Below, one piece after another: positions 1 to 64,000 of a stretch of DNA of 64,000 nucleotides. The notes below the pieces were generated by a model. The model worked only from the letters and a program-made list of their open reading frames with translations, was not told where the DNA came from and ran no database searches. This DNA is from Ignavibacteriota bacterium. GTDB taxonomy: Bacteria; Bacteroidota; Ignavibacteria; Ignavibacteriales; Melioribacteraceae. The translations under genes were made by a program, and so were the position numbers. How positions within the stretch are numbered: the stretch's first letter is position 1; the number at the start of each line of letters is the position of its first letter. The stretch is taken from NCBI GenBank assembly GCA_013112585.1, contig JABFGH010000004.1, positions 1 through 64,000 on the forward strand, in the 5' to 3' direction.

Positions 1-89
1 CAATACAAGAAATAACCGGAAGATCGATGAAAGTAGTAAAAGAATATATTAAATTGTATTATGATCTAAATCCGGAAACAAATAAATAA
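1..89 (+). CDS. 3' end of an unidentified gene (partial)
   Basis: An open frame enters from the left edge in the frame starting at base 3 and ends at TAA 87-89, giving 28 residues that finish KLYYDLNPETNK. The piece ITGRSMKVVKEYIKLY has the look of a helix-turn-helix (a short helix, a GRS turn and a second amphipathic helix). The fragment is too short to name a family. It is followed by about 60 bases without a gene and then by the convergent metallophosphoesterase. It could also be a chance open frame. Confidence 0.35.
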   Translation, partial: IQEITGRSMKVVKEYIKLYYDLNPETNK

Positions 90-148
90 AGGTAAATTTT
101 ACCAGGCGACAAATGTCGGTATTGTAAATAAATTCCCGTCTATAATTA

Positions 149-1381
149 TTATTTAGATTTTACATTTATCACAGTTACTTCGGGAGTCGAGTTATACCTA
201 ATCGGCGCTAATGATAATCCTAATCCGGGAGTAACAACCATCAGCATATCATCAATCCAAAAATCTCCTCTAACAAAATTTGTTTCAATTAAGGTAGGTG
301 ATAAATTAAAAAACGGGAAGAATAAAGTTATCTGTCCGCCGTGTGTATGCCCGGCAAAGTAAAAATCATAATCCTTCTTAACAGCTTTATCAATAAGGTA
401 TTTGCGCGGCTGATGTGTTAATAAAATTTTCAAGTCATACTCGGAACCCCCGTTTGTAAGGCTGTCAAGCAGAGAATCTGAAATTCTTTCGACGTAAGTA
501 TTTGTTAAAAATGTTATTGCAATTTCTGCTCCGTTTATGTCGATTGTTTTTGTTTCATTATCAATCATCGGGATATTGTATTTTTCAAGAGCACTGGTAA
601 CTTCAAATACACTCCGCTTACTATCGCCCCTGTAAGCCCAATTATCATGATCGCCGATGCATGCGTAAACCCCATAATTGGCTTTAAGTTTACCAAGGGA
701 CTTAGCGGCAGTTTCAATATAGCGGGGCGTACTGGTAATAATATCTCCGGCTATTAAAATTAAATCGGCATCAGTTGCGTTGACCATATCGATAAAATCA
801 TTTAGCCGTTCGCCGTTTGTATATCTATCCACTTGTACATCTGAAATCAATGCAATTTGAAAATCGTCTAACTCTTTATTTAGTGAACTTTTCTGATAGG
901 TGATTTCATTTAAGTTTATGGCAGATAAATCATAAATGATTCTTACCGGAACGTAAACAATAAATAATAATAATATGAATAGTAAAACCTTTGCTTCAAA
1001 ATTCTTCCATTTAGTTTTAATTTTTTTATAGAGGGGAAATAATATCAGCTTTAATAAATCGGACAGGAAATAAAAAATTACAACTTGCAAAACGATGGTA
1101 AAGAAAAACCAAAATGGATAGATAATTAAATAATCGATTAAAACTCCTTCAGGCGGAGTTAGACTTCGATCACCGGTGATTAAATAATATCCCCAAATAA
1201 AAATTATTGATAGGGGAAACATATTAAATAATATTAGTCCGGTAATTTTAAGCCACTTGAATTTTTTAGTACTGACAGATGGGAAAACTCTATTAAATAT
1301 CAGTGAAGACTTTTTGAGAAAATAATATTGCACTCCAAAATAGAGCAGCAGTGCGAGAATAATACGTAGTAAAAAGGACAT
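149..1381 (-). CDS. Membrane-anchored metallophosphoesterase (YkuE/YaeI-like)
   Basis: 410 residues. The N-terminal 155 residues hold about four hydrophobic segments, and a calcineurin-like phosphoesterase domain follows. Metal-site motifs are visible in order: SDVQVD near residue 180, AGDIITS, IGDHDNW, LLTHQP and GHTHGGQI near residue 345. Two are variants of the usual motifs: DVQ replaces the common DxH, and GDHD replaces GNHD. The C-terminal H-T-H-G-G-Q block is intact, so an active dimetal hydrolase is likely. Relatives hydrolyse phosphoesters, in some cases on lipid-linked substrates; the substrate here is unknown. There is no clear ribosome binding site before the ATG. It lies downstream of the lipoprotein gene on the same strand, but a strong terminator separates them. 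Confidence 0.85.
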   Translation of the reverse strand: MSFLLRIILALLLYFGVQYYFLKKSSLIFNRVFPSVSTKKFKWLKITGLILFNMFPLSIIFIWGYYLITGDRSLTPPEGVLIDYLIIYPFWFFFTIVLQVVIFYFLSDLLKLILFPLYKKIKTKWKNFEAKVLLFILLLFIVYVPVRIIYDLSAINLNEITYQKSSLNKELDDFQIALISDVQVDRYTNGERLNDFIDMVNATDADLILIAGDIITSTPRYIETAAKSLGKLKANYGVYACIGDHDNWAYRGDSKRSVFEVTSALEKYNIPMIDNETKTIDINGAEIAITFLTNTYVERISDSLLDSLTNGGSEYDLKILLTHQPRKYLIDKAVKKDYDFYFAGHTHGGQITLFFPFFNLSPTLIETNFVRGDFWIDDMLMVVTPGLGLSLAPIRYNSTPEVTVINVKSK

Positions 1382-1452
1382 AATTTAGTTTATAAATTAA
1401 AACAAATAAAATATTGAAAAGTTCAATTAAATGTATTGGTGAAAGAGTATAA

Positions 1453-1486
1453 AAAAAGCTGCTGAAAGGATTTTCAGCAGCTTTTT
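1453..1486 (-). terminator. Rho-independent terminator after the propeller lipoprotein gene
   Basis: A 12-bp perfect stem (AAGCTGCTGAAA at 1456-1467 with TTTCAGCAGCTT at 1472-1483) closes a GGAT loop. On the minus strand a run of seven T follows it (complement of 1451-1457). There is also a T run on the plus side, so it could work in both directions. It sits 16 bases past the stop of the 1502-2809 gene. Confidence 0.85.
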
Positions 1487-1501
1487 GGTTGTTTAGTCAA
1501 A

Positions 1502-2809
1502 TTAATAAATAAATTTACGGGCAAGGTTGATTGAAGTAATATTTGATTCATGCCAGCCGGTGTAGTAAAGTTTATAATCATTTACATCATATAATAAATA
1601 AGGATATCCAATATTAGCATAATTCTCATTTGTTAGCTCTTCAGTAAAGATTGGATTATTTAAATCTTTAACCCAGTTGATACCATCTGTAGAATATGCA
1701 ATCCCAAATCCTGTAATGTTAGAAATTGATCCATTACTGTAAATCATCTGAAATTGTGAATTTACCTTTATTACGGTTGGATTCCCTATTAGATTTTCCT
1801 CCCAAACTTGATCAGGTTCAATTATTGGAGATGGCTGCTTTTCCCAATTTATCCCGTCAACTGAAGTTGCACATCCAATTTTGATATCGTAAATATCATT
1901 TTTCCCTGTATAATATAGATAGTATTGATTATCACTTTTAACGATATCAGTTGCAGCAATTTTGTAATCGTTGGTTATCATATTTCCACTTAATATCGGA
2001 TTAGGTAGTTTTTCCCAATTGATACCATCTTGTGATGTAGCCAACCCAACACTCCATTTACTGTAAGAATCTCGCCATCCTGTGTAATACATTTTAAAAA
2101 TATCCAGGTCTTTAATTACGACTGCCATGGTTACACTCAAGTCATCCCAAGAGCCGTATGACCCGGGCTCAAGAACAGGACCTTGATCATGAATTTGCCA
2201 TGTTACTCCATTATTAGATTTAGCAAGATAAATCACAAATTTACCGTTGTGCGCTCTTGCACTATACCACATATAGTATAAATCATTATCTTTAACAACA
2301 TGGGATGCAGCTATCCCAAAAGGATCATGATTATTTCCAAGTCTTTCCACTACTGGGTTGACAGGAAAATCAATAAATTTATTTTCATCTCCCCAGTTTA
2401 CAAATAAGTAAATTGATCCCGTGCCATTACCGGTTGGAGCCAATGTTAATGAAACGGTTGTTATCTCACCGGCAACAATATCCAAAACAGTTTCTCCGCT
2501 GAAAACAACCAGATTCTGAGAATCAAATGCTTCAACAACTAAATTCCATTGTCCTACGGGAATTTGGTCAATAAATAATTCGGCTGAATTACTATCCAGT
2601 AAACTAAGTGAACTAATAATAGGATCATGGTTAAGTTTACTTAAAGTAGCCTTTACAGTTACAACATTTTCAGGCACTGTGTTCTTGTTAAATTTTAGTG
2701 AAATTTGCCCGCTTGAATTATCCAGAGTTTGATTTGGCGAGTTTGATATGCAGGTAATAAGTGAAAAAGATAATAATAGTAAAAATGGAATCTTTAAGAA
2801 AACTTTCAT
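1502..2809 (-). CDS. Lipoprotein with GH43/GH32-like five-bladed propeller fold
   Basis: 435 residues from the ATG at 2809. I chose this over a longer reading because AAGGAGG (2814-2820) lies directly upstream. A lipoprotein signal ends in LITC (Cys20). Residues about 30-140 look like a beta-sandwich. The rest carries repeated blade-like units such as YYMWYSA, SNNGVTWQ, FKMYYTGW, SQDGINWEK, YYLYYTGK and STDGINWVK, typical of five-bladed propellers in glycoside hydrolase families 43, 32, 62 and 130. I cannot locate the full catalytic acid/base set, so it may be a binding protein or a divergent glycosidase. It is divergent from the glycan cluster start at 2962. Confidence 0.7.
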   Translation of the reverse strand: MKVFLKIPFLLLLSFSLITCISNSPNQTLDNSSGQISLKFNKNTVPENVVTVKATLSKLNHDPIISSLSLLDSNSAELFIDQIPVGQWNLVVEAFDSQNLVVFSGETVLDIVAGEITTVSLTLAPTGNGTGSIYLFVNWGDENKFIDFPVNPVVERLGNNHDPFGIAASHVVKDNDLYYMWYSARAHNGKFVIYLAKSNNGVTWQIHDQGPVLEPGSYGSWDDLSVTMAVVIKDLDIFKMYYTGWRDSYSKWSVGLATSQDGINWEKLPNPILSGNMITNDYKIAATDIVKSDNQYYLYYTGKNDIYDIKIGCATSVDGINWEKQPSPIIEPDQVWEENLIGNPTVIKVNSQFQMIYSNGSISNITGFGIAYSTDGINWVKDLNNPIFTEELTNENYANIGYPYLLYDVNDYKLYYTGWHESNITSINLARKFIY

Positions 2810-2961
2810 AACGCCTCCTTTGCAAAAAGACAAAAAGTATTATTTAATTAGATATCAATGTTCTAATATTGTTTTTAATGTAACAAAAAATAATTTTTAT
2901 TTCAAATTAAAAAATCATTCTTTTTCAGTAATTAATAATCTTTATATTTACAATCGAAATT

Positions 2962-4218
2962 ATGAAAAAAATCTTAGTACTATCTTTTTATTATCCGCCT
3001 TCAAGTAAAGCATCAATGCACTGGCCTTTAAAAATGGCTGAACTTTTACCTAATTTTGGCTGGGAACCGGTTATTCTGACCGTTGATGAAGATGTTGTTT
3101 CAGCAATTGAAAACCGCGGTAATTTAGACACGAATACCATTTTAAGAACCGGTTTTTGGGATGTGTTTAAAATTTATAAAAAGTTTATAGGGAAAAAATC
3201 TGAAGAATCTTTATCCGTTTCCGAGACAATAAGTAATACTAATGCATCATTTACACAAAGGTTATCGCTTTGGATTAGAATGAATCTTTTTATTCCGGAT
3301 GCAAGAATTGGATGGTATTTTCCTGCTGTAAAAAAGGCTTCAAACTTTATAAAAAAAAATAAAATCGATTTAATATTAACCAACGGTCCACCGCACAGCA
3401 CACACTTAATTGGTAAAAAATTAAGTAAAAAGTTTAAGATACCCTTGGCAGCAATGTTTATTGATCCTTGGGTCGATATATCATACTACAAGGGACATAA
3501 ACGAAATAAACTGACAGTTTTATTGGATAACTATTTAGAGAGAAAAGTTGTAGAACATTCCTCTAAAATGTTTTTTGTTACAAAAGGCTTAGTCAAATAT
3601 TATTCAAAAAAATATCCGGCAGCAGCTAATAAATCAAATCTTATTTATTGGGGCTATAACGAAAAAGATTTTGAGGGATTAAAAAGAGAGCGATCAGAAA
3701 ATTATAAAGTTATTGTTCATGCCGGTAATTTATATGATCATCAAAATCCCGAAATATTTTGGCAGCAATTGAAAGAAAAAATCAGCAGCGGTGAAAAATT
3801 GCGCATGAGATTTATTGGCACACAAGGTCCTGCGGTAAAACAATCTATAATAAAATTTGGATTAGAGAATCATACCGAGTATTTAGGTTATCTGCCATAT
3901 AAAGAAGTGTTGCAGGAAATAATAAATGCAGATTATCTAATGATGTGTGTGGCTGAAGAAAGACATATACCGGGCAAACTTTTTGAATATTTAAGGTCAG
4001 GTAACCCTATAATCGCTTTTGGAGATCATTCATCAGAGGTTGAAGTAATTCTTAGAGAATCTAATTCCGGTAATCTATATTCTTATACCGAAACCGGTAT
4101 TGATTATTTTAAAGATTTACTAAATATAAAACCGAATTGTGAACATGTTAAAAAATATTCCAGAGAAGAACTTATCAAACAAATAGCAGTAGAATTAGAT
4201 TCCATATTGAACAACTGA
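2962..4218 (+). CDS. Glycosyltransferase, GT4-like (GT-B fold)
   Basis: 418 residues. The N-terminal Rossmann half opens with ILVLSFYYPPSSKASMHWP, the usual opening of group 1/GT4 enzymes. The C-terminal half has YKVIVHAGNLYDHQ, the LGYLPYKEVL segment and a terminal nucleotide-sugar binding region IPGKLFEYLRSGNPIIAF containing the E-x7-E-like region of the fold. It would transfer a sugar from an activated donor to a growing glycan on the cytoplasmic face. First gene of a run of co-directional surface-glycan genes; the flippase gene follows after 16 bases. Donor and acceptor cannot be told. Confidence 0.85.
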   Translation: MKKILVLSFYYPPSSKASMHWPLKMAELLPNFGWEPVILTVDEDVVSAIENRGNLDTNTILRTGFWDVFKIYKKFIGKKSEESLSVSETISNTNASFTQRLSLWIRMNLFIPDARIGWYFPAVKKASNFIKKNKIDLILTNGPPHSTHLIGKKLSKKFKIPLAAMFIDPWVDISYYKGHKRNKLTVLLDNYLERKVVEHSSKMFFVTKGLVKYYSKKYPAAANKSNLIYWGYNEKDFEGLKRERSENYKVIVHAGNLYDHQNPEIFWQQLKEKISSGEKLRMRFIGTQGPAVKQSIIKFGLENHTEYLGYLPYKEVLQEIINADYLMMCVAEERHIPGKLFEYLRSGNPIIAFGDHSSEVEVILRESNSGNLYSYTETGIDYFKDLLNIKPNCEHVKKYSREELIKQIAVELDSILNN

Positions 4219-4234
4219 ATGATTTAAATCCTTA

Positions 4235-5692
4235 ATGATAGCCAATTTGAAATATATGATAAAGCACTCGATGATTTACAGCATTAGTAATTTCGCTACT
4301 AAGGCTTCTGGATTAGTGCTTTTACCAATTTATACAAAGTATTTTACGGTAGAAGAATTTGGCAGACTTGCTCTGCTGCTTGCAACAACTTTAATTACCA
4401 GCCAAGTTTTGATACTGGGACAAAGCCAGTCTATAGTTCGTTTTACTACTCTTGCTGAATACATTGAGAAAAAAAAACAAGTTTTTTTTACCATAGGAGT
4501 AACTCTATTATTATTACTGATCGGCTTTATAATTTTAGGTGAGTTTAGTCTGTTTATTTTACCCAATGATTTCAATTCGGAAATTCCTTATACCTACTAT
4601 TTACATATCTGTCTCTATCTTATAGTATTCATGGTTATTAATAATTTTATTTTGAATAAACTTAGAGCAGATGAGAGGTCAGTATTATATACTTCTCTGA
4701 GTTTGATTAAACTTGCTGTAACAATAATTCTAACTCTATATTTTATTATTGTTATAAATCTTAATATTGAATCAGTTTTAATTGCACAGTTATTCGGAGA
4801 AATTATATCATTATTATTTGCGATACCAACAGTTTATAAAAGTATTGAACTCAATTATAACAAGTCAATTCTAAAAAAATCTCTTGGTTTTGGGTTACCC
4901 TTAATATTTAGTGTATTTGCTTTAAATCTTCTAAATGTTGGAGATAGATACATAATTAAATACTTAGCCGGAGAATTTAGTGTTGGTCTTTTTGAATTGG
5001 CTTCTAAAATATCGGGTATTCACTATATGTTTTTGGTAGTTCCATTCAGCTTATCATTCTTACCAAAAGCATATAAGCTGTTCAAATCAGATGGAGATAT
5101 TGACTACTACAAAAATTTAATGACGTATTTTTGTTTTGTTTTATTATGGGGAGGGTTAATACTTGCATTTCTGGCGAAACCTGTTATTGAACTTTTTGTC
5201 CTCGATGAAAGCTTTTATCCATCTAGTAGAATTGTTCCGATACTAATATTAGGAAATATTTTTATGGGTTTAACACAAATTTCTTCACTGGGTATGTATT
5301 TAGAGGGGAAATCGGTTAAGATTGCGATTATTAGTTTATTTAGTGCAATCGTTCTGTTAGGACTCGATTTCATATCAATTCCAAATTGGGGATACCAGGG
5401 TGCTGCTTACAGTAAGTTACTCACCTTTATATGTCTTTTTCTTATTTCATTATTTTATTCAAATAAAGTTGTAAAAATCCCTTTTGAATATAAACGAATA
5501 ACACTCCTTTTTATTACCGCTTTTATTTGTTACTATCTCGGTAATTTGTTCTCCGATGGAAGCTTATTTATTGTTTTCAGCTTTATACTGTTTCTATTGT
5601 ATCCAATAATTTTATGGATGCTTAATTTCTTCAAACCAAATGAAAAACAAACCGTAGTAAATATTTTAAGAAATTTCTTTAAGTTGAATTAG
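4235..5692 (+). CDS. Polysaccharide flippase, Wzx/MATE-like
   Basis: 485 residues, almost entirely hydrophobic with about 12-14 predicted membrane segments. The opening KYMIKHSMIYSISNFATKASGL and the following LLPIYTKYFTVEEFG are typical of the RfbX/Wzx O-antigen and polysaccharide export family (MOP superfamily). It should move lipid-linked glycan units from the inner to the outer face of the inner membrane. It sits 16 bases after a glycosyltransferase and 30 bases before a YfhO-like gene, consistent with one transcription unit. The ATG at 4235 has no strong Shine-Dalgarno sequence; an in-frame ATG at 4256 is an alternative. Confidence 0.88.
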   Translation: MIANLKYMIKHSMIYSISNFATKASGLVLLPIYTKYFTVEEFGRLALLLATTLITSQVLILGQSQSIVRFTTLAEYIEKKKQVFFTIGVTLLLLLIGFIILGEFSLFILPNDFNSEIPYTYYLHICLYLIVFMVINNFILNKLRADERSVLYTSLSLIKLAVTIILTLYFIIVINLNIESVLIAQLFGEIISLLFAIPTVYKSIELNYNKSILKKSLGFGLPLIFSVFALNLLNVGDRYIIKYLAGEFSVGLFELASKISGIHYMFLVVPFSLSFLPKAYKLFKSDGDIDYYKNLMTYFCFVLLWGGLILAFLAKPVIELFVLDESFYPSSRIVPILILGNIFMGLTQISSLGMYLEGKSVKIAIISLFSAIVLLGLDFISIPNWGYQGAAYSKLLTFICLFLISLFYSNKVVKIPFEYKRITLLFITAFICYYLGNLFSDGSLFIVFSFILFLLYPIILWMLNFFKPNEKQTVVNILRNFFKLN

Positions 5693-5722
5693 TAAAATTT
5701 AAAATTTTTTTGAGTTATTAAA

Positions 5723-8293
5723 ATGACGAAAAGTAAAAAGAAAAAAGTAAGAGAATCAGAAAAGAAACGAGAATTTAATATTGATAAATACATTCCTGAA
5801 AAATACCAAACGATAAGTGCCCTTGGTATAATACTAATTGTATTTTTAATTTATCTTTCACCGATGTTTTTCGATGGAAAAACATTTGAATCAGGAGATA
5901 TCCTAACATCGAAAGCTGCCAAATCTTATGTTGAAAAAGATAGAGATGGCTACACGTTATGGAACCCCTATATTTTTTGTGGAATGCCTGCCTATGCAGG
6001 GGCATTAGATTATAAATGGTTTAATTTAATATACGTTTCTGTTAGAGTTGTTCGAGATGCTTTTACTTCTATTTTTTCTGTCGATTATACTCAGTGGACA
6101 TTTTATTTAATCGTTCTGGCATTTACAAGTTTCTTATTAATTAAGTATTTAACAAAAAATTTTTTGGTTGCTCTTTTCGGCGGCTTAGCTACATCTTTAA
6201 GCACCGGTATAATGCTTTTCTTAATGATAGGTCATGTTACTAAGCTGATTACTCTTGGGTTCTATCCCCTTATCTTTTTATTACTATTAAAGTTTGAAGA
6301 TAAAATAAAATTTCGTGATTTTATTCTCCTCGTAATAATACTTCAAATTTCAATTCAGGGATTTCATGTTCAGATAATATTTTATACTCTATTTTCCGTA
6401 TTTATTTATTTCCTCTATAATATTATCAGATCATTTTACCGAAAAGAGCGAGACGCAGTAAAGAGATATCTGCTCTCCGGTGTAAGCTTTGCGATTGCAT
6501 TCATAATAGCTTTAGCTATACAATCTGATAATTTAACACAACTCTATGAATATAATCCCTATTCAACAAGAGGGTCTGAGAGTGTTTTGGATAAATCCGA
6601 TAATACAAATTCCGGTATGTCTGATTCAGATTTTTATCAGTATGCAACTAACTGGTCATTTTCACCGGGGGAAGTTTTAACTTTTATTCTGCCTTCATAT
6701 TACGGTTTTGGAAATGTTAAATATTCGGGTCCGCTGACACAGGGGCAGGAGGTAAAAGTAAACACTTATTTTGGACAAATGCCCACAGTAGATATGCCTA
6801 TGTATATGGGTGTGATTATATTTTTTCTCGGCTTGTTTTCAATTTATGCAAATCGAAAAATGCCGTTTGTTCAATTTTTAACAATCCTAATTGTTGTTTC
6901 AATACTTATCTCTTTCGGAAGAACATTTCCGTTATTCTACGATCTCATGTTTAATTATTTTCCTTTCTTCGATAAATTTCGTGTGCCGTCAATGATATTG
7001 GTTTTAGTTCAGTTGAGTTTCCCTGTACTGGCTGCTTTAGGAATTTTTAAAATCATAACAGTTGATACCAAAAAAGTTGAATTTGAAAAAATATTGAGAT
7101 ATGCAGCTATTTGTTTCAGTTTAATCTTTCTGCTGTTATTAGTTTTCAACAGCCTTTTTACTGATTGGTTTGCTTCAAGAGTAAATGAATATGTTAGTAC
7201 AGTTCAATCAAGTAATCCAAGATTAGCTCAGCAATTCAATGCTCTGAACAGTTTTATTTCCAAACTATTTATAAACGATGCACTATTTGCTTTCGGTTTT
7301 TTAAGTATTGTTTTTTGGTCAATATTTGCATTTCTAAAAAATCAGATCGGCGCAGGTGTAATGGTGCTAATTATTATTTCTGTAACTCTAATAGATTTAA
7401 TACGAGTTAATAAACGTGGTGAAGATTATAAAGAGGTTGTAGATACTGAAATGCTGTTTAGGGAGCCGGAATATATATCTGCAATAAAAGGGCAAAGAGA
7501 TACAGACCCATATAGGGTAATAAATATTAAACAAGATGGAAGTTTCGGATCTCTAAACCATAACTCCAACTTTAATACTTATTTTCTCGTTCAAGATTTT
7601 TATGGTTATTCGGCTATTAAGCCAAGATCATATCAAGATTTTATGGATGTTTTAGGTCCGGTTAACCAAAGTTTATGGAATATGCTCAATGTAAAGTATG
7701 TTATTTCAGATAGAGACTTAAACTCGCCCGGTTTTTCGTTGATCGAACAAACTAAAAATTCTTTTGTTTTTGAAAATTTGAATTCTAAACCGCGGTTTTA
7801 TTTTATTGATGAGTTACAAGATTTACCTGGAATTGATGCAATAAAATCAATTGGAAAACCGGGATTCAACCCTGCAGAAGTCGGATATGTTGAGAAGAAA
7901 ATTGAAATTGATAAACCTGATTCAACTGTATATGCAAACATAATAAATTATACGGATGAAAAGATTGAACTAGAGGTTAAAGCATCCGGTAATAATCTAT
8001 TGTTCTGGGGAGATACGTATTACCCCGTTGGCTGGAGCGCTTATTTAGATGGAAAAGAGACGGACATAATTAAAGTGAATCATGGTTTTAATGGAATAGT
8101 GGTTCCGGAAGGGGAGCATAATTTAAAGCTGATTTATTTGCCGACAACATTTGTTATTACAAAATATTTGGTACTTGTATTGAGTTCGCTTTCAATTTTA
8201 GTTTTAATTTTGAGCTTAGTTTTTGAAAAAAGAATAAGTTTTTCAAAGCAAAAAGATAATACTGGAGATATTGATAATATTGAAAAAAATTAA
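5723..8293 (+). CDS. YfhO-family polytopic membrane protein
   Basis: 856 residues. After a lysine-rich cytoplasmic tail (first 25 residues) comes a long stretch with 12 or more membrane segments, including the loop YTLWNPYIFCGMPAYAG (residues about 75-95), a signature of the YfhO family. A C-terminal soluble region with PRFYFIDELQDLPG and YYPVGWSAYLDGKETDI follows, then a last hydrophobic helix and a charged tail. YfhO proteins are GT-C-like and have been linked to glycosylation of wall or teichoic-type polymers; here it most likely adds a sugar from a lipid carrier outside the inner membrane. The last 14-23 bases overlap the next gene. Confidence 0.82.
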   Translation: MTKSKKKKVRESEKKREFNIDKYIPEKYQTISALGIILIVFLIYLSPMFFDGKTFESGDILTSKAAKSYVEKDRDGYTLWNPYIFCGMPAYAGALDYKWFNLIYVSVRVVRDAFTSIFSVDYTQWTFYLIVLAFTSFLLIKYLTKNFLVALFGGLATSLSTGIMLFLMIGHVTKLITLGFYPLIFLLLLKFEDKIKFRDFILLVIILQISIQGFHVQIIFYTLFSVFIYFLYNIIRSFYRKERDAVKRYLLSGVSFAIAFIIALAIQSDNLTQLYEYNPYSTRGSESVLDKSDNTNSGMSDSDFYQYATNWSFSPGEVLTFILPSYYGFGNVKYSGPLTQGQEVKVNTYFGQMPTVDMPMYMGVIIFFLGLFSIYANRKMPFVQFLTILIVVSILISFGRTFPLFYDLMFNYFPFFDKFRVPSMILVLVQLSFPVLAALGIFKIITVDTKKVEFEKILRYAAICFSLIFLLLLVFNSLFTDWFASRVNEYVSTVQSSNPRLAQQFNALNSFISKLFINDALFAFGFLSIVFWSIFAFLKNQIGAGVMVLIIISVTLIDLIRVNKRGEDYKEVVDTEMLFREPEYISAIKGQRDTDPYRVINIKQDGSFGSLNHNSNFNTYFLVQDFYGYSAIKPRSYQDFMDVLGPVNQSLWNMLNVKYVISDRDLNSPGFSLIEQTKNSFVFENLNSKPRFYFIDELQDLPGIDAIKSIGKPGFNPAEVGYVEKKIEIDKPDSTVYANIINYTDEKIELEVKASGNNLLFWGDTYYPVGWSAYLDGKETDIIKVNHGFNGIVVPEGEHNLKLIYLPTTFVITKYLVLVLSSLSILVLILSLVFEKRISFSKQKDNTGDIDNIEKN

Positions 8294-8927
8294 AAAAATA
8301 ATTTGGGATATCTTAAATTTTTTACATTTAGCTGGACCTATACAATTAATATTTGTTAGTTCATTAAAAGAAAAGGGTTGGTTTAAAAGTTTTAGGCAAA
8401 AGCAATCTATTGATAAATTTGGAAATCCAATACCTTGGTTTACATATTCATCGATCAATTTTCTTGAAACGAGGTTAAAAACGGAATTTGATGTTTTTGA
8501 GTATGGCTCCGGAAATTCAAGTTTGTGGTTTGCTATGTATTGCAATACAGTTACCGCAGTTGAACATGATATGGATTGGTATCAAATAGTTAAAACAAAA
8601 ATACCTACAAATATAAATTTAATTTATTATGATTTATATGATGAAAAACGATATGTTAACTCAATATTAGAGATGGATCAAGAATTTCATCTAATAATAA
8701 TTGACGGCAGATATAGAAATGAATGTACAATTAAGGCAATCAGTAAGTTAAGGCAAGATGGAATAATAATATTTGATAATTCGGATAGGGACGAGTATAC
8801 GGATTCACACAAACATTTGGAAAAAATAGGTTTTTCGAGAATTGATTTTTGGGGGATTGGACCAATAGTTACTTTAAATTCTTGTACTTCAATATTTTAT
8901 AGGAAACATAATTGTTTAAAGATTTAA
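8280..8927 (+). CDS. Small SAM-dependent methyltransferase-like protein
   Basis: 215 residues from TTG 8280. A TTG at 8271 is also possible, but GGAGA (8264-8268) is better spaced from 8280. The glycine-rich SAM motif FEYGSGNSSLW and the motif LIIIDGRYRNECTIKA identify a class I Rossmann methyltransferase fold, close to enzymes annotated as FkbM-like or as hypothetical proteins in glycan clusters. It may methylate a sugar of the surface glycan; this is inference from context. It overlaps the YfhO gene by 14 bases and the next gene by 16, so translational coupling is likely. No alternative ATG is available near the start. Confidence 0.65.
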   Translation: MKKIKKIIWDILNFLHLAGPIQLIFVSSLKEKGWFKSFRQKQSIDKFGNPIPWFTYSSINFLETRLKTEFDVFEYGSGNSSLWFAMYCNTVTAVEHDMDWYQIVKTKIPTNINLIYYDLYDEKRYVNSILEMDQEFHLIIIDGRYRNECTIKAISKLRQDGIIIFDNSDRDEYTDSHKHLEKIGFSRIDFWGIGPIVTLNSCTSIFYRKHNCLKI

Positions 8928-9550
8928 AACAAAAATTACGTAAACTGTTTGAATATTTTATAATAATACCGGTCTCTAAGTTCAAATGGATATTGTACAA
9001 ATTAAAACATAAAAAAATTAAAATTATTATCGGGGCTGGAACAACAAAATTTAAGGGTTGGTTCAACACGGATACCTATAATCTTGATGTGACTTCAAGT
9101 TCAGATTTTCGAAAATTGCTGAAGGACAAAAAAATTGATGCAGTTCTTGCAGAGCATGTTTTAGAACATCTGACTAGTGAACAATTAGATAGAATGATAC
9201 AAAACTTTCTAAACTACTGTCATGAAAATTGTAATATTAGAATAGCGGTTCCAGATGGTTACCATGGAAATATAGAATATATAGAAAATGTTAAACCAAA
9301 TGGAAAAGGTGAGGGAGCCGAAGACCACAAACATTTATTTAATTATATTTCGCTAAGTAAATTGTTTGAAAAGTATGGATTTAAAGCAAATCTATTAGAG
9401 TTTTGGGATGAGAATAAGGAGTTCAATACAATATATAAAAATGATGATAACGGAATTATAAGAAGGTCATTTTTAAATGATTCAAGGAACTTTGAAGGTA
9501 AGCCAAATTATACCTCACTCATAATTGATTTTAAGAGACTTGTTAAATGA
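8912..9550 (+). CDS. Predicted SAM-dependent methyltransferase (COG4627-like)
   Basis: 212 residues from a TTG start at 8912, preceded by AGGAAA (8901-8906) at good spacing. Visible pieces are IIIGAGTTKFKGWFNTD (start of the Rossmann fold), AVLAEHVLEHL (the acidic/His post-II motif typical of type 11 methyltransferases), and RIAVPDGYH followed by DHKHLFNY. COG4627 proteins are found in lipopolysaccharide and exopolysaccharide loci. The glycine motif is poor (GAGTTK), so SAM binding should be treated as likely, not shown. The stop overlaps the next start as ATGA. Confidence 0.7.
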   Translation: MFKDLKQKLRKLFEYFIIIPVSKFKWILYKLKHKKIKIIIGAGTTKFKGWFNTDTYNLDVTSSSDFRKLLKDKKIDAVLAEHVLEHLTSEQLDRMIQNFLNYCHENCNIRIAVPDGYHGNIEYIENVKPNGKGEGAEDHKHLFNYISLSKLFEKYGFKANLLEFWDENKEFNTIYKNDDNGIIRRSFLNDSRNFEGKPNYTSLIIDFKRLVK

Positions 9551-10446
9551 ATAAATTAGCTCCTGTTTTATTATTTGTTTATAACCGTCCCGACCATGCA
9601 AGAATAACATTGGATGCTTTATCACAAAATACTCAAGCTGATCAATCAGAATTATTTATATTCTCGGATGGTCCTAAAAAAGAAGAATCCGGAGAAAAGA
9701 TAAATTCATTAAGAGAGTATATAAGAAAATTTAAGGGATTCAAAAACATAACTATAATTGAAAGAGACTCCAATTACGGCTTAGCAAGATCAGTTATAAC
9801 CGGTGTGAGCGAAATTTTTAAGATTTATGACAAAGTGATTGTAGTTGAAGATGATTTGATTACATCACCCAACTTTCTTGTTTATATGAATTGTTTACTC
9901 GATAAATATCATGATATGTTGAGTATTTATTCTATCTCCGGATATAGTTTTCCAATTAAACTCCCGCCGGATTGCGATAGTATATATTTAGCTAAGCGTG
10001 CTTCATCTTGGGGGTGGGGAACATGGAAGAATCGATGGGAAGATGTTGATTGGAATTTGTTGGATTTTAGTTCATTCATTAAAAATAAGGATATGATAAA
10101 CTCCTTTAATAAAGGGGGGAAAGATCTAACAAGAATGCTTAAGAAACAAGTTAATGGAAAAATTGATTCATGGGCAATAAGGTGGAGTTATCATCATTTT
10201 AAAAACAATGCATTTTGTATATATCCAAAAATTTCTAAAGTACATAATATAGGGCAAGATAATTCAGGACGTCATTCCATAAAAACAAATAAGTATAAAG
10301 CAATTTTAGATACTGAAAAAAAATTTGAACTACCGGATATTGATTTAACCCCAAATAGTTTAATTACCAAAGAACTTCAAAGTTTTTTTAATTATACATT
10401 ATTTGAAAGAGTTTCTTGGTTTATTAAAAGAAAATTAAAATTTTAA
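9547..10446 (+). CDS. Glycosyltransferase family 2-like (GT-A fold)
   Basis: 299 residues. It opens with LLFVYNRPDHARITLDAL and has VIVVEDDLITSPNFL around residues 100-115, where EDD supplies the DxD-like metal and sugar-nucleotide site. SSWGWGTWKNRWEDVDW in the middle is typical of Bacteroidota sugar transferases related to GNT-I. It is probably a surface-glycan glycosyltransferase acting in the cytoplasm. Its ATG overlaps the previous stop (ATGA), showing translational coupling. A 17-base gap leads to the FkbM methyltransferase. Confidence 0.85.
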   Translation: MNKLAPVLLFVYNRPDHARITLDALSQNTQADQSELFIFSDGPKKEESGEKINSLREYIRKFKGFKNITIIERDSNYGLARSVITGVSEIFKIYDKVIVVEDDLITSPNFLVYMNCLLDKYHDMLSIYSISGYSFPIKLPPDCDSIYLAKRASSWGWGTWKNRWEDVDWNLLDFSSFIKNKDMINSFNKGGKDLTRMLKKQVNGKIDSWAIRWSYHHFKNNAFCIYPKISKVHNIGQDNSGRHSIKTNKYKAILDTEKKFELPDIDLTPNSLITKELQSFFNYTLFERVSWFIKRKLKF

Positions 10447-10463
10447 CTTGAAAAACATTCGTC

Positions 10464-11291
10464 ATGAAACTCTTCCTTGAACAAATATTAAAAGGTCCTT
10501 ACAATTTTTTTACAGATAAATTCTTTAGAGAATTTTTGAAGCTGACGCTTTTTTACGGGGATGTAAAAAGGTATGAACCAAAAAAAATAAATTTATTAAA
10601 ACATAAAATTGAAGTCCCTGATTGCTTGTCTTTTATTTGGCAGTTCAAAGAAATTTTTGTGGATGGTCAGTACAAATTTAATTGCCAGATTGATAACCCT
10701 ATAATTTATGATTGCGGTTCAAATATCGGGTTAAGTTTAATCTACTTTAAAAATTTATTTCCCCAATCTCAAATAAAAGCATTTGAACCAAATAGTTACA
10801 TAATGAAATTTCTCAAAAATAACATTCGAGAAAACAAGCTTGATAATATTGAGCTTTATGAGGAAGCTGTCTGGATTCATAATGATGGTGTTGAGTTTAC
10901 AGATGACAAAGCTGATACTGCTTCTATATCTGAGTCGAATGGCAGTAGAGTTAAAAGCATTAGACTAAAATCATTAATTGAGAATGAAAACAAAATTCAT
11001 TTTTTAAAATTTGATATTGAAGGAGCAGAGGTTGAAGTTCTAAAGGATTGTAAATCTAGTTTAGAAAATGTAGAAAATATATTTATTGAATATCATTCTT
11101 TCGTTAATAGAAAACAAGAATTGGATACAATTCTTAAAATTTTAACGGAATCCGATTTTAGATATTTTATGAAACCTGCTGTAAGTAAAAAATACCCATT
11201 TATTAATAAGTTAAATAAAAACAATCCTGATATGGATTTTCAATTAAACATATTTGCATACAAAGAAAATGAAAATAGTTCATCTAAATAA
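10464..11291 (+). CDS. FkbM family methyltransferase
   Basis: 275 residues. SAM-binding motif YDCGSNIGLSLIYFK at residues about 75-90, post-motif IKAFEPNSYIMKFL, and the characteristic FkbM block HFLKFDIEGAEVEVLKDC near residue 185 followed by VENIFIEYH. These features place it in the FkbM family, which in glycan loci usually O-methylates sugars. The last 23 bases overlap the next glycosyltransferase gene when that starts at its ATG 11269. It is the third methyltransferase-type gene of the cluster. Confidence 0.85.
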   Translation: MKLFLEQILKGPYNFFTDKFFREFLKLTLFYGDVKRYEPKKINLLKHKIEVPDCLSFIWQFKEIFVDGQYKFNCQIDNPIIYDCGSNIGLSLIYFKNLFPQSQIKAFEPNSYIMKFLKNNIRENKLDNIELYEEAVWIHNDGVEFTDDKADTASISESNGSRVKSIRLKSLIENENKIHFLKFDIEGAEVEVLKDCKSSLENVENIFIEYHSFVNRKQELDTILKILTESDFRYFMKPAVSKKYPFINKLNKNNPDMDFQLNIFAYKENENSSSK

Positions 11292-12534
11292 TTTTGATAT
11301 AGTGGGCGGTGCCGCAAGGGCATGTTATTCAATTCACAATTCCTTATTACAAAATAACATTCAATCGAGATTACTCGTTCAAAATAAGGTAAGCCAAGAA
11401 CCGACTGTAAATTCTATTGTGAATAACTCATTTGAAAAGGGTTCCAGATTCATTAGAAAAGTGATAGATTATTCCGCTACAAAATTATTATGCAACGAAG
11501 AATACGGAAGGTTTTCTTTTCCAATTTTCTCACCTTCAATCGTGGATCACCCGCTAATTAGAAATTCTGATTTAATAAATCTTCATTGGATTAATGAAGG
11601 CTTTATTTCTTTAGGTTCACTTAAAAAACTTGCCGAATTAAATATTCCGATTGTTTGGACTTTGCATGATATGTGGGCGTTTACCGGCGGGTGCCATTAT
11701 ACTAATGACTGCAAAAATTATATAAGCGGCTGCAGTCATTGCCCTGCACTTAAAATAAAAGGGGAACGTGATTTTTCTAACTCTATCTCCAAGAAGAAAA
11801 AAGAAGTGTTTAACAACATTAATTTGAGTATTGTCACCAGTAGTAATTGGTTAGGAGAAGAAGCAGAAAGTAGTTTACTGCTCAAAGATAAAAAAGTGTA
11901 TGTTGCCCCAACCGCTATAGACACTGAAATATTCCGCGCACGCGATAAAAAGAAATGTAAAGAGGAATTAAATCTTAATAAAGAAAAATTGAATGTTTTA
12001 TTTGGTACTATGAATTTGTCTGATAAAAGAAAAGGAATGCACCATCTAATCGCGGCGCTGGAGATTTTTAATAAAAAATATCCTGAATATAGAGATAAAG
12101 TTGAGTTCTCAGTTTTTGGGTCATTAAAAAATAGCACAGCAATAGATTTATCGTTCAAGTTGAATTTTTTGGGACATAAATCAAGCAATGAACAAATTGC
12201 AAAATGTTATAATGCGGCTGATCTTTTTGTAGCTCCTTCCATTCAGGACAATCTACCGAATACGGTTTTAGAATCTTTAGGATGTGGTACGCCGGTGGCT
12301 GCATTTAATATTGGAGGGATGCCTGATATGATTGAGCATAAAAAAAATGGTTATTTAGCTAAGCCCTTTTCAGCAGATGATTTAGCAGATGGAATAAAAT
12401 GGACTTTACAAAATTGTTCATTAAGTGATGAACTAAATGTCTTTGCTCGGCAAAAAGCGGTTAGTAATTATACTTTTGAATTGGTGGGTCAAAAGTATAT
12501 TAAAATTTATAATGAGATATTAAAAATGAGTTGA
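11269..12534 (+). CDS. Glycosyltransferase, GT4 family
   Basis: 421 residues from ATG 11269 (KIVHLNNFDIVGGAARA); a TTG five codons upstream is less likely. N-terminal motifs: VGGAARACYSIH, IVWTLHDMWAFTGGCHY and a cysteine-rich CKNYISGCSHCPAL. C-terminal donor-binding block: ADLFVAPSIQDNLPNTVLE, then GCGTPVAAFNIGGMPDMI. This is a textbook group 1/GT4 enzyme of the colanic acid or exopolysaccharide type. It overlaps the FkbM gene by 23 bases and ends the cluster; a hairpin follows at 12595. Confidence 0.9.
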   Translation: MKIVHLNNFDIVGGAARACYSIHNSLLQNNIQSRLLVQNKVSQEPTVNSIVNNSFEKGSRFIRKVIDYSATKLLCNEEYGRFSFPIFSPSIVDHPLIRNSDLINLHWINEGFISLGSLKKLAELNIPIVWTLHDMWAFTGGCHYTNDCKNYISGCSHCPALKIKGERDFSNSISKKKKEVFNNINLSIVTSSNWLGEEAESSLLLKDKKVYVAPTAIDTEIFRARDKKKCKEELNLNKEKLNVLFGTMNLSDKRKGMHHLIAALEIFNKKYPEYRDKVEFSVFGSLKNSTAIDLSFKLNFLGHKSSNEQIAKCYNAADLFVAPSIQDNLPNTVLESLGCGTPVAAFNIGGMPDMIEHKKNGYLAKPFSADDLADGIKWTLQNCSLSDELNVFARQKAVSNYTFELVGQKYIKIYNEILKMS

Positions 12535-12594
12535 TAATCGAAACCTTAATGTTGAATATCTATCATTCGGAATTTTTAAGACTTTCCATAAAAA

Positions 12595-12627
12595 AAGCCA
12601 TTACAGCCAAATCCGCCGTAACAGCTT
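12595..12627. terminator. Imperfect hairpin between convergent glycan and pfkA genes
   Basis: The arms AAGC..TTAC.GC and GC.GTAA..GCTT pair with one single and one double mismatch. An A run lies on the left (12591-12596) and a T run on the right (12630-12634), so it could end transcription from both sides. It lies between the stop at 12534 and the convergent stop at 12662. The mismatches make this tentative. Confidence 0.4.
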
Positions 12628-12661
12628 AGTTTTTATTAACCATCAAAAATAGCCGCACTAA

Positions 12662-13768
12662 TTACAGATCAACTCCAAATCCAATTCCCACCGCTACTGC
12701 GGCTTGAACTGCTTGACATTTTTTTGTAACAAGTTTTTGTTTTGATATTGCCGATTCTATGGTCACACTCGAAATATCGCTCCCTTTTAGTGCCGCCATT
12801 CTTCCAAATTTTTTCTTTATCGCCATTTCAATTGCGTAGGTTCCGAATTTCGTAGAAAGAATTCTATCAAAAGGAGTAGGACTGCCGCCGCGCTGAAGAT
12901 GTCCCAGTATAGTGTAACGAGTTTCTAAACCTGTATTATCGGAAATTTTCTTTGCAACTAATTCAGCTATTCCGCCTAATTGAATTGGGTCTGTTCTTCT
13001 GATATCCTTTGCCTTAACTACCATTTCGCCGTCTTTCGGTTTTGCTCCTTCGGCAACACAAACCAAGCTGAACCGCTTACCCATCATATTTCTTTCAATA
13101 ACTTTATCATAAATATTTTCCCATTCAAATGGAAACTCCGGCAAAAGAATAATATCTGCTCCGCCTGCTAATCCGCCGTGCAGTGCAAGCCATCCTGCAT
13201 ATCTTCCCATTGCTTCAAGCACCATAACTCTGTGATGTGATGATGCAGTTGTATGAAGCCTGTCAAGTGCTTCGGTTACTACATAAACAGCAGAGTCGTG
13301 ACCGAATGTTTGGTCGGTTGCATAAAGATCATTATCAATTGTTTTTGGTACGCCGACAATGTTCATACCCATATCCATTAACTTTTTAGATATGTGCATT
13401 GTGCCGTCACCGCCAATTGCAATTAATGCATCCAGGTTCCATCCTTCATAATGCCTAATTGCATCTTCCGATTTGTCAACTATCTTAATCTCATTACCAA
13501 ACTCTGTAGGCCAATGAAAAGGATCACCTTTATTTGATGAGCCGAGTATTGTACCGCCAATAGTTAAAATTCCCGAAACATCTGTGTTGTATAACTGCCT
13601 GGCTTTACCTTCAACCAATCCTTCAAAGCCGTCTTGAATTCCAAGTACAGTAAGTCCTTGATCATGAGCCGGTTTTGCCACCCCTCTTATTACTGCGTTT
13701 AAGCCCGGGCAGTCGCCGCCGCCGGTTAATATTCCAATTCTTTTTAATTTTTCGTTATTCTTACTCAT
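12662..13768 (-). CDS. pfkA: 6-phosphofructokinase, G104/K124 type
   Basis: 368 residues. Phosphorylates fructose 6-phosphate to the 1,6-bisphosphate in glycolysis (cytoplasm). Motifs: GGGDCPGLNAVIRG (residues 16-29), IGGDGTMHIS (118-127), PKTIDNDL (141-148, with the catalytic Asp145), and MGRYAGW. The residue equivalent to E. coli Gly104 is Gly (122), as in ATP-using enzymes, while the position equivalent to Gly124 is Lys (142), as in pyrophosphate-using and mixed-clade enzymes. From this pair I infer ATP use within the group III branch. GAGGA lies just before the ATG. It follows the RNase HIII gene by 51 bases on the same strand. Confidence 0.93.
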   Translation of the reverse strand: MSKNNEKLKRIGILTGGGDCPGLNAVIRGVAKPAHDQGLTVLGIQDGFEGLVEGKARQLYNTDVSGILTIGGTILGSSNKGDPFHWPTEFGNEIKIVDKSEDAIRHYEGWNLDALIAIGGDGTMHISKKLMDMGMNIVGVPKTIDNDLYATDQTFGHDSAVYVVTEALDRLHTTASSHHRVMVLEAMGRYAGWLALHGGLAGGADIILLPEFPFEWENIYDKVIERNMMGKRFSLVCVAEGAKPKDGEMVVKAKDIRRTDPIQLGGIAELVAKKISDNTGLETRYTILGHLQRGGSPTPFDRILSTKFGTYAIEMAIKKKFGRMAALKGSDISSVTIESAISKQKLVTKKCQAVQAAVAVGIGFGVDL

Positions 13769-13819
13769 TTTTCCTCAACTGAATTATTCTGATAATAAAA
13801 TAATAAACATTCAAATTTA

Positions 13820-14713
13820 TTATCGAAAGGTTTTGAAATTTAATTTAGCAATCTCTTTTAATTTTTGTTCGCCAAAATCTCTTCTGATGTTTAATGCCTG
13901 CGTTTGAACACTTTTTGAAGCTCCCTTTTTCAACATTAATTCTTTAGCAGGGTTAAACTTAAACCAGTTGTTAAATTTTTCTCTGGCTAAAATTGATGCT
14001 GCTGCAACTGCTGTAAACCTTTCGGCTTTAGGTGTTTGAAGTACCTTAATATTGCTGCTGAATAGTTTTTTATTTATCTCACTTACCTTGCTGCTGAACT
14101 GATCGATTATGACCTCGCGGCATTTACTTCGTTCTGATAAGTTCTCGATGGCTTTTAAGTGTGACCATGCAAGCAGGTCATTTAAATTATTAAACTTCGG
14201 ATATAGTTCATTATATTTTACCGGACTAATAACGATAATCTCAAAATTATCGCCAACTGTATTTTTAATAATCTTAGCCAGTTCACTAATTTGATTATCA
14301 CTAACTGTCTTGCTGTCTCGTATCCCAAACTCATTCAATACTGCTGCTGTGGTTTTATTAAGATATACTGCAGCAGTAACAAGGGGACCAAAAATATCAC
14401 CTTTACCCGATTCGTCTGTTCCAATGTAATCATCCGGTTCATCAATTTTGTTCTCTCCAAAATCCAATTCTGAGTTTTCACTAATAAGAGAACTTACATT
14501 CTTATACAATTCTGATGAGGAGTTGCCTTGAAGTATTTTTTTAATACCCTTTTTACCAAAGTAAACAAGCAGTTTCACTTTCGATTTTCCTTCGCCGATT
14601 GAAACTTCAAAATTGTATTGTTTGGCTGCAATGGGGGATGTAGTATAGTTAGTGTCTTTAAATTGAGCCGCAACATCGGTAATTATCTTTTCAGCTTGTT
14701 CTTTTATATTCAT
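13820..14713 (-). CDS. rnhC: Ribonuclease HIII
   Basis: 297 residues. It cuts RNA in RNA/DNA hybrids. The N-terminal 90 residues form the TBP-like substrate-binding domain that separates RNase HIII from HII, including NFEVSIGEGKSKVKLLVYF. The catalytic domain opens with YIGTDESGKGDIFGPL (Asp100-Glu101), the ESGKGD form typical of HIII, and later has IRDSKTVSD, VIIDQFSS and a distal AAASILAREKF helix. It lies 40 bases after the PPIase gene and before pfkA, in a possible operon. No clear ribosome binding site is seen before the ATG. Confidence 0.9.
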   Translation of the reverse strand: MNIKEQAEKIITDVAAQFKDTNYTTSPIAAKQYNFEVSIGEGKSKVKLLVYFGKKGIKKILQGNSSSELYKNVSSLISENSELDFGENKIDEPDDYIGTDESGKGDIFGPLVTAAVYLNKTTAAVLNEFGIRDSKTVSDNQISELAKIIKNTVGDNFEIIVISPVKYNELYPKFNNLNDLLAWSHLKAIENLSERSKCREVIIDQFSSKVSEINKKLFSSNIKVLQTPKAERFTAVAAASILAREKFNNWFKFNPAKELMLKKGASKSVQTQALNIRRDFGEQKLKEIAKLNFKTFR

Positions 14714-14753
14714 AAATAAATAAAATTTTAAAGTGGGATGTGTAGAGTTTTAA

Positions 14754-16601
14754 TTATGGCAAATCTTGTTTTTGTTTAAGCCACTTGTTAACCCATTCGG
14801 TAAATGGCGCAAGTAAAGGTACTGCTGTTATTTTTCCGCCGAATCCCATATACCTAATTGCAAATGAGTTGATTGTTGAAACTTTAATTGACTTTAATTT
14901 TTTATAATCGATTTGAATTTTATTTTTTCCTGCAAAGTCTGCTGTTTTTTCCAGCAGCTCATGATAAGCATAATTCTCTGCAAGATTTCTTTTTATTTTT
15001 TCCTTTTCAAGTTCAAAACTTTTTAATGGTGCTTTAACAACTTTTTCTTTTTTATCAATTAACTTAAATATCGAATAACCTTCGGGCACTTTAAGCGGTC
15101 CGTAAATTTCACCGATATTCATCTTTGCAGCAATCCGTCCAATATCTCCAAAAGCGTTAATAGGAAAAAATCCAAACTCGCCCTGTTTTGGTTTTGTCCA
15201 TTCCCGTTCAGTATATTTTGCCGCTAAAATTTTTATATCAACTCCTGCATCAATATCGCTTCTAATTTTATTTATAAGTTCAAGGCTATCGGTCAACACT
15301 TCAATAATATTTACTTGAACCGGGTAAACTTCATTCTTATTAATTTTTTTATACTCGGCTAATGCAGCCGAATCACTAACAATTACACTATCAAGTATTT
15401 CACTCTTTACTGCCTGAAATAAATAATTGTCAGTCCACATACCTACCGACCTTTTAACTTCGGGAAGTAAATGCAGACCTCTTTTATATCCTTCCCTTGC
15501 AAGCAGTTCTCTTTCGATGGTTGTTCTAACCCTTCTATTAAATTTTTCTAAAAGAAAAAGTGAATCGCCGGAGGTAGTATTAAACCCGTCAAAAATCAGC
15601 TCGCGTAAAAATTCTTTTGCAGTAACCGGGTCTTTTTCAAATTGTAAAAAAGGTAAACCTAATTGTGTTTCTCCTAAATAATTCTCTATCTCAAATAGAT
15701 GACTAACCTCAAAATGTATTAAATCCTGCGGTGCTTTCTCTTTTAATAAACTCTCTTTTGCTTTAAGTGCGGCATGCAGTTTTAGAAAAATTTGTTTAAA
15801 CAATTTTTGATCAACATCTACCCGGCGGTTCTTAAAAAAGTTAATATAAAAATTCCGGTAAAGTTCTGTTTCCTTAGATTTAGAAATTACTTTTTTTACG
15901 GCATTTATTGTATTCTCTTCCTCCTGCCTGGATGCCATCACCTTAGATTCTTTTTCAACTAAATAAAAAATGTACCAGCCATCTGCCGTTAAAAGAGGAG
16001 TAGTAAATTCTCCTAACTTTAATGCGAATACTGAATCTTCAACATCATCCTGCAAATCACCATACTCTACCGCTATTGAGTTTTGCTGTTCAAAATATTC
16101 AGATCGTTCAACTAAAATGGAATCAAAAGGGACCCCGACTTTTAGCAGTTTGTATAGATTGAAAATTTCATTTTCATCCTGCGAATAAATAAAATTTACA
16201 TTTAATGAAAATACTGCTCGATCAAGCCCCTTTTTTATTTCAGCATCCGAGATAATTATTTTATCTGTAATTTCTGATTTATAGAGAGCATCCCTAACAT
16301 ACATTTTCTCAATTGCATACCTGGCAGTTTCGATACTGCTGTTGATATCATAATTATTTTTAATAGCTTCCTGTGCCCATAATTTTTCGGCAATAAGTGT
16401 GAATAAAAAATCCAGCTTGCGGGCGTTCAATTGGGTTTTAATCTGCAAGTTAAACTGAGGCGTAAATTCAAATCTTTCTATAAACTCATTTTCGGTAATT
16501 TCAATTCCGCCAACCGTGGCAATAATGTTTTCAACATCTTGCTGTGCCGAAAAAAATGAGCAGAGAGAAAAATAAAATAGCAGGGTTAAGTTTTTTATCA
16601 T
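14754..16601 (-). CDS. Exported parvulin-type peptidyl-prolyl isomerase (SurA/PpiD-like)
   Basis: 615 residues with a short signal peptide (NLTLLFYFSLCSFFSAQ). An N-terminal SurA-like chaperone part begins IIATVGGIEITENEFIERF. Two parvulin-like regions can be seen: one near residues 130-220 (VNFIYSQDENEI ... GWYIFYLVEKE) and a clearer one near 410-510 (VNIIEVLTD ... QGEFGFFPINAFGDIG ... GYSIFKLIDKKEK). It should help fold outer-membrane or secreted proteins in the periplasm, which suits a window rich in TonB receptors and T9SS cargo. First gene of the reverse-strand group with rnhC and pfkA. Confidence 0.85.
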   Translation of the reverse strand: MIKNLTLLFYFSLCSFFSAQQDVENIIATVGGIEITENEFIERFEFTPQFNLQIKTQLNARKLDFLFTLIAEKLWAQEAIKNNYDINSSIETARYAIEKMYVRDALYKSEITDKIIISDAEIKKGLDRAVFSLNVNFIYSQDENEIFNLYKLLKVGVPFDSILVERSEYFEQQNSIAVEYGDLQDDVEDSVFALKLGEFTTPLLTADGWYIFYLVEKESKVMASRQEEENTINAVKKVISKSKETELYRNFYINFFKNRRVDVDQKLFKQIFLKLHAALKAKESLLKEKAPQDLIHFEVSHLFEIENYLGETQLGLPFLQFEKDPVTAKEFLRELIFDGFNTTSGDSLFLLEKFNRRVRTTIERELLAREGYKRGLHLLPEVKRSVGMWTDNYLFQAVKSEILDSVIVSDSAALAEYKKINKNEVYPVQVNIIEVLTDSLELINKIRSDIDAGVDIKILAAKYTEREWTKPKQGEFGFFPINAFGDIGRIAAKMNIGEIYGPLKVPEGYSIFKLIDKKEKVVKAPLKSFELEKEKIKRNLAENYAYHELLEKTADFAGKNKIQIDYKKLKSIKVSTINSFAIRYMGFGGKITAVPLLAPFTEWVNKWLKQKQDLP

Positions 16602-16852
16602 TTAAGTAAGGTTTACTAAAAGATGAATAAATAATTGTGAAAACAAAAATAATAGAATTAAGGAACTATCTTAAGTATTTTTTTCGTGAATAATCAAACA
16701 ACATAAAAATTTTAATGTTTCATTAAACACATAATTAGTTTTGTGTGATTATCAGTATAAAGAGTAGAAATGTTTTTTACTATTAAAATTGAATATTATT
16801 GAATAGTTTTATTTCGAGTAAACTTTTTATTATAGCTTCAAAAAAAATAATC

Positions 16853-19800
16853 ATGTTAAAACTGCTGCAAAATAAATATTCGATCATCGGCTGTTTACAA
16901 AAACAACATTTCTCGCCGCTTCTCAAAAGTTATTTTTTATTGGCTGCGATAATATTCTTCTATTCTTCCCTTTCATTCTCTAAATCAATTAAGTTCGAAC
17001 ACATTTCAATACAGCACGGTTTATCTCATAATACTGTTCATTCAATTATTCAAGACCGGAAAGGTTTTATTTGGTTTGCCACTGAAGATGGATTGAATAG
17101 ATATGACGGATATAATTTTAAAATTTTCAGAAATACACGCACCGACTCCACAAGTCTTTCGGATAATTTTATTTGGACAATATTTGAAGATTCCGATGAG
17201 AATATATGGGTAGGAACTAATAACGGCGGGCTGAATAAATACAATTCCGATACGGAATCATTTACACGTTACACTGTAGATGAAAATGCGGGCGGCGGTT
17301 TAAGCAATAACAGTATTAGATCTATTTACGAGGATAAAACAGGTAAACTTTGGATTGGTACCGGCGGCGGCGGATTAAATTTGCTTGATAAAACAAGTGA
17401 GAAATTCTCAGTTTTTCTTCCGCAGCTTACCGATAACATTTTAGATATTGATGAAGATAATGACGGCAATTTAATAATTGCTACTGATGGCAGCGGATTG
17501 ATTAAACTGATGAAGGAAAACGAAAAATATAATTCAGTTAAAATTAACGATACAGATTTAATAAAATCAATTTGGTCTTTAGCGTTTGATAACAATAATA
17601 CAATTTGGATTGGCACTAACGGTAACGGGCTTTTCAGATATAACGGCGGTAAACTGCAGTCGGTAAAACTTAATAAGAGCAATACACTATTGCAGGGAAG
17701 TGCCAATGTAACTGATATTCAAATTATTGATGACAATATTATGTGGGTAAGTACCGAGGGAGGACTTTACCAATTAACTAAGGAAGGTAAAGTCGTAAAA
17801 AGCTATTTCAATATCCCAACAGATCTATTCAGTTTAAGAACAAATATTATCAGAAGAATATATGCTGATGATACCGGCATCATGTGGATTGGCACTGTCG
17901 GCAATGGGGTAAACAAACTCGTATCTGAATTTAAGATAGTAAAACATTATACTCATAACCCGGCAGTTCAAAACTCACTAAGTCATGATATTATTCGCTC
18001 GGTGTATGAGGATAAAAACGGATTACTTTGGATTGGAACATTAGGCGGCGGATTAAACTTATATAACCCCGTAAAAAATCAGTTTACTCACTTTAGGAAT
18101 AATGCAGACAACCCTAATAGTTTAACTAACGACGGCATTACCGCAATACACAAAGATAAAAACGGAAACTTATGGATTGGTACGTGGGGCGGCGGACTTA
18201 ATAAACTTATCGGCAGCCGATACACAAATAATTTTGAACATTATTTACATCAGCCTGGTAATGAAAATTCATTAATAAATAATATCGTTCAGGCAATTCA
18301 CGAGGATGATAAAGGCAATTTGTGGATAGGCACAGAAAAAGGATTGGATTATTTTATCCCCTCAAAAAATAAATTTATTCATTTTGTTTATGATGGCAAA
18401 GACCCTTTCAGTTTAAGTGATAACAGAATTCAATCAAACTGCATTATTCAAGACAGTAAAGGGAATCTTTGGATTGGAACATGGAACGGGCTGAATAAAA
18501 TTGATTTGAATAACAAAGATGCTGCGGAGGATAAACTTAAATTTTACCGTTTCGAAAATGAAACAAACAACATTAACAGTTTAAGCGATAGCAGAGTAAC
18601 AGCAATTTATGAAGACGATTTTAATCAGCTTTGGATTGGTACTCACGGCGGCGGACTTAATAAATTAATTAGCGGTGAAAATTCTGAAATTATTGAGATT
18701 AAAAACTATACAAAAAGAGAAGGGTTAACCAGTAATGTTATTTACGGAATTTTAGGTGATGATCAAAACAATCTATGGATCAGCACAAATGACGGGTTAT
18801 CGAAGTTTGATATTGAGAACGAAGTATTCCGAAATTACCAGGAGGGGGACGGATTTCAGAGTGATCAATTTTTTTGGGGTGCAAGTGCAAAGGGTCGCGA
18901 TGGTAAATTATATTTTGGCGGCATAAACGGATTGAATTCATTTTATCCATCGGAGCTAAAGGATAACCCACATATTCCGCCCGTTTATATTACTGAACTT
19001 CAGGTATTCAATAAACCTCTTAAAGTATCTTCAGAAAACTCACCATTAAAAAAATCTATAATGAATACAAAGATGATAGAACTTGCTTATGATATTTATG
19101 TTTTATCATTCGAGTTTGTTGCGCTCGATTATGTTAATCCTGAATTCAATCAATATAAATATATGCTCGTAGGTTTCGATAAAGATTGGATACCTTCCGG
19201 TACTAGAAGATTCGTTACTTATTCAAACTTAAAAAACGGCGAATATGAATTTAAAGTTATCGGATCCAACAATGACGGTGTTTGGAACGAAGAGGGAAGT
19301 TCGCTGAAAATAATTATTAAAACTCCGTTTTGGAAAGCCTGGTGGTTTATTAGTCTTGTAGTAATAATTTCAATTTTACTGATTATATATTTTATTACAA
19401 ATCAATTTAAGCAGATGCTTGCAGTTGAAAGACTGCGGGCTAAACTTGCGGCTGATCTGCATGATAACATTGGTTCGGGATTAACAGAAATTTCAATACT
19501 AAGTGAAGTTTTATCAACCAGGTTAAAACATGAGAACAAGGATATACTGAAAACATTAAATATTATAAGCGCAGAAAGCCGGCAGATAATTGATAAAATG
19601 AGCGACATAGTTTGGCTCGTAAATCCCAAGCGGGATTCTTTGTATGATTTGATTTTAAGATTGGAAGACAATTATTCCGAGATGCTTTCACAAACCGATA
19701 TTTCATTCACATCAAAAAACTTAAGATCGCTCGAAAAAATTACTTTAAAGATGGAACACCGGCAGCATTTATTTTTAATCTTTAAGGAAGGAATTAATAA

Positions 19801-20032
19801 TAGCATAACACATAGCAACTGTACGGAAATAAACTTAAATGCAGATGTAAAAGGAAAAATATTGAACATGGTTTTAGAAGATAACGGAGAAGGATTCGAT
19901 ACCGATGCTAAGGCACGTGGCAACGGTCTGCTTAATATGAAAGAACGGGCAAAAAAAATTGGTGGTGATTTAAATATTATTTCTTCAGCCGGGCATGGTA
20001 CCAAAATTCATTTTGTTGGTTATATTAAATAA
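16853..20032 (+). CDS. Sensor histidine kinase with double seven-bladed Reg_prop propeller
   Basis: 1059 residues from ATG 16853; a TTG at 16799 is possible but has no better signal. After a signal/membrane segment come 14 repeats of the LWIGTxGGGLNKL kind (from IWFATEDGLNRY to LYFGGINGLNSF), enough for two seven-bladed periplasmic propellers. A Y_Y_Y-type beta domain (residues about 735-820, YSNLKNGEYEFKVIG) follows, then a membrane helix (about 828-853) and a HisKA_3 dimerisation domain with LAADLHDNIGSGL (His near 869). The HATPase has an N-box INNSITHSNCTEI near 981 and GNGLLNMKERA. Reg_prop sensors in Bacteroidota detect glycans or other polymers. The response regulator gene follows within 18 bases. 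Confidence 0.92.
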   Translation: MLKLLQNKYSIIGCLQKQHFSPLLKSYFLLAAIIFFYSSLSFSKSIKFEHISIQHGLSHNTVHSIIQDRKGFIWFATEDGLNRYDGYNFKIFRNTRTDSTSLSDNFIWTIFEDSDENIWVGTNNGGLNKYNSDTESFTRYTVDENAGGGLSNNSIRSIYEDKTGKLWIGTGGGGLNLLDKTSEKFSVFLPQLTDNILDIDEDNDGNLIIATDGSGLIKLMKENEKYNSVKINDTDLIKSIWSLAFDNNNTIWIGTNGNGLFRYNGGKLQSVKLNKSNTLLQGSANVTDIQIIDDNIMWVSTEGGLYQLTKEGKVVKSYFNIPTDLFSLRTNIIRRIYADDTGIMWIGTVGNGVNKLVSEFKIVKHYTHNPAVQNSLSHDIIRSVYEDKNGLLWIGTLGGGLNLYNPVKNQFTHFRNNADNPNSLTNDGITAIHKDKNGNLWIGTWGGGLNKLIGSRYTNNFEHYLHQPGNENSLINNIVQAIHEDDKGNLWIGTEKGLDYFIPSKNKFIHFVYDGKDPFSLSDNRIQSNCIIQDSKGNLWIGTWNGLNKIDLNNKDAAEDKLKFYRFENETNNINSLSDSRVTAIYEDDFNQLWIGTHGGGLNKLISGENSEIIEIKNYTKREGLTSNVIYGILGDDQNNLWISTNDGLSKFDIENEVFRNYQEGDGFQSDQFFWGASAKGRDGKLYFGGINGLNSFYPSELKDNPHIPPVYITELQVFNKPLKVSSENSPLKKSIMNTKMIELAYDIYVLSFEFVALDYVNPEFNQYKYMLVGFDKDWIPSGTRRFVTYSNLKNGEYEFKVIGSNNDGVWNEEGSSLKIIIKTPFWKAWWFISLVVIISILLIIYFITNQFKQMLAVERLRAKLAADLHDNIGSGLTEISILSEVLSTRLKHENKDILKTLNIISAESRQIIDKMSDIVWLVNPKRDSLYDLILRLEDNYSEMLSQTDISFTSKNLRSLEKITLKMEHRQHLFLIFKEGINNSITHSNCTEINLNADVKGKILNMVLEDNGEGFDTDAKARGNGLLNMKERAKKIGGDLNIISSAGHGTKIHFVGYIK

Positions 20033-20049
20033 TAAGAGCATATTTGATT

Positions 20050-20688
20050 ATGATTAAAGTAGTAATAGTAGAAGATAGTGAAAAGATACGACTGGGATTA
20101 AAAATGCTGATTGACGGCACATCCGATTATGATTGCGTAGGTGATTATGAAACCTGTGAGAGCATGTTTGAAGAAGTTGAAAAACTTAAGCCCGATGTTG
20201 TATTGATGGATATTGATCTTCCCGGTATGTCGGGCATTGACGGAATTCGGCAGCTGCGTCAAATTTTTCCTGATCTAAGAATATTGGTTCTAACAATTTA
20301 CGATGAAAGTGATACAGTTTTTCAGGCATTATGTGCAGGTGCATGCGGCTATATGGTTAAAAAAACTCCGCCTGCCCGTCTGCTCGAAGCAATTAGTGAA
20401 GCCTTCAAGGGAGGTTCGCCTATGTCTTCACACATTGCGCGTAAAGTGGTAGGTTTTTTTCAAGAGAATGATTCTCTCTTCAAAAAAGGGGAAGATATTT
20501 TCTTAACAAAAAGAGAGAGGGAAGTTTTAACAGGGCTTGTTGATGGAAACAGCTACAAGGCAATTGCAAATTTGCTTGATATAAGTATTGATACAGTAAA
20601 GTTTCATTTCAGAAATATTTATAAAAAATTACATGTGCACTCACAATCTGAAGCAGTTGCTAAAGCAATTAAACAAAAATTAATTTAA
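20050..20688 (+). CDS. NarL/FixJ-type response regulator
   Basis: 212 residues from ATG 20050. The receiver domain begins IKVVIVEDSEKIRLGLKML, with the phospho-acceptor in VVLMDIDLPG (Asp54) and a conserved KKTPP near residue 105. The LuxR-type helix-turn-helix is LTKREREVLTGLVDGNSYKAI followed by ISIDTVKFHFRNIYKKLHV. It directly follows the HisKA_3 kinase, the class that normally pairs with NarL regulators, so the two form a cognate pair. The TonB receptor operon starts 420 bases downstream on the same strand and is a plausible target. Confidence 0.93.
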   Translation: MIKVVIVEDSEKIRLGLKMLIDGTSDYDCVGDYETCESMFEEVEKLKPDVVLMDIDLPGMSGIDGIRQLRQIFPDLRILVLTIYDESDTVFQALCAGACGYMVKKTPPARLLEAISEAFKGGSPMSSHIARKVVGFFQENDSLFKKGEDIFLTKREREVLTGLVDGNSYKAIANLLDISIDTVKFHFRNIYKKLHVHSQSEAVAKAIKQKLI

Positions 20689-21108
20689 ACACCTTCAATC
20701 AAGAAGAATATTCCTTTTCTAATCCGGTCAAAAATATAATCCTTGATTCACAAAATTCTTATCCTCAACTTCTTGAAATAAAATTTTTTCATATAATTTG
20801 TGGAAAAATTTCAATGAAAAGTAAAATTTGCTAAACGATTGTTTTAATTAACCTTATACAGTTTCCTACTCGTTTAGGTAGGTTGTTTCTCTTATGCCGA
20901 ATCGTTATTATTATCATATACTAAAATGATAAAAATACATTTTGGTATCTAAAACTTTTTCTTCTTAAAAAGGTTTTAAAATTTTGTGGGTTTTATGTTA
21001 ATATTTCGGAACAGTTTCTAAATTCTTTTAATAAAATGATACTTTGAGAATTAAGGTAATAGTCATGTATTTGAACTTAGTAATACACTCCCTGCAACGG
21101 AGGTCAAA
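20689..21108 (+). promoter_or_regulatory. Long leader/promoter region of the first TonB operon
   Basis: 420 bases with no credible gene. It contains an 8-bp inverted repeat, CTAAACGA at 20831-20838 and TCGTTTAG at 20870-20877, with centres 39 bases (about four helical turns) apart. That spacing would suit a dimeric regulator such as the neighbouring NarL-type protein. AATCAAG (20697-20703) and CTTGATT (20742-20748) form a looser inverted pair. The region ends in an ACGGAGGTCAAA ribosome binding site just before the ATG at 21109. I cannot place promoter boxes with confidence. Confidence 0.35.
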
Positions 21109-23934
21109 ATGAAAAAAAATCTACGATTTATAATTTTAATTTCCATTTCCATTCTATTCACTTCTTCATATTTATTTTCTCAAACAGGTAAAATATCCGG
21201 TAGAGTTACCGATGCAGCTACGGGCGAAGCTTTACCTTTCGTAAATATTATCATTTTAGAAACCAGTCTCGGCGCCGCAAGTGATATAGATGGATATTAT
21301 TCAATTTTAAATGTTCGTCCCGGAACATACTCCATAAAAGCATCGGCAATAGGTTTTACTTCTGTTACATTTACTGATGTACAAGTTTCAATTGACTTAA
21401 CAACCGATATCGATTTTAAATTAAATGAAACAAGTTTAGAACTTGGTGAAGAAATTGTTGTAGTTGCAGAAAAGCCGCTTGTTACAAAAGACCTAACCGC
21501 TTCAACTGCATTAATTGGTGCAGATGAAATTGCATCACTTCCTGTTACGGAGTTTACTGAAGTTCTGCAATTGAAAGCCGGCATTGTAAGCGGGCGCGAT
21601 GGATTTAATGTTAGAGGCGGAAGAAGAGGAGAGGTAAGCTACACAATAGATGGTGTGAATATTACTGATTCATACGACGGTTCAACCATTGTTGATGTGA
21701 ATGCAAGCGCTATTCAGGAACTGCAATTTATCAGCGGTGCGTTTAATGCTGAATATGGCAAGGCTTTATCGGGTGTAATAAATCTATCTACAAAAGAAGG
21801 CGACAACGATTTTAATTTTACCGCTACATCATACATCGGTGATTATTTAAGCTCAAGAAATGATATTTTTACAGGCATTGATAAATTCGAACCTGCTGCT
21901 ATAAGAAATTTAGAAGGAAGTTTAAGCGGTCCGATTATTAAAGACCGGCTTCATTTTTATACTAATGCAAGATATATCTTTTTTGACGGCTGGCTGAAGG
22001 GCAGAGAAGTTTACAACCCTTGGGACCTTACATCTTTTGATGGAAGCGCTCCTATAGATTCTCAATATACTTTTGAACAGACCGGCAGCGGTGAAATAGT
22101 TGCTATGAACTTTAATGAAAAAGTTTATTTGCAGGGCAAGTTAACACTGCAGCTTTTAACCACCATGAAAGTTACTTTCAACTATATTAACGAAAGAAAA
22201 CGGTTTCAGGATTACAATCATTTTTATAAACTTAATCCAAACGGCAGACCCAAAAAATTTCAATGGGGTAATACTAATATAGTATCACTAACCCATACAA
22301 TAGGTGCAAATACCTTCTATCAGCTTAGCGGCTCTTACTTCTTTAAACGCTTCAGCGAGTATGTGTATAGTGATGTAAATAATCCTAATTGGGTACACGA
22401 CAGGCTTCGTGAACAGCAGCCTCAAAACGGATTTAGTTTTTCTACCGGCGGGCAGGATAACAATACGTTTAAACGTCTATCCGGCAGCTATGCTGCAAAG
22501 TTCGATATAACTTCACAAGTTTCCAGAACGCATCAGATAAAATTTGGTTTTGAGTTCAATCGCAATAATCTCTTCTTCGAGGACATTACCCTGCTTCAAT
22601 ATATTGACGGCTATTTTAATGGTGAGATTCTTCCGGAATTAGTTAATGGAAGATTTGACCCCGGTGAAGACGGAATACTTGATCCGAGTATATCAGGCAA
22701 TCCTTTTGTTGATATGAGAGTTCCCGATATAAATGACCCCAAAGAAAATCTTGCAATAAATGTTTATGAAAGAAAACCGACTGAGATTTCAGCATACATT
22801 CAGGATAAAATTGAGTTGAATGATATGATTGTAAATCTTGGTATCCGATTCGATTATTTTCAGCCGGATGGATTTGTGCTTGCAGACCCAAGCGACCCGG
22901 ATATTTACAGACCAAAAAAAGTTGAAAATTTGGCTTTGTCAATCGATGAAAGAAGAGCAATTTGGTATAAAGATGCCGAAGCAAAAATTCAATTTAGTCC
23001 AAGACTTGGAGTTGCTTTCCCAATTACTGATAGGGGAGTTATTCACTTTTCATACGGGCATTTTTTCCAGGTGCCTAACTACGATCTACTATATCGAAAC
23101 CCTGAATTTAAACTTGCCGTTGCCGGTGAAAACCTTGGAATAGTTGGTAATTCAGACTTAAAGCCGGAACAGACAATCAGCGGTGAAGTTGGACTTCAGC
23201 AAGCTATGACTGATGAATTAAGTTTGGACATAACAGGATACTTTAGAGATATTAAAGATTTAACCGGAACACGTGCTGATAAAATTAGGCTATTTGGGGG
23301 CGCAGGCTCTTATGCACAATTTGTTAATAGTGACTTTGGATTTGTTAAAGGAATTATCTTTAGTTTGAATAAAAGATTTTCTAACAACTGGGCTGCTTCA
23401 ATTGATTATACTCTGCAATCGGCAAAAGGAAATGCATCCGATCCTTCTACTTATGCAAATCAGATAAGCGGCGGTCAAGAACCCGAAATTCAATTAGTTC
23501 CGCTTAATTGGGATCAGACACATACTGTTAACGTAACTTTCAATTACTCCGGCGGTCCTTGGGGGTTTAGTATGATTGGTCAATACGGCAGCGGATTTCC
23601 CTACACTCCGTCACAATCTGAAAATCTTACAAAACTGTTGACCAACAGTTTAATGCAGCCTGCAACGGTTGTTGTAGATCTAAGAGCCTATTACGAAGTA
23701 GAAATTTTTGAATCGAGATTAAATTTCTTCGCACGAATACAAAACTTATTCGATATACGAAATGAAGTTAATGTTTATAACGATAGCGGAACTGCGGACT
23801 TTACTTTAGCAGAACAGCTAAGACGCACCGAAGGACAACTTGAATTAGTAAACTCAATAAATGAATTTTATAGGAACCCGACTTTTTATTCAGAACCGAG
23901 AAGAGTAGAAGTTGGAGTTACTTTTACATATTAA
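21109..23934 (+). CDS. TonB-dependent outer-membrane receptor
   Basis: 941 residues. Signal peptide to about residue 24 (LFTSSYLFSQ), then a carboxypeptidase-regulatory-like domain (GKISGRVTDAATGEALPFVN to about residue 110). The plug domain has VREG-like LQLKAGIVSGRDGFNVRGGR and ISGAFNAEYGKALSGVINL, and a beta-barrel ends in the terminal aromatic strand VEVGVTFTY. It would import a large ligand, such as an oligosaccharide, metal complex or peptide, using TonB energy. GGAGG lies ten bases before the ATG. First gene of a four-gene set with the 1161-aa protein (8-base gap), a PorV-like protein and a T9SS cargo. A second operon from 37501 has the same order. Confidence 0.92.
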   Translation: MKKNLRFIILISISILFTSSYLFSQTGKISGRVTDAATGEALPFVNIIILETSLGAASDIDGYYSILNVRPGTYSIKASAIGFTSVTFTDVQVSIDLTTDIDFKLNETSLELGEEIVVVAEKPLVTKDLTASTALIGADEIASLPVTEFTEVLQLKAGIVSGRDGFNVRGGRRGEVSYTIDGVNITDSYDGSTIVDVNASAIQELQFISGAFNAEYGKALSGVINLSTKEGDNDFNFTATSYIGDYLSSRNDIFTGIDKFEPAAIRNLEGSLSGPIIKDRLHFYTNARYIFFDGWLKGREVYNPWDLTSFDGSAPIDSQYTFEQTGSGEIVAMNFNEKVYLQGKLTLQLLTTMKVTFNYINERKRFQDYNHFYKLNPNGRPKKFQWGNTNIVSLTHTIGANTFYQLSGSYFFKRFSEYVYSDVNNPNWVHDRLREQQPQNGFSFSTGGQDNNTFKRLSGSYAAKFDITSQVSRTHQIKFGFEFNRNNLFFEDITLLQYIDGYFNGEILPELVNGRFDPGEDGILDPSISGNPFVDMRVPDINDPKENLAINVYERKPTEISAYIQDKIELNDMIVNLGIRFDYFQPDGFVLADPSDPDIYRPKKVENLALSIDERRAIWYKDAEAKIQFSPRLGVAFPITDRGVIHFSYGHFFQVPNYDLLYRNPEFKLAVAGENLGIVGNSDLKPEQTISGEVGLQQAMTDELSLDITGYFRDIKDLTGTRADKIRLFGGAGSYAQFVNSDFGFVKGIIFSLNKRFSNNWAASIDYTLQSAKGNASDPSTYANQISGGQEPEIQLVPLNWDQTHTVNVTFNYSGGPWGFSMIGQYGSGFPYTPSQSENLTKLLTNSLMQPATVVVDLRAYYEVEIFESRLNFFARIQNLFDIRNEVNVYNDSGTADFTLAEQLRRTEGQLELVNSINEFYRNPTFYSEPRRVEVGVTFTY

Positions 23935-23942
23935 ATTTTTAA

Positions 23943-26900
23943 ATGATACGGAAAACCAAGATGAACAAGATTAAGCGAAACGCTTTAAGTTATTTTCTTT
24001 TGATTCTACTATCATTGCCCGTAATAACCGAAGCCCAAATTGGGCGGGGACGGGCGATTGCCAGAAGACCGGGAATACATGACGGCAACCAGGTAAAAAC
24101 AGTTTTTAATAACTCCGCCGTAATAGCTCAGCCGGGCGATGAAGGTCCGCGTGCTGCATGGAAGTTTGAAGGCAATGGTTACGTTGGTGATATTTCCCCT
24201 TTGATTGGTGTAAGAATTCCCATTAAGGATTATAATAACAACGGTGTTCTCGATACTTTAGTTTCTGTTGTAATCACATCGGTATCACGCCCCGGCGGCG
24301 GAGACGCAGGCGGCGATGGTGACGGGTTTTTAGGGTTTGAACCGATACCCGGATTTTTTAATGATCAAATTGATACTATTGGCAAAGGTGTTGCCATGAG
24401 CCACCAGCCGGAAACATGGCCCTCATTTTGGCCCGATCAGCCGAACTGGCTTGATGAAAACGGCAACGTAGAGTGGAACGGCTTTTTTGGAAGAGGACAG
24501 TTGAATGCCGACCAGGAAAGCTATTTTATGATGGATGATAATAATGACGATAAAATGTTTAGAACAATCGGCTTCCTTCCCGATGCTAATGATCCGACAA
24601 GAAAAGGACAAGCCTTAAGAGTTACAGGAAGAGGTTTACAGTGGAATAACTTCCTTGCTCAAGATGTAATTTTTTGGCTTTATGAAATTCATAATATCGG
24701 AACGGAAACTTATGACCAGACAGTTTTTGGAACACTTGTAGGTACTTATGTAGGCGGCGATGGCGATGAGTGGAATGATGATGCATCATTTTTTGATATT
24801 CGTGAATCCATAACTTACTCATGGGATTTTGACGGCAACATTAGACCTTCTGCTAACCCAAGGTGGCTGCCTACTCCTAATGATGTCGGCTATGTTGCCT
24901 ATGCATTCTTAGAATCACCGGGCAACCAATTTGACGGTATTGATAATGACGGCGATAATGTAAATTTTACAAGCGCTAAATTTTTTGAAGAAACTGACTT
25001 TGCACCAAGGACTGTTCAATCGGGCGAAAAATTAATTCTTATCGATAAAGATACTTTTGAACGTTCCGAATTTATAATGCCGGCAACTACTACAACTGTT
25101 ACATCAATGGGGCAGGAATTTGAACTAATACCCGGTACAACTGTTCTGGCTGAAGGTAATTTAATAAATACCAGCCGCGGTCCGGTATTGAATAAAAATG
25201 CTTCCGATAATTTAGATAATGATTTAGACGGTTTAATAGACGAAAACTATCAAGTTCATTATAGGCAGTATAAGGTAGATGAAAAATCAGGAGTTGTTCT
25301 TATTGATACATTAAATCCGGTTCAGTACAATGATTATATGTCGAACGTTAATGCTCATAACGATATGATTGATGAATCACGAAGCGATCTTATTGATAAC
25401 GACGGCGACTGGAATCCAGAGACTGATGATGTTGGAGCAGATGGAAAACCGGGAACATTTGATTTTGGTGAAGGAGACGGCATACCAACACCCGGTGAAC
25501 CGAATTTTGATCAAACTGATGTTGATGAATCCGACCAGATCGGTTTAACAAGTTTTGAATATTTTGTTCCCGCCGGGGATTTACGTATGGACTTGGAGGA
25601 CGACCTATGGGGACGTTTACGTCCGGGAGTTTTTGATGTGCCTTCAGCTTTTAGTGGCGGTGTAGCATTAAAAGGTGAAGATGGGGATTTTATTTACGGC
25701 TCGGGATACTTTCCGCTGCTGCCGGATGAGATTGAAAGGTTTTCTTTAGCTCTGGCATTCGGTAATGATTTTAAAGGTGTTCTTAAAACAAAACAAACTG
25801 CGCAATTTATTTATGATGCAAACTACAATTTCCCGAAACCGCCGGATCCGCCTACTGTTACTGCTGTTCCCAGCGATGGCAAAGTTACTTTGTATTGGGA
25901 TAAAGTTGCCGAGGAATCAGTTGATAGAACTACTAGAATAAAAGATTTTGAAGGATACAAAATTTATAAAGGTACCGATCCGAACTTTACCGATGCATTT
26001 GTTCTTACAAATGGTTTAGGCGAAGCTACTTGGTGGAAACCAATAGTTCAGTTCGACTTGAAAAATGGTATTAAAGATTTCTTTAATGCAAGTGCTTCAT
26101 TAAACGATCGTGCTTCAGGACTGCCGTTTTACCTCGGTAATGATACCGGTATTAAAAATACTTACGAAGATACTGATGTTATTAATGGCAGAACATATTA
26201 CTATGCCGTTGTTGCCTATGACCGCGGTGACCCCACAAAAGATATTTATCCATCTGAAAACGGACGCAGTTTAAGCGAGGCTAATGTTATCTCTGTTGTT
26301 CCAAATGCACAAGCAGCTGGATATGTTCCTCCGCCATCCGGCGTTAAATTAACAAGGTTATCGGGCAATTCTTCAACTGTCCCTTACTTTGAAGTAATTG
26401 ATCCATTTAAAGTTATGGATGCCGTTTACGAAGTATCATTTGTCGATTCTTCATTTTCTAATGTCCGTAAGGCTTATGGCTATAATGTTGTTAACGTAAC
26501 AACCGGCGATACCTTAACGAAACGCAACCCCTTTAAACTTCTCCCTTCTAATGGAGATATTTTTGAAGGTATAAATATTTCCATTGATACTACTTATCAG
26601 AATATTGACAGCATTAAAGTTGATTGGGCAGTTACAAAATGGAATACACCTAATAAACCTGTTTTTACAAGCACGAGATTTAGTTTTCATGAAGATCAAT
26701 TAAATCTACATTTTGAAGGTATCAAAGACCCATTAGACTATATATTCGTTTTTTCTGATACGTATGATAAGCCTACAGCGAACAGACCATTAGGTACTCC
26801 ATGGGGAACTTTAAATGCAAACTTTGAAATATTTGATGTGACTGATAAATCGAATCCGCAAAATATACCATTTGCGTTCAGTTCTAGAACAGATACAATT

Positions 26901-27428
26901 AAACATGCTAGTAGGGTTGTGATGACAACAGCAGACACAACTTTCCTCACATGGGATATTACATTCTTAACTGATAGCACAACGGTAGTGCCTGGAGCGG
27001 GTGACACCTTATTCCTAAGTTACAAAAAACCTTACACCAGCTCGGACAAATTCACATTCTCGACAAACGGACCGGGTTTCAATCAAAATAAAGTTAAAGA
27101 GTCAATTAAAAATATTAAAGTTGTACCAAATCCTTATGTAGTAACAAACCTGTTTGAAAAGCCCTTAGCCGGTATAAATACAAGGGGAAGGGGAGAAAGA
27201 ATAATTAATTTTATTAACCTGCCCCCGAATAGTACAATTCAAATATTTACTGTTTCCGGTAATCATGTGCGAACTTTAGAGAACAGTTCCGAGCTTAGGT
27301 CAGGCTCACTCTCCTGGGATTTAAGGTCCAAGGAAGGCTTAGATATCGCCTTCGGTATTTACTATTACATTGTTCAAGCCGAAGGAATTAGTGAAAAGAA
27401 AGTAGGAAAAATAGCAATAATCAAATAA
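23943..27428 (+). CDS. Large exported protein with FN3 domain and C-terminal sorting-like domain
   Basis: 1161 residues; ATG 23961 is an alternative that gives a cleaner signal peptide (KRNALSYFLLILLSLPVITEAQ). The body has aspartate-rich calcium-loop-like stretches (FDGIDNDGDNVNF, SDNLDNDLDGLIDEN, SDLIDNDGDWNPETDD). A fibronectin type III-like domain begins near residue 635 (PPDPPTVTAVPSDGKVTLYW) and contains GYKIYKGTDPNF and YYYAVVAYDRGD. The last 95 residues (KVVPNPYV ... IQIFTVSGNHVRTL ... GIYYYIVQAEG ... KKVGKIAIIK) resemble a type A T9SS tail, though without NPFNP. Its position after a TonB receptor matches the 40714 gene. The function is unknown; an envelope-associated or secreted structural or binding role is inferred. 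Confidence 0.75.
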   Translation: MIRKTKMNKIKRNALSYFLLILLSLPVITEAQIGRGRAIARRPGIHDGNQVKTVFNNSAVIAQPGDEGPRAAWKFEGNGYVGDISPLIGVRIPIKDYNNNGVLDTLVSVVITSVSRPGGGDAGGDGDGFLGFEPIPGFFNDQIDTIGKGVAMSHQPETWPSFWPDQPNWLDENGNVEWNGFFGRGQLNADQESYFMMDDNNDDKMFRTIGFLPDANDPTRKGQALRVTGRGLQWNNFLAQDVIFWLYEIHNIGTETYDQTVFGTLVGTYVGGDGDEWNDDASFFDIRESITYSWDFDGNIRPSANPRWLPTPNDVGYVAYAFLESPGNQFDGIDNDGDNVNFTSAKFFEETDFAPRTVQSGEKLILIDKDTFERSEFIMPATTTTVTSMGQEFELIPGTTVLAEGNLINTSRGPVLNKNASDNLDNDLDGLIDENYQVHYRQYKVDEKSGVVLIDTLNPVQYNDYMSNVNAHNDMIDESRSDLIDNDGDWNPETDDVGADGKPGTFDFGEGDGIPTPGEPNFDQTDVDESDQIGLTSFEYFVPAGDLRMDLEDDLWGRLRPGVFDVPSAFSGGVALKGEDGDFIYGSGYFPLLPDEIERFSLALAFGNDFKGVLKTKQTAQFIYDANYNFPKPPDPPTVTAVPSDGKVTLYWDKVAEESVDRTTRIKDFEGYKIYKGTDPNFTDAFVLTNGLGEATWWKPIVQFDLKNGIKDFFNASASLNDRASGLPFYLGNDTGIKNTYEDTDVINGRTYYYAVVAYDRGDPTKDIYPSENGRSLSEANVISVVPNAQAAGYVPPPSGVKLTRLSGNSSTVPYFEVIDPFKVMDAVYEVSFVDSSFSNVRKAYGYNVVNVTTGDTLTKRNPFKLLPSNGDIFEGINISIDTTYQNIDSIKVDWAVTKWNTPNKPVFTSTRFSFHEDQLNLHFEGIKDPLDYIFVFSDTYDKPTANRPLGTPWGTLNANFEIFDVTDKSNPQNIPFAFSSRTDTIKHASRVVMTTADTTFLTWDITFLTDSTTVVPGAGDTLFLSYKKPYTSSDKFTFSTNGPGFNQNKVKESIKNIKVVPNPYVVTNLFEKPLAGINTRGRGERIINFINLPPNSTIQIFTVSGNHVRTLENSSELRSGSLSWDLRSKEGLDIAFGIYYYIVQAEGISEKKVGKIAIIK

Positions 27429-27452
27429 ATCTGATATTTGATGGTGAAAACT

Positions 27453-28457
27453 ATGAAATTTTATAAGACGATATTATTTAGCTTACTAATTATTACTCAC
27501 ATTAGTGCGCAGAATAAAGTTGGTACAACTGCTGCCGACTTTTTAGCAATACCAATTGGTGCCAGGGCAACCGCTATGGGCGGTGCATTTGTTGCAAATG
27601 CAAAAGATGTTACTGCTGCTTATTGGAACCCCGGTGCATTATCAAAACTTACGCATAGCGAGTTTACCGCTTCTTATGCAGATTGGATTTTTGGTACAAA
27701 TCATAACTGGGCTGGATTAGTAATAAAATTAGATAATGACAATGCATTTGCCATTAGCTTCAATCAAGTTGATTACGGTGAAGAAGAAATTACAACAGAA
27801 CAGCAGCCCAATGGTACCGGTCAGTATTGGGATGCCGCCGATATAGCAATCGGTATTTCTTATTCAAGAAATCTAACAGACCGTTTTTCAATTGGCGGTA
27901 CATTTAAGTATATCAATTCAAAAATTTGGAATGAATCGGCTACCGCTTTTGCTCTGGATGTAGGCTTACTTTTTATTACACAATTTAATGGCTTGCGTTT
28001 AGGAATGAATATTTCAAATTTTGGAACCGAAATGCAGTTGGATGGACCGGACTTGTTTCAGCCGATTGATATTGACCCTTCTAATTTTGGGAATAATCCA
28101 AATATCTCAGGTCAGCTTGAAACCGATTCTTGGGACTTACCATTAATATTTACCGTTGGTGTTGGAATGGATGTAATAAATGATGAGGACTGGATGGTAA
28201 CAGTTGCTGCTGATGCAGTTTATCCTTTGAACACAACAGGCTATGTAAATGCCGGGGCAGAGCTTGTTTGGAATAATATTTTTTATTTAAGGGGTGGTTA
28301 TAATTCCATTTTTGAAGAAGCTTCTCAAGAAGGACTTTCAGCAGGTATTGGAATTAAATACAACGTCGGTGGATTCAATCTGGGCGTTGATTATAGTTAT
28401 GTAGATTTTGGTGTTTTCGATGAAATTTCTAGATATGCAGTAACAATTAAATTTTAA
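27453..28457 (+). CDS. PorV/PorQ-family outer-membrane barrel protein
   Basis: 335 residues from ATG 27453 (signal KTILFSLLIITHISAQ); in-frame starts at 27438 and 27441 also exist. The motif FLAIPIGARATAMGGAF, followed by VTAAYWNPGALSKL, is the hallmark of the PorV/PorQ/UPF0164 family, with a barrel ending GVDYSYVDFGVFDEISRYAVTIKF. PorV is the T9SS shuttle that hands cargo to the attachment complex; paralogues encoded beside cargo genes probably serve that cargo. It lies directly upstream of a T9SS-tailed protein. A close paralogue is encoded at 42849-43859. Confidence 0.85.
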   Translation: MKFYKTILFSLLIITHISAQNKVGTTAADFLAIPIGARATAMGGAFVANAKDVTAAYWNPGALSKLTHSEFTASYADWIFGTNHNWAGLVIKLDNDNAFAISFNQVDYGEEEITTEQQPNGTGQYWDAADIAIGISYSRNLTDRFSIGGTFKYINSKIWNESATAFALDVGLLFITQFNGLRLGMNISNFGTEMQLDGPDLFQPIDIDPSNFGNNPNISGQLETDSWDLPLIFTVGVGMDVINDEDWMVTVAADAVYPLNTTGYVNAGAELVWNNIFYLRGGYNSIFEEASQEGLSAGIGIKYNVGGFNLGVDYSYVDFGVFDEISRYAVTIKF

Positions 28458-28487
28458 TTAATTAATTCACAAACAAAAGGTGTTACA

Positions 28488-30059
28488 ATGAAGAAACTTA
28501 CATTATTATTTGCTGCTTTTATTCTGGTAGCCTCCGGATTAAATGCACAACAAACTAATACAGTTACCTTTATTGCTGATCTCACTGATATGATCTCTCA
28601 AGGGTTCGATTCTGCTACAGATACCCTTGAAATAAGAGGATTAGATTGGGATGACGGTGCAGATGTAACTGTAACAGGCGACAGATTTTTAACTGTTGAT
28701 CCTGGTAATTCAAATTTATATCAAACAACATTAACAATCGTTACAACAGCTAATATTGCTGTTGGTGATTCCCTCCGCTGGAAATTCCACGGTTATCCTG
28801 AAAATAGATTTGATCCTGCGTGGGAACCGGGTGTTGGAAGTTATGATGGAAGACCAATGTATGTTCAAGCAGACGGAGCAACATTTGATGAAGGTCCTCA
28901 CGTTCCAATGATGCAAATGTTAGTAGCCGGTGTTTCTAATGAAGTTACTTTCAAAGCTGATCTTACCGACCTATTTGGAACAGGTGTTGGATATTTTGAT
29001 CCAGACATTGACGGTATTGAAGTAAGAGGTTTCTGGGCTGATGACGGAAATTTTGATACTGATGCTACATTTACAGGTATTAATCAAATGGTACGTAACT
29101 TAGACCCGGGAATAGTTTATCAAACAACTATTACTGTCACTGCTCCAGCCCCTCATGGTGCCGGCGCTACAACAGGTTATAAATTTAAAACATTCCCGGA
29201 TGACAGATGGGCTGACGGCGGCTGGGAAATCGGTTCTCCCGTTGGTTATACATTTGTAGCAAATGGTGCTTCTAATGTATTAGATGCAAGAGTCCCAAAT
29301 GTAGTTCCTAAACAAGGTCCTTTAGGTCAACCGGTTGATGTTTTATTCCAATGCTATGTTCCTGATAATGCGTTAAACCGTTATGATTCATCATTGATCC
29401 CAAGAGAAGAGATCACTTTCTTAATCTTGAAAGGCGATAATCCCGGTATAGGTGCATGGGGCGGCGACTGGGTAGCAAGTGATACTTTATTGCATGGCGC
29501 AATTGCTTGTTATGATGATGGACAAAATGGCGATTTGGTTGCAGGAGATTATATTTTCTCACGTACAGTAACCTTTGCCGATTCAATTACAGCAGGCGGC
29601 GTAATCTATAAATTTGGTGCTGAATATCCGGCTGCATCAACAATATCCGGAAGTGCTCCTTTGGATAATGCCAAAGGTTCAGGTCAAAATTTTACATTCT
29701 TCTTAGAAGCATCTGACACAACTGTTGTTTTATCTGATGAATGGCCATTAACCGGAGACCCGGTTGGTGTTGAAGAGATTGACGGACAAATTCCAAGTGA
29801 TTATACATTAGCTCAGAATTTCCCGAATCCATTTAACCCAAGCACAAAAATTCGCTACACTGTTCCGGAACAAGCAAATGTTTCATTAAAAATTTATGAC
29901 GTTCTAGGTAAAGAAGTTGCAGAACTTGTAAATGTTGAACAAACAGCAGGAACTTATGAAGCTTCATTTGATGCTTCAAGATTATCAAGCGGTATTTATT
30001 TCTACCAGCTTAGTGCTGGTAACGTTACCATTTCTAAAAAGATGATGCTGCTCAAGTAG
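28488..30059 (+). CDS. T9SS cargo protein with two tandem CBM-like domains
   Basis: 523 residues. Signal peptide LTLLFAAFILVASGLNAQ. Two homologous domains follow, one from about residue 24 (VTFIADLTDMISQGF ... LEIRGLDWDDG) and one from about 150 (VTFKADLTDLFGTGV ... IEVRGFWADDG), resembling starch-binding or SusE-like beta-sandwiches. A third beta domain covers about 275-420. The sorting tail is NFPNPFNPSTKIRY ... LKIYDVLGKEVAEL ... KKMMLLK (about 445-523). It should be exported by T9SS and probably binds a polymer at the cell surface. AAGGTGTTACA precedes the ATG. A strong terminator follows, marking the end of the operon. Confidence 0.85.
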   Translation: MKKLTLLFAAFILVASGLNAQQTNTVTFIADLTDMISQGFDSATDTLEIRGLDWDDGADVTVTGDRFLTVDPGNSNLYQTTLTIVTTANIAVGDSLRWKFHGYPENRFDPAWEPGVGSYDGRPMYVQADGATFDEGPHVPMMQMLVAGVSNEVTFKADLTDLFGTGVGYFDPDIDGIEVRGFWADDGNFDTDATFTGINQMVRNLDPGIVYQTTITVTAPAPHGAGATTGYKFKTFPDDRWADGGWEIGSPVGYTFVANGASNVLDARVPNVVPKQGPLGQPVDVLFQCYVPDNALNRYDSSLIPREEITFLILKGDNPGIGAWGGDWVASDTLLHGAIACYDDGQNGDLVAGDYIFSRTVTFADSITAGGVIYKFGAEYPAASTISGSAPLDNAKGSGQNFTFFLEASDTTVVLSDEWPLTGDPVGVEEIDGQIPSDYTLAQNFPNPFNPSTKIRYTVPEQANVSLKIYDVLGKEVAELVNVEQTAGTYEASFDASRLSSGIYFYQLSAGNVTISKKMMLLK

Positions 30060-30112
30060 TTAGGTTTACCCGCCGTTTTGTTGGGCGGGAGTTAGTAGTA
30101 AGATTTAAGGAT

Positions 30113-30147
30113 AGAGCCGGATTGAATAAGTCCGGCTCTTTCTTTTT
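30113..30147 (+). terminator. Rho-independent terminator of the first TonB/T9SS operon
   Basis: Perfect 9-bp stem AGAGCCGGA (30113-30121) and TCCGGCTCT (30131-30139) with a 9-nt loop, followed by TTCTTTTT. It lies 54 bases after the stop of the T9SS cargo gene. Confidence 0.92.
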
Positions 30148-30157
30148 AAATTTGTTC

Positions 30158-30365
30158 GAAGTACAAAGTACTTCAAATTGAATAACTATGGATGGAATCC
30201 ATAGAAAATATAAGTGGGAAAAGATACCGAACTGCAACGCAGTTCAAGAAGAATGATTGTATTGAAAAAACAACGTCAACTACACCCGTAGTTGTTCCGG
30301 CGTGTTGGATCATTGCTATCCCCGAATTTCATTCGGGGATATTTGTATTCGACTGCGTTGCAGTC
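30158..30365 (+). repeat. Six-palindrome repeat module, locus A (single copy)
   Basis: Six distinct hairpins in a row: GAAGTAC-AAA-GTACTTC (30158-30174), CTATGGAT-GGA-ATCCATAG (30186-30204), GAACTGC-AAC-GCAGTTC (30229-30245), CAACTAC-ACCC-GTAGTTG (30277-30294), CCCCGAAT-TTC-ATTCGGGG (30320-30338, extendable by AT on each side) and GACTGC-GTT-GCAGTC (30351-30365). I name these P1 to P6. The module lies between the operon terminator and the convergent SGNH gene. The same order occurs at 46.7-47.5 kb and, inverted, at 56.2-57.4 kb. No convincing protein is encoded; open frames through it are by-products of the palindromes. Confidence 0.9.
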
Positions 30366-30404
30366 ACAGAACAAAATATAATAAGGTTATTAACGTTCGG
30401 CTGC

Positions 30405-32396
30405 TTAGAAGCCTTGCTTATTTTCCTGCGCTTTTAATTTTCGGAGTGATTGATAAAACTCATTTGCGTTAGGATAGTTATTATTAATTGCCAGACATTT
30501 TTGAAGTGAATTAATAGCCATATCCAAATTGCCGCTATTAAAATATGCACCCGAAAGATTATAAAATGTCTGTGCATCGGAAGGATTCAACTCGCCGCTT
30601 TTTGTTAAAAACAAAATTGCTTTATCTAAATTATTATTGTTCAAAGCAATTGAGCCAATCCATTTATAAGTATAATCGTTTGGACTAAGTTTGTGCAGTT
30701 TTTCAAGATATACTAATGCTTTGTTAAGCTGTTTTGCATTGATTAACTTGCTGGCAGTTAATGCAACTACAGCTTCTCCGTAGGGCTGATTAGCAATTAT
30801 CGCATCCATTTCTTTCATAAAATTATTAATATCCCCGTTTGAGTAATAATACTCCGCTGCTTTTGTGTGCCCAACTTTCCACGAAATCTGTTTAGAGATC
30901 ATTTGAAATGCCAGCGTATCCAAATAAGTTTTAGGATCAAATTGAATTACAACATTTCCGGATAATTCTTTCGGAATAAAAGGGTAACTTTTTAAGAGCT
31001 TTTTAATCCTTAATTCTGAAAGGGTTGAATCAAGTGTAGTAAACGGAAAAGTATTTTTCATAAATTGGTCTATATTATTAATAGGTCTTTCATGTTTAGC
31101 TTTCATAAACGAACTATTAATTACCTCTTCAAAAAACATCTTACCGATTATATCATATCCCTTTAGGTTAGGGTGCAGATGATCGACCATTAGATTATAA
31201 CCAATTATATTATTTGGGCTTGCTGCCATAAATGCTTTGTCAATATCAATAACGGAAATATTATATTCCTGCCCGAGCTGGTTAATTACTTTATTCATTC
31301 CTTCCGGCGCTCTAAATCGCAGTGCATCATATTCTTTAGCAAGCAGCAATTGTATTTGTGCTGACTCAAAATTCTGAGTAACAATGTTTTGCTGCGCTGC
31401 ATTAAAAAGTGAATCGGCATTTTTTTGATCATTACCATCAATTGATACAAACGGTTTCTGCATAAGGTTTGAAGTAAGTGTTCCAACAATAACTTTAACT
31501 CCGGCTTCATTTGTTTTTTCCAACAGTTCTTTTAGGTTCAGTTCAAACTGGTTTATCCCTTCCTGGTAAAGTTCCGAGCCGAATGGAATTTCATTTTCAC
31601 CAATCATACGAGCCATTAATGTTTCGCCGGCTGCGCTATTATTTTGGGAACTAAAAAGATTTACTGACCATGCAATAATATTGTTAAGAAGCTGAAATGT
31701 TTTTATTTGCCGAAGTTCAATCATTAACTTAGAAATAGATCGTGAAGTGCCGTAAGATTCTGTTGACCCGACACCCAACGCCCCGTAATACTCATTGTGT
31801 CCTGCATAGATTAAAATTAAATCGGGCTTTTGTTCAATTACATCATCGGCAATATCAGCAATGGTATATGAGTTATGTGCGGTTATACCGAGATTGATAA
31901 CTTCGATATTTAAATTTGGATAAGTATATGATAACGCGCGTTGAACATACCTGGGGAATGTAGCATTGTAGGCATAGGGCCAGCCGGCAGCACTGCTTCC
32001 GCCAAGAACAAAAATTCTAAAAGTGGAATCGCTTTTCTCTTTTTCAAATGCATCCAGCACTATTGCCGGGGGTGATTCAAGTTTTGATACATACCTAAAT
32101 GGTAAATCTGGATTAAGAAATAATAAATTATCATACTCTTCGGATAGTGTAATAAAGGTCTCGAGATTTCTTCCGTAATCAAAAACGCGCAGACTCGCTT
32201 CCAGCAGCACAAAAAACAAAACAGGTATCAATACCAAAATTAGATAAAAAACTTTTGGTGTTTTCTTTACCGGATTTTCAGATAAGTACTGTTTAATTTT
32301 ATCAACCGGTGTATTTAAGTACTCTGATAGTTCTTCAGCACTTTTTAATTTTTTGTTTTTTTCAATCCATTCAATTTGTTTTTTATTTAACGACAA
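30405..32396 (-). CDS. SGNH/GDSL-like hydrolase with N-terminal membrane anchor and C-terminal TPRs
   Basis: 663 residues. The first 40 residues are helical and helix-turn-helix-like (SAEELSEYLNTPVDKIKQYL). A membrane segment follows (VFYLILVLIPVLFFVLLEASL, about 48-68), then an SGNH hydrolase domain with block I FVLGGSSAAGWPY near residue 128, block III YAGHNEYYG and block V VDHLHPNLKG near 405. Residues about 510-655 hold TPR-like helices (PSDAQTFYNLSGAYFNSGNLDMA). SGNH domains of this kind act as esterases or O-acetyl transferases on glycans. The single-anchor plus TPR layout recurs in Bacteroidota and Planctomycetota proteins of unknown substrate. Confidence 0.82.
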   Translation of the reverse strand: MSLNKKQIEWIEKNKKLKSAEELSEYLNTPVDKIKQYLSENPVKKTPKVFYLILVLIPVLFFVLLEASLRVFDYGRNLETFITLSEEYDNLLFLNPDLPFRYVSKLESPPAIVLDAFEKEKSDSTFRIFVLGGSSAAGWPYAYNATFPRYVQRALSYTYPNLNIEVINLGITAHNSYTIADIADDVIEQKPDLILIYAGHNEYYGALGVGSTESYGTSRSISKLMIELRQIKTFQLLNNIIAWSVNLFSSQNNSAAGETLMARMIGENEIPFGSELYQEGINQFELNLKELLEKTNEAGVKVIVGTLTSNLMQKPFVSIDGNDQKNADSLFNAAQQNIVTQNFESAQIQLLLAKEYDALRFRAPEGMNKVINQLGQEYNISVIDIDKAFMAASPNNIIGYNLMVDHLHPNLKGYDIIGKMFFEEVINSSFMKAKHERPINNIDQFMKNTFPFTTLDSTLSELRIKKLLKSYPFIPKELSGNVVIQFDPKTYLDTLAFQMISKQISWKVGHTKAAEYYYSNGDINNFMKEMDAIIANQPYGEAVVALTASKLINAKQLNKALVYLEKLHKLSPNDYTYKWIGSIALNNNNLDKAILFLTKSGELNPSDAQTFYNLSGAYFNSGNLDMAINSLQKCLAINNNYPNANEFYQSLRKLKAQENKQGF

Positions 32397-32446
32397 TATT
32401 CCTCCAAAGGAAAAATTTTTAGGAGCCTTTTTATATCTTCTTATTT

Positions 32447-32864
32447 GTCATTGCAAATCGGTCTTCGTCAGTTGACAGACGACGGATGAAACAATATTTA
32501 ATTTGAGATTACTTCGTCATCAAAAAGCGATTCCTCGTAATGACAGAATATAATTGTCATTGCTTCCAAAGGAATCCCTTCGAGAGAATTCCGATGTCTT
32601 CCTCGATTAAGACATTCGAGGACAGGTTTATCGGAGTGAAGCAATCTCAGGATTGGGATTACTTCGTCATCAAAAAGCGATTCCTCGTAATGACAGCTTA
32701 TTATAAGTTCATTAAAAATATTTTAATTCTGTCCTCATTCTGTCCTCATTCTGTCCTCATTCTGTCATTGCGAATTCCGATGCTTTTTATCGGAGTGAAG
32801 CAATCTTTGGTTTGAGATTACTTCGCCGTAAAAAGCAACGACTCGTAATGACCGGGTATTATAG
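32447..32864. repeat. Dispersed GTCATTGC/GTAATGACA-type repeats, three units, with an 11-bp tandem repeat
   Basis: The gap between the SGNH and GH13 genes is filled with related units. One ends at 32545 with ATTACTTCGTCATCAAAAAG and then CGATTCCTCGTAATGACA. One runs 32553-32697, from TTGTCATTGCTTCC to the same ending. A third runs from about 32761 (GTCATTGCGAATTCCGATG) to 32852. GTCATTGCGAGG...GAAGCAATCTC repeats are widespread in many bacterial genomes and are non-coding. Between units two and three, ATTCTGTCCTC is repeated three times in tandem (32726-32758) plus a partial copy. A further member lies at 50350-50467. Confidence 0.75.
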
Positions 32865-32882
32865 GGTCATCTTAATATATAA

Positions 32883-34715
32883 TTACTTCAAAATTAATAA
32901 TTGATACGGTTTTAAGCTATATGATAAGGTGCTATTTTCAATACTAATATCATTACCGGAAATTAATTCTTTAAAAGATTTTTTTTGATTGTTGAATTTT
33001 TGAAGATCAATATTAAAATCCAATTGTGTATTTGAAGAATTGATGAAAATAAAAATTTTATTCTCCTCTAATTTTCTAATAACCAGCAGCACATTTTTTT
33101 CATTGCCTAAAAAATCAAACTGTAAATCACCAAGAGAAAGCTCAGCATTATTTTTTCTAATAGAGATTAATGTTTTATACCATTTGAACAAATCGGCATC
33201 AAACTCTACTTTGTCTGCAGGTCTTGGTTTATTAAATGGATGATGAGTTTCATCATCATAATTTAGTTCTTCCCACACCATCGGTTTCCGGCAGTCAGGG
33301 TCATCGCCGCCCCACATACCAACCTCATCACCGTAATAAATCATCGGCGCACCGGGCATTGTCATTTGAATACCGACCATCAATTTTTGTTTCTCCCTTT
33401 CGGCATCTGTAGGTTTCCTAACATCAAAGTTTGGGTTTGAACCTGCATGCCCCAAATGGTCATACCAGTTATCGGGATTAACAATCATCGTTGCAAGCCT
33501 TTCCGTATCGTGACTGCCAAGTAAGTTCATGAGAGCGAGCATATTTTCGTTGTTGTAATCTTCTGCAATTTGAAGAATTCGTTCAGCAAACTTATCGGCA
33601 CTAATTTTATTCTCTTTATCGCTAACAAAATTTTTAACCGCATCAGTAAATCTATAATTCATTACTGCATCAAATGCATCACCCTGCAGCCAAGGTGCTG
33701 CATTAAACATTTTGTTTTCATCCCACTTTTCCCACCAAACTTCGCCGGTAAGGTAAGCATCAGGATTAATGTTTTTTACATGTGTTCTAAAGTCTTTCCA
33801 AAAATTAATGTTTACCATTTCAGCCACATCCAACCGCCAGCCGTCGATGCCATCTGCCGGGTCTCCGTCTCCGTTCGGGTCCATCCACCTTTCAACAATA
33901 TTAAAGATGTGTTTTTTTATTGGCGGTATTAAACCGGTTTCATCTTCTCTCAATTCCGGCAGATCTTTTATTCCATACCAGCCTGCATAATCAAATTCAT
34001 CTTCTTCTGTTTCAGGATCATCAAATTCATTTATATAAAACCAATCTTTGTACTTTGATTTTTCTTGATTCTCAACCACATCTTTAAATGCCCAAAATTT
34101 AATTCCAACATGATTAAATACTCCGTCAATAATAATTTTCATTCCTCTTTTATGAACTTCATGAATCAGTTCCAGGAAAACTTTATCGGCGGAAGTCCAT
34201 TGCCAGGTTGCAGGATCAAGCGGGTTTTCACCTTCCCAAATTTCTTCATCCTTGTCAGGTTCGGTTCCAAAATTATTATCGATGTGCCGGTACATTGTTG
34301 CATCATATTTGTGATGCGAGGATGCTTCGAAAACAGGATTAAAATAGATTGCATTAATTCCTAGCTCTTTTAGATAGTCCAGTTGATCAATCACTCCCTG
34401 CAGGTCGCCGCCGTAACGCCTTAAACCATTTATCTGATAAAAGTTATAATCTAATTTTTCTTCGTATGGCTGCCTCTTAAACCAGTCTGATGTCCAGGGA
34501 ATAATATCCCAATTTTCCGGTTCGATAAATGGATAAATATTTACTACATCTTCAACAGTCGGATCGTTAGACGAATTTGCATTATTAAATCTTTCAGGAA
34601 ATATCTGATACCATATTGCAGTCTTTGACCATTCCGGTACACGCGGAATTTCTTTTTTTTGTGAGCAGGCAAATAATAGTCCTGTTGTTAGAAAAATTAG
34701 AAATGTTTTATTCAT
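32883..34715 (-). CDS. GH13 alpha-amylase-family lipoprotein
   Basis: 610 residues from ATG 34715, preceded by TTTGGAAAT; a TTG four codons earlier is less likely. A lipoprotein signal ends LLFACSQ (Cys17). The (beta/alpha)8 domain shows GH13 conserved regions in order: GVFNHVG (region I), DGWRLDVAEM (nucleophile Asp near 296), LTGEVWWEKW (acid/base Glu near 325) and GSHDTERL (Asp near 403). A C-terminal beta-domain follows. The sequence around YQIFPERF and LRRYGGDLQGVIDQLDYLKELG fits the cyclomaltodextrinase/neopullulanase-like subgroup. It likely cleaves alpha-glucans in the periplasm or at the cell surface. The glycoside hydrolase gene at 34924 is divergent from it. Confidence 0.92.
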   Translation of the reverse strand: MNKTFLIFLTTGLLFACSQKKEIPRVPEWSKTAIWYQIFPERFNNANSSNDPTVEDVVNIYPFIEPENWDIIPWTSDWFKRQPYEEKLDYNFYQINGLRRYGGDLQGVIDQLDYLKELGINAIYFNPVFEASSHHKYDATMYRHIDNNFGTEPDKDEEIWEGENPLDPATWQWTSADKVFLELIHEVHKRGMKIIIDGVFNHVGIKFWAFKDVVENQEKSKYKDWFYINEFDDPETEEDEFDYAGWYGIKDLPELREDETGLIPPIKKHIFNIVERWMDPNGDGDPADGIDGWRLDVAEMVNINFWKDFRTHVKNINPDAYLTGEVWWEKWDENKMFNAAPWLQGDAFDAVMNYRFTDAVKNFVSDKENKISADKFAERILQIAEDYNNENMLALMNLLGSHDTERLATMIVNPDNWYDHLGHAGSNPNFDVRKPTDAEREKQKLMVGIQMTMPGAPMIYYGDEVGMWGGDDPDCRKPMVWEELNYDDETHHPFNKPRPADKVEFDADLFKWYKTLISIRKNNAELSLGDLQFDFLGNEKNVLLVIRKLEENKIFIFINSSNTQLDFNIDLQKFNNQKKSFKELISGNDISIENSTLSYSLKPYQLLILK

Positions 34716-34923
34716 AGATATTTCCAAAGAAAATTTTAGTTTTTGTAATAGTTAAAGAAAAAGTAAACAAATAAAATCAATAGGTATTTAAATATACATT
34801 TTATGAGTAAAATTTAATTTTATATTTGAGGAGAAAGTGAGTTTAATTTTATATTTTAGTAACCAAAATTATTTTTGAATTAAAAATAAAATAATACTAC
34901 TTAGAAACATACCGGTTAACCTT

Positions 34924-37287
34924 ATGAAAATTTTTAAAATATTTACACTGCTCCTCTTTTTAACAACAACAATTTATACACAAACAACGCTGCCGAAGCG
35001 CGAATTTAGAGCTGCATGGATTGCATCGGTAATAAATTTAGATTGGCCCTCCAGCCCCAATTTATCGGTCGCACAGCAGAAATCAAGTTTAATAGACATG
35101 TTAGAAAGGCTGCATGAATTAAATTTTAATGCGGTAATTTTTCAGGTACGCCCGGAATGCGATGCACTTTATGATTCACCATACGAACCATGGTCTTACT
35201 GGTTAACCGGTTCGCAGGGCACACCCCCTTCACCATATTATGATCCATTAGAATTTGCTATTGAAGAAGCGCACAAAAGGGGAATGGAGCTGCATGCTTG
35301 GTTTAACCCATATAGAGCGGTTCGTTCCGAAGGTACTTTTAGCCTTTCCCCGGAACATGTTGCTGTTGAGAATCCTGACTGGATTTTAGATGTAGGTTCT
35401 TTAAATATTCTTAATCCGGGACTGCCGGAAGTACAGCAGTATAATACTGATGTAATTATGGATGTTGTTAATAGATATGATGTGGACGGTGTTCATTTCG
35501 ACGATTATTTTTATCCTTACCCGCCTGATAACTTTAGTGATGTAGATATCGATTGGCAAACATTTCAAACATATCCAAACGGTTTTACGAATATTAGAGA
35601 CTGGCGAAGAAACAATGTAAACGTACAGATGGCAATGATTAACGACAGCATTAAAGTTGTTAAACCGTGGGTCAAGTTCGGTATTAGTCCATTCGGTATT
35701 TGGAAAAATGGAGTGCCGCCCGGAATTACGGGCATGAATGCCTACGATGCAATTTTTGCCGACCCGATGGCGTGGCTGCATGAAGAATCAATTGACTACT
35801 TGACTCCGCAGCTTTATTGGAGAATTGGAGGAGGTCAGGACTATTCTAAACTTATGCCCTGGTGGGCTGATTCAGTTGATCATTATAATAGGCACTTATA
35901 TACCGGCAACATATTCAACAGCGGATACTCCACTTCCGAATTGCCGAGACAACTAACATTAAATAGAAATAATCCCAAAACACTGGGGATAGTTTTATTC
36001 AAGGCGAGCAACGTTGTTGCAAACAGTAAAAACTTTGCCGATTCTTTGAGTGAGAATTATTTTAGATACAAATCCTTATCACCGGTAATGAATTGGAAAG
36101 ATATGATCCCTCCAAATCAGCCTCTGAATGTTGAGTACGGCAGACTGCCCGGACAATCAATTGCGGGGCTTACCTGGGACTTGCCGAGCACAGCATCTGA
36201 TGGAGATAGTGCAAGTAGGTATTCAATTTATAGATTTGATAATTCTTCAATTCAGCCTGGTGATTATGATGATCCGGCACACCTTTTTGATGTAGCCGGC
36301 GAGAGAGTAAGTGAATTAACCCCGGAGGTTTCGCCAACGGGGAAATATTATTTTACTGTAAGAAGTCTGGATAGAAACTTTAATGAAAGTACAGAAAGCA
36401 ATTTGGTTGAGATACTTCCCCCTCAAACCCCGGTATTAGCTTATCCCGTTAATGGTGCAGGCAATCAGAGGGATACAACACAACTTGGATGGAATTATCC
36501 GCCGGAATCAGCATCATACAATTTGCAAGTTGCCTCCGATATGAATTTTGACAACATGGTTTATGAAGTATCCGGAACTACTGATACCGTTGATAATGTT
36601 ACCGGTATTGGCGGACAGCAGACATTCTACTGGAAAGTGCAGGCAAATAATGCCGCAGGCGTAAGCAGTTACTCGAATGTTAGAAGCTTTCAAACAGCTT
36701 TCCCTATTGAACCGTTTATTGTTTATCCCCCTGATGTAACTCCGGGTATCCCGACAGAAATTGATATCGTTTGGGATTCTACACCGCTTACCGACAGCTA
36801 TCATGTTCAGCTTGCAAAAGGTGCAAACTTTACACAAAGCAGTATGGTTATTGACTCAAGCGGAATTATCGATACTGCCATAACCGCTCCTACACTTGAT
36901 CCGAATCGTTTTTACTTTGTACGCGTTCGTTCATATAATAGTTTTGGTTATGGTCTTTGGTCTGAAGTTCATAACTTTAAAACAGGCGATGCAACTTTAG
37001 TTGCTGATGAAACCGGCAGCCCGACAGATTTCGTTTTGAATCAGAATTATCCGAATCCATTTAACCCTACAACTACAATTACTTTTTCTATTGTGGAACA
37101 GGGATTAACATCTCTAAGAGTTTATGATATACTTGGAAGAGAAGTTGCTGAACTGGTTTCAGAAGAATTATCACCGGGTAAATATTCGGTTAATTTTAAT
37201 GCAGGTAAATATGCAAGCGGAATTTATATTTATTCATTAAGATCAAAAAATAAAATTATAAATAAGAAGATGTCGCTTATAAAATAA
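34924..37287 (+). CDS. GHL10-family glycosyl hydrolase with FN3-like domains and T9SS tail
   Basis: 787 residues. Signal peptide KIFTLLLFLTTTIYTQ. The N-terminal (beta/alpha)8 hydrolase-like domain (DUF187/GHL10) spans about residues 25-400: REFRAAWIASVINLDWPS, FQVRPECDALYDS, ELHAWFNPYRAV, VDGVHFDDYFYPYP with the likely acidic catalytic pair, and YLTPQLYWRIGGG. Two or three FN3-like beta domains cover about 405-700 (ESASYNLQVASDMNF, TDSYHVQLAKGANF). A canonical T9SS tail follows (NYPNPFNPTTTITF ... LRVYDILGREVAEL ... KKMSLIK). It is secreted to the cell surface; its substrate is an unknown polysaccharide. No strong ribosome binding site is seen. Confidence 0.9.
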   Translation: MKIFKIFTLLLFLTTTIYTQTTLPKREFRAAWIASVINLDWPSSPNLSVAQQKSSLIDMLERLHELNFNAVIFQVRPECDALYDSPYEPWSYWLTGSQGTPPSPYYDPLEFAIEEAHKRGMELHAWFNPYRAVRSEGTFSLSPEHVAVENPDWILDVGSLNILNPGLPEVQQYNTDVIMDVVNRYDVDGVHFDDYFYPYPPDNFSDVDIDWQTFQTYPNGFTNIRDWRRNNVNVQMAMINDSIKVVKPWVKFGISPFGIWKNGVPPGITGMNAYDAIFADPMAWLHEESIDYLTPQLYWRIGGGQDYSKLMPWWADSVDHYNRHLYTGNIFNSGYSTSELPRQLTLNRNNPKTLGIVLFKASNVVANSKNFADSLSENYFRYKSLSPVMNWKDMIPPNQPLNVEYGRLPGQSIAGLTWDLPSTASDGDSASRYSIYRFDNSSIQPGDYDDPAHLFDVAGERVSELTPEVSPTGKYYFTVRSLDRNFNESTESNLVEILPPQTPVLAYPVNGAGNQRDTTQLGWNYPPESASYNLQVASDMNFDNMVYEVSGTTDTVDNVTGIGGQQTFYWKVQANNAAGVSSYSNVRSFQTAFPIEPFIVYPPDVTPGIPTEIDIVWDSTPLTDSYHVQLAKGANFTQSSMVIDSSGIIDTAITAPTLDPNRFYFVRVRSYNSFGYGLWSEVHNFKTGDATLVADETGSPTDFVLNQNYPNPFNPTTTITFSIVEQGLTSLRVYDILGREVAELVSEELSPGKYSVNFNAGKYASGIYIYSLRSKNKIINKKMSLIK

Positions 37288-37500
37288 CTGTTATACAACT
37301 GTAACATATACTTACAAATTATATTGTTATAAAGGTGACATAATCATATTTTGGTATAGAAAAAAAGAGTTATATGATTTATAAACTAAAAGAGCGTGTC
37401 TATTGAAATAATCTTTACACTTTTCTACTACACCCTCAAAAATATTAAATCCGATTAAATCGGCCTAAAATTTTCATTTGATTTTTAGGAGAAATCCAAC
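37288..37500 (+). promoter_or_regulatory. Leader/promoter region of the second TonB operon
   Basis: 213 AT-rich bases. It holds a short palindrome CCGAT-TAA-ATCGG (37451-37463), which has the same build as the dispersed module palindromes (short arms, three-base loop). A ribosome binding site AGGAGAAA lies at 37487-37494 before the ATG at 37501. No convincing terminator for the upstream hydrolase was found. Promoter boxes cannot be assigned. Confidence 0.35.
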
Positions 37501-40500
37501 ATGAAGAAGCTTATAAACTTTTTTGTATTTACCTTCCTAATACTTTTTTCAAGCCATACCTACGGTGCAGCAGGTAAAATTGCCGGATATGTAACCGATA
37601 CAAATACCGGTGAAGCAGCTATTGGAGCCAACATTATTATTGAAGGCACCACACTTGGTGCCGCTACCAATATTGAAGGTTATTATGTAATTCTTAACGT
37701 TCCGCCCGGAACTTATTCCGTAAGAGCCTCCATGATTGGTTATGCTCCATCAACAACAGTTAATGTTAGAGTTAACTTAGACCAGACAACTGAGTTAAAC
37801 TTTCAACTTACTGAGGAGATTTATGAAACCGGTGAAATTGTTGTTGTTGCTCAAACACCGATTGTTCAAAAGGATGTGGCATCAAGCGGGGTAAACTTAA
37901 ACGCTGAAGAAATTGCTACGCTGCCTGTAACTACTGTCAGCAGTGTCGTTGGTCTTCAAGCAGGTGTTGAAGGTGGTGGAACAGTTATAAGGGGCGGTTC
38001 CGGCAATGAAATTGTTTACCAGGTTAATGGTGTAACAATGCGCGACGGCAGAGACAATACACCCTATTCCAATGTTAGTTTTACTTCGGTTCAGCAAATT
38101 AAATTACAAACAGGCGGCTTTTCCGCTGATGTCGGCGAGGTTAGATCGGGACTGGTTGAAGTTGTAACTAAAGAAGGCAGCCCCGAAAATTATTCTTTCA
38201 GTTTTTATTCTCAGATGAGACCCGCAGGCAATAAGCATTATGGTCCATCCGTTAATGATCCGAACACTTACTTTCTGAGACCATACCTTGACCCAGCGGT
38301 AATGTGGACAGGCACAAATAATGGTGCATGGGATGCCTATACGCAAAGGCAATACCCGGAGTTTGAAGGATGGAATTCGGTTTCTCAATCAACATTAAAA
38401 GATGATGACCCAAATAATGATTTATCCCCCGAAGCTGCACGCAGATTATTTTTACATCAATACAGAAAAACATTTGATATTGATAAACCCGACTATGATA
38501 TAGATATGAGTTTTGGCGGACCAGTACCATTAGTAAGTGATGAACTTGGAGATTTAAGATTTTTAGCCTCATACAAAAGAAATAGAACAATGTTGTTGGT
38601 TCCGCTTTCAACAGATGACTACACTGATTACGATGCTTCATTAAAGTTAACCTCAGATCTTGCCAAAGGTATGAAGATTATGATTGAAGGTCATTATGGG
38701 GAACAGTCCGGTACATCTATAAGCACAGTCGGCGCACCGGGTATTTTTCGTTCTAGTTCTTATTTAGCTGATAGGGTTGATTACGGCAGTTACACAAGAG
38801 ATGTGCTTTTCTCTAATGCCTACTTTTCACCTACCAATGTTATAAGAAACAGCATTGCTGCTAAATTCACGCATGCAATAAGTCCTACAGCTTTTTATGA
38901 AGTTCTGTTCAGTACATTTGGATCAGAGTATAATACTAATCCCGGTACACCGCGTGATTTAGCTAAAGTCTATAAATTCGGCAATAACTATTATGTTGAT
39001 GAACACCCCTATGGATATTTCCAGGGTTCTGTTGATGTAATTAACCCAAGCGGTATGATACTTGGTTCGATTTATAGCCAGGGAAGAGACAGCAGTACTG
39101 TTAGAAATTATAATCTAAAATTTGATTTAACCAGTCAGTTGGATGAATACAATGAAGTAAAGGTTGGCTTTTTTGTTAAGTACACCGATAATAATACTAA
39201 TTATGGTTTACGCTCATTACTCTATTCCCAAAATAACCGCGATTTTCAATGGGATACTAAGCCTATTCAAGGTGCAATTTACGTGCAGGACAAATTAGAA
39301 TTTGAAGCAATGATTGCCACAGCAGGTTTAAGGGTCGAGTTCTCCGATCCTAATACAACTTGGTTTGATTATTCTACTTTTGACCCCGGTTTTATGGCTT
39401 CTAATGCAACCCTAAGAGATGACTTAATTCCTAAGACGGATCTTCCTACAAAAGTAACCTGGATGCCGAGGTTAGGAATGGCATTCCCAATATCAGTCAA
39501 CAGTAAACTGTTTTTTAACTATGGTCATTATCAGTCACTACCAAGCCCATCCGACTTATATTTAATTGATTATGCTTCCGACGGCGGGCTTAATTCAATT
39601 GCTAATCCGGTGGCAGACCTTGAGAAAACCATAGCTTATGAAATTGGTTACGAACATAATTTATTTGATCAGTTTTTATTAAGAGTAACAGGTTACTACA
39701 AAGATATCAGCAACGAATCAAGAGATGTTGACTATATAAGCAGTGACGGACAAGTAAGATACAGCCGACCTGAACCGGTGCAGTACAGAGATATAAGAGG
39801 ATTTGAATTCCAGTTAAACAAAAACCGCGGTGATTGGATTACCGGTTTTATAAACTACAATTATCGAGTTTCTTCAACTGGCAGATTTGGTTTGGGCGAA
39901 TATTATGAATCACGTACAGATCAGGAAAACTACAATAGAACAGACGGTGAACTTTGGTATAGTCAATCTAAACCAAAGCCGCGTCCGCTTGCCCGCTTAA
40001 ATGTAGACATATTTACCCCTGATAATTTTGGACCCGAAGTAGGCGGATTTTATCCTTTAGAAGGTTTACGGCTTAACATTCTCTCATCATGGCAAGCTGG
40101 CAGCTATACTACTTGGGCAGGGGGAGGTGCTATTTCTGCCGAAAATAGAAATAATTTACAGTACCTCGATTATTTCAATACTAATATTAGGCTATCAAAA
40201 TCATTCTATTTTGGTCCTGTTGATATGCAACTGTTTGTTCAAGTTAATAATTTATTTGATACAAAAAGACTCTCATCAACCGGATTTTCAAGAACTAATT
40301 TTGACACTAAAAATTATTTTGAATCACTTCACTTGCCTGCTGATGTTGGCGGTGCCGATGATTTCAAGTATGTTAACATTCCGGGTGATGATCAACCGGG
40401 TGATTACAGAGATTTTGATGTGCCATACGTACCAATTGAAGCAGTCCAGAATATTGGTGAATTAGAAAGCCCTGTTGAAAATTTAATTTACTATGATAAC

Positions 40501-40674
40501 AGCACAGCAGATTATTATGAATATGTAAATGGAGAATGGAAAACTGTTGCTGACAGCAGAATGAATCAAATTCTTGAAGATAAAGCATACATTGATATGC
40601 CAAACTTTACTTTCTTTACATTCTTAAATAAAAGAGATGTCTATTTCGGTTTAAGATTTAATATAACCCTTTAA
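37501..40674 (+). CDS. TonB-dependent outer-membrane receptor
   Basis: 1057 residues. Signal peptide INFFVFTFLILFSSHTYGA, then a carboxypeptidase-regulatory-like domain (GKIAGYVTDTNTGEAAIGAN). The plug (VVAQTPIVQKDVASS ... LQAGVEGGGTVIRGGSGNE ... LQTGGFSADVGEVRSGLVEV) and a long barrel end in DVYFGLRFNITL. Strong ribosome binding site. It is paralogous in domain order to the receptor at 21109 and likewise heads an operon with an exported FN3-containing protein (next start 39 bases on) and a PorV-like protein. The ligand is unknown. Confidence 0.92.
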   Translation: MKKLINFFVFTFLILFSSHTYGAAGKIAGYVTDTNTGEAAIGANIIIEGTTLGAATNIEGYYVILNVPPGTYSVRASMIGYAPSTTVNVRVNLDQTTELNFQLTEEIYETGEIVVVAQTPIVQKDVASSGVNLNAEEIATLPVTTVSSVVGLQAGVEGGGTVIRGGSGNEIVYQVNGVTMRDGRDNTPYSNVSFTSVQQIKLQTGGFSADVGEVRSGLVEVVTKEGSPENYSFSFYSQMRPAGNKHYGPSVNDPNTYFLRPYLDPAVMWTGTNNGAWDAYTQRQYPEFEGWNSVSQSTLKDDDPNNDLSPEAARRLFLHQYRKTFDIDKPDYDIDMSFGGPVPLVSDELGDLRFLASYKRNRTMLLVPLSTDDYTDYDASLKLTSDLAKGMKIMIEGHYGEQSGTSISTVGAPGIFRSSSYLADRVDYGSYTRDVLFSNAYFSPTNVIRNSIAAKFTHAISPTAFYEVLFSTFGSEYNTNPGTPRDLAKVYKFGNNYYVDEHPYGYFQGSVDVINPSGMILGSIYSQGRDSSTVRNYNLKFDLTSQLDEYNEVKVGFFVKYTDNNTNYGLRSLLYSQNNRDFQWDTKPIQGAIYVQDKLEFEAMIATAGLRVEFSDPNTTWFDYSTFDPGFMASNATLRDDLIPKTDLPTKVTWMPRLGMAFPISVNSKLFFNYGHYQSLPSPSDLYLIDYASDGGLNSIANPVADLEKTIAYEIGYEHNLFDQFLLRVTGYYKDISNESRDVDYISSDGQVRYSRPEPVQYRDIRGFEFQLNKNRGDWITGFINYNYRVSSTGRFGLGEYYESRTDQENYNRTDGELWYSQSKPKPRPLARLNVDIFTPDNFGPEVGGFYPLEGLRLNILSSWQAGSYTTWAGGGAISAENRNNLQYLDYFNTNIRLSKSFYFGPVDMQLFVQVNNLFDTKRLSSTGFSRTNFDTKNYFESLHLPADVGGADDFKYVNIPGDDQPGDYRDFDVPYVPIEAVQNIGELESPVENLIYYDNSTADYYEYVNGEWKTVADSRMNQILEDKAYIDMPNFTFFTFLNKRDVYFGLRFNITL

Positions 40675-40713
40675 TATTGCTAGTTGGTTTACTTTTATCA
40701 ATTAGGTGGAAAC

Positions 40714-42828
40714 ATGAAAAAAAATTCTTTTAGTATAATCATTACAATCATCATTTCAATCATACTTTCTTCAAGTGCGGTTTTTGCTCAGGAAGGAATT
40801 ACAAAATTTGAACGCTGGCTTGCCGTTGGTGAACTTCACAATTGGTTTTCGAGCATTGGCTGCGAGCGTGAAGAGGACGGACCTGAAAAACAGCAGCAAG
40901 CCGGATGGCGATGGCCAGCTCCTTATCTAAATCAGGATATGCAGGCTGCAAAAGGTATATGGATCGGTGCTCAAAATTACACCGAGCCTGAATTAGGGAC
41001 CACTTTCAATTATAAAGTCGTTCATTGCGGTCCAAGACCAACAACCGGCGGAATTAATAAAGAATTCTTCCCGATTGAGTTCAAGCACGTTGCTAAATTT
41101 AATCCTACTCCGGTTCTTGTTGATGGCGAAGTTACTTTCTCTGTGAAAAATACCGTCGAAGAGGAAGATGAAAATTTGCCGTATGATCAAGTTCTTATAA
41201 ACACAGTTAATACCCAAATGGGTGTTACAATGAAGAGAAAAATATTTCAGTACAGTATGGAATATTATAACGACTTTATTGTAATAGAAAATACTTTTAT
41301 TAATACCGGCAACATTGATGGAGATGCTGAAATTGAAAGAACATCAGGTGATCTTGAGGGTGTTTATTTTTATTATCAATATCGTTTAGCACCCTGCCGT
41401 GAAACGCGAATACTTTTTGGCGACCCTACAGCCTGGGGCAGAAACACCTTAAACGATGAAAGAGGTACCCATAGAAGTGATCCGGACAATCCGGAAGGTT
41501 TACGATATCAATATGCCTGGCATGGTTACTACTCCGATTTTAGTGATTGGAATAATGTTGGCGGACCAATATGGGAACCTGATGAAGGATTTGGAGCACG
41601 TATTGATGAAGCCGATTCTGTAGGAAGATTAGCTTCGGCTCAATTCCCAGGCGTATTAACACTACATGCCGATAGAAGCGTGACCGACAGAAGCGATGAT
41701 CCTGCTCAGCCGAGTACAACTGATTATATTTCATCAAACGGAACATACGAATATGCATCAAATACATTTAACCCCTCTGAGATGCAGGCAAGATACAATA
41801 TGATGACCAAAGGTCACCCGGCTCAAAGTCATGCAGAGTTTATAACAAACGGAGATTTTGCAGGTTCCAAAGAAAACCCCGGAAAAGGATCTGTTGATAA
41901 TGCGGGATATTCTTTTGCAAATGGTTATGGACCTTATAATATTCCCTATGGAGACAGTATTAAAATTGTTTTGGTAGAAGCTACCGGAGGGCTTAGTAGA
42001 GACGAAGCTATTAGAATTGGTAAGTTATATAAAGACGGTGCTATTGACGCTGTTGCAAAAAATGTATTTGTAATGACCGGTCGTGACTCTCTCCACCAGA
42101 CTTTTTTAAGGGCAATTGATGCGTACCAAAATAACTGGACAATTGATGAAGCACCCTTACCCCCTAAAAATTTTGAAGTAAACTCAAGAGGCGGACGAAT
42201 AGATTTATCTTGGGATATTTATGGAAAAGGTCCCGTTGAAACAGGTTTTGAAATTTATCGTTCAACTGTTGCACCGGTTGATGGATATGCCAGTAATGCT
42301 TATTACTCAGACTATGAATTAGCTGCTTCACTTCCTGCTGATGCAAGATCATTTTCTGATACCGCGGTTGTACTTAATACTGCCTATTATTATTACATAG
42401 TTTCTTTAGGTAATGATGTGCCTGCAAATGGTGCGCTAGGTATTCCTGCACATAAATTAAAAAGCGGAAGATTCTACACGCAAACTTATGCACCGGCTTA
42501 TAAACGTAAACCGGGGAGACCAACAATAACAAGTGATGTTAGAGTTGTTCCAAATCCGTACATTATCTCAGCCGGCGGATCGCTGCTATTTCCAAATGAA
42601 GAAAACAAAATAGTATTTCTCAATATATCCGGTCAATGTTCAATAAATATTTACACCGAGCTTGGTGAACTTATCCAAACAATTGAACATACGGACGGAA
42701 GCGGTTCGCAGGATTGGTTCTTGACAACTTCGTCAAACCAACTAATAGTAAGCGGTATTTACATTGCTGTTATTACTGATGATATTACCGGTGATAGAGA
42801 AATTGTTAAATTTACAATAATTCGATAA
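40714..42828 (+). CDS. Exported FN3-domain protein of the TonB/PorV operon
   Basis: 704 residues from ATG 40714, chosen because AGGTGG lies at 40704-40709; a longer reading from 40684 is not needed. Signal peptide SIIITIIISIILSSSAVFAQ. No enzymatic motif is seen in the large N-terminal part (YFYYQYRLAPC, HGYYSDFSDWNN). An FN3-like domain begins near residue 480 (LPPKNFEVNSRGGRIDLSW ... GFEIYRST ... YYYYIVSLGND). The last 90 residues (VRVVPNPYIIS ... SINIYTELGELIQTI ... GIYIAVITDD) resemble a T9SS-type terminal beta-domain. It is the positional counterpart of the 23943-27428 gene. Function unknown. Confidence 0.75.
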   Translation: MKKNSFSIIITIIISIILSSSAVFAQEGITKFERWLAVGELHNWFSSIGCEREEDGPEKQQQAGWRWPAPYLNQDMQAAKGIWIGAQNYTEPELGTTFNYKVVHCGPRPTTGGINKEFFPIEFKHVAKFNPTPVLVDGEVTFSVKNTVEEEDENLPYDQVLINTVNTQMGVTMKRKIFQYSMEYYNDFIVIENTFINTGNIDGDAEIERTSGDLEGVYFYYQYRLAPCRETRILFGDPTAWGRNTLNDERGTHRSDPDNPEGLRYQYAWHGYYSDFSDWNNVGGPIWEPDEGFGARIDEADSVGRLASAQFPGVLTLHADRSVTDRSDDPAQPSTTDYISSNGTYEYASNTFNPSEMQARYNMMTKGHPAQSHAEFITNGDFAGSKENPGKGSVDNAGYSFANGYGPYNIPYGDSIKIVLVEATGGLSRDEAIRIGKLYKDGAIDAVAKNVFVMTGRDSLHQTFLRAIDAYQNNWTIDEAPLPPKNFEVNSRGGRIDLSWDIYGKGPVETGFEIYRSTVAPVDGYASNAYYSDYELAASLPADARSFSDTAVVLNTAYYYYIVSLGNDVPANGALGIPAHKLKSGRFYTQTYAPAYKRKPGRPTITSDVRVVPNPYIISAGGSLLFPNEENKIVFLNISGQCSINIYTELGELIQTIEHTDGSGSQDWFLTTSSNQLIVSGIYIAVITDDITGDREIVKFTIIR

Positions 42829-42848
42829 AAATTATAATAGGTACATCA

Positions 42849-43859
42849 ATGAATAAAAAAATACAAGTTATATTGACTATTATAATGATGGTTTTTATTT
42901 CACAAGTTAACGTCGGGCAGGTAAAACTTGCACAGACCGGGTTAAAGTTTTTAAGTGTTGGAGGCGATGCACGTGCCGCTGCTTTAGGTGAAGCTATTAC
43001 CGCACTTGAAGGAAATTCAACCTCAATGTTTTATAACCCCTCTGGTATGGCGAGGCAAACCGGTTTTGTGGATGTCACATTTTCAAATACTCAATGGATT
43101 GCCGATATTAACTATATGCATGCAAGTATATCAGTTGCTCCTGAAGATGCACTTTACGGTGTGTTTGGTTTATCGGTTGCCAGTGTGGATTACGGCGAAC
43201 TTAAACGTACAATAAGAGATGAAGGCGAAGACGGATTTTTAGACTTAGGCACATATAGCCCGAATGCTTTTGCTTTAGGTGTTGGTTATGCTAAGGCTCT
43301 TTCTGATAAATTTGCTGTAGGCGGTAATGTTAAATTTGTTTATCAAGATTTAGGAGATGGGCATGTTGTTAATATTGCACAAGATAGTACCCATACAAAA
43401 CAAAAATTTGATACTGATGTTTTTGCGTTTGATTTCGGTATTCAGTATCGAACAGGTTTTAAGAGCTTAGTCTTTGGTATGTCTCTCAGAAATTTCTCGG
43501 AGGAGATTGAATATATTGAAGAAAGTTTTCAATTACCCCTTACATTTAAAATAGGGCTTTCAATGAATTTGATTGATCTACTCGAGGAAGGTAACGATCA
43601 GCATTCGTTTCTTTTAGCAGTTGATGCAGCACATCCCCGTGATTACAAAGAACAGATTCATATCGGCGGCGAATATACGTTTATGAATATTCTCTCTCTG
43701 AGAGCCGGTTATATTTCGCCTACTGATGAACAGGGAGTAAATTTTGGTGCCGGTCTTAAGCACGAGTTTGTTGGATTCAATTTTGGAGTGGATTACTCCT
43801 ACTTGGATTTTGGAATTTTTGATAACGTTAATCGATTTAGTATTAATATTTCTTATTAG
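42849..43859 (+). CDS. PorV/PorQ-family outer-membrane barrel protein
   Basis: 336 residues. Signal peptide ILTIIMMVFISQVNVGQ. Family motif FLSVGGDARAAALGEA, followed by SMFYNPSGMARQ; the barrel ends FGVDYSYLDFGIFDNVNRFSINISY. It shares this opening and ending with the paralogue at 27453-28457. It probably acts as a dedicated outer-membrane shuttle or partner for T9SS cargo encoded nearby (45207-46508). It starts 20 bases after the preceding gene. Confidence 0.87.
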   Translation: MNKKIQVILTIIMMVFISQVNVGQVKLAQTGLKFLSVGGDARAAALGEAITALEGNSTSMFYNPSGMARQTGFVDVTFSNTQWIADINYMHASISVAPEDALYGVFGLSVASVDYGELKRTIRDEGEDGFLDLGTYSPNAFALGVGYAKALSDKFAVGGNVKFVYQDLGDGHVVNIAQDSTHTKQKFDTDVFAFDFGIQYRTGFKSLVFGMSLRNFSEEIEYIEESFQLPLTFKIGLSMNLIDLLEEGNDQHSFLLAVDAAHPRDYKEQIHIGGEYTFMNILSLRAGYISPTDEQGVNFGAGLKHEFVGFNFGVDYSYLDFGIFDNVNRFSINISY

Positions 43860-43900
43860 GTATAAATTAACTTTTATTTATAGTTAAGCCAGGTTTTGAA

Positions 43901-45163
43901 ATGAAAAAAAATAATTTAAGTTTTACCATATTAAAAAAAGTAATTACAATTCAATTTGCAATATTGTTTTCGTTTGTTCTTATTTCATGCGATACAGATG
44001 TAAATGAGTTGCCCGACCCTGACGATACAAGCGAAATTACGCCTAAAATTACAAGTGTTGATACACCTGATTCAATCTGGGCAGGCATTTCAGAAATCGT
44101 TGTAAATGGTCAGGACTTTTCACCCGTTCTCGAAAATAATATAGTTTATTTTGACGGCTATTCAACATCAGACGCAAGTGAAACTTTTGCTGTGCTCCTG
44201 GAAGCAACCTCAACTATGTTAAGAGTTAAGGTTCCTTATTATGTTAGTGATTCTGTTGAAGTCAAAGTTGCAGTGCAGGGAGTTGAAAATTTTAATGAAA
44301 CAACTTTTCTGATAAATATAAAAGCTGCGGTTATTGAAATTTTTGGTGATGGCGATAATTTACCTTCCGGAATTACAGTCGATAATTCACAAAATTTATA
44401 TTTCAACCATAATGCATTTGGTGTCAATGAAGGGCTGAAAAGATTTTCACCTTCCGGTGTTCTGGAAAATTTTGCAGCGAAGAGCGGATCATTTTACATT
44501 GATCTAAAATATGGAAGAGACGGCAGAGTTTACGGGACTAGAAGCCCAACAGTTAGAGCGGTTTTTGCAAATGCTGATGGCGGAACTCCAAGCGCTATCG
44601 CGGTTGCCAATAGTGCCGCAAAACTTATTTCATTAGACTTTGATAATAATTATAATATTTGGACAGGCGGAGTTGGGGGAGATGTTTATAGAATCACTGA
44701 AGACGCTTCGGATAAAAAACCTTTCCCATTTGAACCGGAAGTTAAATCACTAAGGTTTTATGATGGCTATATATATGTCGCTGCAAAAATGGATTCCACT
44801 GAAGCAATTTATAGAATGCAGGTAATTGATTCTGATAATATTGGTGCAGCTGAAGTTTATTTTGATGTTACCGCGAACATTGCCCCTTATTCGGTAAATG
44901 CAATTACATTCTCTTCAGACGGTAAAATGTTTCTCGGTACTGACGCCGAGGGTGATGACCCGAATGCGTTGATAGTTGTTAATACTGACGGTTCTTTTAA
45001 CACTTGGTATCCGAGAGTTATTACAGGTCCAATTTTAGCATTTGCTTGGGATACAGGAGATTATTTATATTATGTACGTGGACTTGTGGGAGATACTCAA
45101 GTTCAAAAAATTATGCGAATTAATATGGAAATGCCCGGTGCACCATATTATGGAAGAGATTAG
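43901..45163 (+). CDS. Lipoprotein with IPT/TIG domain and NHL/propeller-like repeats
   Basis: 420 residues. The lipoprotein signal ends FVLISC (Cys30). Residues about 48-145 form an IPT/TIG-like immunoglobulin fold (PKITSVDTPDSIWAGISEIVVNGQDF). The rest has propeller-like units (NLPSGITVDNSQNLYF, LISLDFDNNYNIWTGG, AITFSSDGKMFLGT). TIG plus NHL-type proteins are common partners of TonB receptors in Bacteroidota polymer-uptake loci and may bind ligand at the surface. It lies between the PorV-like gene and the T9SS propeller protein on the same strand. Confidence 0.78.
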   Translation: MKKNNLSFTILKKVITIQFAILFSFVLISCDTDVNELPDPDDTSEITPKITSVDTPDSIWAGISEIVVNGQDFSPVLENNIVYFDGYSTSDASETFAVLLEATSTMLRVKVPYYVSDSVEVKVAVQGVENFNETTFLINIKAAVIEIFGDGDNLPSGITVDNSQNLYFNHNAFGVNEGLKRFSPSGVLENFAAKSGSFYIDLKYGRDGRVYGTRSPTVRAVFANADGGTPSAIAVANSAAKLISLDFDNNYNIWTGGVGGDVYRITEDASDKKPFPFEPEVKSLRFYDGYIYVAAKMDSTEAIYRMQVIDSDNIGAAEVYFDVTANIAPYSVNAITFSSDGKMFLGTDAEGDDPNALIVVNTDGSFNTWYPRVITGPILAFAWDTGDYLYYVRGLVGDTQVQKIMRINMEMPGAPYYGRD

Positions 45164-45206
45164 TATAAAAATTACAATTAACCAAATCACTTAATTAGGA
45201 GGATAT

Positions 45207-46508
45207 ATGTTTAAAAAACTATTTACAGTTTTAGTTGTTTTACTTTTCACTGCAACAATAAATATGGCGCAGTGGGATTATGCAGGCGCATGGCCTGACA
45301 CTAACTATAAAGGCGGAACTCATGGTATTGCAGTGAGCCCTGATGGAAAAGTATTTGCATCAACTTATTACGGCTCAAGCTGGGTTTCACCGGATGGTGA
45401 CACACTTTCAGGAATTGCTTCAATTTATGTTTTCGGAGCTGATGGTTCTCTTATAGATATTATAGGTACAGTTACTACCGGTGAAGGATTTCTTACCGAA
45501 ACAGATACCTTAGATGGAAATTGCAGAGGAATGGGTGTAGATCAAGATGGGAATATTCTTTATCTTCAATCCGGTTCAAACAAAATGTTTAAAATTGATT
45601 ACATGACACTTGAAGGTATTGCTAAAACTGAACCTAGTGAAACCGGTTCTTCACCAACAGCACCTTCAGTTGATGCCGCAGGTAATGTTTTTGTTGGTCC
45701 TGTTGTTGGCGGAGGTACAAATGAAATATCAATTTATGACACTGACTTAAACTATTTAGGAACTGCTGTTCAGGGTCCGCCGAATATCGCGAGAACCTTA
45801 GAAGTATCTGCAGACGGAAATACTATTTACTGGATGCCGTTTACTTCAAATCCTATTCAAACATTTATTTATTCACGTCCTGATGAATTCTCGGATTATG
45901 AACTTACTGATTCAAGTTTATTTAGTATGTCAATTGAATCTTCAGCTTGGGACCCTGTATCAGGTAATCTCTGGGTATCTAATGATTCAAGAGGTGTTGA
46001 TACAAATGGAGTTGCAATTTATACACATTTAACCTGGTATGAGTATGATGTTGCAACTAAAGCATTGGTTGATAGCTTTACATTGCCATCACCTGATCCT
46101 GAACCATCAGATGAATATCCACGCGGATTAGATTTTAGTCCAGACGGGCAATTTGCATACGTTGGTCTATTTGGTACTGGTTATGATAGAATTTACAAAT
46201 TTGACAGGTTGACCGGAGTGGCTCAGGAGTTAGGATTTGTTGCTGATAATTATGAATTATCACAAAACTATCCAAACCCATTTAACCCAACAACTACTAT
46301 CTCATTCACAATTCCCGAAGCTTCCGATGTGACATTGAAAGTATATGACATGATCGGACAGGAAGTTGCTACATTAGTTAATTCAGAAATGAGTGCAGGT
46401 AAATTTAATGTATCATTCGATGCATCAAATTTAGCTTCCGGAACTTATGTTTATGAATTAAGAGCCGGTAAAACTGTTATTACAAACAAAATGATGTTAT
46501 TGAAATAA
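45207..46508 (+). CDS. T9SS cargo protein with beta-propeller
   Basis: 433 residues. Signal peptide KLFTVLVVLLFTATINMAQ, ribosome binding site AGGAGGATAT before the ATG. Propeller-type repeats fill residues about 25-345 (GIAVSPDGKVFAST, GMGVDQDGNILYLQS, PSVDAAGNVFVG, GLDFSPDGQFAYVG). The T9SS tail is NYPNPFNPTTTISF ... LKVYDMIGQEVATL ... NKMMLLK. It is exported and probably surface-attached, possibly a ligand-binding or lectin-like partner of the TIG lipoprotein. Last gene of the second operon; a strong terminator follows. Confidence 0.88.
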   Translation: MFKKLFTVLVVLLFTATINMAQWDYAGAWPDTNYKGGTHGIAVSPDGKVFASTYYGSSWVSPDGDTLSGIASIYVFGADGSLIDIIGTVTTGEGFLTETDTLDGNCRGMGVDQDGNILYLQSGSNKMFKIDYMTLEGIAKTEPSETGSSPTAPSVDAAGNVFVGPVVGGGTNEISIYDTDLNYLGTAVQGPPNIARTLEVSADGNTIYWMPFTSNPIQTFIYSRPDEFSDYELTDSSLFSMSIESSAWDPVSGNLWVSNDSRGVDTNGVAIYTHLTWYEYDVATKALVDSFTLPSPDPEPSDEYPRGLDFSPDGQFAYVGLFGTGYDRIYKFDRLTGVAQELGFVADNYELSQNYPNPFNPTTTISFTIPEASDVTLKVYDMIGQEVATLVNSEMSAGKFNVSFDASNLASGTYVYELRAGKTVITNKMMLLK

Positions 46509-46533
46509 TATTAATTTTATTCTGTTTTTTATA

Positions 46534-46559
46534 GCCCCGCTTCATGCGGGGCTTTTTTA
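46534..46559 (+). terminator. Rho-independent terminator of the second TonB/T9SS operon
   Basis: Perfect 8-bp GC-rich stem AGCCCCGC / GCGGGGCT with a TTCAT loop, followed by TTTTTT. It lies 25 bases after the T9SS propeller gene. Confidence 0.95.
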
Positions 46560-46571
46560 TTAAATTTTGTA

Positions 46572-46593
46572 GAGACGTTTGGCAAAACGTCTC
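46572..46593. repeat. GAGACGTT palindrome, left flank of locus B
   Basis: GAGACGTTT-GGCA-AAACGTCTC is a 9-bp stem hairpin just after the operon terminator. A relative with the same outer arms (GAGACGTTC ... GAACGTCTC, 47582-47603) closes the far end of locus B, so the two bracket the palindrome modules. AGAGACG-type palindromes are common interspersed elements in several phyla. Confidence 0.7.
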
Positions 46594-46665
46594 CAAAGGC
46601 AGATACCCCAAACCGCGAAATAATCTCCGCACAATAAAATCTGTGTAAACAATCGACAATAATCA

Positions 46666-46866
46666 GAAGTACGAAGTACTTCAAGAAAAATAGCTATGGA
46701 TGGAATCCATAGAAAGGAGGAATGCAGAAGGAGAACTGCAACGCAGTTCAAGTGGAAATATAGTATTGGAGGCGAACCTTCAACTACTTCGTAGTTGCTC
46801 CCAATCTTTCTTGTCGATTTCCCCGAATTTCATTCGGGGCTATTCATCTTCGACTGCTTCGCAGTC
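46666..46866 (+). repeat. Six-palindrome repeat module, locus B copy 1
   Basis: All six palindromes in the order of locus A: P1 with loop GAA (46666-46682), P2 with GGA (46694-46712), P3 with AAC (46733-46749), P4 CAACTAC-TTC-GTAGTTG (46781-46797), P5 with TTC (46821-46839), P6 with TTC (46852-46866). The P3-P4 linker (AAGTGGAAATATAGTATTGG and the bases following) matches the reverse complement of linkers in locus C units 1 and 5, so homology extends beyond the stems. Confidence 0.9.
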
Positions 46867-46906
46867 TTAAAATAGTGGAAATCTAGCAATTAAATCGTAT
46901 TAAATA

Positions 46907-47250
46907 GAAGTACGGAGTACTTCAAGATGAATAGCTATGGATAGAATCCATAGAAAGGAAAAAAGAATTGTTTTGTCAGAACTACGAAGTAGTTCAAGAA
47001 CGAATATTTAAACAAGGCTATGAAAACACAAAATTTATTCAACTACTTCGTAGTTGGCTGCAATCTTTCTTATCGATTCCCCCGAATTTCGAGGCTGTGT
47101 GAAAATTATAAAAATACATTAACCCACGATTTCAATCGTGGGTAATAGAACTAAAAAATGAATATTTTACCTTACCCGTTTTATCGATTTTAGCAGTTTT
47201 CAAACAGCCTCTTTCATTCGGGGCTATTCATATTTGACTGCTTTGCAGTC
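46907..47250 (+). repeat. Six-palindrome repeat module, locus B copy 2, interrupted
   Basis: P1 loop GGA (46907-46923), P2 loop AGA (46935-46953), P3 variant GAACTAC-GAA-GTAGTTC (46979-46995), P4 (47040-47056), P5 split into a left arm 47080-47087 and a right arm 47216-47223, P6 loop TTT (47236-47250). The P5 loop holds a 121-bp insertion (47091-47211). P3 differs from the other copies by a G-to-A change in one arm and the matching C-to-T in the other, so pairing is kept. Confidence 0.88.
47091..47211. mobile_element. 121-bp MITE-like insertion in the loop of a P5 palindrome
   Basis: The ends are GAGGCTGTGTGAAAA and, inverted, TTTTCAAACAGCCTC: 15-bp terminal inverted repeats with one mismatch. 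TTTC lies on both sides (47087-47090 and 47212-47215), while uninterrupted P5 copies have it once, so it reads as a 4-bp target duplication. Inside is a strong palindrome with arms ACCCACGAT (47122-47130) and ATCGTGGGT (47135-47143). There is no transposase; it would need one supplied from elsewhere in the genome. The ends recall those of IS elements of the IS1182 kind, but this is from memory and unverified. Confidence 0.8.
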
Positions 47251-47339
47251 ATCTCACATAATTTATTATAAGAGAAGATTCTTCATTAATTCAGATGTTC
47301 GAATTGTTTCGGTACAAAAAATTGACTGAATATTATTCA

Positions 47340-47537
47340 GAAGTACGGAGTACTTCAAGAAAAATAGCTATGGATGGAATCCATAGAAAATAGGAATGCA
47401 GAACGGGGGAGAACTGCAACGCAGTTCAAGAAAGATGTTTACAAATGGAAAGATACCTTCAACTACTTCTTTGTTGGAAAATTTAATTGTCTTATCATTT
47501 ACCCCAAATTATCTTCGGGGCTATTTATTTTCACTGC
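47340..47537 (+). repeat. Six-palindrome repeat module, locus B copy 3, decaying
   Basis: P1 (47340-47356, loop GGA), P2 (47368-47386, loop GGA) and P3 (47411-47427, loop AAC) are intact. P4 has a damaged right arm (CAACTAC then TTTGTTG, 47460-47476), P5 has changes in both halves (CCCCAAAT ... TTCGGGG, 47502-47520), and P6 is barely recognisable (TCACTGCCAGT). The right half appears free to drift in this copy. Confidence 0.75.
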
Positions 47538-47581
47538 CAGTTATATACGAATTTAAAGTTTTCAAAAGAAATTCAGCAAGT

Positions 47582-47603
47582 GAGACGTTCTCCCGAACGT
47601 CTC
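47582..47603. repeat. GAGACGTT palindrome, right flank of locus B
   Basis: GAGACGTTC-TCCC-GAACGTCTC, 9-bp arms, followed shortly by a T run (47611-47619), so on the plus strand it could also act as a terminator. Partner of the palindrome at 46572-46593. Confidence 0.7.
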
Positions 47604-47781
47604 TACTCGTTTTTTTTTGTAATTTAAAAAATTATAAAATGAAACAATAATTTGGCGAATTTGAAAAAAATAATTATTATTACTAATCAAATTAAGATTT
47701 TGTTCTTAAAATTTTGAAATCTAGTTTTAGGATGTAATGGTTTTGCCAACGCATAAACTAAAAACTTGATATTAAAACTCT

Positions 47782-47868
47782 GGAGAGGTGGCAGAGTGGT
47801 TGAATGCGGTGGTCTTGAAAACCATTGACGGTGCAAGCTGTCCGGGGGTTCGAATCCCTCCCTCTCCG
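47782..47868 (+). tRNA. tRNA-Ser (anticodon TGA)
   Basis: 87 nt with acceptor arms GGAGAGG and CCTCTCC, a D-arm GTGGCAGAGTGGTTGAATGC, an anticodon loop CTTGAAA with TGA at 47816-47818, a long variable arm typical of serine tRNAs, and a T-arm GGGGGTTCGAATCCCTC. The discriminator base is G. CCA is not encoded. It reads UCA codons and related serine codons. Confidence 0.96.
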
Positions 47869-47871
47869 CAA

Positions 47872-47896
47872 GGGTTTATTAAATAAACTCTTTTTT
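47872..47896 (+). terminator. Terminator after tRNA-Ser
   Basis: GGGTTTA and TAAACTC pair around a TTAAA loop (one G-T pair), followed by a T run. It starts four bases after the tRNA. Confidence 0.6.
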
Positions 47897-47995
47897 AAGC
47901 AATGATTGACAGTATCTTTGAAAAACTTGGCAGCATGCGGTTTATTTTCAAGCTCTGTTCAATTCTTTTTAATTTATTTATAGGAGTTTCACTCA

Positions 47996-48208
47996 ATGTC
48001 AGAGCGAAAAGAAGGAACAGTAAAATGGTTTAACGGTTCCAAAGGTTACGGATTCATCTCGCAAGAAGGCGGTGATGACGTATTTGTACATTTCCAATCA
48101 ATTATTGGCGATGGTTACAAAACTTTAGAAGAAGGTCAAAAAGTTGAATTCACCGTTGGTGAAGGAGAAAAAGGCCCGCAAGCAAAAGATGTCCAAGTTA
48201 TTTCATAA
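47996..48208 (+). CDS. Cold-shock protein, CspA family
   Basis: 70 residues, full length for the family. It binds single-stranded RNA and DNA and melts RNA secondary structure. RNP1 motif KGYGFISQ and RNP2 motif DVFVHFQS are intact within [21 protein letters not shown] precedes the ATG at good spacing. The leader between tRNA-Ser and the ATG is about 100 bases, and a strong terminator follows. The next gene downstream encodes a protein with a divergent cold-shock domain. Confidence 0.95.
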
Positions 48209-48231
48209 ATAATTAAGATTTCAGCTTTGCA

Positions 48232-48258
48232 AAGCCCCGTTTATCGGGGCTTTTTTTT
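48232..48258 (+). terminator. Terminator of the cold-shock gene
   Basis: Perfect stem AAGCCCCG / CGGGGCTT, TTTAT loop, followed by TTTTTT. It lies 23 bases past the stop. Confidence 0.95.
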
Positions 48259-48281
48259 ATCTAATAATATTTTTAATTGTA

Positions 48282-48833
48282 ATGAATGACGAAAAAGAAT
48301 TACTCGATTTTTGCAGAGTAAAAAAAATATTCGATAAAGGTTTTGGTTTTCTTTCAAGTATAAATTACAGAAGAGATGTCTTTTTTCACTTTTCTAAAAT
48401 TAAAGACCAATCGGTTAAAGATGAGCTGAACAAATTAAAGCGCGGATTGTTTTATATTTTTTATACATCTAAAGCGGTTGGTGAAAAAAGAAAAGTAGCA
48501 CGTATGTGGCTCGATCTTAAAAATGTACCCGATGATTTAATTCCGGCATTTGTCTTTAAAATTATTGATGAATTGAATGAGGGCAGAACTAATCCTTTTG
48601 AACTGGCATACGTGGTGAAGGAGCTTAGAAAATTAAATTACTTGAATGCAAAAGATTTTGAGCTGGTTCTAAATTCAAAAAAAATATTAAACAATCCTTC
48701 CATTGCTATCAAAATGCTGAACGATAATGAATATGAATTATTTGATGATGTTCATAATTATTTTGATGAAATAACCGAAAAGAAAATTGATACAAAAATT
48801 TGGACAGAGACAGTTCTAAACAAATTGTATTAA
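48282..48833 (+). CDS. Divergent cold-shock-domain protein with helical C-terminal extension
   Basis: 183 residues. The N-terminal 65 residues look like a degenerate cold-shock domain: KKIFDKGFGFLSS matches RNP1, RRDVFFHFSKI matches RNP2, and FYIFYTSKAVGEKRKVARMW fits the last strands. About 115 mainly helical residues follow (VFKIIDELNEGRTN, FELAYVVKELRKLNYL) with no family I recognise. It begins 24 bases after the terminator of the CspA gene. An RNA-binding regulator is the simplest guess. An A-rich leader with no strong ribosome binding site precedes the ATG. Confidence 0.75.
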   Translation: MNDEKELLDFCRVKKIFDKGFGFLSSINYRRDVFFHFSKIKDQSVKDELNKLKRGLFYIFYTSKAVGEKRKVARMWLDLKNVPDDLIPAFVFKIIDELNEGRTNPFELAYVVKELRKLNYLNAKDFELVLNSKKILNNPSIAIKMLNDNEYELFDDVHNYFDEITEKKIDTKIWTETVLNKLY

Positions 48834-48860
48834 CCGGATGTAGTTATTTTTAAGTAAAAT

Positions 48861-48880
48861 AGATTGCTCGCAATCTGTTT
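48861..48880 (+). terminator. Hairpin after the cold-shock-domain fusion gene
   Basis: AGATTGC-TC-GCAATCT is a perfect 7-bp stem 28 bases after the stop. Only GTTTAT follows, so termination is uncertain; the palindrome may have another role. Confidence 0.35.
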
Positions 48881-49070
48881 ATCAATAACGCAGAATATCA
48901 CTAAGCGTTCCATCCTGGACAAGCAATTTAAGATACAATTCAAAACTAATAACTCATTGAAAAAAATAATTGCTTCAGCATATTATTTAATAATTTAAAT
49001 TGAAATTTTTAACTTCTCAAGCAAATTATTATTTTACTAAATACAAATTATTCACTTGGCAAGAGGATAA

Positions 49071-50303
49071 ATGAAATTAAAAATTGAAGAAGTTAGAAAA
49101 GAATTTCCATCGCTTAAAAATGAATGGGTTTTGATGGATAATGCAGGTGGTTCTCAAATTCTGCAAAAAGTGATAAATAGAATGAATGACTATTTATTGA
49201 ACTCTAATGTACAATTAGGTGCAAGTTATAAAGTGTCGGAACTGGCAGGAAAAAATATTGATGAAGCTAATAGAGTGATGGGTGAGTTTATTAATGCTCG
49301 TTCAAAATCTGAAATAATAATGGGCGGTTCAACAACTATGCTACTCAATCAATTAGCTGCAAGCTTTGGCAAAGTGTTAAAGCCGGGCGATGAAATTGTT
49401 GTAACGGATTGCGATCATGAAGCTAATATTGGTGCCTGGCGAAAGTTAGAAAGATTTGGAATAGTGATAAGGGAATGGCAGATAAATCTAGATGATTTCC
49501 GGCTCCACCTTGATGATCTTGGAAAAATTATGAATGACAAAACTAAGCTGGTGGCTGTTACTAATTCATCCAACATAATTGGTACAACAATAGACGTAAA
49601 AGAGATCACCGGTTATGTTCATAAAAGGGGAGCTTTAATTTGTGTTGACGGCGTTGCATACGTGCCTCATAGAGCCGTGGATGTTCAGAAAATGGACATT
49701 GATTTTTATGTTTTCAGTTTCTATAAACTTTATGGAACTCATTCTGCTCTGCTTTACGGCAAGCAGGAACTGTTAGAAAAATTACCGGGCATTAATCATT
49801 ACTTTATTGATGAGGAGGAAGTACCTTATAAGTTTCAGCCGGGTAATCAAAATTATGAGTTAAGTTACGGTGCACTGGGTATTACCGATTACATTTCCGA
49901 AATGGCTTCTCTGCATGGAATTTCTTCCAACTTAAGTTTGAATAATAAATCGAAGGAGTTTTTTAATCTTATCAAAGTTCATGAAGAAGAATTGATGAAT
50001 CCAATTATGGATTTACTCAATAGCAAATCAAACATTAAAATTATTGGTGAGGATTCTTACAGCGGAGATGTTCGGGTTCCAACAATATCATTTATAGTTG
50101 ATGGAGTTATGAGCAATGAAATTGTTGAACAAGTTGATAAGCATAAAATAGGAATTAGATACGGTCATTTTTACGCTAAAAGATTAATTGATAATTTAGG
50201 ATTGGAAAAACAAAACGGAGTCGTACGCATCAGTCTGGTTCATTATAACACACTTGATGAAGTAAACAAACTTGTAACTGCTTTGGATGAAATATTAAAC
50301 TGA
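49071..50303 (+). CDS. Class V aminotransferase / cysteine-desulfurase-like protein
   Basis: 410 residues. A PLP-dependent fold type I enzyme. NAGGSQILQKVINRM is near the start, a phosphate-binding GGSTTMLLNQ near residue 85, IVVTDCDHEANIGAW with the His that stacks on PLP, CVDGVAYVPHRAVDV carrying the Asp that binds the pyridine nitrogen, and FSFYKLYGTH with the Schiff-base Lys219. This matches the cysteine-desulfurase-like family (TIGR01976 type), whose reaction is not certain. No cysteine loop of the IscS/SufS kind is evident. AGAGGAT precedes the ATG. It stands alone, with no Fe-S cluster genes nearby. Confidence 0.85.
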   Translation: MKLKIEEVRKEFPSLKNEWVLMDNAGGSQILQKVINRMNDYLLNSNVQLGASYKVSELAGKNIDEANRVMGEFINARSKSEIIMGGSTTMLLNQLAASFGKVLKPGDEIVVTDCDHEANIGAWRKLERFGIVIREWQINLDDFRLHLDDLGKIMNDKTKLVAVTNSSNIIGTTIDVKEITGYVHKRGALICVDGVAYVPHRAVDVQKMDIDFYVFSFYKLYGTHSALLYGKQELLEKLPGINHYFIDEEEVPYKFQPGNQNYELSYGALGITDYISEMASLHGISSNLSLNNKSKEFFNLIKVHEEELMNPIMDLLNSKSNIKIIGEDSYSGDVRVPTISFIVDGVMSNEIVEQVDKHKIGIRYGHFYAKRLIDNLGLEKQNGVVRISLVHYNTLDEVNKLVTALDEILN

Positions 50304-50349
50304 AAAAATAAAGTTAACTGACTAATAGGCGGCTTTGCAAAACTTCAGT

Positions 50350-50467
50350 TGTCATTGCTTCCCGGCAAAATAATGCTGCGGGACAAGCGGAAGAAAACTC
50401 CTCGCAATTTAATTCATGGTTTGTCATTACGAGGAGTTCTTTTTGACGACGAAGTAATCTCATTTAA
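50350..50467. repeat. Dispersed GTCATTGC-type repeat copy
   Basis: It begins TGTCATTGCTTCCCGGC and later contains TTGTCATTACGAGGAG and then GACGACGAAGTAATCTCAT. This is the same family as the units at 32.4-32.9 kb, in inverted register. It fills most of the 291-base gap between the aminotransferase and thioredoxin genes. Confidence 0.7.
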
Positions 50468-50594
50468 GAGATTCATCGTCAACTCGGAATATTTTTTTTA
50501 ACTCTTTATAAACATATGATAGCAATTTATTGTTTCAATCTAAGGTTAAGTGAATGCTTAAAATACTAATAATCAAAATAGGAGAGTTGTTGAA

Positions 50595-51863
50595 TTGAAA
50601 AAAATATTATTGATAATGCTGTTGAGCGTTTCATTTATCTATCCGCAGGATAAGCCGATTACAGGAGAAAAATTTACAATTAAATATTTTCCAAATGAAA
50701 AAAAAATTTTAACCGGTAATTCACCGATAATATTAGTTTATGCCTATGATTATTGGGGAACAACAGCCGCAGCCATTCAAGGTGCCGAGGCTTTATTCAA
50801 GAATGTATTAAGTCCGGATGAAGGCAGAAAATTTGAAATTACTATGGTGAACAAAATTAATTATCACGAGGCAGAAGTAATTATACCTGATAGTGTTTCA
50901 CTTATCACTTACTATTTTACTAACGGTGAGCAGACAGATTATAACGACAATAAAACATATTTGAATTATATCTTTAATGAGGAAGGTAAACCGGTTAAAG
51001 GTGCAAGATTTAGAGCTGTTGATTTTATGATTATGGCGGGAAAGTCGGACAAAGAAATTATAGCTGAATTAGAAAAAGAGATAATCGATTACCCTGAAAA
51101 CCATATTGCGAGATTTGCTTACTGGCAAACAAGATTAGAAAACGCTGAAAATTACAATGCAATTGTTGATTTAAAAAAAGAATTTGTCGAAGAGTTTGAT
51201 AGTCTTAAAGAAAACTTTCAGACAGATTATAATTTCTTAAATGCTGAAGGCAAAACCTACTTTGCTTATTCAGGGGCGCTGCTGGGATTTGTGTCTAAAG
51301 ATTATAAAGCCAGCCAGGATAAGGTGATAGCAATCGCCGAGAAAATACCGGTGGATAAACGCGCTCCTATAATTTCCAGAATATATGAGCAGCATCAAAA
51401 ATCAAAGCAGGCGGAGAATTATAAAAATGAGGTCATTGGAAAACCGGCTGCCGATTTTGAGTTTGTTACAATTGATGGAAAAAACAAAAAATTATCAGAC
51501 TACAAAGGCAAGTATGTTCTTCTTGATTTTTGGGGAACATGGTGCGGACCCTGCCTCCAAGAAATACCAAACATGAAAAAGGCTTATGATAGATTTAATG
51601 AAAAAGGATTTGAAATTATAAGCATAAGCAGTGACCTGATTATGAGAACTAAAACGGAATCTGAATTCAAAAAATTTATTGAAGAAAATAAAATGAACTG
51701 GGTAAACATTTTAGACGGAACAGAAAAAAAGCTTCATACGCTTTACAAAATTTCTCGTTGGCCCACATTATTTTTAGTTGATAGAGATGGAAAAATAATT
51801 AAGAACGAAGAGGTACTTAGAGGTGATGAATTGATATCAACATTAGAAGGAGTAATAAATTAA
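50595..51863 (+). CDS. Exported TlpA-type thioredoxin-like protein
   Basis: 422 residues from a TTG start at 50595, supported by GGAGAG (50581-50586). Short signal peptide (LLIMLLSVSFIYPQ). An N-terminal beta-domain and a helical middle (residues about 145-270) precede the C-terminal TlpA/AhpC-TSA thioredoxin fold: GKPAADFEFVTIDGK, FWGTWCGPCLQEIPNM with the redox pair Cys317 and Cys320, and the cis-Pro in SRWPTLFLVD. It should act as a thiol-disulfide reductase or oxidase in the periplasm. The layout is common in Bacteroidota. A terminator follows. Confidence 0.9.
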   Translation: MKKILLIMLLSVSFIYPQDKPITGEKFTIKYFPNEKKILTGNSPIILVYAYDYWGTTAAAIQGAEALFKNVLSPDEGRKFEITMVNKINYHEAEVIIPDSVSLITYYFTNGEQTDYNDNKTYLNYIFNEEGKPVKGARFRAVDFMIMAGKSDKEIIAELEKEIIDYPENHIARFAYWQTRLENAENYNAIVDLKKEFVEEFDSLKENFQTDYNFLNAEGKTYFAYSGALLGFVSKDYKASQDKVIAIAEKIPVDKRAPIISRIYEQHQKSKQAENYKNEVIGKPAADFEFVTIDGKNKKLSDYKGKYVLLDFWGTWCGPCLQEIPNMKKAYDRFNEKGFEIISISSDLIMRTKTESEFKKFIEENKMNWVNILDGTEKKLHTLYKISRWPTLFLVDRDGKIIKNEEVLRGDELISTLEGVIN

Positions 51864-51875
51864 AAGTGTTTACTA

Positions 51876-51912
51876 AAGCCCAATTCCATCCGGTTGGTTT
51901 TGGGCTTCTTTT
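51876..51912. terminator. Bidirectional terminator between convergent genes
   Basis: AAGCCCAA (51876-51883) pairs with TTGGGCTT (51900-51907) around a 16-nt loop, then TCTTTT. It sits between the thioredoxin-like gene and the amidohydrolase gene, which end 60 bases apart. Confidence 0.75.
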
Positions 51913-51923
51913 CAAAAACTACT

Positions 51924-53597
51924 TTAGGCATTATGCCTAATTACCTGCCCATTTACTGCACCTGTGTGTTTGCTCTTTTCAATAGTAATTTTACCATTTA
52001 CAATCACGTAGTTTATTCCCGTTGGGTATTGATGAGGTTTTTCAAAAGTTGCGTTATCAATTACTGTATCGGGATTAAAAATTACTACATCGGCAAAATT
52101 ATTTTTTTTAAGTACTCCTCGTTTTTTAATTCCTAACTTATCCGCCGGCATTGATGTCATTTTCTTAACGGCAGTTTGAATGTCAAATAATTTTTCCTCG
52201 CGGCAGTATTTACCAAGCACTCTTGGGTGTGTTCCATAAAAACGAGGGTGCGGATTACCGGAACTTAGTTTTCCGTAGGGCGCTTTAGCACTGCCGTCTG
52301 AGCCGATTGAAACTAAAGGATCTTTAAGCACAGTATGAAGATTATTTTCATCCATTGCAAAACCGACAATACCTGCTCCTAAATTTTCTTCAATTAATAA
52401 TTCTCTCACAAATGTTACTTCATCGGTACCGCAAGTTTCAGCGCATTGTTTAATAGTTTTGCCTTCCCAAGTTTTATTTTTATCGCTTGCACAATAGCTG
52501 ATCATGTATCTGTCCCAACCGCCAATTCTTTCTCCTCTGCTGGAAATATAATCGTTAATCTTTTCTTGATCGCCCGCACCTTTTATTCTTTCAACAATTT
52601 CTTTTGTTGAACCCTGCCTGGTGTCAATGGGTAAAAAAGTTGACATACCCGTTCCGTATGCTACATAAGGATATCTATCTGCTTCAACAGGTAAGCCTGA
52701 ATTATAAGCATCATGAATATTTTTTAAAAATATTTCAGTTTTATACCAATTAGATTTATTACACGATTTTAAGTGTGAAATCTGTAATGAAACATTTGCC
52801 TTTCTGCAGATTTCCAAAGCTTCATCAACAGCTTCAATAACAGTATCATCTTCATTGCGCATGTGTGTTGCATAAACACCGTTATGTTTGCTTACAATCT
52901 TGCAAAGTTCAATCAACTCTTGTGTATTGCCGTAGCTGCTTGGCGCGTATTCCAATCCCGAAGCTAAACCGAGACTTCCCATCTCTATTGTTTCTCGTAA
53001 TACATTCTGCATGTTTCTCATTTCATCGGATGATGGAATAACATTATTTTTACCAACTACAAACGCCCGCAGATCTCCATGACCGGTAAACGTAGCATAG
53101 TTTATAGAAGTTTTATTTTTTTCAATTGCTTCAAAAAATCCATTCAGGTCTTTCCAGTAAATGTCAATCCCGTATCTTTTATTTTGATAAGTACTGTATT
53201 CTTTTGCATCTGCTTCATTAAATGGAAATGGTGATGAGCCGCAATTACCGGATACTTCTGTGGTCACTCCTTGATGAATTTTACTTTCAGCATGGTTGTT
53301 AACTAAAAGTTCAATATCAGTATGTGTGTGAATATCAATGAACCCCGGACAAACAATATTATTAGCAGCATTAATTGTTGTTTGTGCTTCTGCATTACTA
53401 AGATCACCAATTGCAATAATTTTATCATCAGCAATTCCAATATCAGCTATGTATGGTTTGCTTCCGGTGCCGTCCACAATTAATCCGTTTCTTATTATTA
53501 AGTCAAACTCATGTTTCATACTTATGCCTAAGAATAATCCGGTACCAACAATTGAAGTTGTTTTGATAAAGTTACGGCGGGAGATTGAAGTGCTCAT
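51924..53597 (-). CDS. N-acyl-D-amino-acid deacylase-like amidohydrolase, Tat signal
   Basis: 557 residues. A twin-arginine signal SISRRNFIKTT followed by a hydrophobic stretch points to folded export. The amidohydrolase-superfamily domain has LIIRNGLIVDGTG, the metal motif PGFIDIHTHTDIE (His near 90), TTEVSGNCGSSPFP, YATHMRNEDD, LQISHLKSC, VSIGSDGSA and GVLKKNNFADVVIF. The motif set matches the D-aminoacylase / N-acyl-D-amino-acid deacylase family, which removes acyl groups from D-amino acids and may serve peptidoglycan or peptide recycling. Convergent with the thioredoxin-like gene. Confidence 0.9.
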   Translation of the reverse strand: MSTSISRRNFIKTTSIVGTGLFLGISMKHEFDLIIRNGLIVDGTGSKPYIADIGIADDKIIAIGDLSNAEAQTTINAANNIVCPGFIDIHTHTDIELLVNNHAESKIHQGVTTEVSGNCGSSPFPFNEADAKEYSTYQNKRYGIDIYWKDLNGFFEAIEKNKTSINYATFTGHGDLRAFVVGKNNVIPSSDEMRNMQNVLRETIEMGSLGLASGLEYAPSSYGNTQELIELCKIVSKHNGVYATHMRNEDDTVIEAVDEALEICRKANVSLQISHLKSCNKSNWYKTEIFLKNIHDAYNSGLPVEADRYPYVAYGTGMSTFLPIDTRQGSTKEIVERIKGAGDQEKINDYISSRGERIGGWDRYMISYCASDKNKTWEGKTIKQCAETCGTDEVTFVRELLIEENLGAGIVGFAMDENNLHTVLKDPLVSIGSDGSAKAPYGKLSSGNPHPRFYGTHPRVLGKYCREEKLFDIQTAVKKMTSMPADKLGIKKRGVLKKNNFADVVIFNPDTVIDNATFEKPHQYPTGINYVIVNGKITIEKSKHTGAVNGQVIRHNA

Positions 53598-54047
53598 CTG
53601 ATATCCTCTTATTTAAATTAAGATTATTGATAAAATAAGAATAGTATGTTTAAAGCTGAATTAAATAAAAAATAATTGAAAATGGAAGAAGCACTATAAA
53701 TAATTTGATTTATATAAATAACAGTTGTCAACTGCTCAATTATATTTTCTGAATAAAGCTATTTACTTGACAATTAATTTTTATCTGTTTAACCTGTTAT
53801 ATATAAAAACATGTTTTTGTCCACATATAAACCAAAATAAACTTTCCAAATGAGCCTATAGGCTCCTCTTTGAAATAATGTGCTTCACCAAAGATTTAGA
53901 TTAAAATTAGAAGAAGGTATTTTTTATCACACAATAATTTGCAGTTTAATAATACTTTAGTCTCCCCAAAAGGATAGTAAACAGAGTTAAATCACAATTC
54001 AATTTTAATGTTATTAGCATATTTATTTCAAAAAAATAGAGTTGAAA
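53598..54047. promoter_or_regulatory. Divergent intergenic region with a perfect palindrome
   Basis: 450 AT-rich bases between the amidohydrolase and hybrid-kinase genes, with no credible gene. It holds two perfect palindromes: AAAAACATGTTTTT (53805-53818) and GAGCCTATAGGCTC (53852-53865, followed by CTCTTT). Either could be an operator. The second could also be a short hairpin, but it has no unpaired loop. Promoter positions are unclear. Confidence 0.3.
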
Positions 54048-55538
54048 ATGTCCGGCACTAAAATTCTTGTTGTTGAAGATAACCACATTATTTCAGAAGA
54101 ATTAAAATTAAGATTAGAATTATTAGGTTATGAAGTTTGCGGAATTGCACACAAAGCAAAGCAGGCAATTAGTATGGTTAGCAAACTTAAGCCTAATTTA
54201 GTTTTGATGGATATTGTTTTGAATGATGATATGGATGGAATTGAAGCTGCAAAAATAATAGGTAAAAAGTATCATGTTCCAATAATTTATTTAACTGCCT
54301 ATGCGGATGATGATACTATCTCGAAAGCTAAAGATACAAACCCATACGGCTATATAATTAAACCGTTTAATGAAGTAATTTTAAAAAGCAGTATTGAAAT
54401 AGCCCTTAACAAATATTATTTGGAAAATAAACTTAGAGAGAATGAATCAATACTTTCAAGCACGCTGGGCAGTTTGGATGAAGCTATTTTTAGAACAGAC
54501 GAGTTCGGAAAGATTTTATTCATGAATGAATCTGCAGAAATTTTAACAGGTAAAAATTTAGATTCATGCTTGAATAAAAAAATGGCAGAAATTTTTGATA
54601 TTGAAATAATGAATTCCAGTTACTCTTTTAATGAATTGATTAACCCTGTGCTGCACAAAGGTGAAAGTGTTTCCAGATGCAGTTCAAAATTTTTAAACGT
54701 TCCGGCAGAATGTTCCACATATATTGAAATAAGTGCTATGCCCATAAAGGATGCTGCTGATAAAATTAGCGGTTGTGTGCTTGTCTTTCATGATATTACA
54801 AAGAGAGTGGAAATTGAAAGCAAATTAATGGAAGCAAAAAATAGAGCGGAATTTGCAAGTAAAATTAAATCTGAATTTTTAGCTCAAATGTCGCACGAGA
54901 TTAGAACACCTGTTAATGCAATGTTAAGTTTTGCTAGCTTGATAAGGGAAGAGGTTGAAGACCAGGTTAACAATGAAGTTAAAGAACATTTTAGTATTTT
55001 AGATAATGCCGGTAAGAGAATGGCAAAAACAATCGACTTACTTTTAAGTATGGCTGAATTACAATCGGGCAGTTATAAAACTAAACTTATTAAAACTGAT
55101 TTTTATAAAGACATTGTGGAAAATGTTTATTTAACTTTTGCGCATAAAGCTCATAATAAAAAATTAGAATTTAATGTAAGTAAATTAACAGATGATTTTG
55201 AAACAGTTGTGGATGTTAATTCAGCAAGACAAACAATTTCTAACTTAGTTGATAATGCTATTAAATATACTAAACAGGGTAAAATTGAAATTAGAATTAG
55301 CAGAAATGAAAGCAATAGATTAATAGTCGAAATTATTGATACCGGGATTGGAATATCGAAAGAATATCAGAAAGATTTATTTATGCCCTTTACACAAGAA
55401 GACCAAAGCTATACAAGGCGGTACGAAGGTACAGGTTTGGGCTTGGCTTTAGCAAAAAAATATTGCGAGCTTAATAATGCCGATATTGAATTCGAAAGTA
55501 AAAAATCGGTTGGTTCAACCTTTAGAGTAATGTTTTAA
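54048..55538 (+). CDS. Hybrid sensor: receiver - PAS - histidine kinase
   Basis: 496 residues from ATG 54048. N-terminal receiver domain (ILVVEDNHIISEELKLRLE, phospho-acceptor in LVLMDIVLND, Asp55, conserved Lys in IIKPFNE). A PAS domain covers about 135-250 (FRTDEFGKILFMNESAEILTG). HisKA has AQMSHEIRTPVNAML (His near 283). HATPase has VDNAIKYTKQGK, IDTGIGISKEYQ and YEGTGLGLALAKKYCE. No membrane segment or signal peptide, so it is cytoplasmic. The receiver-first order suggests it is itself a target of another kinase in a phosphorelay. No adjacent regulator gene on this strand. Confidence 0.92.
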   Translation: MSGTKILVVEDNHIISEELKLRLELLGYEVCGIAHKAKQAISMVSKLKPNLVLMDIVLNDDMDGIEAAKIIGKKYHVPIIYLTAYADDDTISKAKDTNPYGYIIKPFNEVILKSSIEIALNKYYLENKLRENESILSSTLGSLDEAIFRTDEFGKILFMNESAEILTGKNLDSCLNKKMAEIFDIEIMNSSYSFNELINPVLHKGESVSRCSSKFLNVPAECSTYIEISAMPIKDAADKISGCVLVFHDITKRVEIESKLMEAKNRAEFASKIKSEFLAQMSHEIRTPVNAMLSFASLIREEVEDQVNNEVKEHFSILDNAGKRMAKTIDLLLSMAELQSGSYKTKLIKTDFYKDIVENVYLTFAHKAHNKKLEFNVSKLTDDFETVVDVNSARQTISNLVDNAIKYTKQGKIEIRISRNESNRLIVEIIDTGIGISKEYQKDLFMPFTQEDQSYTRRYEGTGLGLALAKKYCELNNADIEFESKKSVGSTFRVMF

Positions 55539-55736
55539 TTTTATTATAAATTATCCCGGCATCAACCTCATCTTAAGTGATTTCACTCACAATAAAATTA
55601 TTTCTCCGGCAATTCCTCTGTATTAGTCGGCAAATCTCATTTTTATAAAAATTTCATGCTAAACAATTACCTCCCATTTCCGATAATACAATTGTAAAGG
55701 ACTTAAAAAAATAAAAAAGAAATATGCGAGGAAAGC

Positions 55737-56132
55737 ATGGAGAAATTAGTCAAATACATTTTCATAATGATAGCTATTGTAATTCCTTTTACAACCGTTT
55801 CTTCAGAAAACCCGGGAAATTCCGGCGCAAATGAATACTTAGCATTTGCCGAAGAAATGCCTGCTCCTGTTGGCGGATTAAAAGCTTTGTACAAAAAAAT
55901 ATCCTATCCTACAATAGCAAAAAAAGCAAAACTTGAAGGGAAAGTTTTTCTGCTTACTTATATTGATGAAAAGGGAAATGTAACTGATGTTAACGTTGTG
56001 AAAGGTATTGGCGGCGGATGTGATGAGGCTGCATCGGAAGCTGTAAAATCAACAAAGTTTGAACCGGGTAAAAACCAGGGTCAACCGGTTAAGGTTAAGC
56101 TTTCATTAACTATCAGTTTTAAATTAAAGTAG
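55737..56132 (+). CDS. Small exported TonB C-terminal-domain protein
   Basis: 131 residues; GAGGAA precedes the ATG. One N-terminal hydrophobic segment (IFIMIAIVIPFTTVSS) may be a cleaved signal or an anchor. A TonB C-terminal domain fills most of the remainder (ISYPTIAKKAKLEGKVFLLTYIDEKGNVTDVNVV ... KSTKFEPGKNQGQPVKV). The proline-rich linker needed to span the periplasm is missing, so it is unlikely to energise receptors in the classical way and may be a soluble or short-tether TonB-like protein. Locus C of the palindrome modules begins 29 bases after its stop. Confidence 0.85.
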   Translation: MEKLVKYIFIMIAIVIPFTTVSSENPGNSGANEYLAFAEEMPAPVGGLKALYKKISYPTIAKKAKLEGKVFLLTYIDEKGNVTDVNVVKGIGGGCDEAASEAVKSTKFEPGKNQGQPVKVKLSLTISFKLK

Positions 56133-56160
56133 TTAATCAAAATTTGATGAAATTTTAATT

Positions 56161-57402
56161 GACTGCAACGCAGTCAAAGACAAATAGCCCCGAATTAAAT
56201 TCGGGGTAAAATATACGACAATTAGATTTACCAACTACGAATGTAGTTGAAGGTACGCCCCCAATACTATACTTCCACTTGAACTGCGCTGCAGTTCTTC
56301 CTCGTTATTCATTCTACTTTTCTATGGATTGCATCCATAGTTATTCAATTTGAAGTACTCCGTACTTCTGAATTAAACAGGCTGTTTCTTTTGCTATTGC
56401 ATTTCTATGACTGCAACGCAGTCAAAAATCAATAGCCCCGAATGAAATTCGGGGGAGATTGAAGCGGCGCGAATATTTACAACTACGGATGTAGTTGAAG
56501 TGTTTTTTCTGCATCGTTAACTTGAACTGCGCTGCAGTTCTCCCTCGCTCTGCATTTCTTTTCTATGGATTTCATCCATAGCTATTCAATTTGAAGTACT
56601 CCGTACTTCTGAATTAAACAGACTGTTTCTTTTGCTATTGCATTTCTATGACTGCAACGCAGTCAAAAATCAATAGCCCCGAATGAAATTCGGGGGATAT
56701 TGAAGTGGCGCGAATATTTACAACTACGAATGTAGTTGAAGTATTTTTGCTGCATCGTTAAACTTGAACTGCGCTGCAGTTCTCCCTCGCTCTGCATCTC
56801 TTTTCTATGGATTTCATCCATAGCTATTCGTCTTGAAATACTCCGTACTTCTGAATGAATACTGAATTTTTTCACTCCACATTATTGTTCCTGTGACTGC
56901 AACGCAGTCAAAGGTAAATAGCCGCGAATGGAATTCGGGGTGATGTTGAAACAATTAGATTTACCAACTACGAATGTAGTTGAAGTATTTTTGCTGCATC
57001 GTTAAACTTGAACTGCGCTGCAGTTCTCCCTCGTTATTCATTTTACTTTTCTATGGATTTCATCCATAGCTATTCGTCTTGAAGCACTCCGTACTTCTGA
57101 ATGAATACTGAATTTTTTCATTTCATATAATTGTTCCTGTGACTGCAACGCAGTCAAAAGTAAATAGCCCCGAATGGAATTCGGGGTGATGTTGAAACAA
57201 TTAGATTTAGCAACTACGAATGTAGTTGAAGGTACGCCCCCAATACTATACTTCCACTTGAACTGCGCTGCAGTTCTCCCTCGTTATTCATTTTACTTTT
57301 CTATGGATTTCATCCATAGTTATTCGTCTTGAAGTACTTCGTACATCTGAATTAAACAGGCTGTTTCTTTTGCAATTGTATTTAGATGACTGCAACGCAG
57401 TT
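56161..57402 (-). repeat. Tandem array of six-palindrome modules, locus C (five units plus partial)
   Basis: Units begin at P6 (GACTGC-AAC-GCAGTC) at 56161, 56409, 56650, 56895, 57141 and 57388, a period of 241-248 bp. Read on the plus strand the order is P6-P5-P4-P3-P2-P1, the reverse of loci A and B. Units end at P1 at 56368, 56609, 56851, 57097 and 57347. The sixth unit has only P6 (with GCAGTT) and is cut by the 3' end of the next gene. All P5 arms are CCCCGAAT/ATTCGGGG except unit 4 (CCGCGAAT). Loops differ between units. Linkers come in at least two subtypes that are mixed among units. It lies between two convergent genes. No cas genes and no coding sense. Confidence 0.93.
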
Positions 57403-57417
57403 AAAGGTGAATAGCTC

Positions 57418-58692
57418 TCAACCTTTCTTTTCTAAATTAACTCCGATTACAAAAACTGTTTTTTCATCAACTTTAATTGGAATTACAATTTCCCAGTAAC
57501 TGTAAAAAGTATTTAAGAATACATTTTTAATAGCAGGAGAATCAATTTGGGTTTTTATCCCATATCGTTCAATTGCTAATCTTATTTGTGATGCAATTGT
57601 GAGGCAAATGTAATTTAAGTGCGGATGGGATGAATCGCTAAGTATGTTTGGGGGGTCTTTTAGTAATTGTACTAACTTCTTTGCATCCGGTTCATCACCT
57701 ACAATACCAATGTTTAATACAAAGTCATCTTCAACTGCAATCAATTCGGCTTTTGATAGTACTTTATTTTCTAAAGTATTCACATCAAAATTTTCAATTA
57801 TCTGCAATCCTTTTTCTGCTTTTAACTGAAGAGAATTTTTGATTGAACTTATTACATCAAACTGAATGTATGTTTTAAAAATCTGCTGCATGTAGCCGAA
57901 AAGACTTCCGTAATTCAAAACTTTTGTGGAAAACTCGCGCATAAAACTATCAGTTAAAAATGATTTTTGAATTACACCGTCGAATAAATCCTGATTTGTT
58001 TTAAACGATTCATTTATATCTCTGCAAAGAAAAATTTTGAGTTCAGATTTTGTGTTTGTTTCTCTTAATTTTTTTATTAGCTCCACTTCATTTTTCGTTT
58101 TAAGATTATCGCTAATAATTATTATATCGGGATTAGTGTTCAAGGCGGCTTTTGCGCATTCAACCTCATCCTTTGCTTCAGCAATTCTAAATTGATTATT
58201 AAGAAGCTGTTTAAAAAATGTTCTAAAACCTTGGTCAGAATCTGCTAGAACTATTTTTTGTCTTTTAATACCTGCAAGCAGTTTATCCTCAACTTTTTCC
58301 TCTTTTTTCTGCTGCGATCTCGATTTTAACCCGCCTAAAATTTCTTTTAACTTATCGAATGTTTGATAATAGCCGAAAGGTTTTAATATATATGCAAAAA
58401 TTCCAAGCTGAAGAAACTCATTTACTGTTGTGGCATCATTGTGAGCCGTCATTATTACTACCGGTAAACTATCAGTTGCAGGGTCCCTTCTTATTTGTCT
58501 CAAACATTCAATGCCGTCCATCTGGGGCATACTAATATCTAAAAAGACTATATCGGGCACTTCTTTCTGAATACTATCGAGCGCCTCTATTCCATTGGAC
58601 GCTTCGGCAACCTTAAAGCCGAACTTTTTTAGAATAAGTCTTTTTAAGTAGAATCTCGTACTTTCTTCATCATCAACAATTAAAATTCTCAT
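57418..58692 (-). CDS. Tandem-receiver response regulator with a CheX-like C-terminal domain
   Basis: 424 residues. Receiver 1 is complete (ILIVDDEESTRFYLKRLIL, Asp52 in VFLDISMPQMDG, Thr82 in VVIMTAHND, Lys in YILKPFG). A charged linker leads to a second, weaker receiver from about residue 145 (QKIVLADSDQGFRTFFKQLL, PDIIIISDNLK). Residues about 275-424 form an alpha/beta domain (LTIASQIRLAIERYG, VIPIKVDEKTVFVIGVNLE) that recalls CheX/CheC-type phosphatases; this is tentative. No DNA-binding domain. The last codons run up against the palindrome array. Divergent from the PAS kinase gene at 58987, a possible partner. Confidence 0.8.
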   Translation of the reverse strand: MRILIVDDEESTRFYLKRLILKKFGFKVAEASNGIEALDSIQKEVPDIVFLDISMPQMDGIECLRQIRRDPATDSLPVVIMTAHNDATTVNEFLQLGIFAYILKPFGYYQTFDKLKEILGGLKSRSQQKKEEKVEDKLLAGIKRQKIVLADSDQGFRTFFKQLLNNQFRIAEAKDEVECAKAALNTNPDIIIISDNLKTKNEVELIKKLRETNTKSELKIFLCRDINESFKTNQDLFDGVIQKSFLTDSFMREFSTKVLNYGSLFGYMQQIFKTYIQFDVISSIKNSLQLKAEKGLQIIENFDVNTLENKVLSKAELIAVEDDFVLNIGIVGDEPDAKKLVQLLKDPPNILSDSSHPHLNYICLTIASQIRLAIERYGIKTQIDSPAIKNVFLNTFYSYWEIVIPIKVDEKTVFVIGVNLEKKG

Positions 58693-58986
58693 TAAACCTA
58701 TATATATATTAGAAAAACTTGATTTTAATATTATCGTTATAAAATAATAAACTGTAAAAATAATTACACTAATAAATTAACTATCGAAAATAATAATTAA
58801 GACTTTAAATATTTGATAAAAATTAAATTATATTTTTATTATGAAAAAATAATGCACTAAATATATTGGTAACTTTTTCCGATAATTAAAGAAAAATTAC
58901 TAAATTGAACTATCCATTTATCAATTTGGTATGAAACTGTAAATTTTAAAAGTTATCGTTACCAATTATTTAAGCGAAAGCGGAAT

Positions 58987-60144
58987 ATGGAACAGTACGA
59001 AAACTTCATCAAAAATATTTTATACAAAACCGATGAAGAACAAAAAAAATTATTTGATTTTTTAGAAGTCCTTTTTAATCAAACGAACGAATGGGTTTAT
59101 TTAATTAATGCTGAAAAGGAACTTTTATTTATTTCGTCTAATTGTAAAAGTATTACCGGATACGATGCAGATGAATTTTATAAAAACTACAAATTATTTT
59201 TTGAGATAATTCATCCGGCAGATAAAAATAGGATTACCGAAATTCTTGAAAATGCATTTGAAGGTAAAACCGATAGTACGCTTGAATATCGAATAACTAC
59301 AAAGTCGGGCAAAAAAAAGTGGATAGAACATAGACTGGTCCCATTTTTTGACAGTGATAATAAATTTTTAGGTGCCTTTGCAAGCAACAGAGATGATTCG
59401 AGCAGAAAAAAGTTTGAAGTTGCTTTGCAGAAATCTGAAGAAAGTTTGAAAATTGCAAATGCAGATAAGGATAAGTTCTTTTCGATTTTAGCACATGATA
59501 TTCGCAGCTCTTTTTCGGGCTTAATTGGATTAACGCAATTTTTAAATAATGAATTTGAAGATTTAACACCTCCGAAAACTAAGGAGTTGATAGAAAAAAT
59601 TAATTATTCCGTGAGAGGAATATTTGCCTTTATTGAAAACATACTGGAATGGTCAAGAATCCAATCAGCCAGAATGGAGATAAAACCTAACGAATTTTCA
59701 TTAACTGATTTGGTGATGGAAGTTATTGCAATAAACCGTGCCGGATTAACTAAAAAAAATATTAGTATTAATTTTGATGTAAAAAATCAGTTTAATGTTT
59801 ATGCTGATGAAAATATGATAAATGTTGTGATTAGAAATCTTGTTTCCAATGCAATTAAATTTTCTTACTCCGGCAGTTCAATTGCAATTGAGTTAAGCAG
59901 AGATAACAAGTTTATTAAATTTATTATTAGTGATAACGGAACGGGAATAAGAAAAGAGGAATTAACTGAACTATTTAAAATTGACAGCAGTATTTCAAAA
60001 AGCGGGACAGATAACGAGCAGGGAACAGGTCTTGGGCTGATTTTATCGAAAGAGTTTATCGAAAAAAACGGCGGTAAAATATCTGCATCAAGCGAGTTTG
60101 GTAAAGGTAGTGTTTTTACTTTTACTCTGCCTGCGGCAAGTTAG
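58987..60144 (+). CDS. Cytoplasmic PAS-domain sensor histidine kinase
   Basis: 385 residues. A PAS/PAC domain covers about 20-140 (NEWVYLINAEKELLFISSNCKSITGYDADEF split over the fold, then GKKKWIEHRLVPFFD). HisKA has FFSILAHDIRSSFSGL (His170), and HATPase has RNLVSNAIKFSYSGS, ISDNGTGIRKEEL and EQGTGLGLILSKEFIEKNGG. No membrane segment. The unusual HDIRSS form (Ser in place of the common Asn or Thr-Pro) is seen in other Bacteroidota kinases. It is followed by an unrecognised gene after 22 bases and may pair with the divergent tandem-receiver regulator. Confidence 0.92.
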   Translation: MEQYENFIKNILYKTDEEQKKLFDFLEVLFNQTNEWVYLINAEKELLFISSNCKSITGYDADEFYKNYKLFFEIIHPADKNRITEILENAFEGKTDSTLEYRITTKSGKKKWIEHRLVPFFDSDNKFLGAFASNRDDSSRKKFEVALQKSEESLKIANADKDKFFSILAHDIRSSFSGLIGLTQFLNNEFEDLTPPKTKELIEKINYSVRGIFAFIENILEWSRIQSARMEIKPNEFSLTDLVMEVIAINRAGLTKKNISINFDVKNQFNVYADENMINVVIRNLVSNAIKFSYSGSSIAIELSRDNKFIKFIISDNGTGIRKEELTELFKIDSSISKSGTDNEQGTGLGLILSKEFIEKNGGKISASSEFGKGSVFTFTLPAAS

Positions 60145-60166
60145 GTTATTAATTAAGGAATAAGTA

Positions 60167-61051
60167 ATGACAGCAAGGCATACATCTCTTTTAGTGAGAG
60201 AAAAGGATGTAGATAGATTTAAAATTATATTTGATATAATTCAAAAAAAACATTCCCACAAACCACTAACATCTCCAAAGGTTGGTAAACTTGGTAAAGA
60301 TTATTTGATTTCATTAAAATTTGATGATGATTTTTACAGAACTGCAATAGAGACCTTAGTTTATAACGACATGAAAATTTTACTGCCCGATGAAAACACA
60401 AAAGATATAATTAATAGAGTAAAAGAAAGAAGAATACAAGCGGCAATTAATAGCAGTATTAAAATTGATGAGCGTAAACCGGTTCGTAAAAAAGTCTCTA
60501 CCGAGGATGTTGATGAAATTGTTTACTTTGGTAATTATGAATCATTAATAAATGTTTCAAAAAATATAAATAATGAAAAGGAAGTTATTGAAAAAGCTGC
60601 GGGCAATATTGATGCATGCATAAACAGAGCAATTGATATTGCTGTAATTGAAGCAAAAAATGACAAGGCGCTTATTAACCGAAGTATTAAAAGACTAATA
60701 GAAATTGCTTCGGATAAAAAGATAAAAAGTTTAAACAAAATTAATTTGCTTAAACGTGCAGGTTTTGAGGCAATTGAACTTTGTGCTACTGATTGGGAAA
60801 CAATTAAAGACCTTATAAATATTGCTAATAATAATCAGCTTCATAATTTAGTAAACATTAAATCAGCAATTAAGTTTTACGAAGTTGCATTCGGAAACCG
60901 AACCAAATATAAAAATGAAATTGATGCCGCGGTAAAAAAGTTGAATATCCGCTGGCTTACAATAGTTTTAGATGTAGTTGAAAATAGTCTCACACAGTAC
61001 GAAAAATCTCAGTTAGATAGTTTAATTGACGCAATTAAAATAAAAAGATAA
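60167..61051 (+). CDS. Unrecognised cytoplasmic helical protein
   Basis: 294 residues, no signal peptide or membrane segment, rich in Lys, Ile and Asn. The first 90 residues look mixed alpha/beta (SLLVREKDVDRFKIIFDIIQ, DYLISLKFDDDFYRTAIETL). The rest is helical, with repeated I-x-x-A/L spacing like short helical repeats (YFGNYESLINVSKNINNEK, SDKKIKSLNKINLLKRAGF). I recognise no family. An AAGGAATAAGT leader precedes the ATG, 22 bases after the PAS kinase, so co-expression is likely. Confidence 0.7.
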   Translation: MTARHTSLLVREKDVDRFKIIFDIIQKKHSHKPLTSPKVGKLGKDYLISLKFDDDFYRTAIETLVYNDMKILLPDENTKDIINRVKERRIQAAINSSIKIDERKPVRKKVSTEDVDEIVYFGNYESLINVSKNINNEKEVIEKAAGNIDACINRAIDIAVIEAKNDKALINRSIKRLIEIASDKKIKSLNKINLLKRAGFEAIELCATDWETIKDLINIANNNQLHNLVNIKSAIKFYEVAFGNRTKYKNEIDAAVKKLNIRWLTIVLDVVENSLTQYEKSQLDSLIDAIKIKR

Positions 61052-61317
61052 ACGGGATTATTTTATAACGAAAAACATAAACTGCCCCCCTTATTATATG
61101 TTTTCTTAATCACACTTCAATAAAAAATCATTAAATAATTACTCTATTTGTTCGATAGTGTCGTTAGAGGTTAATAATATTTTTTCTATTAACTAACGCT
61201 TTGAAGTCAGCTTTATGAGGAAATTACTTTTAAAGCTGCACTAATAATTTTTTTAAAACTTTTGTTTTAAGTGTTTTCTTAAAAGGAAGAGTTTTACTAC
61301 TAAAACTATTGAACAAT

Positions 61318-63159
61318 ATGGCTCATTCCTTACATATATCAGATGCAGATTCCAAATCAGAATTGATTAATGAATTTTCTATTTCTCGATTTAAAAATTT
61401 GGGCAGAAAGCATTTTCACTATGATGAAAATAAAAATGGAAACTTTTTAAAATATTTTACGAACTCGGCAAAGTTTTTTCATTTTAATCTGGGCGGTGAT
61501 ATTGATGAACTCTTTATTAAATTTGAGGAGGCTCATTATTTTTGGGCTTTAAATTCCAAACTTAATAATTATTTAAAAGAATTTTATAAAAAGAATTATG
61601 AAGGAAAGGCTAATAACGAGTTTCAGACAAACATTAAAACCCTTTATAACAAGTGGATAAAAATTCAATCCGCCGAAGAGAGAAAGCAAATTGCTCTTTT
61701 AATTATAAGCAGTTTGAATAAAATTACTGCCGATGATATTTTTAATCTTTTTATACATTCCTCAATTTTAATTTTCGACCCGAAAATAAGTGACCTAAAT
61801 AAAGCAGATGAACTTTTAGAAAAAGCATTTGAACTTACCGAGGTTGAAGATTTTAACGAATATTCAATGGAGTTAAGATATTTAATTAGATTGTATCAGG
61901 GCTTTTTGCATTATAAAAGTAAAAGTATTTTGGAAGCGAATCAAAAATTTAGTGATGCGTTAAATTACAAAGATGGAATAAGTGCCCTGTTTTATAAAGC
62001 AGTTACCGATATTTATTTAAACGGCAGCGAAAGTGTAAACATCTCCCTTCAATCCATTATTGAGTATGACTTAAAACGAATTAGTTTTGGTTTGTTAAGC
62101 AATAACTTGTCAGTTTACAATTATTTTTTAATCAACAATATTATTTGCAGTATTTTTAATTTTATTGAATTGGCTGACTACAGTGATGAAATCGAAAAGT
62201 TTTTTACTGAACAAAAATTTGGGTCAAACGAAAAATTAGAACAGTTCGTTAAAGAATTTGACAGATTTAGAAACTTACGTATGGATGACTTAAACTTAGA
62301 TGAATTTCGCCCTGAAATAAATTTTATTCATAATATTATTCACAGCGAACAGACACATAAAAACTTACTTTACTATACGTCAGTTAATTTAACCGAAAGA
62401 AAATTTCGAACAACTATAAAATCAATTTATGATTATATAGTTAATAAAAATTACAAAGGTATTGAAGATAAACTGAATTACTTTGATGCCGAAATTGAAA
62501 AAATTAAAGCAAAGATTGAAAAATATAACCGGGAAGGAAAAGGCTTAATTGAAAAGATAAAAAATGAAACAAAAGAAAATATAGCCGAATTTGAAAGAAA
62601 AATTGAGCATAACCTATCCCTGCTGGACAACAGATTAAATAACCTAAATCTGCAGAATAGCTATAACCCGGTTAACGCATTTAAGAATTCCTTAACCTAC
62701 AGTTTTGTAATATCACTTCTAATTTTTTTAGTAGCCGGAATGGCAAGCTATTCCAATGTAACAGGCGGAGACGTGATTGAGATGCATAGTTCAATTTACT
62801 CATTTTTAGCACCGGGAGTAAAGTGGGGTTCAATTGCATTTTTACTTGGTTTTTTATTCGCAATATTTTCATCCATCTCGGCAATTATGGAACGATCGAC
62901 ACAAAAACAGAGAATTGTTCAGCGAATAGGTTTTGTAAAAAACCAGCGTGAAAGACAAGTAAAAGAGCTGGAGAAGAAAAAAGAACATGATATTAAAATT
63001 GCGGGAGAAAATCTTGCAGAAATCAAAAAAGAATATGAAGCCCAGATAGAAAAGTTTAAAAATGATAAAATTGAAAAAGAACAAGAAATTAGAAAAGAAG
63101 CAGATGAAAAAATTCAAAAAGAGTCGGAACCAATAAAACCCTTCCTTAAAGAATCTTAA
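61318..63159 (+). CDS. Unrecognised helical protein with two membrane segments and coiled coils
   Basis: 613 residues from ATG 61318; a TTG at 61309 is possible, and the purine-rich AAGGAAGAG (61283-61291) is too far from either. Residues 1-390 are helical with a TPR-like section (SKSILEANQKFSDALNYKDGISALFYKAV). A long charged coiled coil covers about 385-455. Two hydrophobic helices follow (SFVISLLIFLVAGMASY near 465-480, WGSIAFLLGFLFAIFSSISAI near 505-525), then another highly charged coiled coil to the end (KELEKKKEHDIKIAGENL). No enzymatic motif and no family recognised. A membrane scaffold is the most one can infer. Confidence 0.72.
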   Translation: MAHSLHISDADSKSELINEFSISRFKNLGRKHFHYDENKNGNFLKYFTNSAKFFHFNLGGDIDELFIKFEEAHYFWALNSKLNNYLKEFYKKNYEGKANNEFQTNIKTLYNKWIKIQSAEERKQIALLIISSLNKITADDIFNLFIHSSILIFDPKISDLNKADELLEKAFELTEVEDFNEYSMELRYLIRLYQGFLHYKSKSILEANQKFSDALNYKDGISALFYKAVTDIYLNGSESVNISLQSIIEYDLKRISFGLLSNNLSVYNYFLINNIICSIFNFIELADYSDEIEKFFTEQKFGSNEKLEQFVKEFDRFRNLRMDDLNLDEFRPEINFIHNIIHSEQTHKNLLYYTSVNLTERKFRTTIKSIYDYIVNKNYKGIEDKLNYFDAEIEKIKAKIEKYNREGKGLIEKIKNETKENIAEFERKIEHNLSLLDNRLNNLNLQNSYNPVNAFKNSLTYSFVISLLIFLVAGMASYSNVTGGDVIEMHSSIYSFLAPGVKWGSIAFLLGFLFAIFSSISAIMERSTQKQRIVQRIGFVKNQRERQVKELEKKKEHDIKIAGENLAEIKKEYEAQIEKFKNDKIEKEQEIRKEADEKIQKESEPIKPFLKES

Positions 63160-63167
63160 CAAAATAG

Positions 63168-63187
63168 GTTGGCTGTTATTAGCCAAC
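63168..63187 (+). terminator. Hairpin after the coiled-coil membrane protein gene
   Basis: GTTGGCT-GTTATT-AGCCAAC has 7-bp perfect arms 8 bases past the stop. There is no T run, so factor-independent termination is doubtful. Confidence 0.35.
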
Positions 63188-63312
63188 TCCTCAATAGTAA
63201 TCACTAAAGTTTTGAAAATAAGTCAATTTGGCTGTTTTATTCTTCTATTAATAAGGCACATTAGTTGAGTTTTGCTGTGTGTTAATAAAATAGTTTTAGA
63301 ACAGGAAAATGA

Positions 63313-64000
63313 ATGGAATACAGCAAGGCGAGTACAACTTTTGTTCAAGAGATAAAACAGCGGCTGAATAATTCAAGCGAAAACAATTTGACGGAAGTTC
63401 AGCAAATCGAAAATTTTATTGCTAAAAAGGAATATGATAAAGCGGGTAATTTGGCAATTCAATTACTTGATCAAAATTCAAATAACCAAAAAGTATTAGA
63501 ATTACTGGCAGAGACTAAATTTCTTCAGGGAGATATTCTTGAAGCAGAAATGCTTTTTGAAAATGTGCTTAAGAATAGCGAAAAAAAATCGGCTGCGTTA
63601 AAGTATTTAATCGAAATTAACATTGAAAAACATTCCCTTTCTGTTGCCTTAAACTATTTTATTGAATTTTTAATGTTAGAACCCTACGATGAACAATCAA
63701 AAATATATTCAGAATTTTTTGCAACAAATTTAAAAGGTGATCTGCAAAAACGTTTTTATAGTTTTATGAATTTCAATGAAATGGTACCCACAACCTTTAC
63801 CATTGAAACTGCATTGGCATGCGATCTTAAGTGTCCCGAATGCGCAATTGGCGGAGGAATGATCAACAGCCGCGCAAAAGGGTTTATGAAATTTGATCAG
63901 TTCAAAGAGATTTTTGATAAAATCAAACCATCATGCGAATATCTATACCTGCACTTGTGGGGGGAGCCAATGCTCAATAAGGAAATATTTAAAATCATAT
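63313..64000 (+). CDS. TPR-radical SAM protein, 5' part (runs off the window)
   Basis: 229 complete codons from ATG 63313, preceded by AGGA at 63303-63306, then cut by the window end. The first 150 residues are helical and TPR-like (DKAGNLAIQLLDQNSNNQ, ETKFLQGDILEAEMLFENVL). The radical SAM cluster motif follows as TIETALACDLKCPECAIGGG (C-x3-C-x2-C), then the segment YLYLHLWGEPMLNKEIF, which is the usual GEP region of SAM binding. A SPASM-type or other C-terminal domain may follow outside. It probably modifies a peptide or another substrate; the target is unknown. Confidence 0.88.
   Translation, partial: MEYSKASTTFVQEIKQRLNNSSENNLTEVQQIENFIAKKEYDKAGNLAIQLLDQNSNNQKVLELLAETKFLQGDILEAEMLFENVLKNSEKKSAALKYLIEINIEKHSLSVALNYFIEFLMLEPYDEQSKIYSEFFATNLKGDLQKRFYSFMNFNEMVPTTFTIETALACDLKCPECAIGGGMINSRAKGFMKFDQFKEIFDKIKPSCEYLYLHLWGEPMLNKEIFKII

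Follow-up and report, generated by a model that had tools for sequence, protein, structure and literature searches.

We describe here an array of short palindromes in the genome of an Ignavibacteriota bacterium that is probably a cluster of non-autonomous REP/REPIN-like elements, with a Y1 HUH transposase of TnpAY1 subclass 1.2 as the cognate enzyme. The array is built from a three-hairpin module that also brackets Y1 genes in several phyla, and it therefore most likely consists of gene-less copies that are recognised, and were once spread, by the transposase. The general kind of system is recognisable, in that a Y1 transposase with dispersed palindromic substrates is already known; new in this variant are the three hairpins per module, the sequence at the hairpin foot, and a protein subclass that has been tabulated without REPs. 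Searches of the literature at the level of titles and abstract openings gave no description of the three-hairpin module.

Structure of the palindrome array

The window, by which we mean the whole stretch of 64,000 nucleotides analysed (positions 1 to 64,000 of contig JABFGH010000004.1), contains the array at 56158-57405, with the five units of 241-248 bp, the partial sixth, and the six short-loop hairpins in one order that had been described from the sequence in the original prediction. Tandem Repeats Finder reports it at 56160-57405 with a period of 241-246 and 5.1 copies, and the register copies begin at 56160, 56408, 56649, 56894, 57140 and 57387, with spacings of 248, 241, 245, 246 and 247. 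The hairpins follow one another as GACTGC, CCCCGAAT, CAACTAC, GAACTGC, CTATGGAT and GAAGTAC, and this order is constant between units. A hairpin scan finds 26 of the 30 expected (5 x 6) to be perfect, with loops of 3-4 nt, and the four imperfect ones carry a mismatch (hairpin 6 of units 3, 4 and 5, and hairpin 2 of unit 4). Folded as single-stranded DNA, a single unit reaches -39.4 kcal/mol compared with a shuffle mean of -18.3 (z -6.6), and none of 200 shuffles equals it. The features of the window are as follows.

56158-57405, + strand: tandem array of five six-hairpin units and a partial sixth (repeat finding, register copies and hairpin scan)
56158-56370, + strand: unit 1 (left module 56158-56254, right module 56274-56370)
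56406-56611, + strand: unit 2 (left module 56406-56502, right module 56517-56611)
56647-56853, + strand: unit 3 (left module 56647-56743, right module 56759-56853)
56892-57099, + strand: unit 4 (left module 56892-56987, right module 57003-57099)
57138-57349, + strand: unit 5 (left module 57138-57233, right module 57253-57349)
57387-57405, + strand: partial unit 6, hairpin 1 only, with a mismatch in one arm
30156-30368, - strand: single six-hairpin unit of the array's family, between two convergent genes
46664-47545, - strand: three more units of the array's family, one interrupted by a 121-bp insertion
55737-56132, + strand: 131-aa ORF neighbouring the array and ending 26 nt before it (context only)
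57418-58692, - strand: 424-aa ORF neighbouring the array, with its stop 13 nt after it, convergent with the left ORF (context only)

The nine copies originally counted in this stretch agree with the three sites at 30156-30368, 46664-47545 and 56158-57405. A CRISPR and a coding repeat, both dismissed at the outset, are rejected here as well: there are no spacers, the repeat unit being the hairpin set itself, and no ORF of at least 90 aa overlaps the window array. We also note two short sequences elsewhere in the window. The 121-bp insertion (47091-47211, minus strand) has the ends GAGGCTGT...ACAGCCTC with GAAA at both flanks, splits hairpin 2 of one unit, and resembles a small MITE flanked by a 4-bp duplication; a short tandem repeat of ATTCTGTCCTC is present in 3.7 perfect copies at 32726-32766.

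Each unit is an inverted pair of one module

Alignment A1 comprises the 21 units of this genome that hold all or nearly all of the six hairpins, with partial units left out. Pairing is kept in 98.4% of its 895 cells and seven of the 43 pairs vary on both sides, which none of 500 shuffles reaches; this shuffle control leaves the relatedness of the units uncorrected, and a partner-sliding control was run as well, in which pairing falls to 16-38%. Taken together the six stems are supported by covariation, with stems 3 and 5 varying on one side only. Changes in both arms are seen in hairpin 6, where GAAGTAC/GTACTTC becomes GGACTA-C/GTAGTCC, and in hairpin 2, where CCCCGAAT/ATTCGGGG becomes CTCCGTAT/ATGCGGAG (G-U allowed).

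The spacer of hairpins 1 and 2 in A1 is AA-N-AATAG in most copies and that of hairpins 5 and 6 is CTATT-N-TT in most, and because these are one sequence on opposite strands the spacers mirror each other; AAG mostly follows hairpin 3, and CTT mostly precedes hairpin 4. A covariance model built from the left modules of this genome only (R1) detects right modules on the opposite strand, with scores of up to 65.4 bits (C11:58883-58976 minus) and with 52.9 bits at the right module C4:57005-57099 minus. Within the window array it detects four of the five right modules in this way, those of units 2-5, and the right module of unit 1 is not among its opposite-strand matches. Hairpins 4-5-6 are thus the inverted counterpart of hairpins 1-2-3, and a unit consists of two inverted copies of a single three-hairpin module of ~95 nt. 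When five units were aligned by plain scoring with their reverse complements, two scored above all 200 dinucleotide-block shuffles and the other three, including both window-array units in the test, did not exceed the largest shuffle; this test is weak because gapped hairpin arms spoil it, and the covariance-model test replaced it. Each module has an outer stem of 6-7 bp, a middle stem of 8 bp and an inner stem of 7 bp, and AATA[G/A] stands directly at the 5' foot of many middle hairpins, with AGTAG and GGTAG as minor variants.

This design alters two parts of the original prediction. The six distinct stems, as opposed to one, are present, but they are not independent, since stems 4-5-6 mirror 1-2-3. 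The statement that the array is not a simple REP/BIME holds for the three-stem module, but a unit that is an inverted pair of one such module is REPIN/BIME-like after all.

Dispersal of the module in the genome

With one unit as query, blastn gives 34 matches, partial ones included, on C1, C2, C4, C11, C16, C24, C27, C32 and C33. R1 has 78 matches on 21 of the 77 contigs at E <= 0.01 (150 of 3982 candidates scored), and a second model, R2, built without one truncated right module (20 of 21 used), has 97 at the same threshold, a set that overlaps the 78. All 13 of the family-A sites examined lie between ORFs, the only inner ORFs of at least 90 aa being two Y1 genes. In subfamily B many module pairs are joined in the other order, 4-5-6 and then 1-2-3, and the element that transposes may therefore have other boundaries than the unit of the window.

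Some subfamily B modules are, by eye, bounded by a further inverted repeat. One shared sequence (TTATTCCGTTGAAAGTCAAG...) is found at the ends of five contigs (C1, C15, C24, C54 and C2; loci L165, L166, L169, L177 and L184), inserted in a CCCC hairpin of subfamily B modules, and C8, C11, C19, C22 and C32 have R1 matches about as far from their ends. A multi-copy insertion sequence that targets subfamily B hairpins probably breaks the assembly at such places.

Y1 transposase genes of the genome

There are eight Y1_Tnp (PF01797) matches in the genome. The gene at C1:56558-57004 is flanked on either side by modules whose hairpins are intact, and that at C24:14777-15238 lies inside an array, between whole units rather than within one, with immediate ends that look decayed by eye. 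The genes on C13 and C25 are surrounded by other hairpin sets. The proteins of these four genes are 144-148 aa long, and all four score above the NCBIfam transpos_IS200 cut-off, with 25.8-32.2 bits against NCBIfam REP_Tyr_transpos, for which the cut-off is 80. They have the pattern HUH, W and Y---Q--HH, with DHLH in C1, EHVH in C25 and WS in C13, and the C1, C13 and C25 proteins are 76, 34 and 27% identical to that of C24. Across 30 aligned Y1 proteins H53, H55, W93, Y113, Q117 and H121 are invariant, and N116 and H120 are conserved in at least 90%. IS608 TnpA is a relative of known structure (2a6m, E 1.2e-16), and the other best relatives in the PDB we take to be ISDra2 and its relatives. Judged by the published motif, the proteins carry the signature of TnpAY1 subclass 1.2, which is given as DH[IV]H, WQ and Y---Q--HH with a length of ~148 aa in the portion of the survey available (Quentin et al. 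2018, PMC6006769).

The four remaining Y1 genes (two on C10, one each on C37 and C9) have the Y---NP motif of class 2, and R1 has no match at any of them. The possibility of a Y1/RAYT gene had been raised with the original prediction, and Y1 genes do occur with modules (C1 and C24), although they are not classical RAYT genes (class 2, Y---NP).

Further palindromes surround the other Y1 genes. The class 2 genes on C37 and C9 (L024 and L025) are flanked by hairpins of the palindrome TGTCGAGGA and look like a REPtron of the ordinary kind. Around the subclass-1.2-like C13 gene (L020, 1423-1857 minus) there are the palindromes CCAACGGAT, AACCAGT, AACCCGT and CCAATGGTT, ordered by eye, which suggest that one genome holds several multi-hairpin families. 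The C25 gene (L018, 1417-1851 minus), a third type, has the flanking hairpins CCCCGCCA, CTCCGGCA and, by eye, GGGCTAAAGCCC.

Modules bracket related Y1 genes in other genomes

A profile of the four Y1 proteins finds at least 434 related stretches in the named genome collection, and the best 80 of these at least 434 gave 79 loci, a sample that holds no cyanobacterial subclass 1.2 genes. By record title the hosts are mostly Bacteroidota, together with Ignavibacteria, Chlorobiota, Verrucomicrobia, Lentisphaeria, Cloacimonadota, Phycisphaerae, an Acidobacteria bin and others, and many of the loci are from MAGs, in which stray contigs are possible. Perfect hairpins are strongly enriched at these genes, with 313 within 500 nt compared with 22.5 expected from shuffles, and a density of 4.05 per kb near the gene versus 0.43 per kb at 2-2.5 kb. 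When the count is confined to segments without long open frames, the densities are 5.65 per kb close to the gene and 1.24 per kb elsewhere. At least two hairpins lie near the gene in 67 of the 79 loci and at least four in 40, with fewer than two in 12.

R1 matches 56 of the 79 loci at E <= 0.01 and is without a match at this threshold in the other 23, and 144 of its 169 matches fall no further than 500 nt from the gene. In the 150 nt upstream of the gene there are 44 matches on the plus strand and four on the minus, and within 150 nt downstream 39 on the minus strand and 10 on the plus, with 30 of the 79 loci having both a plus match upstream and a minus match downstream. Of the 44 upstream matches 17 stop 12-16 nt short of the matched coding segment, of the 39 downstream matches 29 start 2-16 nt beyond it, and an ATG directly precedes the matched coding segment in 29 of the 30 bracketed loci. 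AATA[G/A] abuts 46 of 105 8-bp stems versus 5 of 160 7-bp stems (background 0.5% per position and strand), and with all stems counted a footed hairpin is seen in 36 of the 79 loci. The family-A alignment shows three hairpins per end, as do most of the displayed loci. Similarity is higher between the two ends of a single locus than between ends taken from different loci (0.70 vs 0.63, n = 30, p = 8.5e-9), with a letter-shuffled control at 0.58.

These features bear on the possibility that the hairpin clusters are insertion targets rather than ends, such that a Y1 element jumped into pre-existing palindromes spread by some other process. REP palindromes are reported, in the part of the source available, to be targets of other insertion sequences (PMC8450116), these hairpins carry a multi-copy sequence at each of the five contig ends seen, and the C24 gene is situated between whole units. 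However, the nearly fixed orientation of module to gene, the tight spacing, the matching ends of a locus, and the tracking of protein family by module family (see below) all argue against random insertion into targets, and we consider this explanation improbable. It is yet harder to sustain that the array works as RNA, in the form of a structured 3'-UTR or intergenic transcript by which mRNA is terminated or stabilised. The stable hairpins with covariation and the location of the window array between convergent genes would suit such a role, but there is no Rfam match over the array, either at the gathering score or at E <= 1, the inverted design reads almost alike on the two strands, and Y1 genes of several phyla are bracketed by it. 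Moreover, the 13 family-A sites (four convergent, seven co-directional and two divergent) have no fixed gene context, which further argues against an RNA as the main function; some secondary effect at the RNA level may still occur.

Thirty genomes were searched whole with R1, of which 17 have matches at E <= 0.001 and 13 have none, with up to 32 copies in Siphonobacter and 15 in Belliella calami, on several contigs; several of the displayed Siphonobacter copies are hairpins 1 and 2 only, with an AATAG foot. A covariance-model search of the genome and its relatives had been suggested with the original prediction, and R1 finds the module dispersed in the genome and present in some of the relatives. 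A second dispersed repeat in Belliella calami (L261, ~1630-1830), with palindromes such as TCCCGAA...TTCGGGA and many matches in B. alkalica, differs by eye from the R1 module. Searches for empty sites of two Belliella calami loci found none in B. alkalica, B. aquatica and B. pelovolcani (the first locus was also searched in four further genomes, L053, L068, L071 and L078), because the flanking genes are apart and not syntenic or the spacers are too diverged, and the genomes examined gave no excision product, target rule or cleavage site.

Correspondence of module and protein families

R1 has matches at E <= 1e-5 in 10 of 116 genomes of the window's order, a count in which misses are likely because the filters were strict and 35 candidates were scored per genome; among the 110 of these genomes that are listed, none is of the window's genus except its own genome. 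Eight of the 116 have a Y1 protein at least 58% identical to that of C24 (G133 as two pieces, and G059 only part), a line drawn after the values had been seen, with the next lower value at 48%. Six of these eight are R1-positive versus four of the 108 others (p = 1.9e-6), and with our own genome left out the figure is five of seven (p = 1.6e-5); the four genomes with R1 matches and no close Y1 are G113, G128, G139 and G143. Each of six scanned close-Y1 loci outside this genome (G133 left out) has an R1 match at E <= 0.001, whereas loci of other Y1 genes have one at E <= 0.1 in four of 27. At L235 (G061) the matches right beside the Y1 gene are weak, with E values of 0.02 and 0.31.

In G093 (L234), a genome of the same taxonomic family, the stems CAACTGC, CCCCGAAT, TAACTGC, AAAGCGC, CTATGGGT and GAACTGC flank the Y1 gene on both sides, each time in this order. 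The opposite strand gives the cyclic order 4-5-6-1-2-3 of the window unit, which places the gene between hairpins 3 and 4, the position that it has on C1. In a wider set of 51 Y1 loci from the order, without the repeat Y1 genes L186, L187, L189, L190 and L193 and without the loci of this genome, there are 164 hairpins versus 20.3 expected, with at least two in 35 loci. The stems often differ among these loci, and other members thus carry other hairpin sets. One of the possibilities raised originally, that the array is a single-stranded DNA hairpin substrate for a Y1 transposase, is strongly supported by association, in that Y1 genes of this genome and at dozens of other loci are flanked by the module, whose families follow those of the Y1 protein.

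A role in chromosome architecture has been proposed for the BIMEs of E. coli, and the copies here are likewise dispersed and clustered between genes, but a module family as patchy as this one, positive in 10 of 116 genomes, is unlike a conserved housekeeping site, and it is highly improbable that the array is an architectural element bound by a nucleoid or gyrase-like protein. Neither the structured-RNA reading nor the architectural one is needed to account for the array.

Relationship to known Y1 systems

The E. coli REPtron, with REP, BIME and REPIN elements and TnpAREP (RAYT), shares with the system described here the dispersed intergenic palindromes, their inverted pairs and their clusters, and REP/RAYT systems share the short foot directly 5' of a hairpin and the flanking of a cognate Y1 HUH gene by repeats. 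They differ in having one hairpin per repeat, where there are three different hairpins per module here, in the foot, which is GT[A/G]G as compared with mostly AATAG or AATAA, and in the protein, RAYT being of class 2 (Y---NP) and the present proteins having the subclass 1.2 signature (Y---Q--HH). The IS200/IS605 elements (IS608 and ISDra2; TnpAY1 subclass 1.1) have a homologous small Y1 HUH transposase and hairpins at both ends of the gene, but with one subterminal hairpin per end, as opposed to three per end arranged as inverted repeats. They are also present as near-identical multiple transposase copies, whereas here there are many gene-less module copies, and the proteins within this genome are diverged to the degree noted above, which argues that they do not represent a recent multi-copy IS. 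IS200/IS605 elements insert beside a fixed tetra- or pentanucleotide and make no duplication; the Belliella searches gave no empty site for a comparison on this point.

The closest published group is TnpAY1 subclass 1.2, which shares the signature, the length of ~148 aa, the low copy number and Bacteroidetes among the hosts. In the part of that survey of 4,043 Y1 proteins that is available, subclass 1.2 is described as lacking IS features, as generally without typical IS200 end structures, and with REP given as 'no' in the table (PMC6006769). In contrast, most of the members sampled here have surrounding hairpins, and their hosts extend beyond the published account, as far as it is available, to records named Verrucomicrobia, Cloacimonadota and others (PMC6006769). 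Atypical hairpins without GT[A/G]G are also found around Y1 genes in TnpAY1 subclass 2.6 and class 3, the REPs of which are described as having 'atypical secondary structures', but those proteins belong to other classes, and the available description does not include an ordered three-hairpin module (PMC6006769).

Proposed mechanism and implications

We propose a model in which the recognition module is a single strand of ~95 nt that would fold into three hairpins. The autonomous form would have two inverted modules bracketing the transposase gene (1-2-3, gene, 4-5-6), and an inverted module pair that lacks the gene is the six-hairpin unit, amplified in tandem and dispersed between genes. The transposase is predicted to bind the hairpins where the DNA is single-stranded, for instance in the lagging-strand template, and could read the foot AATA[G/A] as a guide, with cutting and rejoining there causing units to be moved or copied. 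Tandem growth may occur through such cutting and rejoining or through recombination between units. Binding, cleavage and mobilisation by the Y1 protein are all suggested by its homology and by the anatomy of the modules.

More tentatively, and with the balance of our judgement somewhat against it, subclass 1.2 Y1 proteins and inverted three-hairpin modules might constitute a Y1 system of a third kind, next to IS200/IS605 and RAYT/REP. In such a system a single strand folded into three hairpins, rather than one hairpin, would be recognised, the hosts would include at least Bacteroidota, Ignavibacteria/Chlorobiota, Verrucomicrobia, Cloacimonadota and Planctomycetes, and there would be large gene-less populations, the window array being an example.

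The three-hairpin modules provide subclass 1.2 with a concrete and testable candidate substrate that has a recurrent foot motif, and they would account for a class of ordered palindrome arrays in Bacteroidota-like genomes. In the portion of the Y1 survey available, the automatic finding of REPs relied on the GT[A/G]G rule (PMC6006769). Such a rule would miss modules with an AATA[G/A] foot, and REP-like populations may thus be undercounted outside Proteobacteria.
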